This document shows, in pieces, positions 1 through 64,000 of a stretch of 64,000 bases of DNA. Source of the DNA: Tunturiibacter empetritectus (GTDB lineage Bacteria > Acidobacteriota > Terriglobia > Terriglobales > Acidobacteriaceae); contig NZ_JACCCU010000002.1 of NCBI RefSeq assembly GCF_013410875.1, positions 1,116,001 through 1,180,000 of the forward strand, in the 5' to 3' direction. The notes beneath the pieces are model-generated. The model had not been told where the DNA came from. It worked only from the letters and a program-made list of their open reading frames with translations, and searched no databases. Numbering within the stretch: the first letter of the stretch is position 1; each line of letters opens with the position of its first letter. A program made the position numbers and the translations under genes.

Positions 1-255
1 AGCTACTGGCTCTCTCATACCGCCGAACATACGATCATCTGTCCCGGCCCGTTCTTGTGCGGTCTGACGCGCGGCATGAAGCGGGGTGACTACATCGAAA
101 TTGAGGGCACGCTAAGAGACTTCGAGTACCCCCAACCAGTTGTGATCTCTGAAGACCCACTCGCGATGAAGGAGAGCGGCTTCGAGATACATGCCATCAA
201 GATTCAGCGACTCGACTATCCGCCAAGCGAAGTATACGAGGTTGCCGACAACTAA
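1..255 (+). CDS. ssb: Single-stranded DNA-binding protein-like, C-terminal part (5' cut by window edge)
   Basis: The frame is open from base 1 and ends at TAA 253-255. The visible 84 residues contain a GDYIEIEGTLRDFEY stretch, typical of the OB-fold strand in SSB-type proteins (a basic GD.I.VEG.L pattern). SSB coats single-stranded DNA in replication, repair and conjugation. A strong terminator follows at once, so the gene ends its transcript. The acidic tip usual in SSB is not obvious; the end reads EVYEVADN. The neighbouring conjugation genes fit an SSB carried on a plasmid or conjugative element. Identification rests on a partial protein, so another OB-fold protein is possible. Confidence 0.6.
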   Translation, partial: SYWLSHTAEHTIICPGPFLCGLTRGMKRGDYIEIEGTLRDFEYPQPVVISEDPLAMKESGFEIHAIKIQRLDYPPSEVYEVADN

Positions 256-275
256 TCGTTGTCCAGCCTTCTTCA

Positions 276-305
276 CGGAGAGGCTAACGCCTCTCCGCTC
301 TTTTT
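276..305 (+). terminator. Rho-independent terminator after the ssb-like gene
   Basis: GGAGAGGC (277-284) pairs perfectly with GCCTCTCC (289-296) around a TAAC loop. An extra C276-G297 pair extends the stem, and it is followed by GCTCTTTTT. It lies 21 bases after the stop codon and separates the ssb-like gene from the next operon. Confidence 0.9.
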
Positions 306-344
306 CTGAAATTGCCGCTTCGCCATCGCGGCGGAAGGAACCCA

Positions 345-653
345 ATGTTCGCCAACGCTGTATTCGTTGCCACTCTGATCTTTCTCGCGCTCGGATTCTG
401 GCTGAGCGCGGAACTGCGCTTCCTCACTCCCTGGCGCAGCTTCATTCTTCATCACGATCTTCAGAGCATCGCGCTTTACTGCGCTCTGCTCTTCGCCAAC
501 ATCCTTGGCGTCACCATCTGGATCGAGCGTAAGTTCTTCCTCCGAGATGCCGGTCGCAAGCTCCGGCATCTCGATCAGGAGATTCAGACCGGACAAAGTG
601 AACTGTCCGAAGAGATTCTCTCTCGCTTCGGTGGTGCAGAGGAGGAACAGTAA
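345..653 (+). CDS. Small two-helix membrane protein
   Basis: 102 residues. ATG 345 is preceded by GGAAGG at a normal distance, so it is preferred over an upstream in-frame ATG at 312. Two hydrophobic segments (about residues 2-20 and 40-60) are followed by a charged helical tail rich in E, R and Q, probably cytoplasmic. I do not recognise a family. It is the first gene of a tightly spaced run (2 bases to the next gene) leading to the conjugation-type genes, so a role in the transfer element is inferred only from context. Confidence 0.6.
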   Translation: MFANAVFVATLIFLALGFWLSAELRFLTPWRSFILHHDLQSIALYCALLFANILGVTIWIERKFFLRDAGRKLRHLDQEIQTGQSELSEEILSRFGGAEEEQ

Positions 654-655
654 CT

Positions 656-949
656 ATGTCCAACGAAGACCAATATATGGAGCGCACGCCCGATCTTGTC
701 GCCAGTATCCGTGCAATGCGCGAGTTTGCCGACAAGCAAATGAACCGTTTCACGCACGTGGACGACTACGACGTCCGTCGTGTCGTAGGCCAACTTCCTA
801 AGGCTCCACCGGTTTCTAACGAAACCATCTTGCCTTCTCCCCCAGCCAACCGCCAGAAGAAGTCGTCCGCGAAGCCTGCGAATACCCAGACCGCGATTGA
901 CTTCGCGCCCGCTCCCGCAGGGCGCGGCGATGACGGGGAGGCCGCATGA
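656..949 (+). CDS. Hypothetical protein of the transfer operon
   Basis: 97 residues beginning MSNEDQYMERT. The first 50 residues look helical; the rest is proline-, alanine- and lysine-rich and probably disordered. It starts 2 bases after the previous stop and overlaps the next start by 4 bases (ATGA), so it is translationally coupled on both sides. No domain is recognised. Confidence 0.55.
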   Translation: MSNEDQYMERTPDLVASIRAMREFADKQMNRFTHVDDYDVRRVVGQLPKAPPVSNETILPSPPANRQKKSSAKPANTQTAIDFAPAPAGRGDDGEAA

Positions 950-2004
950 GAATCGACATCCCCCAGGAACCGCCGCGTCGTCGCGATGGCGACGAACGCG
1001 TTGCCCCACAGCCCGGCGAATGGTCCGTCTCCCGCAAGGTCCCTAACAACCCGATTCGCCATCGCCTAAAGTCTCTGGAGGTGAAGGATGAGGACTCTCG
1101 CCGCACCTGTCCTCGGGAGAAACGCCCGCGTGACAAGGGTGCGCGAGATGTTCCGCGTGACCGTCGCCGTCCCGAGCCATCCGCCGATCCTCGGCGTCCG
1201 TCTCGGACAGCGAGTAACATCGTCGGACTTGAATTGCGCCCAGAAGAGAAACAACTCCTGAGCGAAGCTGGGCGCTTTCGCGTCGTCCGCGTCGCGGACC
1301 TCCGCGAGACGCTTTACAACGGAAAATCACGTCCTCTTGAGAATGACCTTCGGTATCTCCGAGACAAAGGTCTCGTCGAAACCTCTCAGGTCAATCTGCG
1401 TCGCGACGGAAGGCGGCGCACGATTGAGCGCGTCGAGGTTGCCACCTTGACCCAGGACGGTCGCCGCTTGCTTCTCAAGCAGGGCGACCTGCCGAAAGAC
1501 CAGAGGCTCTATGCAGGACTAGTAAAGCCGCGCGAGGTGGAGCACGACTCCCAAATCTACCGCGCTTATCGGAAAGAGGTACAGAAGATCACGGAGAAGG
1601 GTGGCTCGAATCTTCGAGTGAAACTCGATTTCGAGATCAAGTCGCAGGTACAGAAGGCGATCCACGCCGAACGCAAAGCCGATCCCAAACGCGACATGGC
1701 CGAGATCAAGCACGAGGTCGCCGAACGCCTGGAGTTGCCGTTCGTCGATGGAAAAATCCAGATCCCTGACGCTCGAATCGAATATGACCTTCCCCGCGAT
1801 ATGGAGCAGACCGTAGATGCGGACGACCGATCACGCACCGGCCACGAGGACATCGAAGTCCTAACCGCCGCCTACCATGCCGGCCATCTCCGATCCAAAG
1901 GCCACGCTGGCTTCCGGAACTATGCCTCTGCCGCAGACCGAGCCACCATCATCTCCAAGATCGAAGACGAACACTATCCCCTGGGAGACATTCTGGAGCT
2001 ATGA
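946..2004 (+). CDS. Winged-helix, replication-relaxation-like DNA-binding protein
   Basis: 352 residues. The first 85 are basic and disordered (many R and P). Residues about 90-165 read like a winged helix: a helix-rich segment RVVRVADLRETLYNG, then LRYLRDKGLVE and a basic wing with a TLTQDG strand. This resembles proteins of mobile elements that bind DNA near origins or mobilisation loci (replication-relaxation type). The C-terminal half is charged and ends in a conserved-looking HAGFRNYASAADRA block. It overlaps both neighbours by 4 bases. The family assignment is inference; the DNA-binding character is well supported by composition and fold pattern. Confidence 0.55.
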   Translation: MRIDIPQEPPRRRDGDERVAPQPGEWSVSRKVPNNPIRHRLKSLEVKDEDSRRTCPREKRPRDKGARDVPRDRRRPEPSADPRRPSRTASNIVGLELRPEEKQLLSEAGRFRVVRVADLRETLYNGKSRPLENDLRYLRDKGLVETSQVNLRRDGRRRTIERVEVATLTQDGRRLLLKQGDLPKDQRLYAGLVKPREVEHDSQIYRAYRKEVQKITEKGGSNLRVKLDFEIKSQVQKAIHAERKADPKRDMAEIKHEVAERLELPFVDGKIQIPDARIEYDLPRDMEQTVDADDRSRTGHEDIEVLTAAYHAGHLRSKGHAGFRNYASAADRATIISKIEDEHYPLGDILEL

Positions 2005-3050
2005 CCATGGACTACGATCCGATCTCATCACTCGAAGCCATCGGCTACCTGGAAAGGGAGGCTTCATTTCTGTATCTGGTTGCCGTTCACTCCGGCTACT
2101 TCCTGCGCCGTCAGTACAACCGCTTCGCTTGTCGCGACGGCGGTACTGCGCTTGATCGGATGCTCCGCAAAGCGGATCGACATAACCATATTCAGGTCAT
2201 CGAATGCGGTCGGGGCTGGCACATTTACCACCTGAAATCGAAGACTCTTTACGCCGCCATCGAACGGCCACACTCCCAGAATCGCCGCATTAAGGGCGAC
2301 GCTCACATCAAATCGCGCCTCATGGTGCTGGACTTCGTCCTCGCACACCTAAGCGCGAACATGCTCGTTGAAGAAGTCAACAAAGTTGACTTCTTCACTA
2401 CGCAGTGTGGTGTCCGGTCGGAACTGCTGCCTCGCAGTCACGCCGGACGCCTGATGTATTTCTCGGATGGGTTCCCCATCCTCGTCTCGAACGCTGGCAT
2501 TCCACGCTTCGCCTTCTTCGACGAGGGACAGGCGACAACAGCTCGCTTCGAGCGCTACCTCAAACAGTACCAACCACTGTTTGGGGCGCTCGGCGAGTTC
2601 GAGTTGGTTTACGTCACCGCCACCAGCAGTAACTCCGCCAGAGCCAAAACCACCTTCAACCGCTTTCTGCCCGCAGACCGCCTGCGCGGAGTCACTGCCG
2701 TGACACCGCTCGGCGTCGATCACTTCCTCGAATATCTCGCCGTCCGTCAGCAGTCCGAGATGGGTGGCCGCGGCGTTCTGTCGAGCGATCTGAAAACTCT
2801 GCGGGAGGGCGGATTACTCTACACCTCGCTGGAGCACCAGGCTCTCTACTCGGCGTGGAAGGCGGGGAGCACCACAGTGGAGAAGGTCCGCCAACGGTTT
2901 CTCCAGACTTCCATGCGTGTGACCTTCTCCACTGTGGTCCTCCCCTCTCGCTACCCATTAGATCCGACGCAGCCCGAGTCTTTCTCTGTCGAGGATGACG
3001 ATACCCATCACCATATCCACCACGATACCCCCTTGTTGGAGGATAAGTGA
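2001..3050 (+). CDS. Hypothetical protein, probable DNA-binding partner on the conjugative element
   Basis: 349 residues. ATG 2001 overlaps the previous stop, so translation is coupled. Residues about 10-85 look like a helical winged-helix module (GYLEREASFLYLVAVHSGYF, then a block with RMLRKADRHNH). The middle resembles a mixed alpha/beta domain (VSNAGIPRFAFFDEGQ; ELVYVTATSS). The tail is histidine- and acid-rich (a HHHIHH stretch), which could bind metal or simply be disordered. Similar pairs of proteins sit upstream of TraG genes in conjugative elements. I cannot name a family. Confidence 0.5.
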   Translation: MTMDYDPISSLEAIGYLEREASFLYLVAVHSGYFLRRQYNRFACRDGGTALDRMLRKADRHNHIQVIECGRGWHIYHLKSKTLYAAIERPHSQNRRIKGDAHIKSRLMVLDFVLAHLSANMLVEEVNKVDFFTTQCGVRSELLPRSHAGRLMYFSDGFPILVSNAGIPRFAFFDEGQATTARFERYLKQYQPLFGALGEFELVYVTATSSNSARAKTTFNRFLPADRLRGVTAVTPLGVDHFLEYLAVRQQSEMGGRGVLSSDLKTLREGGLLYTSLEHQALYSAWKAGSTTVEKVRQRFLQTSMRVTFSTVVLPSRYPLDPTQPESFSVEDDDTHHHIHHDTPLLEDK

Positions 3051-3102
3051 CTTATATACAGAGATTTGCGCTAGTGGATGGGGTCAGGGAGGGGTGTATG
3101 CA

Positions 3103-3171
3103 GGGGGTGGGAGCGACCCCAGTGCGCCGCACTTCCGCGTCGGCTTCGCCGCGCTGGTCGCTCCCACCCCC
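3103..3171 (+). other. Long perfect stem-loop in intergenic DNA
   Basis: A 16-base arm GGGGGTGGGAGCGACC (3103-3118) is repeated as its exact reverse complement at 3156-3171 around a 37-base GC-rich loop. It starts about 50 bases after the stop of the preceding gene. No U-tract follows, so it is not a typical terminator. It could be an mRNA-processing or regulatory structure, or a protein-binding site of the mobile element. Confidence 0.7.
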
Positions 3172-3197
3172 GACCTGCCGTTGACCCAATCAGATAC

Positions 3198-3304
3198 CAC
3201 GTCAGGTCCAGAGTTGGTACCTCGTCCAGTCCGAAGCCTGTACCTGACTTGGCTGAGGTGAGTACCTGGCTCTGGCTAGAGGAGGTACCGGATTAGTCCG
3301 GTAC
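3198..3304 (+). promoter_or_regulatory. GTACC-motif array ending in a perfect palindrome upstream of the 102-aa gene
   Basis: Within about 110 bases GTAC recurs five to six times (GGTACC, TGTACC, AGTACC, GGTACC, GGTACA). The last two form a palindrome, GTACCGGA (3285-3292) TTAG TCCGGTAC (3297-3304), about 45 bases before the start at 3349. Clustered short repeats with a dyad suggest operator or iteron-like sites for a small DNA-binding protein, possibly the ribbon-helix-helix-like product just downstream. Function is inferred. Confidence 0.4.
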
Positions 3305-3348
3305 AAGTTCAAGACGAGGCCGTATCCCGGCCACGGAGGAAACTGCAA

Positions 3349-3657
3349 ATGAGTAGATTCAAGATCGAGCATGGTGCCAGTAAGGTTCGGCTCGTGCTCC
3401 TGAAGACCAATATCGAGGACAGCATCTCAAACGACATCGACCTGATGTGTCAGTGGTCGGATAACGAACGCAAGTACATCATCAACGAGCTTCTGCGTTT
3501 CGCTCTGACACAGGAGGAGGACTTCCTCAAGTACAAAGTCAGCCAGTCCTCACGTCCTCCCAGCGAGCAAAGAATTCAGGCGACGCCGATCAAAGGCACA
3601 ACTGAACCGGTTCGCAAAATCGATTCCACTCCAAACAGCAGCACGCCCCACGCTTAA
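3349..3657 (+). CDS. Small protein with possible ribbon-helix-helix character
   Basis: 102 residues starting MSRFKIEHGASKVRLVLL, with GGAGGAAAC before the ATG. A strand-like start is followed by two helices around SISNDIDLMCQWSDNERKYI and a second helical run (NELLRFALTQEEDF), an arrangement compatible with a ribbon-helix-helix repressor. The last 40 residues are polar and disordered. It lies 8 bases before the TraG-like gene, so it may regulate that operon through the GTACC repeats upstream. This is inference from fold pattern and position. Confidence 0.5.
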   Translation: MSRFKIEHGASKVRLVLLKTNIEDSISNDIDLMCQWSDNERKYIINELLRFALTQEEDFLKYKVSQSSRPPSEQRIQATPIKGTTEPVRKIDSTPNSSTPHA

Positions 3658-3665
3658 GAGGAGAC

Positions 3666-5711
3666 GTGATCCGTATGCGTCTAAGCGCAACTTTTCAACA
3701 GATCGTCCGTCCCCTGGTCGAGTACCGCATCCTGCTGTCGCTTGGACTCAGCGCAGCCTGCGGCATCGTCCTTAATAGCCTTTACCCGATCAATCAGGTG
3801 AACCCTTTACTGCGGTTGATCTCACTCGAACGGTCATCAATCTATCTCGATCTGGTATGGAGCTATAACCTGTTCCTCTACAGCACACCGTTCCTAGTGT
3901 TCTCCATGATGTTCTCTCTGATCTATGTCCATATATATAGAAAAGAGCTGGAGCACGCTGCCGGATCGCTGCCGCCATTCGTCGATCCACGCATCAGGCA
4001 GGAGCTATCGCTGGTACTTGGCGAGGTACATCGTCAGCTCGTTCCGCGACCCAGTCCGACCCCGCGATGGCTCTCCATCCCGGAACGGGGTCTCTATACC
4101 GGCATCGCCTCCTTCGGTTCCATCGGCTCTGGCAAAACCCTCGGCCTGATCCTGCCGGCGATGCGCCAGTTATTCGCATACCGTGCCGATGATCCGGAAA
4201 GAAAGCTCTCGGGCATCGTCCTTGAGGTCAAAGGGGACCTATGCCGCCAACTCCAACGCATCCTTATGTGGTGCGGGCGAGAGACCGACTATGACGAAAT
4301 TTCCCTCGATGGCGATCTGCGCTATAACCCGCTAAATAATACTCTCGACGCCTACGCGCAGGCATTCAACATCGCCTCCATCATTACTTCGATATGGGGC
4401 AAGGGTAAGGAGCCCTTCTGGCAGCAGTCTTATACAGACCTTGTCCGGTACGTGATCCTGCTCCACCGCATCCGCGACGGATACCTGACGATGGTCGATA
4501 TCTTCCGCACCGTCATCAGCGCCGGACGACTCGAAGAACTCATGATCGAAGTTGGAACGCGCTTTAGCACAACCAGCTATATCGGTATCGATACGGAAGC
4601 ATACCTGGAGCATGAGGGTCTGTTGTCCCCGGTGGGATTCGAGTGGCGCGAAGACGAGGAACTTTACCTCGTAGCCTGGACCGAGGCTTTGGAACAGTTG
4701 CTGATCCAACACACGTCAGCAGAATTTGCTGTTTACACTCGAAGGCCATACCAAGCTGAACAGCGAGACCACTTCGAGAGCGTCCAGTATTGGTACTGGG
4801 AACACTGGAAGTTCTTTCGCTCCGAGGTCAAGACTTCGATCGTGCAGGGTATTGTCGTCTTTCTGTCTCTCTTTGAGACCGACGCCAAGGTCCGTCGGGT
4901 CTTCTGTCCGCCCAAAGAGCTGTACGAAGGCAAACCCTGTTCCTCCGACCTCAAAGGGCGGGTACTTCCACCGTTCGACGAACTGATCGAATCCGGCAGA
5001 ATCGTCGGCCTGAACTTCCCGGTGGCTCTCAACCCCGCGCTCGCCAAGACCATCGGCACCTTCATGAAGATCGACTACCAGCGTGCCGTTCAGCTACGCA
5101 TCCCGATTATGGATGCTCACCCCGAACGGCACTTCCGTCCAACGGTATTCATTTGCGACGAGTACCAGAACTTCGCTACAGTCGGTGGTGACAATCCGAC
5201 TGGCGATGAGCGCTTCTACTCGATGTCTCGGCAACCGAAGTGCATTCCCATTGTCGCAACCCAGAGCGTCTCAAGCCTCAAAGAGGCTCTTCCCAACGAA
5301 GGAGTCATGACCCTGCTACAGGCTCTCCGTACCAAGGTCTTTCTGACAACGACAGACCCAGAGACGGCACGATACGCGTCTGAGTTGTGCGGCAAAGCAG
5401 ACCGTACCCGCATCAGCTATACCGTCTCAGAATCCAACACCAATGCAAACGTTGGACTTTTGAGTGGCCGCACCTCGTCCAGTAAAGGTTCTGTCTCTGC
5501 CTCGAAGCAGTACCAGAAACATAAGGAACCACTCTTTGAAGAGAAGGTCTTCTTCGACCTGAAGAATGCACAGTCCGTAGTCGTTGCGTTCGACGGCATC
5601 AGCCCTCTGCCGCCCACGTATTGCTATCTCAAGCCTGATTTCCTGCCCAGCAATATGAGTTGGTTTGAGCAGCAGCAGATCGGCTTCGATCCAGACAAGA
5701 TTTCTACATGA
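3666..5711 (+). CDS. TraG/VirD4-type conjugative coupling protein (TraD_C domain)
   Basis: 681 residues. Type IV coupling proteins are inner-membrane hexameric ATPases that bring the relaxase-DNA complex to the secretion channel. Two N-terminal membrane segments lie at about residues 20-40 and 70-95. Walker A GSIGSGKT is at residues 151-158 and Walker B TVFICDEYQ at about 494-502, followed by TraM-recognition-like sequence (PIVATQSVSSL; TKVFLTTTDPETARYASELCG). The listed start is GTG 3666; ATG 3675 is an equally possible start behind AGAGGAGA. The length is close to the family norm. With the TrbB-like ATPase downstream it marks the region as conjugative, though relaxase and pilus genes are not in view. 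Confidence 0.88.
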   Translation: MIRMRLSATFQQIVRPLVEYRILLSLGLSAACGIVLNSLYPINQVNPLLRLISLERSSIYLDLVWSYNLFLYSTPFLVFSMMFSLIYVHIYRKELEHAAGSLPPFVDPRIRQELSLVLGEVHRQLVPRPSPTPRWLSIPERGLYTGIASFGSIGSGKTLGLILPAMRQLFAYRADDPERKLSGIVLEVKGDLCRQLQRILMWCGRETDYDEISLDGDLRYNPLNNTLDAYAQAFNIASIITSIWGKGKEPFWQQSYTDLVRYVILLHRIRDGYLTMVDIFRTVISAGRLEELMIEVGTRFSTTSYIGIDTEAYLEHEGLLSPVGFEWREDEELYLVAWTEALEQLLIQHTSAEFAVYTRRPYQAEQRDHFESVQYWYWEHWKFFRSEVKTSIVQGIVVFLSLFETDAKVRRVFCPPKELYEGKPCSSDLKGRVLPPFDELIESGRIVGLNFPVALNPALAKTIGTFMKIDYQRAVQLRIPIMDAHPERHFRPTVFICDEYQNFATVGGDNPTGDERFYSMSRQPKCIPIVATQSVSSLKEALPNEGVMTLLQALRTKVFLTTTDPETARYASELCGKADRTRISYTVSESNTNANVGLLSGRTSSSKGSVSASKQYQKHKEPLFEEKVFFDLKNAQSVVVAFDGISPLPPTYCYLKPDFLPSNMSWFEQQQIGFDPDKIST

Positions 5712-5868
5712 AGGCGGTGGAAATGACGGGCAGTGGAAAGCACAGAAACGATGCTGCCGTTTCCCCCTTCCCACCGACCTTGGAAATCGCTTTGCGATTC
5801 CCACATTACCACCACCACGACCACGACATTTTTGATCGCGGACATTCAACCGGTAAGAGGAATAAACG

Positions 5869-6771
5869 ATGAGCTTCGAAGTTATTATTCCGTTTCTCAA
5901 GCCCATCGAACATCTTCTGTCCAACAAAGCAGTTTCCGAGATCATGGTGAATCCCGATGGTTCTGTGTGGATGGAGGAGAAGGGCAACATCGAACTGTTG
6001 TCAGAGATCAGATTTGATGAGGGAGCGTTGTTGACGAGCCTCGAAGTGATCGCCAACCGCTTCGGCAAAAAGCTCGACGCAGACAGCCCAATTCTCAACC
6101 TGCGCCTGCCCGATGGCAGCCGTATGGCGGCGCTCATCCCGCCTGTGGTCAATCCGCTGCCCATGATGACCATTCGCAAGTTTACCTCGCGCGACTTCAC
6201 GGTAGAAGATTTGATTGAGCGCAGAATGCTCAATGTCGAGCAGGCGCAACAGCTCACGGATGCGATTCGCCGTGGAGACAATCTCCTGATCTCTGGTGGA
6301 ACCGGCGCGGGAAAAACGACTTTGATAAACGTCATAGCCGGCTTTATCCCCGATAGCGACCGAATCTTCATCATTGAAGACGTTGCCGAACTCTACATAC
6401 GGAAGCGGCATGTCATATCCGCTGAGGCCCAACTCGATACTCACAAGAGCCAGATCGGATTCAGCGATTTGCTAAAAGCGGCACTCCGCCACAGACCGGA
6501 CAGAATTATAGTAGGGGAGATTCGTGGACCGGAGGCGCGTGTCTTTCTGGACGCCCTCAACACCGGCCATCGCGGATCGCTCTCGACGATCCACGCCAAC
6601 AACGCCGGAGACGCTCTGCGGCGTCTCGCACAGCTTGCCATGCGTGGCTCGAACGGCGTTCCTTTGCATGAAGTCGCCGAGGAGTGCAGGCGATCCATCA
6701 ACCTGGTCGCGCATGTGGCGAATGATGGCGGCTGGCGGCACGTTACAGAGATTCGCACATCGAGGGAATGA
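5869..6771 (+). CDS. VirB11/TrbB-like secretion ATPase
   Basis: 300 residues. This family forms cytoplasmic hexameric ATPases that power type IV (and related type II) secretion and conjugation. It has a short N-terminal domain, then Walker A GGTGAGKT (residues 143-150), an Asp-box region (FIIEDVAEL), Walker B-like RHRPDRIIVGEIRGPEA, and the His-box segment GSLSTIHANN. A good ribosome site (AGAGG) precedes ATG 5869. It follows the coupling protein after 157 bases. It is slightly shorter than typical TrbB proteins, which suggests a compact N-terminal domain. CpaF-like tad ATPase is the alternative, but the TraG neighbour favours conjugation. Confidence 0.85.
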   Translation: MSFEVIIPFLKPIEHLLSNKAVSEIMVNPDGSVWMEEKGNIELLSEIRFDEGALLTSLEVIANRFGKKLDADSPILNLRLPDGSRMAALIPPVVNPLPMMTIRKFTSRDFTVEDLIERRMLNVEQAQQLTDAIRRGDNLLISGGTGAGKTTLINVIAGFIPDSDRIFIIEDVAELYIRKRHVISAEAQLDTHKSQIGFSDLLKAALRHRPDRIIVGEIRGPEARVFLDALNTGHRGSLSTIHANNAGDALRRLAQLAMRGSNGVPLHEVAEECRRSINLVAHVANDGGWRHVTEIRTSRE

Positions 6772-6855
6772 TCCAAGTGGATGTATGCATAAACCCTCAG
6801 AAGTCAGGTGGTCGGGAGCGATCCATACTTCGACCGCAGGATACCTATCTGACCC

Positions 6856-7782
6856 TCAATTGATTTCAATCCTGAGAGCCAAGAGTTGAGAGAGAAATCC
6901 ATCTGCGATCTCTTTGAGTTTGCCGTACCGTTGATCGCGCCTCATGAAGAGCGCGATCTCAATTCCGAGATAGCGATCAGCAAGCGGCTTGAAAACAATT
7001 CCGGAATAGGAGATATGGGCCACAGAAGAACGGGGCAGCAAGGCGATACCAAAGCCATGAACAGTGAACTCAAGAGCGTGCGTCGTACTTTTGACCTCTT
7101 TGAATACCGGTCGTACAGACAGGCTGGCCATATATCTCATTACCCGTCCATAGAACCGTGGCTGCAACGATCGTGGCATCCAGAAGATCATTTCGCGGTC
7201 CAGGTCATGTGCGGTCACCGCTACCTTCTGAGCCAACCGGTGGTTCCTTGGCAGGCAGACCGAGAATCCCTCCTGTCCGACGCGCTGTACCCACAGATCG
7301 CGGTCAACGATGGGGCCAACTCCCAAGGCGACGTGTAGACGGCCCTGAAGAACTCGCTCCACCAACTCTAGAGTATTCGCTGTCTCAAGGACGATTCCGG
7401 AAGGTTCATCGCCGGGAGGATGAGACGCCGGGCTCAGCCTGTTCAAAAGCGGTAGGAACGCATTGTGAGTGTAGGGAGAATACCCGATGCGATAGGGGCC
7501 GGTCTCAATCTGAGCCTGAAATCGGGCGAGATCCCAAGCACGTTCCGCATGGCTGATCGAGAGAGATGCCTCCTGAACGAAGAGCCTTCCTGCAGCGGTA
7601 AGATCCACCTTGCGCGTCGATCTGTCGAACAGCTTGACGCCGATGCTTTGCTCCAGCAACGTGACTCTTCTGGTGAGTGATGGCGGAGTAATTCCCAGCT
7701 TCTTCGAGGCCCGGACGAAATTGCCCTCCTGAGCGATGACGACAATCATGATGGTGACTTCCAATGGATTCTTGCTCTGCAT
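6856..7782 (-). CDS. LysR-family transcriptional regulator
   Basis: 308 residues. The N-terminal winged helix-turn-helix reads FVRASKKLGITPPSLTRRVTLLEQSIG (shown here as a 27-residue span at about 21-47; key pattern A-S-K-L-G-I-T-P-S-L-T-R), followed by the linker helix and LFDRSTRKVDLTAAG. The rest fits the periplasmic-binding-like effector domain (YRIGYSPYTHNAFLPLLN onward). Full length for the family. It points away from the ATPase gene and has no divergent partner: 1.1 kb of gene-poor DNA follows its start, so its target is unknown. Confidence 0.88.
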   Translation of the reverse strand: MQSKNPLEVTIMIVVIAQEGNFVRASKKLGITPPSLTRRVTLLEQSIGVKLFDRSTRKVDLTAAGRLFVQEASLSISHAERAWDLARFQAQIETGPYRIGYSPYTHNAFLPLLNRLSPASHPPGDEPSGIVLETANTLELVERVLQGRLHVALGVGPIVDRDLWVQRVGQEGFSVCLPRNHRLAQKVAVTAHDLDREMIFWMPRSLQPRFYGRVMRYMASLSVRPVFKEVKSTTHALEFTVHGFGIALLPRSSVAHISYSGIVFKPLADRYLGIEIALFMRRDQRYGKLKEIADGFLSQLLALRIEIN

Positions 7783-8894
7783 GGAGACCTGCCTTCAAAG
7801 TAGAGGTTATGATGCGTGGGAAATGCCTTTCTGCGTCAGCGATTCTGGAATAAAACGAAATGGAGGGGCTAGATATTGCGCAGCTCTGTTCCTACACTTG
7901 CGCCGATTAGACCTTCTTCCGTGGGATGGCACAGTAATCCCCATCGTTGGAGAAAACTACACAAATTGGAGTCATTTTTGTGCAGAGCTCGGAACCTGCG
8001 AAACAGGCTCATATCCGCCTAGCAGGACACACCCAAATGCGACCGGGCAAGGGTAGTCAACGCAATCCTGGTTTCGGCAGGTCGGATACGACTCTTCTTC
8101 ATTTTGTGGACGAGTCGGACTAAAACGCACCACTGCAGCCACCGCACATGGAGGATCAACTTCGACCGTGAGGTTTGCGGTTCCTCTGCAGCGACTCCGA
8201 ACCCCTGTTTCTTCAGGATCGTAGGCAAATAATTGAAATGGCACAACTCGGCCCAATCGTACATAGCTCCCTACTCAGCGAAAGAAAGAGCAATCAGTGT
8301 GACATTGGAGCCGGACTGGCTCCGTGCCGCAAGCTTGGCAGTGAGATGGTGGACATGCAACAGAAATTATGCGATTGGCCAAATTTACTCTCTCAATGAA
8401 ACTGGAGAGCCCGACTTGAAATGTGTCGGAGGCTGAGAGAGTAATGCTAGACGAGCAGAGCTACGGCGGATCAAAGTGACAGTCACGAACGGCTGGATGA
8501 TTGTCCAGGCGTCGAAGGGGAGTGCGGTAAGGTCTGTAGACGGACTGGCCAAGCGCGCGAAGGAAATGCCCCTAAGAGCTGACTCGCGGAGGCTTTGAAG
8601 GTCCTCATCCTAACCAAAATATGCTAAGAACTGAAGCTCACTGCGAAACATCTCTAAAACCGCTAATCGGACGGATTCTCGCGTTTGGCGACGAAGCCGA
8701 ATATTTCCTGTTGCGTTACCTTATGTCGAGGCACAAAATTGCTCATATCGTCGGCTCGCGCCATATAGGCAATAGGCAAACTTTGAAGTAAATATTCTTT
8801 ACATGGATTCTGTACGATCCTGCTGCTAAGGGCTCTCCTGTTCATTTCGTCATTCCGACTCCCGTGCTGAGCTTCTTTGAGGAGGCTGCTCATT
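7783..8894. other. Gene-poor stretch
   Basis: Only short, overlapping, biased frames are present, none with a convincing ribosome site or recognisable motif. The stretch probably holds the LysR promoter at its left end and, at its right end, the GAGGAGG ribosome site (8879-8885) of the next gene. The sequence may be decayed coding DNA, but I could not identify a parent gene. Confidence 0.5.
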
Positions 8895-10454
8895 GTGTAT
8901 AGTTTTGTCCCACGCGAGCAAATCGCCGACACACTCATCCATCTCCGCGGGCTGTTTCGTAACGTTCCACCCGTCGACGAAAAGGAATATCGGGCGCAAG
9001 AGAGAAGAGAGCTTTTGACAAAGAACCTGCTTTCGAATCTCCGCCGCACCAAGGATCATCCCACTCTTCACGCCGTTCTTGAGGTTGCGAATGCCTTCTC
9101 GCTGACTCTTGATGGTGCGCACCGACTCTTCGGATACGAGTTGGAGAGAATCAGAGAGTATGACCTCAGATTAAACGCCGGACGCACTCACATCATTGAA
9201 ACTTACCCATTCGAGCGCGATCTTCCGGTTGACCTGCCCTCACAGTTGGGCGTTGATGAGATCTTTACCAGGAATGCCACCCTACATGAACTTGTCCCGG
9301 AGTGGCAAGGCAACGTTCCTATCCATGCCTTGGAGAATGCCGATTGGCGTCAGCCACGCGCATTCTATGTGCACGTCGGAACAGAAGACAGCCTGGGCTC
9401 CAGCCTGCCGCCCGGTGCAATTGCTCTTGTAGTGCCGATAGACGAAGCAGAACAATCGCGTCCAAACCCAAGAGCAATCTATCTGCTTCAGTTCGGTAAC
9501 GGATACCGTTGCAGTCGCTGTGTCGTCAGCCGAGGAAAGCTCATATTGCTAGTCTCCGGTCGAAGACATAACGGCCCTCATGAGTTCGCTTTTCCGAAAG
9601 ACGTGAGGATTGCAGGAAGAATACGCATGTTCGCGTTGAGCCTTCCGCTGCCCGACTATTCGTTACTCCACTCTCTTCCAATGTCTGAGCACAACGCTCC
9701 GCTGGTCCTTCCCTGGGAGCATTCCTCAATGGATCGGCTGTTCGGGACGAAACATCGCCGGTTTCGGAGATCGCGTCAGGATCTTCCGCGCATTCAAGAG
9801 ACGATGGAGTCAATCTTCCATACGAAACTCAGCGGCAGGACGGAACGGCGCTATCGGCGCCATACGTCATCTATGCCCCATGTCGATGCACTGATCCGAC
9901 TCTCCGTGATGCATCTGACGCGTTACACCGATGCCCTCAGGGTGCAGCAGCCTATGCCCTCTGATCTAGGGAGGTATTCTCTCGATACTCTTCTCAATAC
10001 AAGACACTTTGCGGATCTATCGGGAAAGTTTCGCCGACCTCATATGCCCGTTCCGAGGGATCGGTGGATGGAACTCCGCAAGAAATTTGCTGAATGGCCC
10101 ATGCTGCTGTCGCTACGATTTCCGCAACTTCGCGCTTTGGACGATCGAGTGGTTCTACTTCCGCAGGGCAGCGCACTTCAGGGTGTCGATCCACCCATCT
10201 CTCCAGGCTCTCTCATTCTTTTGGAAGAAATACCCGGTATCTCTGAGATTCAGAGCGACACAACAAAGGCCGGCTGGGGCCGCCGGCTCTATGCGTTTCG
10301 TAGAGGCGCGGATCTACGATGCGGCTACTTGGATAGAAATGAGGATCGTTACACTCTTCTTGTCGGCTCTGACGGTGCCGGCGAAGCGATTTCGATTCGT
10401 CAAGACGAAATTCACCAGCTTAAGCGCATCTCCGGCGTTGCTGTGCCGCTATAA
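8895..10454 (+). CDS. Large regulator-like protein with N-terminal helical DNA-binding-type region
   Basis: 519 residues from GTG 8895. GAGGAGG lies 9 bases upstream, and an upstream TTG at 8877 overlaps that ribosome site, so the GTG is preferred. The N-terminus is helical with a possible helix-turn-helix (HAVLEVANAFSLTLDGAHRL). Residues about 130-180 resemble an S24/LexA-like beta domain (HVGTEDSLGSSLPPGAIAL), and another GSLILLEEIPG block of the same type lies near the C-terminus. The middle is very basic (RRFRRSRQDL). I read it as a DNA-binding regulator of XRE/S24 type, but that is inference. It is the nearest upstream gene to the lasso operon (868 bases away) and on the same strand, so it is a candidate regulator. 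Confidence 0.5.
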   Translation: MYSFVPREQIADTLIHLRGLFRNVPPVDEKEYRAQERRELLTKNLLSNLRRTKDHPTLHAVLEVANAFSLTLDGAHRLFGYELERIREYDLRLNAGRTHIIETYPFERDLPVDLPSQLGVDEIFTRNATLHELVPEWQGNVPIHALENADWRQPRAFYVHVGTEDSLGSSLPPGAIALVVPIDEAEQSRPNPRAIYLLQFGNGYRCSRCVVSRGKLILLVSGRRHNGPHEFAFPKDVRIAGRIRMFALSLPLPDYSLLHSLPMSEHNAPLVLPWEHSSMDRLFGTKHRRFRRSRQDLPRIQETMESIFHTKLSGRTERRYRRHTSSMPHVDALIRLSVMHLTRYTDALRVQQPMPSDLGRYSLDTLLNTRHFADLSGKFRRPHMPVPRDRWMELRKKFAEWPMLLSLRFPQLRALDDRVVLLPQGSALQGVDPPISPGSLILLEEIPGISEIQSDTTKAGWGRRLYAFRRGADLRCGYLDRNEDRYTLLVGSDGAGEAISIRQDEIHQLKRISGVAVPL

Positions 10455-11322
10455 CGATCTGCGTGCGGGTTTCGCTTCAGACTTTTCCTTGGGGGATCGT
10501 GGTTTCAACATAATTTGGGGTTCTTGACATGTAAGCCGGGCTAGACGTCTTGGTTAGGACTGCTTCAGATCATCCGAAGCCTTCATGATCTGCCGACCAG
10601 ATGAATATTCTGTGATTCGGTTAGAGGTTGTTTGGCTGATCGTGCCTTAGGCGTAGCCATTGCACGTGCAGACTTACCGCAAGGATGATTATCCATACTT
10701 TTAGTGGGGGCGTAGACGCGAATTGCACGTAGATAGAACCAACTCAGACAGTTGTTGCATCTCAGGATGAGACCTTTCCATCAGGCAACGCATCCTTTGC
10801 GATGCTTCGCAAAAGCTTGCGAGTGCCGGTTTTCTTCAGTTCCTACTCTGCTCGCCGTCCTTCCCCAATTCCCTTCCCACCAGCGCCAAGGTACAGTTCT
10901 ACTCGACGTTCTCCACCGACAAAGTTCCCGCTTCTGAGTGCACACTCAAGCCGCTGACGTCGTTCTTTTGTTAGTGAACAAGTTCCACGCACTGGCTGAC
11001 TGGACCTGGATCATCGCCTGTGATGACAGTTGCACTGGGATTATCGGACTTTAATTTACATTTCGGCCAATTAGCCCTCAGGGAAAGTAAGTGACTTCCT
11101 CCGGGCCCTATCGACGAGAAGTTTATACTTCGAGCTTCGACCGTTATTGCGTGTGAACCTACAGAATCTTGACAGAGCAGCGACCCAGCTATCCGATATG
11201 GGCCTGAGTTTTCGATTAAGTTTGGCCATGCGTCGGATTTTTCAGGGTCAGTACTTGGTTTGAGGTTAAGCTCTTCTCCATTGTCCGCATCCTTGCGGGG
11301 TATTAAGCAGCTGGAGGAGCCA
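10455..11322. other. Long non-coding leader region before the lasso operon
   Basis: I see no supportable gene in these 868 bases. Two TTGACA boxes occur (about 10523 and 11169). The second is followed 15-17 bases later by a weak TATCCGATAT -10-like stretch and lies about 155 bases before the first lasso gene, so it is the better promoter candidate. Small plus-strand frames here (about 15-60 codons) lack ribosome sites and lasso-precursor features. Confidence 0.35.
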
Positions 11323-11592
11323 ATGAGCATCGGCAGCAATCATATTCATACGGTCACCGATCAGGATGGCGCCGCCATCCTCGATATCGAACACGGCACG
11401 GTCACTACGCTCAATTCCACTGGGGCCTTTGTTTGGCAACGACTTGAGCGAGGCGAAGGTCTGCAGATCATTGCCGCGAGTCTTTCGCGTGATACCGGCG
11501 AAGATGTTTTAACCGTCGAGCGTGACGTGCGCGAGTTTGTCGAATCACTCAAGCAAAACAACCTCTTGTCTCGGCCTATGCGGAGGGCCTAA
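11323..11592 (+). CDS. Lasso peptide B1 protein (PqqD-family leader-binding RRE)
   Basis: 89 residues. GGAGGAGCC precedes ATG 11323, so this start is preferred over an upstream in-frame ATG at 11260. PqqD-type proteins are stand-alone RiPP recognition elements that bind the precursor leader and present it to the peptidase and cyclase. The sequence follows the family pattern: DQDGAAILDIEHGTVTTLN, then TGAFVWQRLERGE and a C-terminal helical half ending in LKQNNLLSRP. It is the first gene of a compact operon with kinase, oligopeptidase, B2, C and precursor. The next gene begins on the base after its stop codon. Confidence 0.88.
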   Translation: MSIGSNHIHTVTDQDGAAILDIEHGTVTTLNSTGAFVWQRLERGEGLQIIAASLSRDTGEDVLTVERDVREFVESLKQNNLLSRPMRRA

Positions 11593-12963
11593 ATGTCAAT
11601 CGCCGAAGCTACTATCGAGATGATCGAGTATCGGGTCATCCTTGTGCGTTCTGACTCCCGCCAGCTGCTGGCGTTCGATGCAGTTGGAGGCTACTGTCTG
11701 CCGCGTGTTCGGATTCCGCTGTTTACCCGTCCAGCGGAGCAATTGCAGAAGGCTATCAAAGCCATAGTGGGACTGCCCGTTATCATTCTCGAGTTTCTCG
11801 CCGTGGAGAACGGTTGCTGCCGCTGCGCGGTTGCTGAGGTCCTTGCTCCCGATGCAAGCTCCGAACTCAGGCCGGTGACGCTCGAGAAGATTGCGGGTGC
11901 CGAGTTATCCGAACAGGAGCGTGCCCAACTTGATTCCCTGCTTTCCGGCACCAGCCATTCCGCAGTATCCCAGATCGGCTGGATCGATCAGGCGATTGGA
12001 TGGCTTGAGTGGGAAACTGCGGCGAAGCTCTCGTCCAAGAGCCAAATCGAACAGTACAACGCGGGTGGGGCTTTCTCCCTTATCCGTTTTCCTATGGACG
12101 ATGCAACGAATTATTGGCTGAAGGCGACGGGCGAGCCAAACATACACGAACTCCCGATTACGAAGCATTTGTCCGAGCTGAGCGGTGATTGTCTCCCACA
12201 CTTCGTCTCAGTACGGCCAGAATGGAACGCCTGGTTGATGTCAGGTGGGCCCCAGGTCGAGGAGGTGACCACCGAGCCTTACAAGCTCTTCTGCTTTTTG
12301 GAAGGCGCTGCTGGATCCATAGCTGAACTTCAAATGAGAACTCAAGGACACAGCCAGACTCTGATGGACTCCGGCGTCTTCGATCAAGGCTTCGATGTCT
12401 TTCAAATGCATTCCGAAGCATTATTCGACTCTCTTGAAGAGGCCATGAGCCTGCAAACCTCATCCAGGGTTCCTCGTCTTGAACGATCACGTCTGCAGGA
12501 GATTCGCAAAATATTCGACGATGTATGCAGTCGCATGGAGCGTCTCGATCTACCCAAGACGATCGTGCATGGAGACATCAATTACGGCAATATCTTGTTC
12601 CGTTGCGGACGTTGTCAGTTCATTGACTGGTGCGAGGCATATATCGCTAATCCACTCATTTCCCTACAGCACCTGTTGCTTCTCAACAAGACGAAGGATC
12701 CGGAGCTGAGGGGCTTCATGAGCCGGGGGATCACGGACAGGTATCGAACGATCTGGTTGCGATCCTGCAATGCCGGCTCATTCGATAAGGGATTGATTTA
12801 TATGCCGCTCCTTGCGGTTGCCTCGACCTTGTATGGAAGAGGCGATTGGCTGACTTCGCCCCAACGAATTGATCCCCGACGGCAGTCGTATGCACGTAGT
12901 CTTGCGCGGCACATGGACAACGCAGCGCGCGAGCCGAAGCTGCTGGAGGCGCTATGCCACTAA
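11593..12963 (+). CDS. Nudix-like/aminoglycoside-phosphotransferase-type kinase in the lasso operon
   Basis: 456 residues. The C-terminal part carries the APH/choline-kinase catalytic loop HGDINYGN (H326, D328, N333) and the metal-binding FIDW (D345), so an active small-molecule or peptide kinase is likely. The N-terminal 120 residues (IEYRVILVRSDSRQLLAFDA, then YCLPRVRIPLFTRPAEQL) resemble a Nudix-like fold without a clear Nudix box. ATG 11593 directly follows the B1 stop, with GGAGGG inside the B1 end. It overlaps the next gene by 10 bases. Kinases that phosphorylate lasso peptides are known (the paeninodin HPr-kinase type), but this one belongs to a different superfamily. A tailoring or self-protection role is inferred. 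Confidence 0.75.
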   Translation: MSIAEATIEMIEYRVILVRSDSRQLLAFDAVGGYCLPRVRIPLFTRPAEQLQKAIKAIVGLPVIILEFLAVENGCCRCAVAEVLAPDASSELRPVTLEKIAGAELSEQERAQLDSLLSGTSHSAVSQIGWIDQAIGWLEWETAAKLSSKSQIEQYNAGGAFSLIRFPMDDATNYWLKATGEPNIHELPITKHLSELSGDCLPHFVSVRPEWNAWLMSGGPQVEEVTTEPYKLFCFLEGAAGSIAELQMRTQGHSQTLMDSGVFDQGFDVFQMHSEALFDSLEEAMSLQTSSRVPRLERSRLQEIRKIFDDVCSRMERLDLPKTIVHGDINYGNILFRCGRCQFIDWCEAYIANPLISLQHLLLLNKTKDPELRGFMSRGITDRYRTIWLRSCNAGSFDKGLIYMPLLAVASTLYGRGDWLTSPQRIDPRRQSYARSLARHMDNAAREPKLLEALCH

Positions 12964-14984
12964 CCAACTCAATTCATACTCCGGTCGAAGAACTCATCCA
13001 CGGCGTTGTGGTACGTGACCCTTATCGCTGGCTTGAAGATCGGAATCTTCCCGAAACGGAAGAATGGCTCCGCGATCAGCACTTGAGGTGCGAAGAATAT
13101 TTCGCAGACTGCATCGATCTCGACGGGCTTCGAAAGCGTGCACGTGAGTATCTGGATATCGAAGTCGTCGATCAGCCCGCAAGAGTGGCAGGCCGATACT
13201 TTTACCGTCGGCGCGATAGAGGGCAGGAACAGGCAAGCATCTACATTCGAGACATGACATCGGGACTCGAGCGGCTACTCGTCGACCCTGCGGCGGTGGG
13301 ACCCTTCACAAGCGTCGGCATCCATCACGTCTCCGACGACGGATCGATGCTCGCTTATGAGCTCAAACGGGATGGCGGAGATCGGAAAGCCATCTACATT
13401 GTAGATGTTGTGAGTGGTTACATCTTGCCTGACAGCATCGAGACCGGCTATGCGAGAGGCTTCTGCTTCACTTCGGATCTTCGAGGGTTTTATTATTGCC
13501 ACGAAGTGCTGGAATCACCGGAAGAGCATTTGATCTGCGTCCACCTGTTTGGAGAGCCGGCCGAGGATCAGGTATGTTTTCGCGCTCCACGCACGCGTGG
13601 AAGCCGCTTGCTCCTAAGAGCCGATGGGATCCATTTGGGTGCGTTGTACGTACACGAGCTCGATGGGGAGTTCGTTGTCGATTTCTGGGTCGCCCGGCGC
13701 GATGAGACGAAGATCTGGAATTGTGTGCTCGCAAATCGCACGCTCCCATTTGGCCCCATTTTGAAACAAGGTCGTCTCTTCGCTCTCAGCTACGAACATG
13801 CCTCCCGGGGGAAGCTCGTGGAGCTCGATCTCGCGGGAACTGAGATCCGGACGGTCATTGCGGAGCAGGCAGGCACAGTCCGTGAGCTCATCATGCTCGG
13901 CGACAGAATCTTTATCAACTATCTGGATCAACTGGAACATTCGGTGCGTTGCTGGAATCTCGCTGGGGAAGATATGGGCCGTATACCCATTCCCCTGAAT
14001 GGAACAGTTCAACTGCTGGCTCACCATGGCGACCATGGAAATAGTGTCTTCTACACATTCGAATCGTTCACGCAGCCGCTTGTCTTGTTTGAGTACGAGA
14101 TTGACGCCGACGAGCCACACCTCTGGCACCGGAGATGCACACCAATAGCGCCTTTGTGCACTATTCGTGAGGCCAATTACCCCTCCGGAGACGAAAAGAG
14201 CATTCCGATAACGCTCGTGACTCCCAAAGGAGTTGGTTTGAGCGGTGGATTGCCAGTGTTGATGACAAGCTATGGAGGCTTCGGTGTGTCGATGACGCCA
14301 CAGTTCTCCGTTCTCGTGTCCATCATGATGGAGCTGGGCTGTACCTTCGTGCTGCCCCACATCCGCGGCGGCGGGGAGTTCGGAAAGGATTGGCACGAAG
14401 CTGGCCGAGGAAGAAATCGCCAGGTAGCTTTCAGCGATTTCATAGCCGCCGCGGAGTGGCTGAACAGGGAAAGTTTGACTTCGCCTCGGCTTGCCATCTT
14501 TGGCGGATCGAACTCGGGGCTATTGGTCTGCGCAGCGATGACGCAGCGGCCAGATCTGTTCACCGCTGTACTCTGCATCGCTCCGCTTCTGGACATGGTG
14601 CGTTACGAATTTTTCAACCAAGCCGCGAAGTGGCGGAAGGAGTATGGGACTGTCAACGATCCGCAGGACTTCTCCGCTCTGTACGCATCTTCTCCGTACC
14701 ACCATATTGGGGACCATATCGACTATCCGTCCTTATTGTTTGTAGCCGGAGACAGCGATGATCGCTGTAATCCCGCTCATGTCAGGAAGATGGCGGCTCG
14801 TCTGCAGAACCGCGCGGCCCAACGTTCTCCCATCATCGTGGACTACTGCGGAGAACGAGGACATTCCCCGGTTCTGCCTTTATCTGTTCGCATCGAGGCC
14901 TTAGCAAGGAGAATCGCTTTTCTGTGCAAGGAGCTCAACCTGCCTGTCGTCTTCGGAGACCGTCATGAAACGGCTTGTGCTTGA
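12954..14984 (+). CDS. Cytosolic prolyl oligopeptidase (S9A) in the lasso operon
   Basis: 676 residues, the usual length for prolyl oligopeptidase, with no signal peptide. The start DPYRWLEDRNLPETEEWL is the family hallmark. Beta-propeller sequence is followed by an alpha/beta-hydrolase domain with Ser519 in GGSNSGLL, Asp602 in GDSDDRCNP and His637 in ERGHSP, so the triad is complete. In most family members the serine motif is GGSNGG; here one Gly is Ser. It overlaps the kinase gene by 10 bases and the B2 gene by 20. A role in precursor or leader turnover, or in degrading wrongly retained product, is inference. It is distinct from the exported isopeptidase-like enzyme at 17521-19827. Confidence 0.88.
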   Translation: MPLTNSIHTPVEELIHGVVVRDPYRWLEDRNLPETEEWLRDQHLRCEEYFADCIDLDGLRKRAREYLDIEVVDQPARVAGRYFYRRRDRGQEQASIYIRDMTSGLERLLVDPAAVGPFTSVGIHHVSDDGSMLAYELKRDGGDRKAIYIVDVVSGYILPDSIETGYARGFCFTSDLRGFYYCHEVLESPEEHLICVHLFGEPAEDQVCFRAPRTRGSRLLLRADGIHLGALYVHELDGEFVVDFWVARRDETKIWNCVLANRTLPFGPILKQGRLFALSYEHASRGKLVELDLAGTEIRTVIAEQAGTVRELIMLGDRIFINYLDQLEHSVRCWNLAGEDMGRIPIPLNGTVQLLAHHGDHGNSVFYTFESFTQPLVLFEYEIDADEPHLWHRRCTPIAPLCTIREANYPSGDEKSIPITLVTPKGVGLSGGLPVLMTSYGGFGVSMTPQFSVLVSIMMELGCTFVLPHIRGGGEFGKDWHEAGRGRNRQVAFSDFIAAAEWLNRESLTSPRLAIFGGSNSGLLVCAAMTQRPDLFTAVLCIAPLLDMVRYEFFNQAAKWRKEYGTVNDPQDFSALYASSPYHHIGDHIDYPSLLFVAGDSDDRCNPAHVRKMAARLQNRAAQRSPIIVDYCGERGHSPVLPLSVRIEALARRIAFLCKELNLPVVFGDRHETACA

Positions 14985-15342
14985 AAGCTGGTTATTGTTG
15001 CTCTATTTCGAATTCATCTTACGCGTCTGCGGCTTCAAACACCTTCATCGCACTGTCCGAGAGATGAAGGTACGACCCGTTGGCGAGCAGGATTGCCTGA
15101 CAAGCACCGGCCTGTGTCATGCCGTCGATCTGGCCTGCGTCTTTTATTTCAAGCGAGTGATGTGCTTGCAACGTTCAGCCGCAACGACGCTTCTGTTGCG
15201 TCGTCATGGGTGGGCAGCAGAGATGGTCATCGGAGCCCAGATAATGCCGTTCCGCTCGCACGCTTGGGTGGAGATCAAGGGTGTTGTCGTGAATGACAAA
15301 CCGTACATGCTGGATAAGTACCGGGTACTGGAGCGCTGCTGA
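14965..15342 (+). CDS. Lasso peptide B2 protein (transglutaminase-like leader peptidase)
   Basis: 125 residues. B2 cysteine proteases cut the leader from the lasso precursor using B1 to bind it. The catalytic triad is visible: Cys67 in MCLQRSAA, His99 in FRSHAWVE and Asp111 in VVNDKP. The family end VLERC is present. The N-terminal 25 residues are hydrophobic (LESWLLLLYFEFILRV), as often seen in stand-alone B2 proteins. ATG 14965 lies inside the end of the oligopeptidase gene (20-base overlap), pointing to translational coupling. C starts 13 bases after the stop. Confidence 0.93.
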   Translation: MKRLVLESWLLLLYFEFILRVCGFKHLHRTVREMKVRPVGEQDCLTSTGLCHAVDLACVFYFKRVMCLQRSAATTLLLRRHGWAAEMVIGAQIMPFRSHAWVEIKGVVVNDKPYMLDKYRVLERC

Positions 15343-15355
15343 TCTGAGGTGGGTC

Positions 15356-17200
15356 ATGAGTGTTATTTTCGGAATCAGAAAGACCGAAGGAGCGTTGGTC
15401 GAGGGGCGGCAACTACTCGACCTAGCTCACGCGACTAATCGCTATGCGCTGGATGGGACCTTTGTACGAGCCAAGGGAAGCGTCGGGATGGGCTTTCAGT
15501 CATACCGTACTCATCAGCGTGCTGATCTGGAATCCCAGCCATTCCTCGATGACTTCGGCAATATGGTCTCGTTGGATGGCCGCCTCGATAATCACAAAGA
15601 ACTTCGTGAATTGCTGGACATTCCTGGGACGGATACGGCGGATTCGCTGATCATTCTAAGGGCTTTCCGTTGCTGGGGGGAGGAGTGCTTTGCCAGATTT
15701 GTGGGAGACTGGGCGCTCGCTCTTTGGATACAAGAGAACAGCTCGCTTTACCTCGCTAGAGATCATGCCGGTACGCGGACGCTATATTTTGAAGAAACAA
15801 ACGGCCATCTTGTATGGTCGACCTTCTTGGAGACGTTCTTTGCCGATAGAAGGTCGAGGCCTCTGGATGAAGCTTATGCGGCACGCTACCTGTCGTGCCA
15901 CCCAATCGGCGACCTGACACCCTTCGCCAATATTGCTGCGGTGACCCCCGCGCACTATTTCATCTTCTCTAAGGGAACCATTGTTCGCAGACCGCACTGG
16001 CAATGGATGGTCAAAGACCGGATCACCTACAACCAGGACAGTGAGTATGAGGAACATTTCCTGAAGCTCTTTGCACAGGCTGTCGATCGTCGCACCGGTC
16101 CCGGGGCCCCGATTCTCGCGCACCTCAGCGGTGGGATGGACTCCAGCGCAATTGTTTGCATGTCCGACACCCTCAGGCTGCATCAGGGGCGACAAATAGA
16201 GCAACTGCTCGATACGGTTTCGTTTTACGACGACTCCGAGCCAGCCTGGGATGAAAAACCTTATTTTACGGCTGTGGAGTCCCAGCGAGGCAAAGTGGGT
16301 TTACATGTCGACGTATCTTCAACACGCCCAACATTCACTCCGCTGTCTTGTCCTCCAGGGGGATATCCCCTACTGCCGGGGAACGATGGGGGCTCCTACG
16401 AACAAAGGGAGCACTTTGAAGAAATCTTGGCATCGCGGGGATATCGAGTCCTCTTGTCCGGAGTCGGAGGAGATGAGCTCTTGGGGGGCGTGCCGACGCC
16501 TCTGCCCGAGCTGTCCGATTATCTCTTGACCTGCAATTTCGCTGCTTTGTTTCAGAAGACGCTTCCTTGGTGCCTGAGTTTGCGCACCTCGCTCCTACAT
16601 CTGCTTTGGGATACTGTTACGTTTTCACAGCGCGCCTATTGGAGCGGTTCATCCGGCAAGATACACCTGCCGCCATGGGCCCCCCACCGCTTGGAACCGA
16701 ACGAGGCTGATGCCAAACAAGAAGGAGGTTTGCTCCTGCCAAGTAGGGTCATGAACGGAAGAACGTGGTGGTCGATACTGGAGACCCTTCCCAGCCCCCA
16801 CCTTGCATCTTCGAGAAGAGAATACCGTTTTCCTTACCTTGACCGAGATCTGGTGGATTTCCTCCTTCGCATCCCCAATGATCAGCTCGTTCGCCCAGGC
16901 CGAAGACGCGCTCTCATGCGTAGAGCGCTCTCGGGCATTCTTCCCTCCGTTGTATTGGAGCGGCGCAGGAAGGCCTATATCGATCGAGGACCAGCTGTCA
17001 CGCTTGCCCTCTCTATAGACACAATTCTGGACTCCGTGGCGAACTCACTCCTGGCCAGGCATCGATATATCGACATTCCTAAATTCGAAAGCTTCCTTCG
17101 TCAAGTGGGATCCCAAGATCAGAGCAGGTGGGGATTGTCTCTCATGAGGACATCCCTCTTTGAAATCTGGTTGAAGTCAGGATGGGCCACCATTCCTTAA
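15356..17200 (+). CDS. Lasso peptide cyclase C (asparagine synthase-like)
   Basis: 614 residues from ATG 15356. GAGGTGG precedes it and the protein begins MSVIFGIRKTEG, the typical start of this family; an in-frame ATG at 15293 lies inside B2 and is rejected. The enzyme activates an Asp or Glu side chain by adenylation and closes the macrolactam with the core N-terminus. The N-terminal Ntn-type domain lacks the catalytic Cys2, normal for lasso cyclases. The PP-loop LSGGMDSS is at about 257-264, with further synthetase-domain sequence (LLSGVGGDELLGG; YRFPYLDRDLVDFLL). The precursor gene follows after 92 bases. Confidence 0.93.
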   Translation: MSVIFGIRKTEGALVEGRQLLDLAHATNRYALDGTFVRAKGSVGMGFQSYRTHQRADLESQPFLDDFGNMVSLDGRLDNHKELRELLDIPGTDTADSLIILRAFRCWGEECFARFVGDWALALWIQENSSLYLARDHAGTRTLYFEETNGHLVWSTFLETFFADRRSRPLDEAYAARYLSCHPIGDLTPFANIAAVTPAHYFIFSKGTIVRRPHWQWMVKDRITYNQDSEYEEHFLKLFAQAVDRRTGPGAPILAHLSGGMDSSAIVCMSDTLRLHQGRQIEQLLDTVSFYDDSEPAWDEKPYFTAVESQRGKVGLHVDVSSTRPTFTPLSCPPGGYPLLPGNDGGSYEQREHFEEILASRGYRVLLSGVGGDELLGGVPTPLPELSDYLLTCNFAALFQKTLPWCLSLRTSLLHLLWDTVTFSQRAYWSGSSGKIHLPPWAPHRLEPNEADAKQEGGLLLPSRVMNGRTWWSILETLPSPHLASSRREYRFPYLDRDLVDFLLRIPNDQLVRPGRRRALMRRALSGILPSVVLERRRKAYIDRGPAVTLALSIDTILDSVANSLLARHRYIDIPKFESFLRQVGSQDQSRWGLSLMRTSLFEIWLKSGWATIP

Positions 17201-17292
17201 ACCTGAGAAAGACGCTAGACAGTTTGCCTTCTCTGGAAGGCTACAAGTTCCGGATGGATCACCCATACGGAAGTAACAAAAGGAGTAATTCT

Positions 17293-17442
17293 ATGCGCTA
17301 TACGAAACCAGTTGTTTTGTCCTACTCCATGGCTAGTTCTTCCGTCATGGGCTCTCCGAAGGCAACCAGAAACCCTGACAACATTGAAGGTGGCATGCCT
17401 GCTTTCCTCAGCTCCGTCGGAGCATATGAGGCGGACGAGTAA
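17293..17442 (+). CDS. Candidate lasso peptide precursor
   Basis: 49 residues. ATG 17293 has an AAAGGAG site 8 bases upstream; an in-frame ATG at 17182 inside the C gene is unlikely. The leader carries YTKPVVL at residues 3-9, matching the Y-x-x-P motif read by B1 proteins, followed by a Ser-rich stretch ending in VMG (18-20). Later residues give acceptors Asp29 and Glu32. A core starting at Ser21 would place Asp29 at ring position 9; cores starting at Ala24 or Thr25 would put Glu32 at position 9 or 8. The usual Thr at the penultimate leader position is not obvious. The gene is last in the operon, while most lasso precursors come first. Precursor role: strong from position; core boundary: uncertain. 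Confidence 0.75.
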   Translation: MRYTKPVVLSYSMASSSVMGSPKATRNPDNIEGGMPAFLSSVGAYEADE

Positions 17443-17458
17443 CCTTCATGCTTTCCAT

Positions 17459-17499
17459 ACAGGAGTTGATTGCCGGAAATCTGGACACTCAACTCCTGT
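17459..17499. terminator. Stem-loop between the convergent lasso operons
   Basis: ACAGGAGTTGA (17459-17469) pairs exactly with TCAACTCCTGT (17489-17499) around a 19-base loop. It sits between the precursor stop (17442) and the isopeptidase stop (17521). No strong U-tract follows on either strand, so it may be a weak bidirectional terminator or a 3' stabiliser of the precursor mRNA. Confidence 0.6.
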
Positions 17500-17520
17500 G
17501 TGATATGAAAATCGTTCACA

Positions 17521-19827
17521 CTAGTGTGGCGAATCCAGCCGGCGTTCTGCATTTACTGCGCTCCGCAATTCACGCCATCGCTGGTATTGCTGAGGGTCCA
17601 TCGCTGTAGGTCGCTCTTGGTCTCTTAGCCAGAACAGATACCAATCCAGATTGCGTTCTAGCGATGCCAGGCGGGCCAAGGGATGACCGGGCTGGTGCGA
17701 CTCCAGAGGATAGTAATACATCTCGACAGGTTTTCCAAGGCGACTGAGTCCGACAAAGACCTCCCACTTCAGAGCGAGATTGCTTGGAGGTGCCCCATCG
17801 TTGTCATACGCCACGCCGTTACCCATTACCTCCATCAACAATGGAGTCTGAACCCTTGGAAGGTTGAACGAGATGGAATAGTCCAGCCACGACTTCAATG
17901 TCGCGCCATAGGGCGGGCCTCCGTACATCGCATCCCAAGCGCGCAGAACCCCATCCGTGTGGATCATCCAATACTCGCCCAAGCTGTATTGTGTATTATC
18001 TGCGACGGTCGCTGCAGCATAGTTTGTTTTGCCGTGTGTAAGCGCAAATTCGGTATACCAGCCGGAACGGCTGAAGCCTATGATTCCGACTCTGTTCCGG
18101 TCAATGAGGCCGTCCTTCGCAAGATGCTCGATGGCGCTATCCCAGACATCCGCCTGAAATGCTACTTGTCCCAAAAGTCCAGGGAGGCCTTTGGGATAGT
18201 GGGTTTGTTCCTCCGCTGTCTGCGGTCCTTCGGGCAAAAAACGAATCAAATACATGATTCCGGCATTTGCAATCGGCTGGGGAGCAAATGAAGGCTCGTG
18301 ATTCAAGCCACTATCGCAAAAGAAATTACCCGCTGCTGGATATGAGTGGATCACCAAGGGATAGCGTGTGCCTGGCTTGTAGTCCGGAGGTAGAAGGAGA
18401 ATGCCGGAGGCACGATAGCCGGTCGAAGTCTCCCACTGCACTTCTTTGATTGGTGCCAGAGTCAGTTCGTCGAACTGCGGATTGAGCTTGGCCAGGATCT
18501 GCACCTGTTCTTCGTCCTCTTTGTAAGAAAACAGCTCCGGCGGAGTTGCCGGTGATTCATAGTCTCCTACGACAGATCTTCCATCGCTCGCAAGCCCTGC
18601 ATTCCTGAAGAGCCCCTGAAGGGGAAGATGGATCTGCGACGACTCCTCCCACTTCTGATGCTTATACTGAAACCGCGAAACGATGTTGTCTCCTGTACGA
18701 AGGACAAGATCGTCATCGGATCTCCACGACAAGGGACGATCGTAGATTCCATTAAGTTCAGAACGAACCTGTATGACCGAGCCGGACGCAACGTTGACTT
18801 CGAATAAGTGAACTGCCTCGCTGGCTCCTCGATGCTCTCGCAGGTCTTGCTGCTCCCACACGCTATTGACTGGAGAGACAGAGGCGATCATGAACGACTT
18901 GCTGTCGCGCGACCAGAAGGGAATGCTCCATGCCCATGGGCCCTCAAATGGAAGATGTGTTTCGCCGTCCGATAAATCGACCACTACAGTAACCTGCGCT
19001 ACTCCAATGCTGGAAAGGATGTCCCGAACTACCGGGCTTTTCTTCCAGGCGTTTGAAATCCGGCTGGAATTTTCAAGATATGTTAACGCCAGCGACTCTC
19101 CATTTGGAGAGAGGCTTAGCCGCAGATTGAGGGCGTAGGAAAGAGACGTGAGAGTTCCCTTGGTAAATGGCGACTGCACGCTCAAGGCCTGTGGTGCGGT
19201 CCACCCTCCCGTACCGCCTCTCCGGGTAACGAAGATCTTTCGCCGAAAGAAGAGCGCTACCTGCTCTCTCTGAAAGGGGATTCTATAGCCTTGCGCGAGG
19301 TCGCTGGCACTTTTTAGCTTGTTCCGGGTTTGGTCCGGCTCTTCCATCGCAAAGACAATGGTTTTACCATCTTCGGCGACGCTGTATTCGGAGATATCCT
19401 GAGACGCTCGCGCTAAGACCTGGACGCGTCCTGAAGGGATCTCAACCTGTTTAACAACGGTGTGGCCGTCATCCTTCGCCAAGACTATGACGGCCGTGCC
19501 ATCGTTCAGCCACTGCAAGCCGGAGATATCCGCACCGGCGAGTAAGTGTTGCACTTGCCCCTGCGGCGCACCAAGCTGTTTCAGCTCGAGGAGAATATCG
19601 TTCTGATTTGATTGAAGATTAGGGGCCTGAACCAGGTACGCAACAGCAGTCCCTTGGGAATTGGTCTGAATGGAAGAACGAAAATCGTCTTCGAGAAAGT
19701 GCCGGACAGTAACGCAGTCTGCCGGAACGATTGCCCTCCGCAACTCAGCCTGAAGGCTTCCCGCGAAGACGCATAGGGTGAATATCAAGAACTTGTTGTG
19801 ACGCTTCCACATCTTCTGTTGGGTCAT
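17521..19827 (-). CDS. Exported S9 peptidase, Atxe2-type lasso peptide isopeptidase candidate
   Basis: 768 residues. A signal peptide (basic start, then FLIFTLCVFAGSLQA) precedes a mature start with DCVTVRHFLEDDF, which resembles the Atxe2 lasso isopeptidase group. These enzymes are S9 beta-propeller/hydrolase proteins that open the macrolactam bond of lasso peptides. The nucleophile is Ser586 in GFSRSGWYTEF; a His candidate lies in ESHQPGHP near the C-terminus; the acid residue is probably in the GVAYDNDGAP loop. It starts 15 bases after the receptor gene and is last in the sigma/anti-sigma/receptor operon, converging on the precursor. An ordinary dipeptidyl-peptidase-like S9 enzyme is the alternative. 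Confidence 0.8.
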   Translation of the reverse strand: MTQQKMWKRHNKFLIFTLCVFAGSLQAELRRAIVPADCVTVRHFLEDDFRSSIQTNSQGTAVAYLVQAPNLQSNQNDILLELKQLGAPQGQVQHLLAGADISGLQWLNDGTAVIVLAKDDGHTVVKQVEIPSGRVQVLARASQDISEYSVAEDGKTIVFAMEEPDQTRNKLKSASDLAQGYRIPFQREQVALFFRRKIFVTRRGGTGGWTAPQALSVQSPFTKGTLTSLSYALNLRLSLSPNGESLALTYLENSSRISNAWKKSPVVRDILSSIGVAQVTVVVDLSDGETHLPFEGPWAWSIPFWSRDSKSFMIASVSPVNSVWEQQDLREHRGASEAVHLFEVNVASGSVIQVRSELNGIYDRPLSWRSDDDLVLRTGDNIVSRFQYKHQKWEESSQIHLPLQGLFRNAGLASDGRSVVGDYESPATPPELFSYKEDEEQVQILAKLNPQFDELTLAPIKEVQWETSTGYRASGILLLPPDYKPGTRYPLVIHSYPAAGNFFCDSGLNHEPSFAPQPIANAGIMYLIRFLPEGPQTAEEQTHYPKGLPGLLGQVAFQADVWDSAIEHLAKDGLIDRNRVGIIGFSRSGWYTEFALTHGKTNYAAATVADNTQYSLGEYWMIHTDGVLRAWDAMYGGPPYGATLKSWLDYSISFNLPRVQTPLLMEVMGNGVAYDNDGAPPSNLALKWEVFVGLSRLGKPVEMYYYPLESHQPGHPLARLASLERNLDWYLFWLRDQERPTAMDPQQYQRWRELRSAVNAERRLDSPH

Positions 19828-19842
19828 TGGCTTCTCCTCGCT

Positions 19843-22800
19843 CTAAAATTGAATCTTCAATGCAAATTGAAGAGAGCGAGGACCGCCCTGTTGGTATTGC
19901 GAACCTAAGGTAGCGAGACTTTGATTCAGCGTCTGAGTAGCCTGTCCAAACGTAGCATCGGACAGCGTCGAATCGATCAGACCGAACATCGGATGGTTGA
20001 GGAGATTGAACGCTTCCGCTCTGAACTGCACTGTTGCGCTACCCGCCAGAGGGAAGGTGCGGCGTGCGGCGAGGTTGATCTGCGAAGCATCGAATCCTCT
20101 TACGAAGTTGCGCGGGGCATTCCCTGTCTTCTCCGCTGCCGGAAGCTGGAAAGCAGCCTGATTGATCGAACGTCCACCTGGATATTGGGAACCATAGAGA
20201 TAGACAGGTTGAGTTGCGATCAGGTCGACATTGCTATAGTAACGGCTACCTGTTGCCGAATCGGTAAGCAGGTCGCCTCCCAAAGTGACGGGGAAAGCAG
20301 TCCGTGCTATGAGGCGGCCATCGAGCGCCCACCCTCCAAGGATCGCTTCCGCACTCTTCCTCTGGTACTCGCCTGGCAGCTCCCAACTCACCCCTCCCTG
20401 AAGATTATCTCTGACGTCAAAGTCGGAGTTCCCTCGAGTGAGTGGCAGAGAAGCGTTGTTTGAACCGAAGTCTAACGAGTGAGACCAGGTGTAGGAGGCA
20501 AGCGCCTGAATGCCGTGGGTCACTGTGCGCTGGAACTGTATCTGCAAGGCCTGGTAGTTCGATGTGGTTCCCGTTTGGACGACATCCACGGTGCTGAAGT
20601 TCGGATTCAACGCTGTCAGAGAGAGCTGCTGCATCTGCAATAGCCGCCGGCCGTTCGATCCGACATAGGAGACTGTCAGAGCCTGAGGCCGCCCCAATGC
20701 CTGTTGCAGGCTCACATTCCATTGCAGCGTATATGGCAGTTGCAGATGCGGGGGAAAAGCAACTACTGCGGTGCTGGTATACGGAGCGGTGGTGGAAGGC
20801 GAAAAAGCCAACTGTGCTGGAGTTACCGGGAATGCCTGGCCCGTTCCGATTTGAATTGCGGAGAAACCGAGATACTGATAGCCCGTTGTGGCGATTTGGT
20901 TTCCGCTGTCGAAGAACACGCCAGCCCCTGTCCTCAAAATCGTCTCCCAATCCGGCTGATCCCGAGCCGTCCATGCAGCTCCAAGTCTCGGAGCGAAGTT
21001 GTACCAACTTGTCTTCCACAATGGTGTCCCTCGTGGTGCGACTGTAAGCGAACTAGGGTCGGCCAGATCGCCGAGAAGGGTGAAGGCGTCGTTCCCGTGC
21101 TCTTCGGTTGGCGGGGGATCGATCTCCCACCGAATCCCACCGGAGATGGTCAGCCTTGGAAGCGAATGCCATTCGTCCTGCAAGAACACCGCGGTTTCGT
21201 TAAATATTGGCGTGGCTGGCAGAACCTTCGAGAGAATACCGATATCCGCGCTGTTATTGAGAACCGAGGATTGATCGAGATAGATGCCCGAGACATAGGG
21301 AGATGACGGATACAGTGGAGATTTGATCCTGCGGTAGTCGATGCCGAGCTTGAGCTGGTGCTTCCCGAGGCTCAGACCGGCTGTATCGACGATATTCCAT
21401 TGTCGGCTCTGATTCACACTGCCGATTGCCTGCAAGATCGATGTTCCCGTACCGAAAAAGCTCAGTTGAAAAGCGCTGCCGGCAGTTTCAGACGCTTCAT
21501 TCCCAAGCGCGCTTCCGAGGTCAACGGACGTAGCTCCTCCAAAGGAATCCAACGCCGTTTGCGTTCTTGAGTCGCTACAGGAGTAGCCAAGTCGAAACTC
21601 ATTTGTGAACCGATTTGATAATCGGCTGGTTGCGCCAACAGTGTAGGTCTGTGTGTCAAATGAAGTCTGCGTTAGAGCAGAGAGCACGCGGGTGCTGGTG
21701 GAGCTGGGTGTATCGCTAAAGCGAAAGAAGACGCTCGACTTGGGTGAGACGACGTGATCGATCCGGCCGCTGATGGAGTCGATCTTGCTCGGGAGAGAGA
21801 AAGGCTCGATGAACTGCGCAAGACCGCTAGCGTAGTCGATGCCGCCGATGCTTGGAAGAGGAAAGGCGTTAAGTATGGACTTCATGGCAGGAGGAGCATT
21901 CTGCCTCATGGCAGCGTCAGGAACATACTGAATTGAAGAAGCTTGAGGTTGGGTAAGCCGAAGCCCCTCGTAGGAAGCAAAGAAGTAGCTTGGGTGCGAA
22001 GGCGGACCAAGATACGGAAGGTGGATTGGGCCTCCGAGTGTTCCCCCAAAGTCGTTCTGGCGTAAAGGGGTGATCGCTCTTCCGTAATGGTCGTTAAACC
22101 AGTTGTTCGCGTCGAAGTAATTGTTGCGAAGATAGTCGAATGCGCTCCCATGAAATTTCTTTGTGCCCGACCGGGTAAGCAGTGAGAATTGTGCTCCAGG
22201 GGAGCGCCCGTACTCCGCAGAATAGGTTGATCCGGATACACGGAACTCTTGCAGCGCATCGACCGAAACCAGGCTTTGCGTCGTGCCAAGGGCGGTTGTA
22301 GCTCCGATCCCTCCGCTGGTCGCCGCTTGAGGACCTCCCGTTGCTGCTCCGGCGCCGACGTTCGCGCTCACACCGTCGACCGTGTAGTAATTGCTCTCGG
22401 TTCGCTGGCCATTCACACTGAAATCACCGCTCGCGCCCACAGCTTGAGACGACTGCGGGCTCTGAGTCACGATGCCTGGCGTCATTGAGATGAGATCCTG
22501 AAAACTGCGGCCGTTGAGGGGGATATTCGCAACAAATTTGCGGTCAATCACCGTACTGACCGAAGCGTCCGCTGTATTGAGCAAGGACGACCCAGCTTCC
22601 ACCGTGATGCTCTGCGACGTCGCCCCCACGGGCAGAACAAAGTTCAGCGCGATAGCCCCTTGCACATTCAGAACCACGTCAGGCTTGATGATGGTCTTGA
22701 AGCCCTGCTTCGAGACCTGCACATGGTAGTGTCCCGGAGGCAGGATGGGAACGAAGTACATTCCTGAGGTGTTCGTCTGGTCGGAATACCGCACGCCGGT

Positions 22801-22953
22801 CTCATCATTGGCAATCTCCACCGCGGCGCCCGTGATAAAACGGCCTGTGGGATCGGTGACTCCTCCGCTGATCGTGGCACTCGTCGACTGGGAAAACACC
22901 GCCGTGGGGACGAACCAGAGGGCGGACAGGAGAAGGCAAGCAAGTAGCTTCAT
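19843..22953 (-). CDS. Oar-like TonB-dependent receptor with carboxypeptidase-regulatory domain
   Basis: 1036 residues from ATG 22953, behind a GGAG site; an in-frame ATG at 22992 is less likely because the signal peptide MKLLACLLLSALWFVPTAVFS starts at the second one. The order is signal peptide, CarboxypepD_reg-like Ig fold (about 22-105: GGVTDPTGRFITGAAVEIAN), plug (PLNGRSFQDLISMTPGI), then a large beta-barrel ending in an aromatic-type FALKIQF. This is the large outer-membrane receptor type expanded in Acidobacteria. In proteobacterial astexin loci a TonB receptor is thought to import the lasso peptide before isopeptidase cleavage; the same job is inferred here from the operon. Confidence 0.88.
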   Translation of the reverse strand: MKLLACLLLSALWFVPTAVFSQSTSATISGGVTDPTGRFITGAAVEIANDETGVRYSDQTNTSGMYFVPILPPGHYHVQVSKQGFKTIIKPDVVLNVQGAIALNFVLPVGATSQSITVEAGSSLLNTADASVSTVIDRKFVANIPLNGRSFQDLISMTPGIVTQSPQSSQAVGASGDFSVNGQRTESNYYTVDGVSANVGAGAATGGPQAATSGGIGATTALGTTQSLVSVDALQEFRVSGSTYSAEYGRSPGAQFSLLTRSGTKKFHGSAFDYLRNNYFDANNWFNDHYGRAITPLRQNDFGGTLGGPIHLPYLGPPSHPSYFFASYEGLRLTQPQASSIQYVPDAAMRQNAPPAMKSILNAFPLPSIGGIDYASGLAQFIEPFSLPSKIDSISGRIDHVVSPKSSVFFRFSDTPSSTSTRVLSALTQTSFDTQTYTVGATSRLSNRFTNEFRLGYSCSDSRTQTALDSFGGATSVDLGSALGNEASETAGSAFQLSFFGTGTSILQAIGSVNQSRQWNIVDTAGLSLGKHQLKLGIDYRRIKSPLYPSSPYVSGIYLDQSSVLNNSADIGILSKVLPATPIFNETAVFLQDEWHSLPRLTISGGIRWEIDPPPTEEHGNDAFTLLGDLADPSSLTVAPRGTPLWKTSWYNFAPRLGAAWTARDQPDWETILRTGAGVFFDSGNQIATTGYQYLGFSAIQIGTGQAFPVTPAQLAFSPSTTAPYTSTAVVAFPPHLQLPYTLQWNVSLQQALGRPQALTVSYVGSNGRRLLQMQQLSLTALNPNFSTVDVVQTGTTSNYQALQIQFQRTVTHGIQALASYTWSHSLDFGSNNASLPLTRGNSDFDVRDNLQGGVSWELPGEYQRKSAEAILGGWALDGRLIARTAFPVTLGGDLLTDSATGSRYYSNVDLIATQPVYLYGSQYPGGRSINQAAFQLPAAEKTGNAPRNFVRGFDASQINLAARRTFPLAGSATVQFRAEAFNLLNHPMFGLIDSTLSDATFGQATQTLNQSLATLGSQYQQGGPRSLQFALKIQF

Positions 22954-23041
22954 ACGACGATGCTCCGGAAATCTAGGATGAAAGATGTTCATCCTGTCTA
23001 CGGTTGGAGGTCGAGGTTATGTATCAGCTGCTGGTGCTATT

Positions 23042-24274
23042 TTATGGGTGGTTGGGTTGAATCTGAAGGTAGGCGAGCAGAAGCGGCTTGCCGGTTGGCT
23101 TGGCGCTTCCTCCCTGCGGCTCTGCCGTGACAAAGACCTTGTTCAAATGCGCCAGCGTCTTGGTGTCGTTAAACCTGAGTACCCATCGCTTGTGCGTATC
23201 GTCTTGATAAAAGATGCCGAGACTGACGTCCTGTCTGTCGTCACTGCTGCCCCACGCCTGGAAGGCAACTGACTGCTTCAAGCCGGACTGCTTATCCAGA
23301 TCATAGCCATAAAACACCAGCGACTTGTCTTTCGTATAGAAGAGCCGGCCGAAAGGCTTGTTTGTCTTTCCAGTCTGCGCCACATCAAAGATATCGGCGA
23401 TGTAAAGATCTCTCGCCCCGATCAGGTCTCGGATCTCCCGGTCATGGGCAAGGAACTCCTTGTCGAGCGCCAGCATCCGGTCCTTCTCCTCGAGAGCCAG
23501 GTTTGCCTCGTGAAGTTTCGCCTTTAGACTTTCTGCTTGAACCGCTTGCTGCGAGGAAGCCACATCGAAGGTTGTGGATCGGCTGCGCAGAGATTCGAGT
23601 TCGGTCTGCGCGGCGGCAAGCTGTTGGCTAAGAGTGTCTCGCTCATCGCTGATCTTAACCCGCTGGCTCTTCTCAGCCTCCAGTTGCTGCTCCGTGTTGG
23701 TCGCAGTAGATGTTGATTGCCGATAGAGGTCTTTGGTTAAGTTAATCTGCTGTTGAAGCTCTGTCACTTCATGTTGGGTGGCCTCCAATTGAGCTCTGAG
23801 CTCGCTGTTGGCTCCAGACTTCCCCTCTGGCCGTGTTCTCTCATCCACACTGCTTGTAGAGACAGGCCGCACGGCAGGTCGAATCCCTGAGTGATGCAGA
23901 CTAAGGCCAATCAGGCCGGACAGGATCGCGACGCAGGCCGCAATCAGGGCTAGCGGAAGCCTCCAGCTCCTACTCTGTGGTTTGTGTGTACTGTCGGCTG
24001 GGCCGTCGGAGTTCAACCGGCTCATCAGCCGTTGCTCAGCCGCTTCCAGAAAAAACGACGCCGGTCCTGGCGGCCCGTCCAGCACTGAAGCCGCGCTGGC
24101 GGCCATCACCGGAATCACATCCTTGGCAAGCTGTTGGTACTCATCGAACACCATACGGCAGGAATTACAGTAGGCGAGGTGCACCTGCAGGAGAGCCCAC
24201 TCCTCCTCTGTCAGTTCACCCGAAGGGAAGAGGGCGCAAAGGGCAACGAACTCGTCATGCCATTGAGGGTTCAC
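23042..24274 (-). CDS. Zinc-finger (zf-HC2) anti-sigma factor with coiled coil
   Basis: 410 residues. The N-terminal anti-sigma domain has HLAYCNSCR at about 33-41 (H-x3-C-x2-C zinc ligands). One membrane segment (LPLALIAACVAILSGLIGL) follows at about 105-125. A long coiled coil (ELRAQLEATQHEVTELQQQI and onward, about 155-270) leads to a C-terminal anti-sigma-K-like beta domain (GRLFYTKDKSLVFYGYDLD). It would hold the sigma factor from the preceding gene at the inner membrane. It sits 40 bases after the sigma gene and 88 before the receptor. The long coiled coil is unusual beside the FecR partner of proteobacterial lasso loci. Confidence 0.85.
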   Translation of the reverse strand: MNPQWHDEFVALCALFPSGELTEEEWALLQVHLAYCNSCRMVFDEYQQLAKDVIPVMAASAASVLDGPPGPASFFLEAAEQRLMSRLNSDGPADSTHKPQSRSWRLPLALIAACVAILSGLIGLSLHHSGIRPAVRPVSTSSVDERTRPEGKSGANSELRAQLEATQHEVTELQQQINLTKDLYRQSTSTATNTEQQLEAEKSQRVKISDERDTLSQQLAAAQTELESLRSRSTTFDVASSQQAVQAESLKAKLHEANLALEEKDRMLALDKEFLAHDREIRDLIGARDLYIADIFDVAQTGKTNKPFGRLFYTKDKSLVFYGYDLDKQSGLKQSVAFQAWGSSDDRQDVSLGIFYQDDTHKRWVLRFNDTKTLAHLNKVFVTAEPQGGSAKPTGKPLLLAYLQIQPNHP

Positions 24275-24314
24275 CGGCTCGGCTCCCGCTTGGAGCTATT
24301 GTGTACCAATTCTC

Positions 24315-25016
24315 TCACTTCGAGATTCTTTTCCCCGGGAAGATGTGGGACCGGAGCCGCTCCAGTCCACGGTAGTAATGGTTTCTGACACTCCCGAACG
24401 TTCGGCCGGTCTTCTCGGCGATCTCATGGAAGCTATATCCTTCAAAGAAGTGAAGCTCCATCGTCTGAATCTGCTCAGGCGAGAGCTCCCTGCGAAGCTT
24501 CTCCAAGAGCGCTCTCCCAGCAAGTCCGTCAATCGATATCCGCCCCTGATGACCTGTCAAGCGGTCCTCATCCAGCTCCTCACCATTGTAGTGCTGGCGA
24601 AAGCTCAGATACCTTCGGCGATCAATAGCTCGGCAGTAAGCCATTTGAATGATCCAGGAGGCACCCGAACCCTTTGCCGCGTCGAAGATGCTTGCCTTCT
24701 GGAAGATAAAGAGGAAGAGCTCTTGTAAGAGATCTTCTGCCTCGCAGTCGTCTCTCAGAATGCGGCGGGCGATGCTGAGGACGGCCCGGGCGTGTCTCTG
24801 AAACAGAACAGACAGCGCTTCCTTGCTTCCCTTCCCCACCTGAATCAAAAGATCTTCATCAGAGCTCTCCCGGATAGGACTATGGACCGCGACTACAGGT
24901 GAAGCTGATCCACTGTTGGGCTGGACCATGACGGGAGACGATGCGGAAGCAGGCGCGTCGACGTCTGAGGCGCTCCCCAGAGTATCAGGGAAATATGCGG
25001 CAGCTTCCGAACTCAT
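24315..25016 (-). CDS. ECF-type RNA polymerase sigma factor
   Basis: 233 residues. Region 2 reads ARRILRDDCEAEDLLQELFL with a W-containing helix (SWIIQMAYCRAIDRRRYL). Region 4 reads LSPEQIQTMELHFFEGYSFHEIAEKTGRTFGSVRNH (key pattern: LSPEQ, GYS..EIA, G.VR). The first 50 residues are a disordered Ser/Ala/Pro leader; an internal ATG (24929) is an alternative start. It heads the minus-strand operon with its anti-sigma factor, the receptor and the isopeptidase candidate, and probably drives that operon and perhaps the lasso operon. Confidence 0.88.
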   Translation of the reverse strand: MSSEAAAYFPDTLGSASDVDAPASASSPVMVQPNSGSASPVVAVHSPIRESSDEDLLIQVGKGSKEALSVLFQRHARAVLSIARRILRDDCEAEDLLQELFLFIFQKASIFDAAKGSGASWIIQMAYCRAIDRRRYLSFRQHYNGEELDEDRLTGHQGRISIDGLAGRALLEKLRRELSPEQIQTMELHFFEGYSFHEIAEKTGRTFGSVRNHYYRGLERLRSHIFPGKRISK

Positions 25017-25164
25017 TCAAACCTTCTGGCGAAGTCGTGTACTTGGGGTTGCTGGATCATTTGGACTTTGATCTCCACTCGGGTATGCAAGGCAAGGCTA
25101 TTTACTGTCAATCCGTAATGCGGCTCGGTGTTTTATCTAATGCACCTCGCTCACACTTCACGTT

Positions 25165-25380
25165 GTGGCGACACTGCGAAAACAATTCGGCAAAAAAATG
25201 CGTTCTATTCGCAAGCGCCACAATATGACTCAAGAGCAATTTGCTGAATTGTTGGATATTTCAGTTGATTTCCTAAGCCTTGTAGAACGCGGGTTGAACG
25301 CGCCTTCCTTTGAATCAATTGAATCATTTTCAATCACTCTGGGTATTCCGGTACGTGATTTCTTCGACTTCACCTCCTAA
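25165..25380 (+). CDS. Small XRE-family helix-turn-helix regulator
   Basis: 71 residues from a GTG start. The five-helix Cro/C1 pattern is clear: KKMRSIRKRHNMTQEQFAEL, then LDISVDFLSLVERG, APSFESIESF and GIPVRDFF. It is essentially a bare DNA-binding domain. It is divergent from the sigma-factor gene (149 bases between starts), so it may control that promoter. It has low GC compared with the lasso genes. A second XRE gene follows after 97 bases. Confidence 0.75.
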   Translation: MATLRKQFGKKMRSIRKRHNMTQEQFAELLDISVDFLSLVERGLNAPSFESIESFSITLGIPVRDFFDFTS

Positions 25381-25477
25381 TGGCTTTCATAGGCATAGGT
25401 TATCCCCAATGTACTGGGATAATAACTCGTAATATCGCTCGGTGTCTTAAAAAAAGTGAAATCTCCACACTTTTGAT

Positions 25478-25807
25478 GTGGAGCCTGTTCAGCCCAATTT
25501 CGGAATTCGCATCAAAAAACTTCGCTTCGAAAGAGATATGGGGCAACAAGAACTGGCTGATCTTTGCGAGTTGTCAGTAGACCAAATATCAAATATTGAA
25601 CGTGGAAAGAGCTGGACTGGCGAAGTGAGCTTGTCTTTTTTGGCGAATGCCTTCGAGATTGCACAGAAATCACTACTCGATTACAGCGAAAACCAGGCCT
25701 TTATTGAAAGCGGCGGTCTGAGCTGGCGGGCCTCTCGAAAGAAAAACACTTTGACTGTGAGGCACAGCAAGGTCGAAATTGCCTTCGCTAAGAAGAAGAG
25801 ACTATGA
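25478..25807 (+). CDS. XRE-family helix-turn-helix regulator
   Basis: 109 residues from GTG 25478. The helix-turn-helix domain reads RIKKLRFERDMGQQELADLC, SVDQISNIERGKS and VSLSFLANAFEI; the remaining 45 residues form a basic tail. It resembles the gene just upstream, so the pair may be an old tandem duplication that diverged. No clear ribosome site precedes the start, and an ATG in another frame overlaps, so the exact start is uncertain. Target unknown. Confidence 0.65.
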   Translation: MEPVQPNFGIRIKKLRFERDMGQQELADLCELSVDQISNIERGKSWTGEVSLSFLANAFEIAQKSLLDYSENQAFIESGGLSWRASRKKNTLTVRHSKVEIAFAKKKRL

Positions 25808-26073
25808 CGTATACATGGCCAGTTAGATTTCCTTAGACCCGAGCCATTTTGTCAGAGAATTGGATTTGGCTGCGATTGAATTAGTCGGGTAGAAAAAAAA
25901 CAGGCTAAGACCGCGCCATGAATTCTCATTGTTCAACAGTGGAGAGCCATAAACTCTTCAGAAACGAAGTCGAACTTTCCGAAATACGGCGAGTTTTTAC
26001 GAGAATCCGTGAAAACGGCGATTCTGACTAGAAGTGATATGATTATAGTCGGAACCGTGGAGTGGAGGTGCAT

Positions 26074-26319
26074 ATGGCTGTGTGGCAGGTTCAGGAAGCG
26101 AAAACTCGTTTGAGCGAACTGATCGAGGATGCGAATACGGAAGGGCCGCAGATCATCACCCGGCACGGCTCCGAACATGCCGTGGTCCTCTCAATCACGG
26201 ACTATCGCGCGCTCACTGTCCAGCGGGCGAACTTGAGGGACTATCTGTTGAATGGTCCCAAGGTAGACTCCTTCGAGGTTAAGCGCAGCCGCGATGCAGG
26301 ACGAAAGATCCGCCTGTGA
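26074..26319 (+). CDS. Phd/YefM-family antitoxin
   Basis: 81 residues from ATG 26074, which follows GTGGAGG; an in-frame GTG at 26062 is less likely. The family pattern is complete: WQVQEAKTRLSELIEDA, then GPQIITRHGSEHAVVLSITDY. Phd-type antitoxins bind their own operator and neutralise the partner toxin with the C-terminal tail. It overlaps the PIN toxin gene by 4 bases (GTGA), the classic coupled antitoxin-toxin arrangement. This fits stabilisation of a plasmid or island. Confidence 0.9.
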   Translation: MAVWQVQEAKTRLSELIEDANTEGPQIITRHGSEHAVVLSITDYRALTVQRANLRDYLLNGPKVDSFEVKRSRDAGRKIRL

Positions 26320-26744
26320 CATCTCGAAGCCGATATCTTTTGGACACAAATGTGTTGTCCGAGACTCGCAAGAAGCGGCCGGATGAGCGGGTTTTGGCAT
26401 TTCTCTCAAATGTGTCTCCAACTGCCTTGTTTATGAGCTGCCTTTCAGTTGGAGAACTCAAGAAGGGTGTGGCCCTCAAGCGGAACTCCGACCCATCGGC
26501 AGCCAAGGCAATTGCGGGGTGGGTCGATGGCCTTGAGATGAACTTTGCAGACCGGATCTTGAGTGTGGACACTGCCAGCGCGAAGCTCTGGGGTGAGTGG
26601 TCGGCCCAGAGGCCCCGGCCCGTCATTGATACAATTCTCGCCGCAACTGCCGTAGTGCACGGCCTAGTCTTCGTCACGCGCAACGAAAGCGATGTTCAAG
26701 ATCTTCCTATCAAGCTCTTAAACCCCTGGCGGAGCGACTCGTGA
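26316..26744 (+). CDS. VapC-type PIN-domain toxin ribonuclease
   Basis: 142 residues from GTG 26316. The acidic PIN residues are visible: YLLDTNVLSE (Asp10), SVGELKKG (Glu), IDTILAATA (Asp) and the TRNESD segment near the end. PIN toxins cut RNA when freed from the antitoxin. The gene is translationally coupled to the Phd-like antitoxin upstream. Full length for the FitB/VapC group. Confidence 0.9.
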   Translation: MTSRSRYLLDTNVLSETRKKRPDERVLAFLSNVSPTALFMSCLSVGELKKGVALKRNSDPSAAKAIAGWVDGLEMNFADRILSVDTASAKLWGEWSAQRPRPVIDTILAATAVVHGLVFVTRNESDVQDLPIKLLNPWRSDS

Positions 26745-26877
26745 ACCATCGTCGCCAGGAGATAATTCCTCACGTACTTTTTCTGTCTTTGAATTCGGCA
26801 TAGCGCAAAATAGAACGGATAGACCAACGGATCGGTCCAGTGAAATGCAGAAATAAGGATTCACTATCCCTTTCTGC

Positions 26878-27099
26878 TTGAAGCGGTCGCCCGCCGTGCG
26901 ATCTCTCATCGAGCGAACTTTCGCGTACCTACGGAATCGTGCAACCGACAATCCCGACCCCGAGATTCGCCCAGCCATGCTCGCGCAAGCTGTCGGCGAA
27001 AACGAAATGGTCGCGTTGACTGCCCTAAGCATTTTGGAAGACGCGGGTGTTATGAAGGCCCACATCGGCCTGTACTGCTACGGGCAGTCCAGCCACTAG
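26878..27099 (+). CDS. Hypothetical small protein
   Basis: 73 residues from a TTG start without a clear ribosome site. The sequence is helical and charged (SLIERTFAYLRNRA; ENEMVALTALSILEDAGV) and could be a small winged-helix-like domain. No family recognised. Coding potential is plausible, but the start and expression are uncertain. Confidence 0.4.
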   Translation: MKRSPAVRSLIERTFAYLRNRATDNPDPEIRPAMLAQAVGENEMVALTALSILEDAGVMKAHIGLYCYGQSSH

Positions 27100-27196
27100 G
27101 GGATTCGTCGTCAATTTCAAGAGTTTGATGCGGATATGCCCGTATCCATCTACAATCCCTACTTACGTGTGAACACGTAGATTGAAAGGACGAAAA

Positions 27197-27544
27197 GTGG
27201 CTGAGAAGACACTAGTTGAAAAGGTTGCTGAAGCAGTTGGGTTTGGAATGGCAATGGCGGAAGATGCAGCTGGCAAGGTCAAAACGGCAGCTGGCGCGGC
27301 TGTAACCACGGTAACGGACGTGCTGAAGAAGGAGCCTTCCAAAGCGGTTGCGAGAAATAAAGCTGTCAGGAAGGTGCCCGTTGCGAAGGCTCCGAAAAAA
27401 AACGCGGCCAAAAAGGCAACTATGAAGAAGACCACTATAAAAGCCGCGACCAAGAAAGCCGTCAAGAAGGCACCCGATAAGAAGACTTTCAAGAAAGCTG
27501 CATCCAAAAAACACCAGCAAAGAAAGCTGCGAAAAAAATCGTAA
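27197..27544 (+). CDS. Histone H1-like Ala/Lys-rich protein with frameshifted tail
   Basis: 115 residues from GTG 27197, 6 bases after AAAGGA; an upstream TTG at 27182 is rejected. A short helical head (KTLVEKVAEAVGFGMAMAED) leads to a long basic tail of AKK repeats, the make-up of bacterial histone H1-like DNA-condensing proteins. At an A6 run (27506-27511) the frame leaves the AKK pattern and ends HQQRKLRKKS. A -1 shift there restores 23 more residues of perfect pattern (TPAKKAAKKIVKKAAKEAAR) to a stop at 27577-27579. This is either mutation, slippage or a homopolymer error. Confidence 0.7.
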   Translation: MAEKTLVEKVAEAVGFGMAMAEDAAGKVKTAAGAAVTTVTDVLKKEPSKAVARNKAVRKVPVAKAPKKNAAKKATMKKTTIKAATKKAVKKAPDKKTFKKAASKKHQQRKLRKKS

Positions 27545-27594
27545 AGAAGGCCGCGAAGGAAGCTGCGCGTCGTCAGTAATAACTGTGAGGGATT

Positions 27595-27783
27595 ATGGCA
27601 AACAACAAAGCTAAGAAGAAGGCAGTGAAGAAAGTCGAAAAAGCGGTCAGGAGAGCAGTAAAAAGAGGTGTCACCGAGGGCGCGGTCGACAAAGCGGTCT
27701 CGCTGGGTATTGCCACGGCAGACTCCAAGAAGCCCGCTCGAAAAGCTGCTGCTGAAGACGCGCGGGAATTAAAGTCGGCCTGA
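27595..27783 (+). CDS. Small Lys/Ala-rich basic protein
   Basis: 62 residues, beginning MANNKAKKKAVKKVEKAVRR. ATG 27595 follows GTGAGGG. Basic at the start and more neutral later (VTEGAVDKAVSLGIATADS). It lies 15 bases after the restored end of the histone-like gene, so the two probably form one operon of nucleoid-associated proteins. No named family. Confidence 0.65.
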   Translation: MANNKAKKKAVKKVEKAVRRAVKRGVTEGAVDKAVSLGIATADSKKPARKAAAEDARELKSA

Positions 27784-28103
27784 GTAGTCGAGCGAAAAAC
27801 GATGGAGTAACCGTGACTGTGTCGGGTCGTGTCTGCAATGACCGTCACGCCCAGTTTGCGATTGTCAGAAGTTCTCCCATAAGGCCGAGGGCTTATACAT
27901 GCCTTCGAGGCCTTCGATTAAGTCATATGCCACGCCTTCGCCTGGCTGACGCAGCGATTGTGGGCGACGTATCACTACTATCTTGCTTCATGGATGCGCG
28001 CAATGCTGAGCGTAACAGAGTCGGCGCGCTGAGAAAATTCTGCCGGTGTTTCGCGCTTTGGCTTTGGGCCCGAGGTCATTTCAACAAATGATCCCGGTGG
28101 GGC

Positions 28104-28886
28104 CTAAGCACTATTGAGCATCTCTGGCCCATTATTTTTAACGTTGCCTACCAGCTGATTTGCTGGAGTCATACTCATGCCTTCCGACTCGAAAGGCCGC
28201 AGTAGATCAATGGGCGGCCGCGATTCATCATAGTCGTTTAGCCAGCGGTCATAGTCGCGCTCGTGGAGGATTACCGGCATCCGGTCATGGATCGCCGTCA
28301 TCATCTCATTCGCTTCCGTCGTGACGATGGAAAATGTATCCAGCGGCTCCTGCATATCACCCGGACGTGGTCGCCATTGTGAATACAGGCCAGCCATTGC
28401 AAATGGCGTATGGCCCTTCATCTCGAATTTATAAACAGGCTTCGAGCCCGCCTTGGGTTTTGGCGTCTTCATCGGTGGTGGTGGCGCTCCTGGAAACAGG
28501 CCGTGTTCGCCGGGCTCTATAGCAGGAGGCTGAGGGAGACCGGGGCGTTGCAGCCATTCATAAAAACCGTCGATCGGTATCAGGCAACGTGTGTGGAGGA
28601 AAGGCCCTCTCCAGATAGGCTTATCAAGTATCGATTCGGCGCGGGCGTTGGAGGTGGTGTAAATCTTAAATGCTTTCGGGTCGGCGACTTTGGCGGGAAC
28701 CAATCCCCATCTCATCGGCACCAGTTCCCTTTCCCTCGTTTCCCGGTCCGGACGGATGACTGGCTGGTAGGTGCTGGGAGCGATATTGTAATCCGCAGGC
28801 AAATGATAGCCGGGCGGCATCTTGCCCACCTTGAAAGCTTCCGCAATACGCTGTTTGTCGCCTTGGCTGTAGTAACGGCCGCACAT
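28104..28886 (-). CDS. SRAP-domain protein (HMCES/YedK type)
   Basis: 260 residues. It starts MCGRYYSQ, so Cys2 is exposed after Met removal, as needed for the protective crosslink to abasic sites in single-stranded DNA. Other hallmarks are YNIAPS (Asn), VPMRWGLVP, TSNARAES, PIDGFYEW (Glu) and PVILHERDYDRWL (His). It contains an extra Pro-rich insert at about 125-150. It is 2 bases after a small gene on the same strand and faces away from the imuA operon, matching the SOS-linked context of the family. Confidence 0.93.
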   Translation of the reverse strand: MCGRYYSQGDKQRIAEAFKVGKMPPGYHLPADYNIAPSTYQPVIRPDRETRERELVPMRWGLVPAKVADPKAFKIYTTSNARAESILDKPIWRGPFLHTRCLIPIDGFYEWLQRPGLPQPPAIEPGEHGLFPGAPPPPMKTPKPKAGSKPVYKFEMKGHTPFAMAGLYSQWRPRPGDMQEPLDTFSIVTTEANEMMTAIHDRMPVILHERDYDRWLNDYDESRPPIDLLRPFESEGMSMTPANQLVGNVKNNGPEMLNSA

Positions 28887-28888
28887 AG

Positions 28889-29104
28889 CTATTCCTCGGT
28901 CTCGTCAATTGCTGTTTCGCCGCCGCGGTCAATTTCGGCCTTTCGCATTTCGATGTACTCAGTCGAGAAATCCGCTTTACGAAACATCTGTTCGATGGGA
29001 TCCCAGTTTAGGTAAACAGCGATACTGACGCCATCGGAGCCCGTGAGTTCATAACCGATATCCACTCGTTTGATTATGATTTTTTCTAATGCATCGCTGA
29101 TCAT
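28889..29104 (-). CDS. Small hypothetical protein upstream of the SRAP gene
   Basis: 71 residues: MISDALEKIIIKRVDIGYEL, then a strand-rich middle (SIAVYLNWDPIEQMF) and an acidic end. It stops 2 bases before the SRAP gene and so is probably co-transcribed. A good gene by spacing; function not recognised. Confidence 0.55.
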   Translation of the reverse strand: MISDALEKIIIKRVDIGYELTGSDGVSIAVYLNWDPIEQMFRKADFSTEYIEMRKAEIDRGGETAIDETEE

Positions 29105-29517
29105 GTGGTGCTCCGGGCTGGGATTTGGGAATCGGGTTTAGCTAACTCAAGTTTCATTGCATCTGTTGACAGCCGTCACCATGGTCCACTAGAGCCAGGT
29201 AACACGGTTTCATAATTTCTGCAGCAGTTTGAACGCTTCTCTGCCCCTAGACGGTCCACTACCAAACTCTTTGACTTTTCTGTTGGATGCAAATCGGCGT
29301 TTATTCGGCGGAAATTGCTATCCAGAGCGAACCTCTGTCTACGGTTATTCCATAAATCACGCCCAACCTGCGTCAGCTCCTATACCGACAGTACATTTTT
29401 TGCCTTAAATAATCGGCATAGAATCAATTACCTAAACGATTTGTTGCCCAATTTTGGAGGCAAGGGCGGTTGCGTTTCCAAATGTAATAGGCGAAGATTT
29501 GGCGAAGGTTGTTCACT
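29105..29517. promoter_or_regulatory. Divergent promoter region between the SRAP operon and the imu operon
   Basis: No gene is seen in these 413 bases. The region separates two divergent DNA-damage-type operons and should hold both promoters. I did not find a dyad that I could confidently call a LexA site; the acidobacterial SOS box is not known to me well enough to assign one. Confidence 0.4.
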
Positions 29518-30549
29518 ATGCCGTCATCCTCTGCCCTCCGTATTCAAGTCGAAAGTACCCTCGCCAATAAGATCCCTTCTGCCCTGACTTCGGTTGCGAA
29601 GATGGTCCGGCCCGCAGTCTCTTCAGGGGTTGCGCCGGTAGATGATCTCTTACGAGGTGGTTTCCCGATCGGAGCAGTCAGCGAGATCACCGGTCCAGAT
29701 TGTTCCGGCCGGACCTCCCTGGCGCAATCCCTTATAGCGCGTGTCGTCGAAAGTGGCAAAGTTGCCGCCTGGATCGATGTATCGGACACCTTCGACCCGG
29801 CCTCTGCTGCAGCAGCCGGCATCGATCTGCGGCGGCTTCTTTGGGTACGCTGCGGGGTACCGGAAAATTCTAATCCGGAACAGGTCCGCGATTTCGCGCT
29901 TCCAAACGCATACCTGATTCCTGGAACACCAAAGAAAGGTATTCATGGAGGCGGCTGTGGCACTCATCCTCGGCATGAAGCCAAGGGCCTCTCTTTGGCT
30001 GTCAGCGGTCTGCTTCAGACCGAGGCGCTGAATTCACGGTGTGCGGAACCGCAACGAAAGACCCGCCCTATTCAGGTCACCTATGCTCCGGCTTCTCAGC
30101 CTGTGGTATCTCCAGTGCGGAGGCGATCCGCACTCGGCCAGTACCAGCGGATTGAACAGGGTCTGAAGAGCGCCGACTTGATCCTGCAGGCCGGCGGGTT
30201 CGGTGCCATCGTGCTCGATCTTGGAAGCATCGCGCCAGAGTTCGTGTCGCGCGTAGAGCAAGGGACATGGCATCGGTATCGCGTAGCGGCAGAACGGACG
30301 CAGTCGAGCATTGTTCTTTTGACCCAGTATGTCTGTGCCAAGAGTAGCGCAGAACTCTTGTTGCGTCTGCATACTCCAAGGATGCTCCGCGAGGAGACAA
30401 CCGTGTTCTCCGGAACACAGCCGAAGGCAGAGGTCGCGCGGCATCGCTTCCAAGAGCGAGGAAGTAATATCCTCCCGATTCGTAAGCCTCCCCAGAACGT
30501 CACGACAGCTTGCCGGCAAAACCGCGCGACATGGGCAGGTCAGCGATGA
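29518..30549 (+). CDS. imuA: ImuA-like RecA-fold mutasome protein
   Basis: 343 residues from ATG 29518, with GAAGG upstream; a TTG at 29509 is an alternative. It has a RecA-like core: DDLLRGGFPIGAVSEITGPD leads into a modified Walker A, GPDCSGRTS (Arg in place of Lys), followed by VAAWIDVSDTFDP. A variable middle insert (about 145-215) precedes a second conserved block (FGAIVLDLGSI; SSIVLLTQY). ImuA helps ImuB and DnaE2 in damage-induced mutagenesis. It overlaps imuB by 4 bases. The Arg in the P-loop suggests weak or no ATP hydrolysis. Confidence 0.85.
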   Translation: MPSSSALRIQVESTLANKIPSALTSVAKMVRPAVSSGVAPVDDLLRGGFPIGAVSEITGPDCSGRTSLAQSLIARVVESGKVAAWIDVSDTFDPASAAAAGIDLRRLLWVRCGVPENSNPEQVRDFALPNAYLIPGTPKKGIHGGGCGTHPRHEAKGLSLAVSGLLQTEALNSRCAEPQRKTRPIQVTYAPASQPVVSPVRRRSALGQYQRIEQGLKSADLILQAGGFGAIVLDLGSIAPEFVSRVEQGTWHRYRVAAERTQSSIVLLTQYVCAKSSAELLLRLHTPRMLREETTVFSGTQPKAEVARHRFQERGSNILPIRKPPQNVTTACRQNRATWAGQR

Positions 30550-32060
30550 CAAACGAAGCTTCTCTCTACGCCTGCCTCTATGTGCGGGAGTTTCCCGCAC
30601 AGTCGCTCCTACGGCTGAGACCGGAATTACATGGTGCAGCCTGCGTCGTCATGACTGGCGAAGTGCCCAGCGAAAAGGTCTGCTCGCTCAACACCAAGGC
30701 CCGGCTTGTTGGCATGAAGCACCGCATGTCTCGCGTCGAAGTAGAAACGTTCGCCAATCCAATCATCATGCGTCGGTCCACTGTCGCGGAAAGCATGACG
30801 AAGGCCGCGTTGCTTGAGGTAGCCGGAAGCTTCTCGCCGCAGGTGGAGGACCGAAGTGAAGATACAGCGTTCCTCTGTGGCATCGACATTACGGGAACGC
30901 GAAGTTTGTTCGGACCACCTGAGCAATTAGGCAGAAGCCTCATCACTCAGATCCGAGCCAGCGGCATATCCGCGAGCGTCGCAGTCAGCACGAACTTCCA
31001 TACGGCTGTGAGCCTCGCGAAGGGATTCTCACGGCGAGCCTCCGTGCAGGTTGTCGCGTTTGGTCAGGAAGGGGCCGCGTTGTCATCTTTACCGCTGACT
31101 GTTCTTGCAGTGTCTGACACTCAATTGGAAACCTTCGCATCGTGGGGCATCTACAGACTGGGAGAGTTGGCAACCCTTCCTGAGAAAGAACTGATCTCCC
31201 GTATGGGCCAGGACGGCAAGCGACTCCGGCAGATGGCAGCAGGATCGCTGCCCCACCTCTTCCAAGCGGCGGAGCCGGTCTTTCGGCTTGAAGACAGACT
31301 GGAACTGGATTCGCCCCTCGATGTCCTGGAATCGCTCCTCTTTGGTATCGCGATGATGCTGGATCAACTCATCGCGCGTGTGTCAGCGCGCGTTCTCGCT
31401 TTGGCTTCTGTGACTGTTACGTTGGACCTCGAAGGCAGCGGCACTCATGAGCGGACGGTACGTCCCGCATTGCCAACAAATGACAAGCAACTCTGGATCA
31501 AACTGCTCCACCTTGATCTTGAGGCGCATCCACCACGGGCAGCGATTCTCGCTGTCGGACTGCGTGCGGACTCCGGCTCTACCAGCAAGGTTCAGCTCGG
31601 ACTGTTTTCTCCTCAGTTGCCGGAAGCAGGCCGGCTGGATATAACGCTAGCGCGTCTGTCGGCGCTCGTGGGAGAAGGCAATGTCGGATCTCCGGCTCTC
31701 CCCGATCAACATCTCCCGGGTAGCTTCCGTATCGAGCCATTCACCCTGCCGTCAGGAGACGCAACTATCACGGCATCCCCGATGTCACGAGTCTCCCTTC
31801 GGCAACTGCGTCCACCCGAGCCGGTAGCCGTCATGTTGAAAGATGCGCGGCCCGAGAGTCTACGCTTTCGCACCCGGCGCTATGTGGTCGAGCATCTCTA
31901 TGGGCCATGGTTCGCAAGCGGCGCATGGTGGAGTCGAGATCGTTACGGACTGGAACAGTGGGATCTCGATGCGCGTAGTGAGGATGGATCACTCCTGTGC
32001 TGCTGCGTGGTGCGGGACAGGGTAAGAAATCGATGGCAGATGGAGGCACTCTATGACTAA
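30546..32060 (+). CDS. imuB: ImuB, catalytically dead Y-family polymerase-like mutasome protein
   Basis: 504 residues from ATG 30546, overlapping imuA by 4 bases; an upstream ATG at 30510 is rejected. The Y-family fold is visible, but the acidic active-site residues are absent (ACLYVREFPAQ where active enzymes have D-x-D; LCGIDITGTRSLFG where they have S-x-D-E). ImuB acts as the beta-clamp-binding adaptor that recruits DnaE2. Helix-hairpin-helix-like WGIYRLGELATLPEKEL is at about 200. It overlaps dnaE2 by 8 bases. Confidence 0.9.
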   Translation: MTNEASLYACLYVREFPAQSLLRLRPELHGAACVVMTGEVPSEKVCSLNTKARLVGMKHRMSRVEVETFANPIIMRRSTVAESMTKAALLEVAGSFSPQVEDRSEDTAFLCGIDITGTRSLFGPPEQLGRSLITQIRASGISASVAVSTNFHTAVSLAKGFSRRASVQVVAFGQEGAALSSLPLTVLAVSDTQLETFASWGIYRLGELATLPEKELISRMGQDGKRLRQMAAGSLPHLFQAAEPVFRLEDRLELDSPLDVLESLLFGIAMMLDQLIARVSARVLALASVTVTLDLEGSGTHERTVRPALPTNDKQLWIKLLHLDLEAHPPRAAILAVGLRADSGSTSKVQLGLFSPQLPEAGRLDITLARLSALVGEGNVGSPALPDQHLPGSFRIEPFTLPSGDATITASPMSRVSLRQLRPPEPVAVMLKDARPESLRFRTRRYVVEHLYGPWFASGAWWSRDRYGLEQWDLDARSEDGSLLCCCVVRDRVRNRWQMEALYD

Positions 32061-35000
32061 CCCCTATGTCGAACTCCATAGCGCGAGCGCGTTCTCGTTC
32101 CTTCAGGGAGCCTCCCAACCCGAAAAGTTGGTAGAGCGTGCAGTTGAAATAGAGATGCCTGCAATGGCGTTGCTCGATCATAACGGCGTCTATGGCTCAG
32201 CCCGCTTCCACACCTCTGCGAAACGAAATAGCATTCGAGCCCATGTTGGGGCTGAGATCGCGGTTCCTAACCTCGGTACTCGTCTTACCCCTCCGAAATG
32301 GCTCCCGCACCAACACATTGCGGAGCCTGTCCGACTGCCTCTCCTATGCGAGTCACGGGAGGGGTATCAGAATCTTTGCCAGCTCATCACACGCTTCAAG
32401 ATGAGAGAGAAGAGCAAGGGAGATGGGTCAGCGAAGCTCGAAGAAATCCAGGATTACTCGCGTGGTCTGGTCTGCCTGACAGGTGGCGATGAAGGGCCGC
32501 TCGCCTCGGCCTTGGCGCGCGGCGGCGAGACCGCTGGGCGCGATGTGGTTGAGCGTATGGTCCGCGTCTTTGGTCCCCAGAATGTCTACGTGGAATTGCA
32601 ACGACATCACGAGCGCGAGGAAGAGTGGCGCAATCAAGCAGCGATTCGTATAGCTAGTTCTCTGAAGCTGCCACTGCTGGCCACAAATGGAGTGCGTTAT
32701 GCGCACGCCTATGACCGCGAAATTCTTGACCTCTTCACATCGATTCGGAATCATACAGAACTTGATCTCGCGGGGCGGCTCTTATCCGAGAACAGCCAAC
32801 GCCATCTCCGTTCGGCCTCTGAGATGGCGGCGCTTTTCGCTGATTTGAATTGTGCTGTGGCTAACACTGTCGAATTATCCAATCGTCTTGAATTTCAGTT
32901 GGGTGACCTGGGATACGAGTTTCCGCGCTATCCGGTGCCGGACGGCGAGACAATGGACAGCTTTCTCCGGAAGCGCGTGTCCGAGGGAGTTATGAAGCGC
33001 TACGGGGCAAAAAGCAATTCGGGACTTTTCGAACGTGCGAAGAAACAAGTCGAGCATGAACTTGCCTTGATTGCAAAGCTGGGCTTTGCAGGATATTTCC
33101 TTATTGTCTGGGATATCGTCTGCTTCTGTAAACGGAACAACATTCTCATTCAGGGGCGCGGGAGCGCTGCTAACTCCGCGGTCTGTTATGCCTTGGAGAT
33201 CACGGCGGTCGATCCGGTTGGAATGGAACTGCTCTTTGAGAGATTCCTGAGCGAGAGTCGCGGCGAGTGGCCGGACATTGATCTCGATCTGCCTTCGGAA
33301 GACAAACGGGAGCTAGCCATTCGACATGTTTACCAACGGTACGGTGAACTGGGTGCAGCCATGTGCGCTAACGTGATTACCTATCGCGGAAAGTCGTCAG
33401 CGCGTGAAGTCGGCAAGACGCTCGGGTTTGATCGTGAATCACTTCAGAGATTATCAAGTCTCGTGAGCCACTTCGAGTGGCGTGGACCAACCGACACGAT
33501 GGCGCATTCGTTTCGTAATGCTGGTTTTGATATCAAGCATCCGCGTATCGCGAAATATCTCGAACTCTGTATGCGCATCCAGGATCTGCCGCGTCATCTG
33601 GGCCAACACTCCGGCGGCATGATTATCTGCCAGGGGCAACTAGATCGCGTTGTTCCGCTGGAGCGAGCCTCCATGCCGGACCGCACCGTCGTGCAGTGGG
33701 ACAAGGAAGACTGCGCCGACCTCGGCATCATCAAAGTCGATCTGCTCGGGCTCGGCATGATGGCCGTGCTCAAGGATTGCGTCGAACTAATCCCTGAGCA
33801 CTATGGTGACCCCGTAGATCTTTCCAACTTGCCCGACGATACGGATGTGTATCGAGCATTACAGAGGGCCGACACGATCGGTATGTTTCAGGTTGAGAGC
33901 CGTGCGCAGATGGCGTCCCTGCCTCGAAACAAGCCAGAGAAGTTCTATGACGTGGTAGTGCAGGTTGCCATCATTCGCCCTGGGCCAATCGTCGGCAAGA
34001 TGATGCACCCCTACATGCGGAGACGACAGAAAAAGGAAGAAATCACCTATCCACACCCCTCCCTCGAAAGCACACTGAAACGCACTCTAGGGGTGCCGCT
34101 TTTTCAGGAACAACTGCTCCGCATGGCGATGACGGTTGCGAACTTCACAGGCGCGGAAGCAGAAGAATTGCGCCGTGCAGTCGGAATGCGCCGATCCTGG
34201 GAGCGCATGAAGAATCTTGAAGGCAAGCTCCGGGCCGGAATGACCGCAAACGGCCTCGACATGGCAACTCAGGAAAACATCATACAGAACATCAGTTCCT
34301 TCGCGCTCTATGGATTTCCTGAGTCGCACGCGGCGAGCTTCGCTTTGATCGCATACGCTTCGGCGTACCTCAAGATAAAGTATCTCGCTGCCTTCACCTG
34401 CGCGATTCTCAATAACCAGCCGATGGGCTTTTATAGTCCAGCCGTCTTGATTCAAGATGCTCGGCGTCATGGGCTCCGTGTTAAATCAATAGATATTCAG
34501 GTATCGGGATGGGCTTGCGCGTTGGAACGCGAAGCGGACTATTCGCTCTCGCTTAGGCTTGGTCTGGGCTACGCAAAAGGTCTTCGGCGACATGCCGCGG
34601 AAGCGATTGTCAGCGCCCGCGACGCAAGTCGATTCAGTTCTGTCGAGGATGTTGCTTTACGTGTACCTGTTTTGAACCGGAAGGAGCTGGCTTTGCTCGC
34701 TCGTGTGGGCGCGATGAATGGTATTGACGGAGTGCAGCATCGGCGCGACGCACTCTGGCAAGTAGAACGGGCTGGCAAGCTGGAAGGACCTTTGCTCAGT
34801 CAGCAAAGCGAATGGCTCCAGGAAAACAGCAAAAGTTTTCCATTACGAGAGATGACCCCAGAAGAACGCCTGGTTGCCGATTATGCGGGAACGAGTGTGA
34901 CCACCGGCCCGCATCCCATGCACTTTCGCAGGCAGGAACTTAACAAGCAGGGATATCTCACAGCCATTGAATTGAGGAAACGACGGGACGGAGAGTTCGT

Positions 35001-35268
35001 GAGAACAGCGGGTTTGGCCATCGTAAAACAGAGGCCAGGTACAGCAAAGGGTACCGTTTTCCTGTCAGTCTCGGATGAGACAGGTATTTTTAACGTCATC
35101 GTTACCAAGGAATTCTTTGAGCGAAATCGTAGCGCAATCTCGAACGCTAGGTTCATTTCGGTGGAAGGGCCGCTTCAGAACGAAGACGACGCGATTCATG
35201 TCAAAGCCTCACGAATTAAAGCTCTACCGACACGAGGGTTAGAGGTGACGTCGCATGACTTCCACTAA
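32053..35268 (+). CDS. dnaE2: Error-prone DNA polymerase III alpha subunit DnaE2 (ImuC)
   Basis: 1071 residues, normal for DnaE2. The PHP domain (HSASAFSFLQGASQPEKLVE; LLDHNGVYGSARFH) is followed by the C-family polymerase core with catalytic aspartates in WPDIDLDLPSE and a nucleotide-binding RGSAANSAVCYAL. A C-terminal OB-fold (YLTAIELRKRRDGEFVRTAG) ends the protein. It performs translesion synthesis with ImuA and ImuB. The start overlaps imuB by 8 bases and the end overlaps the next small gene by 14. Confidence 0.95.
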   Translation: MTNPYVELHSASAFSFLQGASQPEKLVERAVEIEMPAMALLDHNGVYGSARFHTSAKRNSIRAHVGAEIAVPNLGTRLTPPKWLPHQHIAEPVRLPLLCESREGYQNLCQLITRFKMREKSKGDGSAKLEEIQDYSRGLVCLTGGDEGPLASALARGGETAGRDVVERMVRVFGPQNVYVELQRHHEREEEWRNQAAIRIASSLKLPLLATNGVRYAHAYDREILDLFTSIRNHTELDLAGRLLSENSQRHLRSASEMAALFADLNCAVANTVELSNRLEFQLGDLGYEFPRYPVPDGETMDSFLRKRVSEGVMKRYGAKSNSGLFERAKKQVEHELALIAKLGFAGYFLIVWDIVCFCKRNNILIQGRGSAANSAVCYALEITAVDPVGMELLFERFLSESRGEWPDIDLDLPSEDKRELAIRHVYQRYGELGAAMCANVITYRGKSSAREVGKTLGFDRESLQRLSSLVSHFEWRGPTDTMAHSFRNAGFDIKHPRIAKYLELCMRIQDLPRHLGQHSGGMIICQGQLDRVVPLERASMPDRTVVQWDKEDCADLGIIKVDLLGLGMMAVLKDCVELIPEHYGDPVDLSNLPDDTDVYRALQRADTIGMFQVESRAQMASLPRNKPEKFYDVVVQVAIIRPGPIVGKMMHPYMRRRQKKEEITYPHPSLESTLKRTLGVPLFQEQLLRMAMTVANFTGAEAEELRRAVGMRRSWERMKNLEGKLRAGMTANGLDMATQENIIQNISSFALYGFPESHAASFALIAYASAYLKIKYLAAFTCAILNNQPMGFYSPAVLIQDARRHGLRVKSIDIQVSGWACALEREADYSLSLRLGLGYAKGLRRHAAEAIVSARDASRFSSVEDVALRVPVLNRKELALLARVGAMNGIDGVQHRRDALWQVERAGKLEGPLLSQQSEWLQENSKSFPLREMTPEERLVADYAGTSVTTGPHPMHFRRQELNKQGYLTAIELRKRRDGEFVRTAGLAIVKQRPGTAKGTVFLSVSDETGIFNVIVTKEFFERNRSAISNARFISVEGPLQNEDDAIHVKASRIKALPTRGLEVTSHDFH

Positions 35269-35548
35269 TGTTGGTTCTCGGGTGGGCGGCTATCGTCGGG
35301 AGGTGGACTTTCAAAAACTTGGGCCGGCACTGCTCATTGCCTCTAGTCTTGTCCTCGCGATCCGCACAGCGCGCTGGGACCCAACGCACAGCGACGGGCT
35401 CGCAAACGTGGAGTGGGAGAAAGAAGTTGAGCATAGCATCCGCATCGCGAAGTTTGTGCTTTCTCATCTGACCTCCCGGCACCCTGATCTCTTTCAATCG
35501 AAAGATGTCGCCTGGTATGTCGCGACGGATGAAGAGACGCCGAGATAG
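35255..35548 (+). CDS. 97-residue protein coupled to dnaE2
   Basis: It starts inside dnaE2 (14-base overlap), so it is probably translated as the fourth gene of the mutasome operon. The sequence is unremarkable: basic start, a helix LGPALLIASSLVLAIRTARW, and a charged helical end (EKEVEHSIRIAKFVLSHL). No family recognised. The overlap and complete frame support a real gene. Confidence 0.6.
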   Translation: MTSTNVGSRVGGYRREVDFQKLGPALLIASSLVLAIRTARWDPTHSDGLANVEWEKEVEHSIRIAKFVLSHLTSRHPDLFQSKDVAWYVATDEETPR

Positions 35549-35639
35549 ATTTGGGTAGACGCAAGCGTCTTACCAAGGCTAATATTCCCGAATTTGCTTC
35601 ATGAGTGCATTGACTGATATCGCCAATTGAAATCAGTGG

Positions 35640-36190
35640 CCCGACCAGCATGTCCGCCAATAAAAAGTTACGGCGAAGATCACTGAGCCGGTCGAGGCGG
35701 AGATGCTCGGACACGTAAAGCCACCGATCAGCGGGCACCACTGGCCAAAATCATCCCAAAGCCGGAGACAGACGCCAGCATACGAGTCAGCGCAAGCTGG
35801 CAACACTATGAGCAGAGCCGCACAGGAGAAGAGAAGACCAACCCCCGATCCCGTAAGTGTTCCAGCATCATAGGCATAATGTGGTAAAACGGACTCCACC
35901 CAGTTGCCTGCGACCTCCAGCACCAAAAACCAGAGCAGCAGCACTACTAGGTGGCTATCCGGAAGGCAGGCAGTAGATTGGCCAAACCTTCTTCTTCCTC
36001 CTCATCCGCATTGCCAGTGGACACCAAGGTCTTGGGTAGGAGGGCAAAGGTCGCCAAGGCTGCGATTAGCAACGTAGCTCCGCTCCGGAGAACACTGCAC
36101 CAAGAAACAAATTTGCCAGGAAGGCTCCGCAAAGAGGCCCCAGAACTCGCCCTAAATTTAATGCGACTCGCCCGCGAGCAAACAGGCGGC
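35640..36190 (-). pseudogene. Decayed MFS transporter fragment
   Basis: Reading leftward, one frame gives a TM6-like segment (SGATLLIAALATFALLPKTL) and a charged central loop; after a stop another stretch gives ANWVE-like sequence (VAGNWVESVLPHYAYDAGTL) and SGVGLLFSCAALLIVLP. This is the order of TM6, central loop, TM7 and TM8 of a major facilitator permease. N- and C-terminal parts are missing and frames are broken. Family call is inference from helix pattern. Confidence 0.45.
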
Positions 36191-36214
36191 GCTGCTGTTC
36201 TGCGTGAGTGCCGG

Positions 36215-36468
36215 ATCATCATTGGCATCGTCGCAGGCTGGCTTACGGGCAAAATCATGAAAGGGTCTAGCTTCGGAGTCTTGATGGATATGGTTTCGGG
36301 GTCATCGGTGCCCTGACCGGATGGTTCATCTCCTCGCATATTGGTCTCGGCGGTGTCGGAGATCATGGCCTCATTATGAGCATTGTGATCGCGGTTGTCG
36401 GAGCTGTGATTCTCCCCTTGCTCGTTCGGCTCGTCACGGGAAACAATCGGCAGAGCTTTAGTCCTTAA
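36215..36468 (+). pseudogene. Frameshifted GlsB/YeaQ/YmgE-type small membrane protein
   Basis: IIIGIVAGWLTGKIMKGSSF is the family signature. The frame then breaks near 36290, where one base is missing, and resumes as GVIGALTGWFISSHIGLGG and VIAVVGAVILPLLVRLV to a stop at 36466-36468. The first residues with the start codon are also lost. These three-helix proteins are stress-induced membrane proteins. It lies antisense to the MFS remnant border. Confidence 0.75.
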
Positions 36469-36666
36469 AGCGGCTAAGAGCATGCATTCAGTTAGGCTGA
36501 AACGACAACGAGAAGTGAGCACCACGAGATGCTCCCCTTTAGTTCCGTCAGACCTAGTCTCGACAACACTCAACAGAACTGGCCGTCTTCCTTGACTCAG
36601 GCGGGCGTATGGATTGCGGAAAACAGCGAGAAACGGTCAACGAAAGGAGCTAGGCCTCGGGCTCGG

Positions 36667-37143
36667 CTAGTGTGTTTCGTTGACACTAGATCGTTCTTTA
36701 CGAATTCTCAATATGAGATAGACAGCGATGGCAATGTTGAGCAGGAGCACGATGACCTTCGTGGCAGTTGGATGGCGGTAAATCTCGAAAATCTCTAGTG
36801 GCACGAGCGAGCTCGTGATAATCGTCGTGAACCACTCCGCCCATGGCTTCGCAAGCCAGAGCCCAATACCCTCGGTGAGAAAGAGGGCGGCATAAACGAA
36901 GCTGCCGATGCCAAGATCCTTGAAGTCCTTGGGCGGAATATTCGATAATTTGCCAAGGGCAAGGTCGACGTAGTGTCCCCCAGGATTGAAGCCGAACTTG
37001 GCGATCAAGAGAGTCACTGAGTCCCCAGGAACGCCATCGTGAAACAAGTGCAAGGCGCCAAAGCCCACCGCGATAAGAGCGATCGCTTTGAATAATTTGA
37101 AGATCGCTATTAGTCTTAGCAGACCAGAATTTTTTTTGTTCAT
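36667..37143 (-). CDS. DUF2127-like membrane protein
   Basis: 158 residues. The start LLRLIAIFKLFKAIALIAVG is typical of DUF2127. Four membrane helices are visible (about 15-35, 75-95, 100-120, 125-145), ending in a basic tail. It appears intact amid decayed neighbours. Function of the family is unknown; it is common next to stress-type genes in Acidobacteria. Confidence 0.75.
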   Translation of the reverse strand: MNKKNSGLLRLIAIFKLFKAIALIAVGFGALHLFHDGVPGDSVTLLIAKFGFNPGGHYVDLALGKLSNIPPKDFKDLGIGSFVYAALFLTEGIGLWLAKPWAEWFTTIITSSLVPLEIFEIYRHPTATKVIVLLLNIAIAVYLILRIRKERSSVNETH

Positions 37144-37209
37144 TGGACCGTTCGCCTTCAGAGGACTTTAGCATTGCCTTTTGGTGCTAACCAAAGTCTC
37201 TAAGAGGTA

Positions 37210-37245
37210 CCCCAGTGGCACCTGGGGCGGCATCTTTGCCGCCCC
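37210..37245. other. Overlapping, mutually exclusive hairpins
   Basis: CCCCAG (37210-37215) can pair with CTGGGG (37222-37227), while GGGGCGGCA (37224-37232) can pair with TGCCGCCCC (37237-37245). The two stems share bases 37224-37227. On the minus strand the larger stem follows the DUF3300 fragment as a terminator-like hairpin before the DUF2127 gene. No U-tract is present. Confidence 0.5.
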
Positions 37246-37263
37246 CCTTACAATCTCGATTGT

Positions 37264-37713
37264 CTAGCGTTTGCCACGCTTCTTATCTCCGGTGGATCTC
37301 ACTCGCGGGCCGACCGGCCGAATCCGGGGATGGGAGTACGGGGTGAACATAGACCCCCGGTTTACCCAACTATGTTCCCACGGATTCCCTCCGATCACAA
37401 TCGTGTGAGCTGGCCAGAAGAACGCCGGACCGGTGCACCAGCCCCATGTCCCGAAGGTGGCGGAGATGGTAACTGCGGGTCCAAATCGGATCGCGGTGCC
37501 AACTACGAAGCCTGGCCAAGGGCGAGCGAACACGATGACCGGATCGTAGTAAGGTACGTAGAATACCGCAGGGTTTAGAAGTCGGATCTCAATGGAGCCT
37601 CCCGTCTCGACCATATTCACGTAGCTGTTAGGAGCCAGATCGCCATAGCTGCGCGCCTTCTGCCGCATCCGCTGCACAGCATCCATCACCTCGGCGCGCT
37701 GGCTAAGATCCAT
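37264..37713 (-). pseudogene. N-terminally truncated DUF3300-like protein
   Basis: 149 residues. The start EVMDAVQRMRQKARSYGDL and the block NPAVFYVPYYDPVIVF are DUF3300 hallmarks, but family members carry about 100-150 residues before this point. The cut lies at about 37714, next to the duplicated ferritin-like fragment, so a rearrangement probably removed the N-terminus and signal peptide. Confidence 0.65.
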
Positions 37714-37771
37714 AAACCCAAACCAGTTCCGTTAATGCCTTTCGTGGTGAAGAACGGCTCAGAGATTCGCT

Positions 37772-38050
37772 TTACGTACGGAACATTACGAGATCGCAGG
37801 CTACGAAGCCTGCATCTCTATGGCGACCGCTTTGGCAATGCCGAATATAGTGAGGCTGCTCAACTCCAACCTAGAGGAGTTGTCGGCGGCAAGGAAGATC
37901 ACGACATCAGGGGCACCAATCATGAAGCAAAGTGCCAAAGAGCCCGAGCAGGCGAAGAAGCCGAAGACCGAGAAAGAGAAATACTCCGCTAAAAAGAGCA
38001 AGGAAGAAGAGGCGAAAGCCGCGCCCGAACTCAATACGTCTACCACCTGA
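37772..38050 (+). pseudogene. Ferritin-like DUF892 (YciE/YciF type) fragment, copy A
   Basis: Only the C-terminal third remains and it is broken by frame changes. From 37820 the frame reads MATALAMPNIVRLLNSNLEE, then a lysine-rich tail ending in PELNTST. It is closely similar base for base to 60551-60832 (copy B). Its left end coincides with the end of the DUF3300 fragment. Confidence 0.75.
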
Positions 38051-38171
38051 GGGCAATCCGCTTACCCCGATGCGGTCGATTAGGACTCAGATCTCTCACC
38101 CTAGAGAGAAGTGGCGCAAGTGTGTCAATCTCGTCGAGGGAGTGGCAACCTTTACAGAACGTCTGCGCTCC

Positions 38172-38196
38172 AAGTATAAATACTTCGTACTACGAA
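38172..38196 (+). promoter_or_regulatory. Twin palindromes upstream of the 88-residue gene (copy A)
   Basis: AAGTATAAATACTT (38172-38185) and TTCGTACTACGAA (38184-38196) are adjacent dyads, identical to 61139-61163. They end at the ribosome site of the gene at 38207. A binding site for the neighbouring MarR protein is a reasonable inference. Confidence 0.5.
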
Positions 38197-38206
38197 AGGA
38201 CAACGA

Positions 38207-38473
38207 ATGAGTCAGCCGAAGCTGTATTCTGTCGAAGAAGCAATCAAGGCACAGAAGTCTTTGCGCGAAGCAGCCGGGCTGGGACCTGAGCAGTTTCCCA
38301 TCCAGGCGTTTGTTGGAATGATCAGTGACGAGATTGAGTCTCTGCGGAAGCGTGGCAAGACCGATGACGATATCGCGTCCCTTATTCAGCGAAACAGCGC
38401 AATCGAGATCACTGCTGCCGAGATTGCCGAGAACTACGCCTCACCTGAAGAGCGTCATCAGCATAGCGAGTAG
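38207..38473 (+). CDS. 88-residue conserved-type protein (intact copy)
   Basis: The protein starts MSQPKLYSVEEAIKAQKSLR behind AAAGGA, is helical and charged, and ends YASPEERHQHSE. It is intact here, while its duplicate at 61174-61440 has a one-base deletion. The last 65 bases overlap the convergent MarR gene. It has no recognisable domain. Preservation of one copy in a decayed area suggests use. Confidence 0.65.
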   Translation: MSQPKLYSVEEAIKAQKSLREAAGLGPEQFPIQAFVGMISDEIESLRKRGKTDDDIASLIQRNSAIEITAAEIAENYASPEERHQHSE

Positions 38474-38921
38474 GCTTAGGGGCCTCTAGGCTTATGGCGC
38501 TGAGCTTCACCATCTGCTCAAGGCCGGCGAGGAGGCCCTCACGCCCTGTCTTACTCATTCGACCGAATATTCCAGACATGAAGGCGTGGAAACCCAAAGA
38601 TGTGGAGTTCTGTAAAGTCTCGCCTGCCTTTGTCGCAGAAATGTCGATTTTCCGACCGTCTGTGATCTGACGGGTTCGGCGGACAAGATCTCGCTCTTCC
38701 AAAGAGTTAACGGTGGCGTTTAGGGTGGCTGGACTTAAATTCAGTCTTCTTGAGAGTTCTGTGAGAGTCATGCCTTGCTTTGGAACCACGTTCAAGGTTA
38801 TGAACTGCGTCGCGCTCAATCCTGCTTGCTGGAAGCGGTTAAAGTTTGCGGCCTGGATCACCTGACGGAGCTGCATCCATGCGGCAATAAAGCGGGTTGT
38901 CTCATTTTCGAAAGCCGACAT
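38409..38921 (-). CDS. MarR-family transcriptional regulator (copy A)
   Basis: 170 residues from ATG 38921, matching the start of the duplicate at 61888; an upstream in-frame ATG at 38948 is rejected. The winged helix reads MTLTELSRRLNLSPATLNAT, VNSLEERDLVRR and the wing QITDGRKIDISATKAGE. About 85-90 percent of residues agree with copy B by eye. It is convergent with the 88-residue gene and overlaps its end. Confidence 0.85.
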   Translation of the reverse strand: MSAFENETTRFIAAWMQLRQVIQAANFNRFQQAGLSATQFITLNVVPKQGMTLTELSRRLNLSPATLNATVNSLEERDLVRRTRQITDGRKIDISATKAGETLQNSTSLGFHAFMSGIFGRMSKTGREGLLAGLEQMVKLSAISLEAPKPTRYADDALQVRRSSRQSRQQ

Positions 38922-39389
38922 GCATCTATTGTGGACGAGATCTCGCAAGCTGGCTCCAACTAATGTGATTCCTAGCCAAATTCGCCAAAAGTCAGCGTCT
39001 ACCTTCGATTAGCAACTCTGAATGAACCAGCCGTATTCGCGTCAACCCTTCAGCTTGCCTCCGGAGCTCCGTCGGAAGAATGAGAAGAGCGAGTTGGTGC
39101 ACAGGTAAATCAGACACATCTCGCACTAAATGATTCTCATAATTCTGAGAAGGTGAATCTGTACATGTTAATGGTGCAGAGTCGAATCGCCTTACTCAAC
39201 GAAATCGCATTATGTACACTTAGCTTCTGTGACCGACAGGCCAAAAAGGAAAGTCACACCATCGCGCTGTAGAGCCCGATGTCGAGCACCATGCACCACA
39301 GTTTTGCCTACCTAAAGATCTCCCCACCTGCTTCTTCAATCAATCCTCCCGTTCGTCCTCATAGCCACAAGGCTCCGACCAACGGTAGA
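38922..39389. other. Decayed tail of duplication copy A
   Basis: No gene. Bases to about 39250 match parts of 61889-62729 with many changes and one large deletion. The rest holds no supportable feature. Confidence 0.6.
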
Positions 39390-39671
39390 TCACTTCTGCC
39401 TTCGCTCTAGCCCCGTGCTAGGATCCAGCGCGAAGTTGAAGTGGCGCCGAAACTTTTCCTGCTTCTTCATCTGTCTCAGCGCATAGCCGTTCCAGGGCCA
39501 ACCGTTGCCGCGTTCGACGGGCTGCGCTAACTGCCGATCCATCAGGTTCCAAACCGCGCTGGAAACGCCCCATGCGCTGATACCTTTTTCGTGGCTGTCC
39601 GACTCCTCCGCAGATAGGCTTTCGCAGCGTAGAAGCTTTCTGACCTCCTCATGGGAACTATGAAGCAACAA
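39390..39671 (-). CDS. Hypothetical protein, possibly a remnant
   Basis: 93 residues. The C-terminal half (WPWNGYALRQMKKQEKFRRH) looks protein-like, the N-terminal half less so. No family recognised, no clear ribosome site, and it lies among pseudogenes, so it may be a fragment. Confidence 0.3.
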   Translation of the reverse strand: MLLHSSHEEVRKLLRCESLSAEESDSHEKGISAWGVSSAVWNLMDRQLAQPVERGNGWPWNGYALRQMKKQEKFRRHFNFALDPSTGLERRQK

Positions 39672-39827
39672 AGGCCCGATGCGCCTTTGTCCATTTGGTC
39701 CTATGAAATGAACCGCTCAGTCTGCCGACATAACGTTGACCAAAACGCGATGACTATTCACCTTTCACCGCAGAATAGTCGGCCCGGTTCATAATTCTCG
39801 CTCTGAGCGTTGAAGTCTAAAGAGTTC

Positions 39828-40100
39828 TGCTCTTGTTTGCCGTGTCACGCTAAGGGTCCACCGTACGAAGATGTTGATGGCGAAGACGCCGGTTCGACCG
39901 TTACTCCTGCAATTGTGGCGTGAGCAGCATCCAAATGGTCGGGTTTCGGTGATGAACCACAATCGGGCGCCGCACACTCTACAGCAACGGCCGTCCCGCT
40001 TCAGGACCATCTCTCGCAGCCCACCAAAGTATTCCTCATCCTGACGCTTGAGCGTGTAGCAAGTCGCGCAAGGCCGTGTGCGAGGATCTTCGCATTCCCG
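39828..40100. pseudogene. HNH nuclease remnant with halves on opposite strands, locus 1
   Basis: On the minus strand about 40100-39966 encodes the N-terminal half (CATCYTLKRQDEEYFGGLR, then LKRDGRCCRVCGA, with zinc-type CxxC pairs). On the plus strand about 39828-39945 encodes the C-terminal half (VHRTKM..., PLLLQLWREQHPNG). Together they make most of an HNH endonuclease, but the second half is inverted. The same arrangement recurs at 47485-47870. Confidence 0.55.
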
Positions 40101-40134
40101 CAGCTGCAGTACATGGCGCTTTGGAAGCACTTTT

Positions 40135-40483
40135 TCAACGCACCTTTTCTCCCAACATGCCCAGACTAATATCGACGCAGATCCAACCTTCTTTCCAAAG
40201 ATCACTGCGGGCACTATCAAACGGAATCCCATTTGCTTTGGCTTGGCTGCCCGCGTAGAAGAGAAGGCCCCAAGTCTCTACGAAGTTGTCTTCGCCGCCT
40301 TCCTCAAGCACTTTAGGGGTGTCGAGCTGACTCCAACAGCTCCGTGTCGGCATCGTCCCGTCCCATTTGCCACCAGCGGTGCGATGTCTCCAGCTTCGGA
40401 ATTCCGCTCAAGCGAGCGCCATAACCGACCGCATACTCCGCGGGCTCCCACCTTTCGCAGTTGGCCTGTTCTCGCCTAGTCAT
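40135..40483 (-). pseudogene. Frameshifted hypothetical gene
   Basis: From ATG 40483 the frame reads through GYGARLSGIPKLETSHRWWQ and GRDDADTELLESARHP, then stops. A frame change near 40330 continues VLEEGGEDNFVETWGLLFYA and ANGIPFDSARSDLWKEGW. Both halves share a G-x-x-A-x-x-x-G-I-P...W theme, hinting at an internal repeat. The joined protein is about 115 residues of unknown function. Confidence 0.5.
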
Positions 40484-40512
40484 GCGCTTCCTTCCGTTTA
40501 AGCGTTGACCAG

Positions 40513-40830
40513 CTATACATCTAATTGGGTAAACCATTCAGCATAGGGCGTTCCTGACACCTTGTGCCGATTCCAGTCGGGTGAACTGTCAGTCCACCAA
40601 ACCGGGCCTCGCTCGCCTAAGAGGTGCTTCACCTCGTCTATAATTCTTCTCGCCGCCTCTTTTGCGGCTTCGTCATCCTTGCGAATTGCCACGCGCGTTT
40701 CGCTTGTCGTGCTTCCATGAGGCGCTTCACTAGCGTTCGTCTCAGGTCCTGAGGAATCTGCGGGTTGGTGCAGCGCCATAACCTTCCCCTAACCAGGAGT
40801 CACAGGATATTCAGATGTCACTTCGCTCCC
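40513..40830 (-). pseudogene. Broken small conserved gene (GERGPVWWTD family), copy 1
   Basis: The C-terminal half is open and reads AKEAARRIIDEVKHLLGERG, PVWWTDSSPDWNRHKVSGTP and YAEWF. The N-terminal part is in other frames: YPVTPG before a stop, then WRCTNPQIPQDLRRTLVKRL. Comparison with the copy at 47165-47476 shows at least two frame breaks. The open frame to 40779 therefore begins out of frame. Family function unknown. Confidence 0.65.
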
Positions 40831-41047
40831 AACAACATATCTATAGAGCGTCAGGCGCGCAACACGGACCTAATAGCAATCGATGTGTTCGATTCGCCGG
40901 CTGCTACGCGCCTCCTAGGTTTCGTGACTCGGATCGCGTTCAAGGCAGTCTTGCGACCACCATAAACCCTATCAGGTAGCTCTGCCAGAGCTATCCCTCT
41001 CGTTATGACGTTTTCGGGAGTCTAGATAGACTTCACGGCCACGATCC

Positions 41048-41209
41048 CTACAGCCTGCTCCGCCCTCGACCAAACAGCAGGTAGATAATCGCAATCGCAA
41101 GAACGAGACTAAGGCCGCCGCCACCGTAGTAGCCGACTCCAGGACCCATGTAGTAGCCGCCGCCGCCGAAGAGAACCAATAGGACAATAAGAATGATGAT
41201 GAGTGGCAT
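41048..41209 (-). CDS. DUF3309-like small membrane protein
   Basis: 53 residues from ATG 41209: MPLIIILIVLLVLFGGGGYY, a glycine/tyrosine-rich turn, then LSLVLAIAIIYLLFGRGRSR. Two helices flank a Gly-rich loop, the DUF3309 pattern. The longer in-frame extension to 41308 is rejected. Probably a stress-associated inner-membrane protein. Confidence 0.7.
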   Translation of the reverse strand: MPLIIILIVLLVLFGGGGYYMGPGVGYYGGGGLSLVLAIAIIYLLFGRGRSRL

Positions 41210-41479
41210 GCCGAAAAGTCTAGCATGCTTTTCCCAGCGGCCGAATCTCCCTAACAAACCTGGGACGACTGAACAGTGCCATAGTCGGCGAAACTCATCC
41301 CGACCCAACTAGTCAAACTGAATTCGAACTAATCAATGGGCACTGTTATCCATTCGGTTTAACATAAGGGGAGACGCAAACTTCAGTAGCGCGGGCGTGT
41401 CTTTTCGTTATCCGTCGGAAAGTGAGTAAAGCTTGAGCTACAACCTGGTCCATATTCAGGTAGCGGTAGTCGCTCGAGA

Positions 41480-41911
41480 TTACAGGATGTTAACAGCTCG
41501 AGCCGCGAGCAGAGCCACGGTGGTGAAAGAGATGAGGGATTGAACCATCTTGAGTTCTTTGGCCCATCTCGGCAATACAGGGCAGTCTGTGGGGGAGAAA
41601 GCGGTACTCGTGTTGAAGGCGATGAAGAGGTAGTCTACGAATCCGGGGCTCAAATATTGCTCGCCCATTTCCTTTCTTGTCTCAGCATTGAGAGTCATGT
41701 GCGGAAACAAGAACGCGCCATCGGTATGGCTCTCGCGCAAATCCCGCACATTAGGACCATCTGCATCCAAGCGCCAGTACCACGACGCAAAGACAAGAAT
41801 GTTTGTAACCCATAAGGCCGCCGCCGAACGCAATAAGACTTGGGGAGGTACGTTGTGGGACGGCAAGGCCCCGATCAGCAAGCCCAAGGACCAGACCATA
41901 TCTGCAGTCAC
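41480..41911 (-). pseudogene. N-terminally truncated membrane protein
   Basis: 143 residues with three or four membrane helices. The block FVDYLFIAFNTSTAFSPTD and the end SLISFTTVALLAARAVNIL match a family of roughly 220-residue membrane proteins (DUF1345-like), so about 80 N-terminal residues appear missing. Upstream DNA has only a different frame. Truncation is inferred from family memory. Confidence 0.45.
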
Positions 41912-42008
41912 TACTATTCCTTATTGATGCATCGATCACCGAAGTTTGGGAAGTGCCCTCAAGAAAAAGACGCACCAATAGAACGAACGAGAAATCTTCG
42001 AAGCTGTC

Positions 42009-42524
42009 TCATGGCTGATGCTTAGCGGGCGCATCATTTTGAATGCGTTTGCCGAAGACCAACCCGATTGTCGTGCCAATAGCTGCCGAGTGATCACTGA
42101 TGCCAAATCGCACGCCGCCGTTTATGCCAAAGGCGTCACTAAATTGGTGATATAAACCGCCAAACAAGTAAGTGCCAGGCGGCGTATTGGATTGTGAGGT
42201 GTTCTGGCCGAAAATCTCAGCGTAAAAACGCGTCTTGTTTTGAAGGTGGTAGCTAAGAGCGAACGATTGTTGTCCACCGTACCGACATCCGGTAACCGTT
42301 TGGCAGTCTGACTGTACTATCGAGCCATTCGCAATGACATCAATGTGACCGTTATTCCCGTAGTGGTGATTGAGAAGCAGAATTGCTTGTTGACCATAGC
42401 CCTGAAGCGCACCCGTTGAGGCGGTGGGAAGTTCAGCTTCATACTGAAATGCGACTCCGGGCGCGAACCGATGGTACTGTTCCTTCTTTGCCTCGACTTT
42501 TCCGCCAATTTGAATCGTGCCGAC
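42009..42524 (-). pseudogene. C-terminal part of an outer-membrane beta-barrel protein
   Basis: About 170 residues of alternating polar/hydrophobic strands (RFAPGVAFQYEAELPTAS; RFYAEIFGQNTSQSN; FGINGGVRFGISDHSAAIGT), ending GLVFGKRIQ plus a short tail. It resembles transporter-type barrels of the phenol-degradation MetA group. The N-terminus and signal peptide are gone; the open frame instead runs into LysR-derived sequence upstream. Confidence 0.55.
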
Positions 42525-43213
42525 AAGGCCCGCATATTCGTTGATTGAGAGGTAGGGCCGGAAAGTAAGGGTTTCCTTATCTTTTCCGTTCACGTGTGTG
42601 TGAACTTCCAGGTATTCTCCGGCTTCCAAAACGAGAACGCGAGCAGACGATGGCCCAGTAGGTCGCGTGGTGATCTGGGAGGCTTGCACTTCGCCATATA
42701 GGTAGGGCTCGCGACAAGCCGGTGCCGGTAGGTGAGAATCTTGCGGGCGACGAGTGCTGAATCCTCGAGTTCTCCTACCCTGAACGACAGGTCGACGCCT
42801 TCGGCGATCTGATCGACGATCCGTTCGGTGATGAAGATCTGGACGCGGACGTTAGGATAGGATGCCTGGAAGGCGCCGACCAGCGGCGCAAGCAATGAGT
42901 CGGAGATGCTGGGTGGCGCGGAGAGCCGGAGTACGCCGGAGACGTTTGACAGATGGTTCGAGACGATGCCGTCGACGGCTTCGCTGAGTTCGGCGCTGTG
43001 CTGAGCATGCTCCAGAACTTCCGAACCAACATCGGTGAGCCGGAGGCTGCGTGTGGAGCGCTCAAGCAGGCGCACGCCGAGCTGATCCTCCAGTTCCACG
43101 ATGCGGCGACTCACGGTTGAGACAGGCATTTTGAGTCGGCGGGCAGCCTCTGAAAAGCTGTTCACCTCGACGACTTTGGCGAAAATCATCAGCGAATTGA
43201 GGTCCATCTTCAT
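42525..43213 (-). pseudogene. LysR-family regulator broken by an AC-repeat frameshift
   Basis: The N-terminal 203 residues are intact (FSEAARRLKMPVSTVSRRIV; LLERSTRSLRLTDVGSEVLE) and run to AFSFWKPENTWKF, then stop after THT. Two bases fewer in the ACACAC stretch near 42600 would give FTHVNGKDKETLTFRPYLSI, the expected continuation of the effector domain. After about SINEYAGL the sequence joins the barrel fragment, so the C-terminal 70 residues are also lost. Confidence 0.7.
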
Positions 43214-43317
43214 TATTCCATTATGGAAAGCTGATTCCCAGTTTACCCCGCTTATCGCGCTGACGGGATAAGCCTAAAGTTAGTTACGAAGCATCGGCAG
43301 TCTGGGAGGTCCAAATT

Positions 43318-43716
43318 ATGAATTCAAATGAACAAGCCGTCGTCGCCGTACTAAAGGAATATCAAGACGCGTTGAACCAGTCCGATACGGATGCAGTGAT
43401 GAAGCTCTACGCCCCTGACGGCGTCTTCATGGCGCAGAATTTCCCGTCCAGCGTTGGAGCCGATGCAGTCCATAAGGCATATCTCGGAGTATTCGAGGCA
43501 ATCACGCTCAAGGTAAATTTCAATGTTGCTGAAGTCTTCCAGATAGCTCCTGACTGGGCGATCGCACGTACCAATTCGGCAGGAACATCCAAGGTCAACG
43601 CCACCGGCGACGGCGGCCCCGAGGCGAACCAGGAACTCTTCGTGTTTCAAAAGGTCGACAGTAGCTGGAAAATTTCACGATACTGCTTCTCTACCACCAA
43701 TCCACCAAAACACTAA
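43318..43716 (+). CDS. NTF2-like (SnoaL/SgcJ-type) protein
   Basis: 132 residues, with GGAGG before the ATG. The single-domain pattern is clear: VLKEYQDALNQSDTDAVMKL, YAPDGVFMAQNF, a middle VNFNVAEVFQIAPDWAIART and the end ELFVFQKVDSSWKISRYCF. Such cone-shaped folds bind small ligands or act as isomerases. It is divergent from the broken LysR gene, which may once have controlled it. Confidence 0.85.
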   Translation: MNSNEQAVVAVLKEYQDALNQSDTDAVMKLYAPDGVFMAQNFPSSVGADAVHKAYLGVFEAITLKVNFNVAEVFQIAPDWAIARTNSAGTSKVNATGDGGPEANQELFVFQKVDSSWKISRYCFSTTNPPKH

Positions 43717-43858
43717 TTGTCGCCAGTGTACGACTTTCTCTGATTGAGTTTCAGTATTTCAACAGAGATCGATATTCGAGACGGGGGCAATAAGGAATCA
43801 GCCAGCCGCACAGCAGGCGTGTGCCTTAGTGCGGCCTTCAGTAGTAGGAGAGCTACCA

Positions 43859-44098
43859 ATGAAAAAGTTCATGTACGGTCTGGCACTTGCTGCCGCCATT
43901 TTCGCTTGCGCCTCAGCTCAGTCCTCACATGAGGATTCAGCAGAGAACCTGAAGAAGTACGTACCGCTCTTGCCTTCGGTGAAGGCACAGGTTTGGAAGA
44001 TCGATCCGAAACTGGGATATGCGGTCCAAGGTGTGGGAGGAGGTGTCTATGTCATCTCCGATAATGGCTGGCAGTCTGCATTCCTCGCAACCTGTTGA
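43859..44098 (+). pseudogene. N-terminal remnant of an exported MBL-fold hydrolase
   Basis: From ATG 43859 behind GGAGAG: a signal peptide (MKKFMYGLALAAAIFACASA), then KLGYAVQGVGGGVYVISDNG and WQSAFLATC before a stop. The sequence matches the start of secreted metallo-beta-lactamase-fold proteins, which continue for about 250 more residues with the HxHxDH motif; this is missing. The cut coincides with the 3' end of the AraC gene. Confidence 0.65.
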
Positions 44099-45008
44099 TG
44101 CCCTTTCTGCTCGACTTTGGAGCGCCCCTGGCGGGAGCTTCCCCAAAGAACCGTCTGTAATCTCGGCCGAAATGTGATGAGCTTTTGTAACCGACCTCTG
44201 CTGCCGCGCTTCCAGCCGTAGCATTCGCATCAAGCAACATCGCGCGTGCTCTATGCATGCGGATCGCTTTGACGTACTGGATCGGCGTCGTGGCGGTCAC
44301 CTGCTTGAAGTGGAAGTGAAACGTCGAGACGCTCATACCCGCACGACGTGCGAGGTCCGAAACCAACAAAGGGCGGCGGTATTCCGCGTGCATACGTTGA
44401 AGAGCACGAAGGATGTTGGCGAAAGATCCATGGACGTCCACCATTGCACGAATCCCCGAGCCGCTAGGCCCTTTGAGTACAAGGTAGATGAGTTCCCGAA
44501 CCACTTGGTCGCCAAGTACCCGCGCGTCTTCGGGCGAGGTGGCAGTCTTGAGTAGCCGTATGAGCGTACTTGCGAGTTCTTCGTCCAGGGTCGCGGTCAG
44601 AATAGCTTGAGGGGCAGTCCGGTGCACTAGGTCCAGATTCCGCATCCTCGACACTATACTGAGCACGACTTCTCTCCGAAGGCGGACGACCACAGAAAGC
44701 AACGGCGTGTTCTGATTCGCCTCAACAACGCACTCCAGCGGCATGGGCGCGGAGAGCACCAACACTGTGTTTGAGTCGTAAACCAGCCTGGTTCCTCCCA
44801 GGTAGTCGATCTTCTTTCCTTGAATAACAAAAATCAGGCTTGGGTCGTAGGCAATAGGAGTCCGCGGTATGGATTTGCTCCGTCGTAAAACCGTAACGTC
44901 GTCCACGAGAGTCTGGTTGTAGCCCTCCAGCGGGGTCAGTCGAGCAGCCAGGCGCACCGCGTCGCTACGTATCTCAGCGGTTTGCCGATCGGCGTTTCGG
45001 TGCGGCAT
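44052..45008 (-). CDS. AraC-family transcriptional regulator
   Basis: 318 residues. The N-terminal cupin-like AraC_N part (PSLIFVIQGKKIDYLGG; LVLSAPMPLECVVEA) is followed by two C-terminal helix-turn-helix motifs (VSDLARRAGMSVSTFHFHFK; AAEVGYKSSSHFGRDYRRFF). The last residues run into the MBL remnant and may not be native. It is divergent from the short-chain dehydrogenase gene (252 bases apart) and probably regulates it, as such pairs commonly do. Confidence 0.88.
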   Translation of the reverse strand: MPHRNADRQTAEIRSDAVRLAARLTPLEGYNQTLVDDVTVLRRSKSIPRTPIAYDPSLIFVIQGKKIDYLGGTRLVYDSNTVLVLSAPMPLECVVEANQNTPLLSVVVRLRREVVLSIVSRMRNLDLVHRTAPQAILTATLDEELASTLIRLLKTATSPEDARVLGDQVVRELIYLVLKGPSGSGIRAMVDVHGSFANILRALQRMHAEYRRPLLVSDLARRAGMSVSTFHFHFKQVTATTPIQYVKAIRMHRARAMLLDANATAGSAAAEVGYKSSSHFGRDYRRFFGEAPARGAPKSSRKGINRLRGMQTASHYRR

Positions 45009-45260
45009 TTCATGACTCTAAACCACCGTAGAGGTCCATCAGCGGTTTATTGTGCGCACGAGAGTGAGCAAGGGTGAATGTGGTCGTAGCTTTAGGCTAA
45101 ACAATCGGAGCTTTCGGCCAAACGCATTACCTGCGACATCATCTATAGAAAGAATGGCGCTTCGCTGGCGAGCTCTGCAAGCTCGAGCCACGCATACACA
45201 GCAGGTGCCAAACGATTACCGTGTTTTGGCGGGAGAACGATGAAACACAAAGGAGATGGT

Positions 45261-46142
45261 ATGAAGAGGGTCTTGATTACAGGCGCGGCGACCGGTCTGG
45301 GGTATGGAACGGCCTTGCAACTTGCGGAGAAAGGCTTCGAGGTGATCGCTGCCGTTGAAATCTACGGGCAAGTGCAGCCGCTCAAGCGTGATGTGGCGGC
45401 GAGGGGACTAAGCGTACAGGTCGAAAAGCTGGATGTCACCGTTGAGGGCGACCGCAGGAAGGCCCTCGGATGGAACATCGACATCCTGGTGAACAATGCC
45501 GGGGTTCTAGAGGGCGGCTCTGTAGTAGATATCCCCGCCAGCAACATGCGTCATGAGTTTGAGGTGAACGTTATCGGACCTCTCCTGCTCACGCAGGGCA
45601 TCGTGAAGCAGATGGCAAAGCGGGGGCGGGGACGCATCGTCTGGGTGTCCTCCCGTGAAGGTCTGAATGTCAACCCGTTCACCGGCATCTACTCCGCTTC
45701 CAAACACGCCATCGAAGCCATAGCCGAGACGATGAGCATGGAGCTTCAGGAGTTTGGTGTCGAGGTCGCGACGATCAATCCAGGTCCCTTCCTGACCGGC
45801 TTCAACGATCGCGGCTTCCAAACCTGGGAAAGTTGGGAGGACATACCGTCGGAGAGGCTTTTCGAGTACACAAAGCTTGCGTTCCCGAGACCACAATTCG
45901 ACCCAGCCCTCATGATCACGACGATGACCAAGGTAGTCGCAGGTGAAGTCGATAGCTACCGAAACCTTGAGCCCCAATCGATGTTGGAGGAAACCAAGAA
46001 GAACATCGAGGCTCCCTGGACGAAGACTGTCAAGGACGGCCTCGGTACCCGAGCAGCACAAGTACAGAAATGCTACGACATGAATCCCGAAACACCCGAG
46101 TCTAATTGGACGCCAGAGGAGCGCGACGGAGCGAGTCGCTAA
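45261..46142 (+). CDS. Short-chain dehydrogenase/reductase
   Basis: 293 residues from ATG 45261, which follows AAAGGAG; an in-frame ATG at 45240 is less likely. Rossmann motif TGAATGLGYG, NNAG at about 80, catalytic Ser region IVWVSSREG and Tyr/Lys in YSASK. Classical NAD(P)-dependent oxidoreductase; substrate unknown. Its C-terminal tail (ESNWTPEERDG) is longer than in minimal members. The divergent AraC gene likely controls it. Confidence 0.9.
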   Translation: MKRVLITGAATGLGYGTALQLAEKGFEVIAAVEIYGQVQPLKRDVAARGLSVQVEKLDVTVEGDRRKALGWNIDILVNNAGVLEGGSVVDIPASNMRHEFEVNVIGPLLLTQGIVKQMAKRGRGRIVWVSSREGLNVNPFTGIYSASKHAIEAIAETMSMELQEFGVEVATINPGPFLTGFNDRGFQTWESWEDIPSERLFEYTKLAFPRPQFDPALMITTMTKVVAGEVDSYRNLEPQSMLEETKKNIEAPWTKTVKDGLGTRAAQVQKCYDMNPETPESNWTPEERDGASR

Positions 46143-46274
46143 AAGCAGTATTGCTGATCAGACTGTGTCTGCAATCAGATCAGCTCATCAAACCTGTCTG
46201 GATTGTTTCCCGAACCTAGGCATTCGCATTCGCACTTGCTTCCGACCTAAAACTTTGTATATAGGAGATGATCA

Positions 46275-46952
46275 ATGAAGATTCTTATGGTGCTTACGTC
46301 ACACGATCAACTGGGAAATACCGGTAAGAAGACGGGACTCTGGCTCGAAGAGTTTTGCGCCCCGTACTACATATTCAAAGATGCGGGGGCACACATCGTT
46401 CTCGCTTCGCCCAAGGGTGGCGAGCCACCCGTAGACCCAAAAAGCGACGGGATTACAACACAGTCAATATCCACGTTGCGCTTCAAACTTGATGGCGAAG
46501 CCAAGGAGCAGCTTGCGACCACAGAGCGCCTAGCAGATGTTTCAGAGTCAGATTTCGACGCGGCTTTCTACTCGGGCGGACATGGGCCGATGTGGGATCT
46601 TGCGGAGGATCGAAATTCCAGGAAACTCATCGAGTCTTTTCTTGCGGCACGAAAGACCGTCGCCCTAGTGTGTCACGCGCCGGCCGCGCTTCGGCATGTC
46701 GAAACGCCAGACGGTGCTCCCCTCGTCTCCGGAAGAAGAGTTACCGGTTTCACCAACACAGAAGAAGCTGCTATGGAGCTGACCGATGTGGTGCCCTTCC
46801 TGCTGGAAGATGAACTCAAGAGGTTGCGCGGCATATATTCCAAAGGAGAGGACATGACTGAATACGTCGTCGAAGATGGCCTGCTGATCACCGGGCAGAA
46901 TCCGAAGTCTTCGGCCGCGGTGGCGAAACTCCTCATCGAGAAGCTAGCTTAA
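46275..46952 (+). CDS. DJ-1/PfpI-family (Hsp31-like) protein
   Basis: 225 residues. Start MKILMVLTSHDQLGNTGKKT with the catalytic Glu in GLWLEEF, a SGGHGPMWDL loop and the nucleophile Cys in LVCHAPAAL. This group includes glyoxalase III/chaperone-type enzymes that detoxify reactive aldehydes. It follows the dehydrogenase on the same strand after 132 bases, so both may respond to carbonyl stress. Confidence 0.9.
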   Translation: MKILMVLTSHDQLGNTGKKTGLWLEEFCAPYYIFKDAGAHIVLASPKGGEPPVDPKSDGITTQSISTLRFKLDGEAKEQLATTERLADVSESDFDAAFYSGGHGPMWDLAEDRNSRKLIESFLAARKTVALVCHAPAALRHVETPDGAPLVSGRRVTGFTNTEEAAMELTDVVPFLLEDELKRLRGIYSKGEDMTEYVVEDGLLITGQNPKSSAAVAKLLIEKLA

Positions 46953-47160
46953 GCGTCACATCCACTATGCGTTCAATCCGTGATATTGATAAACGTTATG
47001 TGGCCACCCAACAAATACAACGAAATCTCCAAGGCGAATCATTTGGCCGACGCGAATAAAATCAGGTCGGGCAGATCCTGGCGATCCCACCCATCAAGTC
47101 CTAGCAGCCTGTGGCAGACATGAAAGTCATGCTCCTAAACGGATAAACTGATAAACCAAT
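46953..47160. other. No gene seen
   Basis: About 200 bases after the PfpI-type gene with no supportable feature. Confidence 0.4.
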
Positions 47161-47191
47161 CGGCATATGGCGTACTGATTGCCATATGCCG
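47161..47191. repeat. Perfect inverted repeat
   Basis: CGGCATATGGC (47161-47171) and GCCATATGCCG (47181-47191) are exact reverse complements with a 9-base spacer. It lies at the 3' end of the broken GERGPVWW gene. Confidence 0.7.
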
Positions 47192-47476
47192 GTTCTAATC
47201 CGGGGTTCCGTCAGTCCACCAAACCGGCCCGCGCTCACCTAATTAATGTTTAACTTGATCGACCCTCTTCCGGGCTGCTTCGCGGCCGACCAAGTCCCGA
47301 TTATGCATAGCTGCGCCCTTCGCCCTGCGCGTCTCCATCAACTCATGGACCAGGAGTTGCTTCCTTTCGGATGGAAGTGAAGGGTTTGTGCGTCGCCAGA
47401 GACGACCCTTGACCACGAAATATCGACCGCCTGGAGTGACAGGATACTGCGACTTCATTTCTTTGAAACCCATCAT
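47165..47476 (-). pseudogene. Broken small conserved gene (GERGPVWWTD family), copy 2
   Basis: From ATG 47476: FKEMKSQYPVTPGGRYFVVK, GRLWRRTNPSLPSERKQLLV and EARKRVDQVKH, then a stop. In the same frame it continues LGERGPVWWTDGTPD, another stop, then NRHMAISTPYADWF. Two nonsense changes therefore interrupt an otherwise recognisable gene of about 105 codons. The 77-residue open part could still be made. Confidence 0.7.
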
Positions 47477-47484
47477 TGTTCACC

Positions 47485-47870
47485 ATAGGGTCCCCGGCAC
47501 GTCAGTTCTACATTTGATGATCTCGCTTTGTCCTAGCTGCCATGCGAAGGTCCATCGCCCGAAGGCCGTCTTGTCTGCCATGCCTCCGCTTCTGCTGAAG
47601 CTTTGGCGGGAACAACACCCAAAAGGGCATGAGCAGACCAATCTCGACTTCAAGGCGCAGCGTCCCATAGCCACACCCGTCCCTCTGTTCGAGGGCACGC
47701 TTATCTCGGCCGGAAGCGTCACGCACCCGGCATCGCTTACCGTCTCGCTCCAAAGCGGCCTACCGCAGACCGCCGAAGTGCTCATCATCCTGCCGTTTCA
47801 GCGTGTAACACGTCGAGCACAGATCAAGAGCACGCAGGGCAGTGCAGTGAGCGTTGAACAGGACCCTTCG
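47485..47870. pseudogene. HNH nuclease gene with inverted second half, locus 2
   Basis: The plus strand 47485-47690 encodes the C-terminal half with the HNH core (IIVHHRVPG, LMISLCPSCHAKVHR, PPLLLKLWREQHPKGHEQ, PVPLFEG). The minus strand 47870-47695 encodes the N-terminal half (CSTCYTLKRQDDEHFGGLR, a stop, then ALERDGKRCRVRDASGRDK). The halves do not overlap and together rebuild one enzyme, except that the second is inverted. A serine recombinase remnant adjoins. Confidence 0.6.
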
Positions 47871-48342
47871 TTGAACAGGACCCTTCATAGTTACGCTCCC
47901 GATGAGATCGACCCCGTTTTACCCTCGGCTTCTTGGCACCGGAAGCAGCCTCAGCCGCAGTCCAACCTAAGTAACGATAGACCGTTGCTCGATTGACACC
48001 GAACTCGCGGGCTAGACTAGCCTTCTCCTCCCCTTCCGCCAAATGCCGGCTCAGCTCCGCCGCCCTCTCCGGCGAGAACTTCCGTTTGCGGCCCTTGTAG
48101 GCCCCATCTCGCTTTGCAAGCTCAATTCCCTTCTTCTGACGCTCACAAATCAGGTCTCGTTCGAACTGGCCGACCGCACCCATCACACTGAGCATTAGGT
48201 TTGCCATTGGCGCATCCTCGCCGGTGAAGGCCAGCCCCTCCTTCAGGTAGTGAACCGAGATTCCGCGTTCAGTCATGAGATCGACTAGCTTTCTCAAGTC
48301 TCCCAGGTTCCGGCCCTGGCGATCCCTTTCAATCCACTTGCT
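47824..48342 (-). pseudogene. N-terminally truncated serine recombinase (resolvase/invertase)
   Basis: The frame reads WIERDRQGRNLGDLRKLVDL after a stop at about 48343, then ERGISVHYLKEGLAFTGED, MLSVMGAVGQFERDLICERQ and a C-terminal helix-turn-helix (LAREFGVNRATVYRYLG). The catalytic Ser at the N-terminus is missing (about 60 residues), so it cannot be active alone. The first Met available is at 48297. The C-terminal tail runs into HNH-derived DNA. Confidence 0.8.
47853..47886 (+). repeat. 17-base tandem duplication
   Basis: GTTGAACAGGACCCTTC occurs twice head to tail (47853-47869 and 47870-47886). It lies at the junction of the recombinase C-terminus and the HNH N-terminal half. Confidence 0.85.
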
Positions 48343-48818
48343 TTATTCGCAGCAACGCTTCCGCCTGATGTAACAATTCTGTTTGTAAGATCTTGGTGGA
48401 CAGGCGCAGCAGAAACATCGGCAGCATTTCTGACCAAAACCTGCTCTGCATTTGGGACGGTGTGACACATAACGTGTAGCTTGAGAAATTATTTGTCGTA
48501 GCCTTTGTGCGGCAATTTGGCGGAACCTCGGTTCGAGCCGTACGGTCGAAAGCAATTGCGGAGAGATCATCTTACGACGACTGAGGAGCTTAGATTGCTG
48601 GGTGGCCTTTGAAATGGCTACGCTGAACAGACCGAACAGTTTCTCCGCCGTTGTCTTGGTTTTTTGAGGGCGCCGCTAGGGCTTTCGCAATTGGTTTGGT
48701 ATGCTTTGGCGAAGTGCTCGTCGTTTTAGTCACGGCATGGAACTCGTGGGATGCCTCTGTTCTCATCACGAAACTTTACGGTTCGCTTCAACCTGTCTCA
48801 ATTCCGCCCATTCGCCTT
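48343..48818. other. Intergenic region
   Basis: No gene I can support. A minus-strand frame (48343-48570) is Cys/Arg-rich without a motif. The plus-strand frame of the next gene stays open back to TTG 48651, but residues before 48819 do not resemble the family. Confidence 0.4.
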
Positions 48819-51053
48819 ATGCTGCTGGAAACCAGGGACCTGATTCGATTCGAAGGCTATGTTGTCGACCCCTCCGGCTGGACACTCAAGTGGGGGCGGG
48901 AAGCGATTGCTCTGAATCGTAAAAGTTTCGATTTGCTCGTTTACCTCATTGATCATCGCGACCGCGTATGTAGCAAGGATGAATTGCTTGCCGCACTCTG
49001 GCCAGACCAGTTCGTCGATGAAAGCAACCTCACTCAGCAGATCTTCCTGCTGCGCAAAGCTCTGTTACGGCACGAGTCGGGTAAAAAAATCATTGAGACT
49101 ATTTCCCGCCGCGGCTACAGGTTCACCGTACCGGTAGAGCTGGAGAAGCGACACGCCCCGCAGGAACGGCTTCAGCAGCAGGTCGTGGTCAACTCTAGTG
49201 AAACGGTGACCGATATCACGATTGAGGAGGAGGAGATCGAAGCCAACGGCGATGTATCGACCGATGTTGCGCTCGACCTCCGGACACCCAGTCAGCCGCT
49301 CGTGATGCCACGAGTTTCTTTGACAAGCGGAGCAACGCCCACTGCAAGGGAGCCGCGTTCGCTCGGCCGCACTATTGGTTCGCCTGCGATGCGCTGGCTC
49401 GTCGGTGCCGCAGTGGTGCTTGTACTTTTGACTGCGTACCTTGCGATGCGATGGAGTTACCCAACCCATCTGCGCGTCTCGACGTACGCACCAATCACAT
49501 CCGACGGACGAGCCAAATCCATCGGTGGAACCGATGGGAGCAGAATCTATTTTACGCAACTACAAACTGGAGGCGTGGCGGAGGTTTCGGTCTCCGGCGG
49601 AGTGGAGGTTCCGGTCCAGCTTGGGATCGAGGATCCGTGGAGCGGCGACGTTTCGCCGGATGGATCCACTCTGTTGATCATCTCTCAGGCAGGCGGACAA
49701 GGACCTGCCACTTCGCTGTGGAGTTTTCGCCTCGTGGGCGGCGCTATTCACCATCTTGCGGACGCCGTAGTTTCCTCAGCTTGGTCTCCCGACGGAGAGA
49801 AGATGGTCAGTGCCTCGGCGAACGGCGATATATTCGTGATGCGACGGAACGGTTCGGACGCACATCGAATCGCCTCACCCGGCGGATATTTGAAGTCGCT
49901 GGCATGGTCGCCGAACGGTAAGACAATACGGTTTTCCAAAGACGGCTTGTTGTGGGAGATCGCATTCGACGGAACCAATGTCCACCAGCTCCTCCCCGGA
50001 TGGGGCAAATCGCCCACTCAATGGAGTGGAGAATGGGCGCCAGATGGACAATTCTTCTTTGTCGCCGACGGCCAGATCTGGCTTCTTCCGCGCGAGCGTA
50101 GCTTCGGTTCGAGCGAACCTGCAACCCCGGTTCAACTCACCTTCGGACCCACCGTCTGGGATAGGCCGATTGCCAGCTCCGATGGGAAAAAGATCTTTGC
50201 ATCGGGCCGCACCCGGCGGGGCGAGCTTGTTCGCTTTGACACAAAATCCACACAATTCAAGCCCTTTCTCGCAGGTATCTCGGTGGAGTTCGTCGTCTTT
50301 TCGAACGACGGCAGATCTGTGGCATATGTCTCCTATCCCGATGGCGTTCTCTGGCGCGCGAATCTGGACGGCAGTCATCCCATTCAGATGACTGAACCTC
50401 CCTTGCACCCGAAATCGGTGCGCTGGTCCCCCGACGGATCTCTAATTGCCTTTGTCGATCGAACGGCAGACGGTATCGACGCCATCTCCGTCATTGCGTC
50501 CGATGGAAGCGGAAAGCCGCATCGCATTTTGCCGCTGGATCGTAAGGCGGAGACGGATCCAAGTTGGTCGCCTGATGGACAGAAGATTGCATTCTCCACG
50601 TCGCCCAATGTCGGCGCAAGCACACAATCTGACTTGCGCGCCTTCGACGTCGTCACAAGAAAGGCCACTGTCCTTCCTGAATCTGAAGGTCTCCTGGTGC
50701 CCCGCTGGTCGCCGGACGGCCGTTTCATCTCCGCCATGACACTCGATACGGTGAGTTTGAGACTCCTTGACCTGTCGAGCGGAAGATGGACGAAGCTGGA
50801 TACAGGCGCCGTTGCTTTTCCCGAATGGTCACACGATGGCCGGTGGATATACTACGTCCGGTGGACGGCCGATCCGTCAGTCCAACGCATTCGCGCTTCG
50901 GACGGAAGACGGGAGCAAGTCGCCGATCTGGAAGGCGCGCGGTACACGGGCACTTATACCCTGTGGATGGGCCTCGACCAAGCCGACGCGCCCATGATGC
51001 TCCGCGACGAGGGAACCGATGATATCTACTCTCTGACGCTGGAGCGGAAATGA
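48819..51053 (+). CDS. Winged-helix (OmpR/CadC-type) membrane protein with PD40 beta-propeller
   Basis: 744 residues from ATG 48819; the open frame extends to TTG 48651. The N-terminal winged helix reads RFEGYVVDPSGWTLKWGREA, LNRKSFDLLVYLIDHRDRV and IIETISRRGYRFTVPV. One membrane helix (LVGAAVVLVLLTAYLAMRW) lies at about 192-212, and a TolB-like propeller of repeated WSPDG/SPDG blades (for example SWSPDGQKIAF, RWSPDGRFISA) fills the rest. The design implies a one-component sensor: outside propeller, inside DNA-binding domain. This architecture is abundant in Acidobacteria. Target genes unknown. Confidence 0.85.
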   Translation: MLLETRDLIRFEGYVVDPSGWTLKWGREAIALNRKSFDLLVYLIDHRDRVCSKDELLAALWPDQFVDESNLTQQIFLLRKALLRHESGKKIIETISRRGYRFTVPVELEKRHAPQERLQQQVVVNSSETVTDITIEEEEIEANGDVSTDVALDLRTPSQPLVMPRVSLTSGATPTAREPRSLGRTIGSPAMRWLVGAAVVLVLLTAYLAMRWSYPTHLRVSTYAPITSDGRAKSIGGTDGSRIYFTQLQTGGVAEVSVSGGVEVPVQLGIEDPWSGDVSPDGSTLLIISQAGGQGPATSLWSFRLVGGAIHHLADAVVSSAWSPDGEKMVSASANGDIFVMRRNGSDAHRIASPGGYLKSLAWSPNGKTIRFSKDGLLWEIAFDGTNVHQLLPGWGKSPTQWSGEWAPDGQFFFVADGQIWLLPRERSFGSSEPATPVQLTFGPTVWDRPIASSDGKKIFASGRTRRGELVRFDTKSTQFKPFLAGISVEFVVFSNDGRSVAYVSYPDGVLWRANLDGSHPIQMTEPPLHPKSVRWSPDGSLIAFVDRTADGIDAISVIASDGSGKPHRILPLDRKAETDPSWSPDGQKIAFSTSPNVGASTQSDLRAFDVVTRKATVLPESEGLLVPRWSPDGRFISAMTLDTVSLRLLDLSSGRWTKLDTGAVAFPEWSHDGRWIYYVRWTADPSVQRIRASDGRREQVADLEGARYTGTYTLWMGLDQADAPMMLRDEGTDDIYSLTLERK

Positions 51054-51551
51054 CGGTTCTTGCTAAGGTTGCGATGATAACTGAGATCTCAATCTCGAAA
51101 TGGTCGCCCATAGATGCAAGAAAGGGCTGACGCAATCGAACACGCCGGGTGAGCTTCGAAGAGCAAATTGACGAAGTGCCACCGTCGCCTGGGTGGCTAA
51201 TGTTGTCACAAAACAAGAAAAAAGTTCGTGGTGACGGCCACAAAATACCTCGATAAAGGTACATAACTTCATTGATTGTTAATTGAGAAATGTTTAAGCG
51301 TGGCTTGAGGACTGTCAACGAGGCATTGTGTGACAACCAAGCTGCACACCGACTGCGGGGTGAGGATGAAGTGTGGCGGATTAAAGATGTGTATTCGAGC
51401 CGTCTAGTCTGATCCTCACGGGACCCCGCGTCGGTGCGTTATGGAGGGACGTGTTTATCTCCACCGGTACCAGAAGGTCACCTCATCTTCTGCAATCGAA
51501 TGGATTGTGATAAGCCCCTTTTCTTATCCTGTCGTTGGAAAGAGGAGTTCT
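51054..51551. other. Intergenic region
   Basis: No gene seen. The last part contains the strong AAGAGGAG ribosome site of the next small gene. Confidence 0.4.
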
Positions 51552-51743
51552 ATGTCTGAAAGCCTGATCTCGATAGCTATAACCTCAGCCATTTTACTGG
51601 CAATGCTCGTCTTTGTCCCATGCCTGGAACTGACGGCCCGAGGTTGCAGGCGGATTAAAAGATCCGCGTGGCGTGCCGGAAACCTAAAGATGGTTCGGAA
51701 ACAGAGTCTCTGGGCGCTCCGCCATAGTCGCAACGCGCGCTGA
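51552..51743 (+). CDS. Small single-helix membrane protein
   Basis: 63 residues from ATG 51552, 5 bases after AAGAGGAG, so this start is preferred over one at 51441. MSESLISIAITSAILLAMLV gives one membrane helix, followed by a strongly basic cytoplasmic-type tail (RRIKRSAWRAGNLKMVRKQS). No family recognised. Confidence 0.55.
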   Translation: MSESLISIAITSAILLAMLVFVPCLELTARGCRRIKRSAWRAGNLKMVRKQSLWALRHSRNAR

Positions 51744-52171
51744 AACCAAGATAATTCAAGAAGTGCCAATGGAGCGTAACCGAATGAAGACCCGTTCTCT
51801 GAAACTAATACCCGATGGATTCTCACAAGGGCGCAATTGTTTGCACGGACGCTCGGTTTAACACAACAATTAAATGCTTTGCTTTGAACGATCAAGATTG
51901 GCGCGGCAATTGCATCTAGTTTCGCGTCAGCCAACAAAGGCTCCAACATGCGGAATGCTTTGTTGGCGAATTCTCGATAGAGACACTCGCGCAAACCAGA
52001 CGGTTTGTCTCCGGTTACGTTTCTAGGCCCCTAAAAAATCATCTCTGTCTCGTTTGTGCCGGCGCTCCTCCGATGCCCTTTCGCCTCAGAAACTGCGTTC
52101 TTTTACCGTCCGCAGCGGAAGCGAAGGTTCGGGATTCTTTTACTCTTTCCAACCATCTCTGGAGGTATTTC
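51744..52171. other. Intergenic region before the PEP-CTERM gene
   Basis: No supportable gene in 428 bases. It ends with GGAGG (52161-52165), the ribosome site of the next gene. Confidence 0.4.
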
Positions 52172-53044
52172 TTGAAAAAATTACTTGTTTTGAGCTGCCT
52201 GTTGGCTGCCGCGACATCTTCAGCTCTCGCGGACAACTTCATCTACGGGGACAATGCCACCGGGGGCTCCCCATACGTCTTTCAAATTGATAAAACTACC
52301 GGCGCAGTTACTAACACGTATACGGGTCTCAGCGGCGTCAATGGTCGCGGCGTTGTAGTTGTCGGGACCACAATGTACTATACCTCGGCTACCACCAACG
52401 CCGTCTACTCCTACAACCTCGCGACGAAGACAGACAACGGACCTTTATTTACGGTCGCTGGCTCCACAGCCCTTTCTACCATCGCCTATGACGGTACGAA
52501 CTTCTGGGTCGGCGATTACAGCGGCACAAATCACGCCTACTTGTACAGTCCTACCGGAACTCTGCTGAAGACCGTGTCGCTCGCAGACTGTACTGGCTAT
52601 TGCGACGGCCTTGAATACTTCGTCATGAACGGTAAAGGGTATCTACTATCGAACGAGGCTGACGGCAGCGTAGATAACTACGATCTCTACGATACCAGCG
52701 GCAACCTTATTCAAGCCGACTACATCAACGCAGCGGCTCACTCTGGTGGAACAACCGGAATCGCGTTTGATGGAACCGATTTCTACACCTCCAACATCTT
52801 TCAGGGCTCATTCAACGAATGGTCCGAAAGCGGCACGTTCATCAAAACCATCACCCTCACCGGCGCGAACAGCAGCGATCCTTTCCTGATCGAGGACCTG
52901 TCAGCTGACTACTCACAAGTTCTGGGCGGTGGCGGCGGCGGAGGTGGCGGAACCGGTGTTACTCCAGAGCCAAGCACGTTCATCCTGTTAGGTACCGGAC
53001 TGACCGGCTTTGCTGGATTGGTTCGTCGCAGGTTCGTTCGATAA
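52172..53044 (+). CDS. PEP-CTERM sorted exported protein
   Basis: 290 residues from TTG 52172, placed by GGAGG upstream and a signal peptide beginning right there (KKLLVLSCLLAAATSSALA). The mature part is propeller-like with repeated FDGT/YDGTNFW motifs (IAYDGTNFWVGDYSG; IAFDGTDFYTSNIF). A nine-glycine linker precedes TPEPSTFILLGTGLTGFAG and a basic RRR end, the PEP-CTERM anchor cut by exosortase. An ATG at 52073 would bury the signal peptide and is rejected. The exosortase is not in the window. Confidence 0.88.
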   Translation: MKKLLVLSCLLAAATSSALADNFIYGDNATGGSPYVFQIDKTTGAVTNTYTGLSGVNGRGVVVVGTTMYYTSATTNAVYSYNLATKTDNGPLFTVAGSTALSTIAYDGTNFWVGDYSGTNHAYLYSPTGTLLKTVSLADCTGYCDGLEYFVMNGKGYLLSNEADGSVDNYDLYDTSGNLIQADYINAAAHSGGTTGIAFDGTDFYTSNIFQGSFNEWSESGTFIKTITLTGANSSDPFLIEDLSADYSQVLGGGGGGGGGTGVTPEPSTFILLGTGLTGFAGLVRRRFVR

Positions 53045-53097
53045 CCTCAACAGCAAGCATAGTTCAAGAGCCGCTACATTGCGGCCGCATTGGAGAT

Positions 53098-53126
53098 GGA
53101 GCCGGCCCGTGGTCGGCTCCTTTTTT
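53098..53126 (+). terminator. Rho-independent terminator of the PEP-CTERM gene
   Basis: GGAGCCG (53098-53104) pairs with CGGCTCC (53114-53120), followed by six T (53121-53126). It lies 54 bases after the stop. Confidence 0.9.
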
Positions 53127-53206
53127 GCCGTAGCCCTTATCCTCTCTGCCATCGAGCCGCCCGCAGTGAACATCAGTGACACAGCAGCAATCACGGAGTT
53201 GGCCTG

Positions 53207-53572
53207 ATGCAGACCATCATCCGCATCCTCGAGACGGCCGGAGGCTGGAATCCCGGCCTCTTCTTCAAGATCGAAACACGCTCTTTATGGCTCTTGTCAT
53301 CGAGGGCCATAGAAGAACGCCCATCCGGTCTTCCAACTGTCTCTGTCACTCATCACGGCGAGCAAAATGGCGATCTCATGCGCGACCTAGAGATGTGCTT
53401 CGAGCTTCGCGATGGGCAACTCGATCCCTATCACTACCGAAACGACTACGTAGGCGTGGAGCAGTGGAGCCGGAACATCGTGGGCAGCCAATATGCCGTG
53501 CAGTGGGATAGCAACCTTCGCTGTCAGGGCTTCGCCAAAGCCTACGAGCAACAGTTGACCCAACCCATCTAG
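53207..53572 (+). CDS. DUF6908-like protein
   Basis: 121 residues with GGAGTTGG before ATG. Conserved-type blocks are TVSVTHHGEQNGDLMRDLEM, CFELRDG and YHYRNDYVGVEQ, then a C-terminal helix with QGFAKAYEQQL. Proteins of this type are common on acidobacterial and proteobacterial mobile elements; function unknown. A short start (ATG 53649, 22 codons) downstream looks like the beginning of a truncated next gene. Confidence 0.7.
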   Translation: MQTIIRILETAGGWNPGLFFKIETRSLWLLSSRAIEERPSGLPTVSVTHHGEQNGDLMRDLEMCFELRDGQLDPYHYRNDYVGVEQWSRNIVGSQYAVQWDSNLRCQGFAKAYEQQLTQPI

Positions 53573-53884
53573 TACCCCGAACGGAGCGGACGAGAGAACC
53601 TCGTTCGCCCCCACCTTCATCCCTCACCAAATTCCAAGAAGAGCAACCATGCAGAACAGCAGCGCATTCCAACCCGATGCCGTCAACCTAGCCTTGATCG
53701 ATTGGATTACCGGCTGACTGCGACATAACATTGCACAAAGGATAGGGTTCTAAGCCCAAACCGCCGAAAATGCCGTCTCAACAGATCTGGACCTACCATG
53801 ATCGCATCCATGTCGATAGGCTTCGGTCATCGCTTCCCCCAATACAAAGTGGTCACCCATAAATAGACAGCGCGCGCGAAGCCG
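53573..53884. other. Intergenic region with a possible truncated gene start
   Basis: An AAGAGCAACC site precedes ATG 53649, which opens MQNSSAFQPDAVNLALIDWI before a stop. This looks like the first 22 codons of a lost gene. Nothing else is supportable. Confidence 0.35.
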
Positions 53885-54481
53885 CTAAGAATTCCTGGCA
53901 CCGTCAACTTTCGCGTCAACTCTCGGCAGACGCCATCCCTCGACAATGCCCCACACAGCGGCGATGGTGATCAGCACACTGCGAAAAAGATGCGCCATTT
54001 GCAGTTGTTGGTATGCCTTTAGTGTGAATCCGTGTTCTTGAATATCTCCTTGCGCGCCTGCCGCGAACGGTGTACTAAGGATGTTCAGTACGAGCAGTGT
54101 TGCGATGCCCCAAAGGGCGCGGCGCGAGGTGCGACCTGGCTCGCCCCACAGCCCGAGCACCGCTAATAGGCACATCAGACCGTAGGGCAACACTACGATC
54201 GGCAATCGGGTCGTATAGCCGCGGCTAAATGCTTGCAGGGCGGCATCACCAAGAGCACTCATGTCCACATGGATGCGATAGACGTTGAAGTACAGTAACC
54301 AGCCGACGCCGACATTCCACCACATCAACGCCACGTTGGTATCTTGCAGCCGGCTCGCCGCCGACCCGCCGATCCAAATGGGCATCGGACGCCGCCTGGC
54401 GGCCGCAAATCCCACAGCCACTATGTACAGCAACATTGAGGCGGCTAGCATTCCGAGGAAAATAAAAAAATATAGTGGCAT
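53885..54481 (-). CDS. Multi-pass membrane protein
   Basis: 198 residues from ATG 54481 (MPLYFFIFLGMLAASMLLYI). Five helices are seen: about 2-25, 50-70, 95-120, 125-145 and 165-185. The second half (GRTSRRALWGIATLLVLNIL) is basic on the cytoplasmic side. No family recognised with confidence. It appears intact between pseudogenes. Confidence 0.6.
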   Translation of the reverse strand: MPLYFFIFLGMLAASMLLYIVAVGFAAARRRPMPIWIGGSAASRLQDTNVALMWWNVGVGWLLYFNVYRIHVDMSALGDAALQAFSRGYTTRLPIVVLPYGLMCLLAVLGLWGEPGRTSRRALWGIATLLVLNILSTPFAAGAQGDIQEHGFTLKAYQQLQMAHLFRSVLITIAAVWGIVEGWRLPRVDAKVDGARNS

Positions 54482-54684
54482 ATGCAAGGTCCCTCACTTT
54501 GTCCCGCAAACCCATGCGCCTAAGCATAGCTGCATTATCGATGAAGCATGCCACAGAGATTTTCGCCCCCGATTCGGAGCCGCTGCGCCAAATAATTAGC
54601 TGAGAAGTATGCCACATAATTAGAAAAGCCATAGTTTGGCCTAAAGACGATCTGAAGCCTAGAATTTCGGCAGGAAATCTGCCT

Positions 54685-55807
54685 TTAAGCGGACGATGGT
54701 TCACCAACTTTTGCTTGCTCTTCAATCCATTCCTCTAGCTTTTGCTGAAGTTCCTCTTTGCTCGGAAGATATAGCTGGTATTCCCGTGCATGGATATTCG
54801 CATCTTTAGGTAAGGTGATTTCGACGAGCGCAGTGTTCTTCTTCTTGCAGAGAACGATGCCGACTGTGGAGTTTTCCTGATCGTTTTTGACGAATCGATC
54901 GAAGTAATTGACGTACATCTGCATTTGGCCGAGATCTTGATGTGTCAGGTTTCCTATTTTCAAATCGATGAGCACGTAGCATTTTAGAAGACGGTTGTAG
55001 AAAACCAAATCGATGAAGAAGTGTTCTTCATCGAAAGTGAAGCGCTTCTGACGTGCCTCGAAAAGAAACCCCTTGCCCAGTTCAAGGAGAAAATGTTGTA
55101 CGTGCTTGACGATCGCCGCTTCGAGATCAGATTCAGAGTGGGTAGCCCTGCCCTCTAGTCCAAGGAATTCCAAAACATAAGGGTCTTGAGTATGTCCTGC
55201 GGTCTCGAAACACCCTGTCCCTGATGGGAAAGGTCACGTATCGCCTTCTTGTCTCGGCTGAGTGCAAGTCGTTCGAAAAGGCCGGCATTGAATTGGCGTT
55301 TGAGATCTCGCAGTGTCCAGCCTTGCTCGGCTGCCTCGATCTCATAAAATCTGCGCTCCTGATCCTTTAGCCCCAAAAGAGATACGTAATGGGACCAGCT
55401 GAGGGTAAAAGGAACCTGTGCACGAGGTGAAGTAGATTGCCCAGACACTGTCTGGGCAATTGAAGAAGGGAGACTATTATCAAGGCCACCGAATTGCCCA
55501 GACAGCGTCTGGTATATTTGGATGTCTCGACCCGGATATACAAGGTAGAAACGGCGCATGTACTCGAGATTGCTTTTTGAAAACCCATTGCCAAAGTCCG
55601 TTGTTAGACGCTCAGCCAGTTCCTTAATGACTTCCTTGCGATATTGTGCGCGATCAGCTCCGCCCTGCTCGTGCTCGACGATTCGCCGCCCAATTTCATA
55701 GTTCGTCTGAACCTGTAAAAGATTACGCCCCGCGCCACCGTCTGACGGGCCGAAAGAACAAGCAGACGGATGCCGTCGTAGAGCTCGAAAGAATCAACTT
55801 TCTTCAT
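54685..55807 (-). pseudogene. Broken DUF1016/YhcG-type PDDEXK nuclease
   Basis: Three frames together rebuild the protein. From ATG 55807 it reads LVLSARQTVARGV; a shift near 55720 gives NYEIGRRIVEHEQGGADRAQ, ELAERLTTDFGNGFSKSNLE and RRFYLVYPG; a second shift near 55170 gives LEFLGLEGRATHSESDLEAA and the nuclease core FFIDLVFYNRLLKCYVLIDL, KIGNLTHQDLGQMQMYVNYF. All expected domains are present, so two indels inactivated a full gene. The C-terminal nuclease piece (55173-54685) is still open. Confidence 0.82.
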
Positions 55808-55904
55808 AAAACTAGTATAGGTTCGCCATTCATCTCGCCGGCCTGCGGGAAGGTGAGCAGGAACCAACCTTTCCATCACACGACCGGCGTTTCTAATATA
55901 GCCT

Positions 55905-56042
55905 TCAAAGTCCCAGGTTATCGCTCACCGCGATCTCGATGTCTTGCTCCGACCCTAGATAACGTTCGGTCGCCTGGATGGAGGAGTGGCCGAGCAAGAA
56001 TTTGATCTGCTCCAGATCCGCAAAGCGCTCGGACAGTATTTA
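55905..56042 (-). pseudogene. C-terminal fragment of a tyrosine recombinase
   Basis: The minus strand reads FADLEQIKFLLGHSSIQATE, RYLGSEQDIEIAVSDNLGL, stop. This carries the HxxR-like LLGHSS box and the catalytic Tyr region of phage/XerC-type integrases. The rest of the gene is absent. It marks an old integration event between the nuclease and ligase remnants. Confidence 0.75.
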
Positions 56043-56069
56043 TCAACCGCGGCAGAGAAGTGACCTATG

Positions 56070-56458
56070 GTCCAAACACCGCATCAATCTCAGTCAGGAG
56101 TTCGTCATTGGCGGTTACGTGCCCAGCAATCTTGGACTCGATTCAACCATCGTCGGCTTCTACCGTGGAAAGAATCTCATCTATGCATCCCGAGTGCGAG
56201 CTGCCTTCGTGCCCGCCACTCGCCGGAAAGTCTTCGACCAGCTCAAACATCTAACGACCGCACACTGCCCATTCACAAACCTTCCCGAACCCAATAGTGG
56301 CCGGTGCGGACAGGGACTCACCGCTGAGAAGATGAAGGTGTGCGTTTGGCTCAAGCCGGAGGCAGTCGCCCAGGTAGAATTTTTAGAGTGGACCAGCAGA
56401 CCACCTCCGGCACACCAAGTTCATTGCCATGCGAGAAGATAAGACCCCCGCAAAGTAC
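56070..56458 (+). pseudogene. C-terminal fragment of an ATP-dependent DNA ligase (LigD type)
   Basis: QEFVIGGYVPSNLGLDSTIV, GFYRGKNLIYASRVRAAFVP and LTAEKMKVCVWLKPEAVAQV are signature blocks of the OB-fold end of NHEJ ligases. Near 56390 the frame shifts; the continuation DHLRHTKFIAMREDKTPAK ends at TAA 56456-56458. The N-terminal nucleotidyltransferase part with the catalytic Lys is missing. Confidence 0.8.
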
Positions 56459-56495
56459 TAAAAGAAACCTAAAAAAGCTCGCTGCTTTCGCGCGG

Positions 56496-56810
56496 TCATG
56501 CGTCCGGACGGCTTCTCAGGAAAGGTTTTAGGTCTTCGACGATATCGATTGAGAAACGATGCTGAAGTCTTACACTACAAGCGGCAAAGATTGTGCGAAT
56601 GGACCGGGCTGTCCGGCCTTGCTTCCCAATGAGCTTTCCGATGTCCGAAGGGTGGACCGAAATGCGAAAGGTGGTTTGGTCGGAGCCAGCCGTTATCTCG
56701 ATCGAAACAGCATCCGGTACATCGACAAGCGCGTTCACGATCCTCAGAAGGAGGCGCTGAACGGGTGTTGCGTCGACTAGCGTATTCGCGGCACTTGACA
56801 TATTCACCAT
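56496..56810 (-). CDS. KH-domain RNA-binding protein (KhpA-like)
   Basis: 104 residues from ATG 56810, 10 bases after GAGAGG; the frame extends to 56888. The KH core is clear: LLLRIVNALVDVPDAVSIEI, FRISVHPSDIGKLIGKQGRT, ARSIRTIFAACSVRLQHRF. The GxxG loop is GKQG. Such proteins bind RNA with KhpB in many bacteria; usually they sit in ribosomal operons, so this lone accessory copy may have a special role. Confidence 0.8.
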   Translation of the reverse strand: MVNMSSAANTLVDATPVQRLLLRIVNALVDVPDAVSIEITAGSDQTTFRISVHPSDIGKLIGKQGRTARSIRTIFAACSVRLQHRFSIDIVEDLKPFLRSRPDA

Positions 56811-56966
56811 CTCAGGGAAGCCTCTCGCAAATCCTAACAGCAAAATCCAACTCTCTTGTTCTCGCTTGGGGAGAAGGCGAAGATCCAATCAAGATCATCA
56901 AAGAATTAAGACCGTTTTAGGGTTGGTGAACTGCTTAGAGGTTTAGAACTGCAAGCGAGGTACGAG

Positions 56967-57220
56967 ATGAGGAAGGTAGTGGGAGTAAGCAAAGGAAAAG
57001 TAACGTCAGTCGATCAGAAGCCAACCCAGAATGCGTGGCCCCCCCCGACATCGACGGCATGATGTCGGGCCAGATACACGAATTCTACGAAAGACTGGGT
57101 CACGAAGCCGCTATTCGCGGTGAAAAGCAGTTGAAAGAGGCGCATCAAGCTTGGATACATGGATGGACCATGGAGATGGAAGGCCAGGACAAACTAGAAC
57201 ATCTAAAAAAGGGTCATTAA
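56967..57220 (+). pseudogene. Small gene interrupted at a C8 tract
   Basis: ATG 56967 follows GCGAGG and opens MRKVVGVSKGKVTSVDQKPT before a run of eight C (57039-57046). In the present frame it stops soon after. One extra C would join it to MSGQIHEFYERLGHEAAIRG and WTMEMEGQDKLEHLKKGH, ending at 57220. The joined product would be 84 residues. Slippage, mutation or sequencing error are all possible. Confidence 0.5.
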
Positions 57221-57368
57221 ACGTCCTAATGTGGTCGTCTCAGAGGGAGCGATCCGATGCTGTGGTCTCCCATTCGCCCTTCGTTTCTTTCTTAGGTGGC
57301 CGAGTTCTACGAAGGTGGGCAGGGTAGACTTACTACGCACTCACTATGCCTTGGAGGAAACGAGCTAA

Positions 57369-57566
57369 ATGTTGAACATGATTTCGCTACATCAAGCCGG
57401 CGTTCGTTTAGCGTTGAAGATTGCTGCGGTCTTCTTATGCTGCATGTCGCTCACAGGGTGCCTCGTTGCAGGAGTGTCCAGCAATGGTAGAGCGTTTATA
57501 TGGCCCGGTGGATTGGGATTGGTCGTAATAATCCTGCTTATAGTCTTTCTTCTCCGGCGTCGCTAG
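57369..57566 (+). CDS. Small putative lipoprotein
   Basis: 65 residues, with GGAGGAAAC upstream of ATG 57369. A signal peptide ends in a lipobox-like LTGC (Cys at 31), then a short loop and a second helix (LGLVVIILLIVFLLRRR). Probably membrane-anchored at both ends. The last 29 bases overlap the convergent gene at 57538. Confidence 0.55.
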   Translation: MLNMISLHQAGVRLALKIAAVFLCCMSLTGCLVAGVSSNGRAFIWPGGLGLVVIILLIVFLLRRR

Positions 57567-57810
57567 GTACCGGCTTAATGGACTCAGATCGTCTGAACTG
57601 ACCGTTCGTCACTCTATCGAGGTCGTCAAGTTCGATCTTAATGAGAGCCGACGTCCCCCGAAGAATTTTTCTGACTCTATCAATCGCAGCTATCTCAGTA
57701 ATCGTAGGCGCGCCCTCATCTTCTGCTAACGTTTTTTGATGATCTAAAGCACTCAGTTCGGACTGGATTCCGTCAAGGATTTCACGAAAAAGGTGTGACG
57801 CAATTCGCAT
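57538..57810 (-). CDS. Hypothetical helical protein
   Basis: 90 residues: REILDGIQSELSALDHQKTL, then TEIAAIDRVRKILRGTSALI and a charged end. Mostly helical, probably coiled coil. It is 9 bases downstream of another small minus-strand gene and likely co-transcribed with it. No family recognised. Confidence 0.5.
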   Translation of the reverse strand: MRIASHLFREILDGIQSELSALDHQKTLAEDEGAPTITEIAAIDRVRKILRGTSALIKIELDDLDRVTNGQFRRSESIKPVPSDAGEERL

Positions 57811-57819
57811 ATTAAGGAC

Positions 57820-58032
57820 CTAACTTTCTTTAGAGGCAGTCCATCCGATTTCTTCGAGGCCTTCTTGTCGGACGGTATAGGGATGACCCATGTTGCAGAC
57901 ATGGACTATCTCATCATTTGCAAGCTCTGCTTCAGCCTTTCGATGTCCAATTGTTTGGTAGCATTCGCGGCAAATTGAATCGAAAGAAGAATCCCGATTC
58001 GGTCGATGAACAAATCGCATTCGTTCATTCAT
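57820..58032 (-). CDS. Small protein with Cys pairs
   Basis: 70 residues, beginning MNERMRFVHRPNRDSSFDSI and CRECYQTIGHR. CxxC plus a later CxxGHP suggests a small zinc-binding knuckle. Very similar short proteins occur widely in Acidobacteria to my recollection. A clear AGGGGA site precedes ATG. Confidence 0.6.
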   Translation of the reverse strand: MNERMRFVHRPNRDSSFDSICRECYQTIGHRKAEAELANDEIVHVCNMGHPYTVRQEGLEEIGWTASKES

Positions 58033-58264
58033 GGTGAAATCCCCTGAGGGGGACTTTTAGGTTAACGCACCAAGGGCGATAGTGTCATCTGAATTCATAT
58101 GGTACGATGTGCTAGTGTAAGTTATTGATTCTAAGTCCGATAACGCTACTTATGTATAGTGGAAATAAATAACTCGTTCCGTTTAATCCGCACTTATAGC
58201 AACCGTTAACTAGGTTCTACCAACCCCAAGTACGACTCTCGCTTCAAACAAAGCGAGGTGTCAC

Positions 58265-58711
58265 ATGGCAGAAGGCTATTCGCTGGTAAAGACAATTGTG
58301 CAGATACTCCACGACGGACAAACCGGTTTTGCAGACCTTGGAGAGAAGCTGAAGAGGCCCGACCTTAGAGAATTCTTTTTGGCAGAGTCCGCTAACCGTG
58401 GCAAGTTTGCTACTGAACTTGAGGCAGAACTCGCACTGGCAAAAGGCGACACGAAAGACATTGGTGGTACCGCAACCGGAGCGCTTCACCGCACCTGGGC
58501 AGATCTAAAGGCCAGTCTTGGCGGGGGTGATCACGCTCTATTGGAGACCGCAGAACAGGGTGAGGATGTTGCCAAGAAGGCGTACCAGGAAGCCTTAGAA
58601 GCAAAGGATCTCCCCTCTTCAGTTACTCGCGAGCTGCTTACGAAACAACAAGCGCACATTTTAGCTTCGCACGACAAAGTGAAGGCGTTTCGAGACAGCA
58701 CAGCCTCTTAA
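58265..58711 (+). CDS. DUF2383/PA2169-type four-helix-bundle protein
   Basis: 148 residues. LVKTIVQILHDGQTGFADLG, REFFLAESANRGKFATELEA, ATGALHRTWADLKASLGGGD and QAHILASHDKVKAF match the DUF2383 ferritin-like pattern. The family is of unknown function and often stress-linked. It opens a run of small stress-type genes to 60.1 kb. Confidence 0.85.
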   Translation: MAEGYSLVKTIVQILHDGQTGFADLGEKLKRPDLREFFLAESANRGKFATELEAELALAKGDTKDIGGTATGALHRTWADLKASLGGGDHALLETAEQGEDVAKKAYQEALEAKDLPSSVTRELLTKQQAHILASHDKVKAFRDSTAS

Positions 58712-58865
58712 AGTAACCCAATCCGTAGAGCACCCCAATTGAGGGCGGCTTTGTCGCGACTAGGCCAGCGTTGCATTGGGTTTCGGTCTCTTCTTAGGTC
58801 GACCGAGTGATCAATCTTAGTGTATGCTCCTCCGCGGGCGTCACATGCCCAGAAAAGAGACCACT

Positions 58866-59063
58866 ATGGCTCATCAAGCGCATAAGAAAGCTGCGGAACA
58901 TCACGAGAACGCGGCGAAGGCACACCACGCTGCTGCTGCTCACCACGAAAAGGGCGACCATAAAGCGGGCGCTGAACATTCCAAAAAAGCTCATGATCAA
59001 TCGACCGAGGCTCACCAGCACTCCACCGAGGCGCATGGTAAGTCGTTAGCGGCAACTAAATAG
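58866..59063 (+). CDS. Small His/Ala/Lys-rich protein
   Basis: 65 residues from ATG 58866 (MAHQAHKKAAEHHENAAKAH); an upstream frame to 58824 lacks support. Repeated A-x-x-H-H and E-H-S-K-K-A-H units predict one amphipathic helix with 14 or more histidines. It may bind metals or nucleic acid; no family name. A hairpin follows. Confidence 0.6.
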   Translation: MAHQAHKKAAEHHENAAKAHHAAAAHHEKGDHKAGAEHSKKAHDQSTEAHQHSTEAHGKSLAATK

Positions 59064-59072
59064 CGATTGTCG

Positions 59073-59110
59073 GGCTTAGGAAGAACGTGTCTTCGTGTTC
59101 TTTCTAAGCC
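59073..59110 (+). terminator. Terminator-like hairpin after the His-rich gene
   Basis: GGCTTAGGAAGAAC (59073-59086) pairs with GTTCTTTCTAAGCC (59097-59110) with one G-T pair. The following bases are T-rich but broken by C, so termination is probable, not certain. Confidence 0.65.
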
Positions 59111-59145
59111 TCACTTTCTTGCTTCCTTGAAATAACGGAGAAATC

Positions 59146-60006
59146 ATGGCACATGTAGGAAATGTGAACTTACCAGTGGAAGATCAACGAACTGGATATA
59201 GAAGTGTAGGAAATAACGAAGCCAACTCATCTGGAGTCTCTTGGTCCGCCGTTGTTGCAGGGGCCTTTGTTACAGCGGCTCTTTCGCTGATCCTTATAGC
59301 TTTGGGTACGGGCTTAGGACTCGCTTCAGTATCGGTTTGGTCTGGTGTGGGAGCTTCGACATCAACGATCGGAGGCGCTGCAATCGTTTGGCTCATTCTC
59401 ATCCAGATCATGAGCTCTTCGATGGGCGGCTACTTGGCCGGCCGGTTGAGAACAAAATGGGCCGGTATTCGTACGGACGAAGTGTACTTTCGCGACACCG
59501 CACACGGTTTCCTAGCCTGGTCGGTTGCATTAGTTGTCACCGCAGCGTTCCTTACTTCAGCTGCTACCTCCCTCATGGGTGCAGCGCCAGGTAGCGAGAA
59601 CTCAACTGCCGCAACCAAAAACCAGGCAGGCACAGCAAGCCCCAACCCTTACTTCGTCGATTCCCTTTTCCGTACCGATGGTTCGAAACCTGAAATAGAC
59701 AACACTTCAGTAAACCGGGAAGCGGGAGTGATCTTTGCAACAGCTCTCAAACAGGGCGATCTCTCCGCCGCAGACAAAACTTACCTTGATCAACTGGTGA
59801 TATCCAAAACCGGGCTGAGTCAGAGCGACGCCGATAAGAGAGTTTCCGACCTGTTTCTGAGCGTTAAGGCAGCAGCTGAAACCGCACGCAAATCCGTCGC
59901 CCATACCTTGCTTTGGACCTTTGTTGCTCTACTTATCGGAGCCTTCTGCGCCAGCTTTGCCGGGACAATTGGGGGAAGGCAACGGGATCATGTTGTTGCT
60001 ATCTAG
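59146..60006 (+). CDS. Conserved-type membrane protein with long external loop
   Basis: 286 residues, with ACGGAGAAATC before the ATG. Four helices: SWSAVVAGAFVTAALSLILI, a second at about 78-95 (AIVWLILIQIMSSSMGGYLA), a third at about 123-143 and a last at about 258-278 ending in a GG-R motif. A loop of about 110 residues between helices 3 and 4 contains SADKTYLDQLVISKTGLSQS. Function unknown; similar proteins occur in acidobacterial and alphaproteobacterial stress loci. Confidence 0.7.
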   Translation: MAHVGNVNLPVEDQRTGYRSVGNNEANSSGVSWSAVVAGAFVTAALSLILIALGTGLGLASVSVWSGVGASTSTIGGAAIVWLILIQIMSSSMGGYLAGRLRTKWAGIRTDEVYFRDTAHGFLAWSVALVVTAAFLTSAATSLMGAAPGSENSTAATKNQAGTASPNPYFVDSLFRTDGSKPEIDNTSVNREAGVIFATALKQGDLSAADKTYLDQLVISKTGLSQSDADKRVSDLFLSVKAAAETARKSVAHTLLWTFVALLIGAFCASFAGTIGGRQRDHVVAI

Positions 60007-60066
60007 ACGCATCGAACTTTGTCGAATTTTCTCAACAGCAAAAAATAAATATTAAGGAACACTCCC

Positions 60067-60141
60067 ATGCGCTCGATCCTGCTTCTCCTTCTCGGTGTAC
60101 CTATCCCAATCGTCATCCTCATTGCGTTGTTCAGCCACTGA
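60067..60141 (+). CDS. 24-residue membrane peptide
   Basis: ATG 60067 with AAGGA about 9 bases before. The product is MRSILLLLLGVPIPIVILIA plus LFSH: one helix with a central PIP kink. It recalls a group of very short conserved membrane proteins. Too short for standard gene calling, but the ribosome site and the clean hydrophobic design support it. Confidence 0.6.
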   Translation: MRSILLLLLGVPIPIVILIALFSH

Positions 60142-60245
60142 GCTCACGTTTTATCAACTATCAAGGTCTTTTTTTTTCCGCGTTCCTAATTTCCTGGAAC
60201 ACGGTCGCAATCTCTTGGCGACAACTGGCGACAAAGGAGACCAAG

Positions 60246-60832
60246 ATGGCATTACGAGACGTTCTGTTGGACGAACTTCGCGACATGTACAGTGCGGAAA
60301 ATCAGTTAGTGAAAGCATTACCAAAGCTTGCGAAAGGAGCGAAGAACCCAAACTGAAGCAACTTTTCGCGGCACACCTGGAGGAAACCAAGGGTCAGGTC
60401 GAGCGGCTAAAGAGAGTCTTTGGCGAATTGGGCGAGAAGCCTACAGGGCAGCACTGTAGTGGCATGGAAGGCGTCGTGGAAGAGGGTAAAGACGCATTGG
60501 AGAAAGATGAAGATGGCGCGTCATTTGATGCTGGGCTTGTTGGGGCGGCCTTACGTACCGAACACTACGAGATTGCAGGCTACGAAGCCTGCATCTCCAT
60601 GGCGACCGCTTTGCCAATGCCGAAGATTATCAGGCTGCTCAATGCCAATCTGAAGGAGGAGTTGTCGGCGGCGAGGAAGATCACGGCAGCAGGGGCACCA
60701 ATCATGAAGCAGAGCGCCAGAGAGCCAGAGCAGGCGAAGAAACCTAAGACCGAGAAAGAGAAGTACTCCGCTAAAAAGAGCGAAGAAGATGATGCGAAAG
60801 CCACGCCTGAACTCAACACGTCTAGTACTTAG
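60246..60832 (+). pseudogene. Frameshifted ferritin-like DUF892 protein, copy B
   Basis: From ATG 60246: MALRDVLLDELRDMYSAENQ and LVKALPKLAKGAKNP, then a stop at about 60355. One base is missing near 60348; the next frame continues KLKQLFAAHLEETKGQVERL, TEHYEIAGYEACISMATALP and the Lys-rich tail to 60832. Complete otherwise (about 195 residues). These YciE/YciF-type proteins are stress-induced diiron-fold proteins. Confidence 0.85.
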
Positions 60833-61138
60833 TAGCAATCCGCTTGCCCGAGTGCCGTTGACTACGACGGGACTTTTGATGGATGGATTCTGGCTAGGAG
60901 CAAATGCGGAAGATTGTCCCGTTCCGCTGCCCTTCTGCCGTTATCGCGCCCTTGTGCTTATCAAGACTATGTTTGCTCACCCGTGGTCCCAAGGCTCCAA
61001 GACTGCGTTTTCGTGAAAGGGTTCAAACGCTGATGGAAAAGGGCGTTCCCTTTCCGCTGTCAGCGATGGTTGACCCGAAAGCAGTGTGCACCGCTCCATG
61101 GTTCAGAGGAGGCAACCTTTCCGGAATGCTCGTTCTCC
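60833..61138. other. Spacer in duplication copy B
   Basis: No supportable gene; short frames only. It is about 185 bases longer than the same spacer in copy A, so one copy gained or lost DNA. Confidence 0.45.
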
Positions 61139-61163
61139 AAGTATAAATACTTCGTACTACGAA
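61139..61163 (+). promoter_or_regulatory. Twin palindromes (copy B)
   Basis: AAGTATAAATACTT (61139-61152) and TTCGTACTACGAA (61151-61163), identical to copy A although flanking bases differ. They stand 11 bases before the ATG at 61175. Possible MarR operator. Confidence 0.5.
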
Positions 61164-61173
61164 AGGAAAACCC

Positions 61174-61440
61174 AATGAGCCAACCGAAGCTGTATCCCGT
61201 CGAAGAAGCAATTAAGGCGCAGAAGTCTCTCCGCGAAGCAGCCGGCCTGGGGCCTGAGCAGTTCCCATCCAGGCGTTTGTTGGAATGTTCAGCGACGAGA
61301 TTGAGTCTCTGCGGAAGCGTGGCAAGACGGATGAAGATATCGCATCCCTTATTCAGCGGAACAGCGAGATCGAGATCACTGCTGCCGAGATTGCCGAGAA
61401 CTACGCCTCCCCTGAGGAGCGTCATCAGCATGGCGAGTAG
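61174..61440 (+). pseudogene. 88-residue gene, frameshifted copy B
   Basis: It starts MSQPKLYPVEEAIKAQKSLR as in copy A, but one T is missing in the CAGTTTCCC stretch (here CAGTTCCC, near 61262), so the frame changes after GPEQFP. The original frame resumes and ends at TAG 61438-61440 with ERHQHGE. Confidence 0.85.
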
Positions 61441-61888
61441 GCTTAGGGGACTCCGGGCTCAAGGCGCTGAGCTTCACCATCTGCTCAAGGCCGGCAAGGA
61501 GGCCCTCACGCCTTGTCTTACTCATTTGACTAAATATCCCGGTCAGGAAGGCGTGGAAATCCGAAGATGTGGAATTCTGTAAGCTTTCGCCTGCCTTTGT
61601 AGCGAAGATGTTGATTTTCCGCCCGTCTTCGATTTGACGGATTCGGCGGACAAGACCTCGCTCTTCCAAAGAATGAACGGTGGCGTTTAGGGTGGCTGGA
61701 CTTAAGTTCAGTCTTCTCGCGAGTTCAGTGAGCGTCATGCCTGCGTTTGGGACCACATTCAACGTCATGAACTGAGTCGCGCTCAATCCTGCCTGCTGGA
61801 AGCGGTTGAAGTTTGCGGCTTGGATCACCTGACGAAGCTGCATCCATGTGGCAATAAAGCGGGTTGTCTCGGTTTCGAAAGCCGACAT
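61376..61888 (-). CDS. MarR-family transcriptional regulator (copy B)
   Basis: 170 residues, intact: MSAFETETTRFIATWMQLRQ, MTLTELARRLNLSPATLNAT and the wing QIEDGRKINIFATKAGE. Nearly identical to copy A across the helix-turn-helix, so both would be expected to bind the same site. Its 3' end overlaps the broken 88-residue gene. Confidence 0.87.
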   Translation of the reverse strand: MSAFETETTRFIATWMQLRQVIQAANFNRFQQAGLSATQFMTLNVVPNAGMTLTELARRLNLSPATLNATVHSLEERGLVRRIRQIEDGRKINIFATKAGESLQNSTSSDFHAFLTGIFSQMSKTRREGLLAGLEQMVKLSALSPESPKPTRHADDAPQGRRSSRQSRQQ

Positions 61889-61978
61889 GCATCTATTGTG
61901 GACGAGATCTCGGAAGTTGGCGGCAACTCCTATGACCCCTGAGCCAACTCCGCCAAAGCTCTCAGTGTCTGCCCCTAA

Positions 61979-62317
61979 CTAAGGCACCTTTGAATGAACC
62001 TGTTGTATTCGCACCAACGCTTCGGTTTGTCTTAGGAGTTCAGCAGGGAGAACGAGAGGTGTTAGTTGGTGGATAGGTGCACCAGACGCATCCGCAGCGG
62101 TTCTAACCCATTGCTTCTCTGCCTCTGGCACGGTGTAACAAACCACGATCAAAGAGTACGGCACTTCAGCTTGTCCTAGCAGGCTACGAACGCCATCTTG
62201 ACCTATTGCAACCTTCACCAGAAATCCGGCTTGTTCAAGCAGCATCCTGCGAGTGTCCAGAAGCATCGCGTCATGACCATAAATCAGTATTTGGCGAGAT
62301 GTTGGTGAAGAAGACAC
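61979..62317 (-). CDS. Receiver-domain-like small protein
   Basis: 112 residues: ILIYGHDAMLLDTRRMLLEQ, AGFLVKVAIGQDGVRSLL and YSLIVVCYTVPEAE. It follows the response-regulator fold, but the phospho-acceptor Asp is replaced (VVCYT where DxMP is expected) and the first acidic pair is reduced to HD. It is therefore likely a non-phosphorylated receiver. Only a remnant of it survives in copy A. Confidence 0.65.
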   Translation of the reverse strand: MSSSPTSRQILIYGHDAMLLDTRRMLLEQAGFLVKVAIGQDGVRSLLGQAEVPYSLIVVCYTVPEAEKQWVRTAADASGAPIHQLTPLVLPAELLRQTEALVRIQQVHSKVP

Positions 62318-62488
62318 GGGTACTCTTTCTCAGTCTCTTGTTTTACTACACAGCTAACTTCGGGGAGGGTCTGGTCATCTTACCTGAGCAGTCCCAAGAA
62401 CGTAAAACAATATGCCGTCATCTCTTGATGAGATGAAGTTGGAGAAGATTCAATTACCCTAGAAGAGCTAACCACGCGGCTACAGCAA

Positions 62489-62731
62489 GTGGAAGACGCT
62501 GTCTCTGGGAGCGCAGCCTTAGTTGAGGTTCGCGCTCATACGCGAGCGTTGATGACGGAAGTCGTCAGGCCTTTAGAGGCGATCAACAACCTTGTTTATC
62601 TCGCGCTAAATGATTCTGATGATCCTGTGAAAGCGAATCTTTACATGCAAATGGCTAAGGGTCAAATTGCCTTGCTCAATGAGATCACACTATCTACGCT
62701 TCGCTTCTGCGATGAGCAACCCAAAAAGTAA
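62489..62731 (+). CDS. 80-residue helical protein, histidine-kinase-dimer-like
   Basis: GTG 62489 is the first usable start; the frame opens after a stop at 62430. EVVRPLEAINNLVYLALNDS and MAKGQIALLNEITLSTLRF look like the two-helix dimerisation hairpin of sensor kinases, but His is lacking at the usual place and no ATPase domain follows. It is divergent from the receiver-like gene, so the pair could be relics of a two-component system. Confidence 0.5.
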   Translation: MEDAVSGSAALVEVRAHTRALMTEVVRPLEAINNLVYLALNDSDDPVKANLYMQMAKGQIALLNEITLSTLRFCDEQPKK

Positions 62732-62848
62732 CTGATCTCGTCTCCGAAGTTCTAGAATCGCCCCCAGCCTTAGCGCACATAAATTTCCATTTCTTGAGGT
62801 GCCCCCTAGATCAGTAAACTTACCTGATAAGAAGGTCACCTGCTGAGT

Positions 62849-64000
62849 CTACGCTCGAACTCGCGGCAATTCTGCCCAGCGTGTGGTCCAGCGCGGCAAC
62901 CGATGTTCCGCCCGAAGCTTCCAGCTCGCGGTTTTCCCTCCCGCGCTCAGAATTCGCACCGTATCACGGCCAAGGTCGGCGTTCAGTCCGTCCATGACCT
63001 TCCACACCCGTTCCCTCTTCTCGCGCTCGATGTCGTTCCAGAGCGCTGGTTGCCGCACCGTCTCAGGCAGCAGCTCTGTGATCATCACGCCGGCCTTTGC
63101 ATAGCGGAAGCCAGGACGCCACAGACGTTCGCCAAGGCGAACCGCCAGCGCGACCACCTCGCCGGTATCGTTTGTCGTTTCTACAAACCGTGCCGTCGCA
63201 CCGTTTGAGTAGAAAGGGTCATTGTTGAAGGTGTTTGTATGCATGAAGACAAACAAATTCTCCGCCGCTACCTTGTACCGGCGCATCTTCTCCGCCGCGC
63301 GGGTGGCGTAGCTTGCGATGGCCTCTCGCATTTCTGACCAGGATGTGACGGCTTTGCCAAAGCTCCGGGTAACGGCGATTCCCTTCCGCGTCGGCTCCAG
63401 CAAATCCAGCGGCAGACAGGAGATCCCGCGCAACTCATAAACCTCGCGCCCACCGGTCACCGTCATCAGCGCCCGTGCATCGTCGGCTTCGAGCGCGGCC
63501 AAGTCCGCAGCTGTCGAGACGCCTAGCTTTGCCAGCTTTGCGGCGGACGCCCCGCCGACGCCCCAGACCTCTTCTACCGGCACAGCAGACAGCAGCTCCG
63601 CCCGGACCGTAGCGGAGCGTAGATCGCAAACGCCAACATATTGCGGCCGCTTCTTTGCGATAAAGTTTCCTACCTTAGCAAGCGTCTTTGTTGGAGCAAT
63701 GCCGACGCAAGTAGGAATACCGGTCCAGCGCAGAACGCGATCGCGCAGCTCGCGCGCCATGCTCTCCACTTCTCCTTCCCGGAAGTCCGTCAAGTGCAGA
63801 AAGCTCTCGTCAATCGAGTAAGTTTCCACCGTCGGCACCATAGACGTCAGCGTGTCCCCGACCCGCCGCGACAGGTCGCCATAGAGCGCATAGTTTGAGG
63901 AGAAGACTTTAATGTTCGAGAAGATTAAGCACCTCAAAGCGGCGAAGTGCCCCTTCGCAAATCTTCCGGAACTCTCGGAAGGCCGTTGGGGGGCCGGTCT
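62849..64000 (-). CDS. umuC: Y-family DNA polymerase UmuC-type (5' part beyond the window)
   Basis: The open frame 63937-62849 gives VKVFSSNYALYG-like sequence (IKVFSSNYALYGDLSRRVGD), the active-site YSIDESFLHL (D, E), GIAPTKTLAKVGNFIAKKRP, a helix-hairpin-helix (VWGVGGASAAKLAKLGVSTA) and a C-terminal DUF4113-like end. It makes error-prone bypass of DNA lesions when activated by UmuD'. Between 63937 and 64000 a different frame (AFREFRKICEG) looks like the preceding part, so a frame break near 63940 is possible. UmuD is not in view. Confidence 0.85.
   Translation of the reverse strand, partial: RPAPQRPSESSGRFAKGHFAALRCLIFSNIKVFSSNYALYGDLSRRVGDTLTSMVPTVETYSIDESFLHLTDFREGEVESMARELRDRVLRWTGIPTCVGIAPTKTLAKVGNFIAKKRPQYVGVCDLRSATVRAELLSAVPVEEVWGVGGASAAKLAKLGVSTAADLAALEADDARALMTVTGGREVYELRGISCLPLDLLEPTRKGIAVTRSFGKAVTSWSEMREAIASYATRAAEKMRRYKVAAENLFVFMHTNTFNNDPFYSNGATARFVETTNDTGEVVALAVRLGERLWRPGFRYAKAGVMITELLPETVRQPALWNDIEREKRERVWKVMDGLNADLGRDTVRILSAGGKTASWKLRAEHRLPRWTTRWAELPRVRA

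Follow-up and report, generated by a model that had tools for sequence, protein, structure and literature searches.

The soil acidobacterium Tunturiibacter empetritectus carries, in the stretch of 64,000 nucleotides that we analysed (contig NZ_JACCCU010000002.1; the window), a small gene at the end of a lasso-like operon, and the question raised by this locus is where in the encoded peptide a ring would be closed and by which amine. Lasso rings follow a rule of 7-9 residues (PMC10368454), and genome mining for lasso peptides seeks an acidic residue 7-9 positions past the leader. This search fits about one third of the cores in the acidobacterial family to which the gene belongs, and published expression of such clusters has given no product able to fix the ring position. 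The original prediction for this gene had proposed a lasso-type precursor with three possible registers, Ser21-Asp29 (nine residues), Ala24-Glu32 (nine) and Thr25-Glu32 (eight), ring sizes that agree with our count, and had considered the first of them, if right, a Ser1 lasso peptide.

Precursor gene A encodes 49 amino acids, MRYTKPVVLSYSMASSSVMGSPKATRNPDNIEGGMPAFLSSVGAYEADE, at 17293-17442 on the forward strand, starts 92 bases past the stop codon of C and closes the operon as its final gene, just as had been predicted. An AAGGAG ribosome site precedes it at 17280-17285, and a terminator-like hairpin follows at 17456-17505, which probably acts as a two-way terminator. The second genome of the same species contains a copy that is 98% identical with one substitution, and in the majority of some 60 loci syntenic homologues are located 3' of C; judged by these copies, gene A is a real gene and no chance open reading frame.

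Features of the precursor and its operon (positions in the window).
Feature	Coordinates	Strand	Basis
B1, PqqD-like RRE	11323..11592	+	PF05402 1.7e-14, NF033530 9e-12; best solved relative TbiB1
APH/choline-kinase-fold kinase with N-terminal extension	11593..12963	+	PF01636; AlphaFold model resembles macrolide/aminoglycoside phosphotransferases, best E 1e-8
Prolyl oligopeptidase (S9A)	12954..14984	+	PF02897, PF00326; best solved relative prolyl endopeptidase 2bkl, 362 bits
B2 leader peptidase	14965..15342	+	NF033537 80.6 bits, cut-off 33
C, asparagine-synthetase-like macrolactam cyclase	15356..17200	+	NF033535 6.8e-72, 243 bits (below the exception-level cut-off of 525); PF00733
Precursor gene A, 49 aa	17293..17442	+	Conserved small gene 3' of C, ribosome site 17280-17285
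Leader, residues 1-19: Y3(-17), P6(-14), A14(-6), V18(-2), M19(-1)	17293..17349	+	Leader alignment; BsfA spacing rule (PMC10368454)
Predicted core, residues 20-49, GSPKATRNPDNIEGGMPAFLSSVGAYEADE	17350..17439	+	Cut inferred from leader spacing and G/S enrichment at +1
Lys23, conserved anchor and proposed ring nucleophile	17359..17361	+	Lys in 108/110 dereplicated family cores
Asp29 (Lys+6), proposed ring acid	17377..17379	+	D/E at Lys+6/+7 in 94/110 cores vs 19.6 shuffled
Ser41 (Tyr-4), candidate phosphorylation site	17413..17415	+	S/T at Tyr-4 tracks kinase presence
Conserved C-terminal motif AYEADE	17422..17439	+	C-terminal columns: Y -5 in 89/113, E -1 in 96/113
Terminator-like hairpin between the convergent A and isopeptidase genes	17456..17505	.	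MFE -31.7 kcal/mol, z -6.2
Lasso isopeptidase, AtxE2-like, signal-peptide-like N-terminus	17521..19827	-	NF033523 195.6 bits (cut-off 400); best solved relative AtxE2 5txc/5txe
TonB-type outer-membrane receptor, plug and beta-barrel	19843..22992	-	PF25183 7.8e-143, PF07715

The operon contains the set of enzymes that defines lasso clusters, i.e. a B1 RRE, a transglutaminase-like B2 and an asparagine-synthetase-like C, the last scoring below the NF033535 cut-off. Modelled with AlphaFold (mean pLDDT 85.5), C matches AsnB-fold asparagine synthetase, beta-lactam synthetase and TsnB9. A search of solved structures with B2 gave no match, and no ATP-grasp ligase of the kind that a graspetide cluster would have was detected among the operon's proteins. 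Together with the leader spacing described below, B1, B2 and C support the predicted assignment of the gene A product as a lasso-type precursor. The isopeptidase and receptor genes lie beside the operon, as in isopeptidase/TonB import systems. In the kinase the phosphotransferase fold is preceded by an additional conserved N-terminal segment of some 100-150 residues, and the prolyl oligopeptidase has no obvious signal peptide. An open reading frame of 525 amino acids at 8877-10454 of the window, which matches no Pfam or NCBIfam model, recurs 5' of B1 in many related loci (35-55% identity) and may be part of the system.

Searching genome contigs with the single sequence of C found nothing; an alignment search gave matches. 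Relatives of C are present in 59 of the 398 sampled genomes of the host's taxonomic family, with more in its class. In most of the 60 loci B1, kinase, (prolyl oligopeptidase), B2 and C follow one another in this order, the isopeptidase and receptor genes come next but are encoded on the opposite strand, and the space separating C from the isopeptidase gene contains a small YxxP gene. The atypical leader end and the last position in the operon, to which the original prediction had drawn attention, are thus both present but normal for the acidobacterial family and not peculiar to gene A. After dereplication the set of homologous precursors comprised 110 cores.

The leader contains Y3-x-x-P6 and has no Thr near its end, as predicted, the usual -2 place (Tyr+15) being held by Val18. 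In BsfA, where the cut was demonstrated by in vitro cleavage, Tyr is located at -17, Pro at -14 and Ile at the penultimate position (Duan et al. 2023, PMC10368454), and Ile/Val(-2) has already been noted for Acidobacteriaceae precursors (PMC10368454). Placing Y3 at -17 and P6 at -14 puts V18 at -2, M19 at -1 and G20 at +1, from which we infer that the leader ends with Val18-Met19 and that Gly20 is core residue 1; gene A thus shares YxxP at -17/-14 and the conserved -2 residue with its family. In the alignment of 17-residue leaders Y and P are found in 107/107 sequences, A(-6) in 100/107 and I/V(-2) in 107/107, in a set for which I/V at Tyr+15 (or +14/+16) was an entry requirement. Eleven of 143 candidate frames had no I/V there: four T(-2) controls, four spurious frames, two from a degenerate cluster and one genuine paralogue, whose leader is shorter by one residue. 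The +1 residue is G or S in 76/113 family cores.

Counted from Gly20, the first acidic residue, Asp29, is residue 10 and would come to lie at 7-9 only with a shifted cut. Across the family the paired acid occupies positions 8-17 from the leader end with no fixed distance. An acid at 8 or 9 occurs in just 35/110 family cores as compared to 19/19 control lasso precursors from other Acidobacteriota classes (Fisher p 7e-9), the controls having been gathered by the same kind of scan, from which 5/24 candidates, one of them carrying T at -2, were removed on visual inspection because their frames belong to unrelated sequence. A fixed distance appears when the acid is counted from a Lys: D/E is found 6 or 7 residues past a Lys in 94/110 dereplicated cores, the mean of 2000 shuffles being 19.6 and their maximum 33, although the shuffles ignore relatedness of the cores, the effect of which is only reduced by dereplication at 65% core similarity. 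Lys stands out as anchor residue (z 20.3), Gly being next (3.3) and all others at most 3.3. The spacing test was defined with the initial 58 cores, where 52/58 fitted when counted from the first Lys and 13.8 were expected, and was replicated on 52 cores fetched later (40/52, 9.2 expected; 47/52 including +8). Every one of the 73 cores in which positions 7-9 hold no acid shows a Lys-acid pair with an offset of +6 to +8; among the controls the pair is found in 3/19.

Three precursors missed by the YxxP scan (L133, L253 and L115, without Tyr or Pro) fit the Lys-acid pattern by inspection. Mapping of the characters on the cyclase tree gave 26 changes for the offset (34.5 shuffled), 41 for the Lys position (54.0) and 51 for the acid position (58.7); the characters differ in their number of states, so that these counts back the offset as supporting evidence only. 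Paralogues within operons were rejected as proof of the Lys anchor because, among ten informative pairs differing in Lys position, four keep the Lys-acid offset and two the acid position, which is too weak. Taken across the aligned cores, the counts show that an almost invariant Lys, and not the front end of the peptide, sets the spacing of the putative ring; the pair in gene A is Lys23-Asp29. Ile/Val(-2) by itself is no marker of the Lys type, since V(-2) is combined with the ordinary lasso geometry, G1 to D8/D9, in two precursors of other Acidobacteriota (L332 and L333).

The original prediction had overlooked both Lys23 and the conserved C-terminal AYEADE motif, but Asp29, one of its candidates, is supported as the conserved ring acid. 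It had named variability at both Asp29 and Glu32 as the outcome that would speak against it; in the relatives the Asp29-equivalent acid is kept at Lys+6/+7. The two registers ending at Glu32 (from Ala24 and Thr25) were rejected, the Glu32 position (Lys+9) being acidic in only 9/57 same-offset relatives. Ser21 was likewise rejected as canonical start, and the Ser1 lasso is not supported, because canonical spacing cuts after Met19 and because the residue after Val/Ile-x is enriched in small residues while that at Lys-2 is not: in cores with Lys at position 5 or beyond, +1 is G/S/A in 37/58 (background 28%), whereas small residues at Lys-2 are at background level (17/58). The residues at Lys-2 and Lys-1 are variable, with Pro, Gln, Asp and Phe among them.

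These data suggest a route in which B1 would grip the leader via Y3xxP6 and B2 would cleave past Val18-Met19, leaving Gly20 as N-terminus. C would then adenylate the side chain of Asp29, and the attacking amine would most likely be that of the Lys23 side chain, not the N-terminal one. The product would contain a Lys23-Asp29 ring, a short free N-terminal Gly-Ser-Pro and a 20-residue C-terminal tail that is possibly threaded; it would probably be phosphorylated by the kinase in the tail near Ser41 and, after import, be opened by the periplasmic isopeptidase. As the canonical cut is conserved however distant the Lys is, a canonical cut combined with a Lys side-chain nucleophile is the simplest reading. 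The Lys23-Asp29 macrolactam would have 26 ring atoms, equal to the 8-residue Glu lasso ring, and in 94/107 cores a ring closed via the Lys side chain would comprise 26-27 or 29-30 atoms; by our own count, Glu lasso rings of 8 and 9 residues contain 26 and 29. The Lys epsilon-amine would, like Gly1, offer an unhindered NH2-CH2, and the adjoining isopeptidase also counts for this ring. Against it stands that no product has been seen from the gene A cluster or any related cluster, and we know of no asparagine-synthetase-type RiPP cyclase that uses a Lys side chain, nor did the papers searched yield one. Ordinary lasso logic also exists near by on the cyclase tree: some sister precursors have G1-D8 geometry with no Lys (L255) or with Arg instead (L250), which means that enzymes using the alpha-amine certainly occur within the enzyme family or among its ancestors. 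We give this structure of the gene A product, with canonical cut, free Gly-Ser-Pro and possibly threaded tail, about an even chance of being right. The general case, an Acidobacteriota RiPP family in which a lasso-type cyclase joins Lys and Asp/Glu side chains 6-8 residues apart behind a free N-terminal extension, is put forward a shade more tentatively.

The main rival is an alpha-amine lasso in which B2, or a second trimming step perhaps carried out by the prolyl oligopeptidase, cuts near the Lys and an ordinary ring is formed between the new N-terminus and Asp29. The cut would expose Lys23 (7-residue ring), Pro22 (8) or Ser21 (9, the register of the Ser1 lasso), and the fixed Lys-acid spacing would follow, since offsets of 6, 7 and 8 correspond to rings of 7, 8 and 9 residues if Lys is residue 1. 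N-terminal residues other than Gly are possible, as metanodin has Asn1 (PMC12670498). However, this requires an unseen protease step, many operons with the same Lys-acid pattern have no prolyl oligopeptidase, and the conserved +1 residue is left unexplained: I/V at Tyr+15 and G/S at Tyr+17 are kept even if the Lys is distant, while Lys-2 and Lys-1 are not conserved. Moreover, the predominant ring, of 7 residues and closed at Asp, would comprise 22 atoms, fewer than in any lasso ring known to us, and we regard a cut near the Lys as rather unlikely. The 35/110 cores that have an acid also at 8/9 would fit closure by the Lys side chain and by the alpha-amine alike.

Closure by the N-terminal amine could also take place after the ordinary cut, giving a 10-residue ring from Gly20 to Asp29 made by a cyclase family tolerant of ring size. 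The canonical cut site, Gly1 and the 35/110 cores just mentioned agree with it. Across the family, though, rings of 8 to about 17 residues would be demanded against the rule of 7-9 (PMC10368454), and the near-invariant Lys and its fixed spacing would go unexplained, which makes such a ring very improbable. Somewhat less improbable, but still doubtful, is that the Lys/acid pair serves as a binding or structural motif, e.g. for cyclase docking, as a salt bridge or as a kinase site, with the ring elsewhere or absent. The evidence for the pair is sequence conservation, which the C-terminal AYEADE shares; on the other hand, the association of the precursor with C and B2 is conserved, the isopeptidase gene adjoins, and the acid is conserved only in the Lys register.

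Within the tail of the peptide with the proposed Lys23-Asp29 ring, Ser41 is our best guess for a phosphosite, since S/T at Tyr-4 is commoner in kinase-bearing operons (62/74 precursors) than in kinase-lacking ones (10/43), a comparison confounded by relatedness. Pro at Tyr-2 was considered as cut site of the prolyl oligopeptidase and rejected: it is commoner in operons with the enzyme (22/62) than in those without it (8/41), and most enzyme-bearing operons lack this Pro. A role of the enzyme as an oligopeptidase-B-like cutter at Lys was also rejected, as it is nearer to prolyl endopeptidases and absent from many operons.

BsfA of Bradymonas and the Ile/Val(-2) lassos of Acidobacteriaceae and Sphingomonadales (PMC10368454) have in common with gene A the YxxP with Tyr -17 and Pro -14, split B1/B2, C and a kinase. 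BsfA differs in its G1-D8 geometry, the lack of a core Lys and an HPr-type kinase acting on Ser3 (PMC10368454), gene A having Asp at core position 10 and an APH-fold kinase. The same order of B1, aminoglycoside-phosphotransferase-like kinase, B2, C and A is found in BGC 482.1 (PMC9064862) and the group II clusters (PMC12670498) from acidobacterial soil metagenome, three of the latter also carrying a prolyl oligopeptidase. No product was obtained from them; the 2025 constructs contained no peptidase genes, and their cores were assigned via Gly/Asp at ring distance with no Lys rule reported (PMC9064862, PMC12670498). Astexin-type clusters likewise have an AtxE2-like isopeptidase, convergent here, and a TonB receptor by the operon. 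Astexins are ordinary alpha-amine lasso peptides, and their clusters have no kinase, prolyl oligopeptidase or split B. Graspetides, side-chain macrolactams made by ATP-grasp enzymes, would share a Lys-to-Asp/Glu side-chain amide, whereas the gene A operon has an asparagine-synthetase-like cyclase with RRE and B2 leader peptidase.

While the cluster build (PMC9064862, PMC12670498) and Ile/Val(-2) (PMC10368454) are already known, the Lys-acid rule appears to be new: neither the rule nor a lasso closed by Lys turned up in the open-licence literature searched, to which a 2026 review on interlocked peptides (PMC13352647) belongs. It places the ring for nearly all family cores and predicts exact masses and mutants, hinting at a ring closure of a kind unreported for lasso peptides. 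If this closure takes place as proposed, lasso-like peptides with a ring away from the N-terminus would exist; with the Lys side chain as nucleophile, the repertoire of lasso cyclases would be wider and an interlocked peptide could have a free N-terminus.

Two further variations were seen among the related loci. One subclade (L238-L244, L146 and L152) has two tandem C genes and precursors that end in DWE, with offsets of mostly +7/+8. Other clusters are apparently decaying: in Granulicella paludicola (L079, about 6055-7386) the kinase gene contains an in-frame stop, and in Acidobacteriaceae ZG23-2 (L087/L140) the cyclase is split by TAG and the precursor is without the family pattern.
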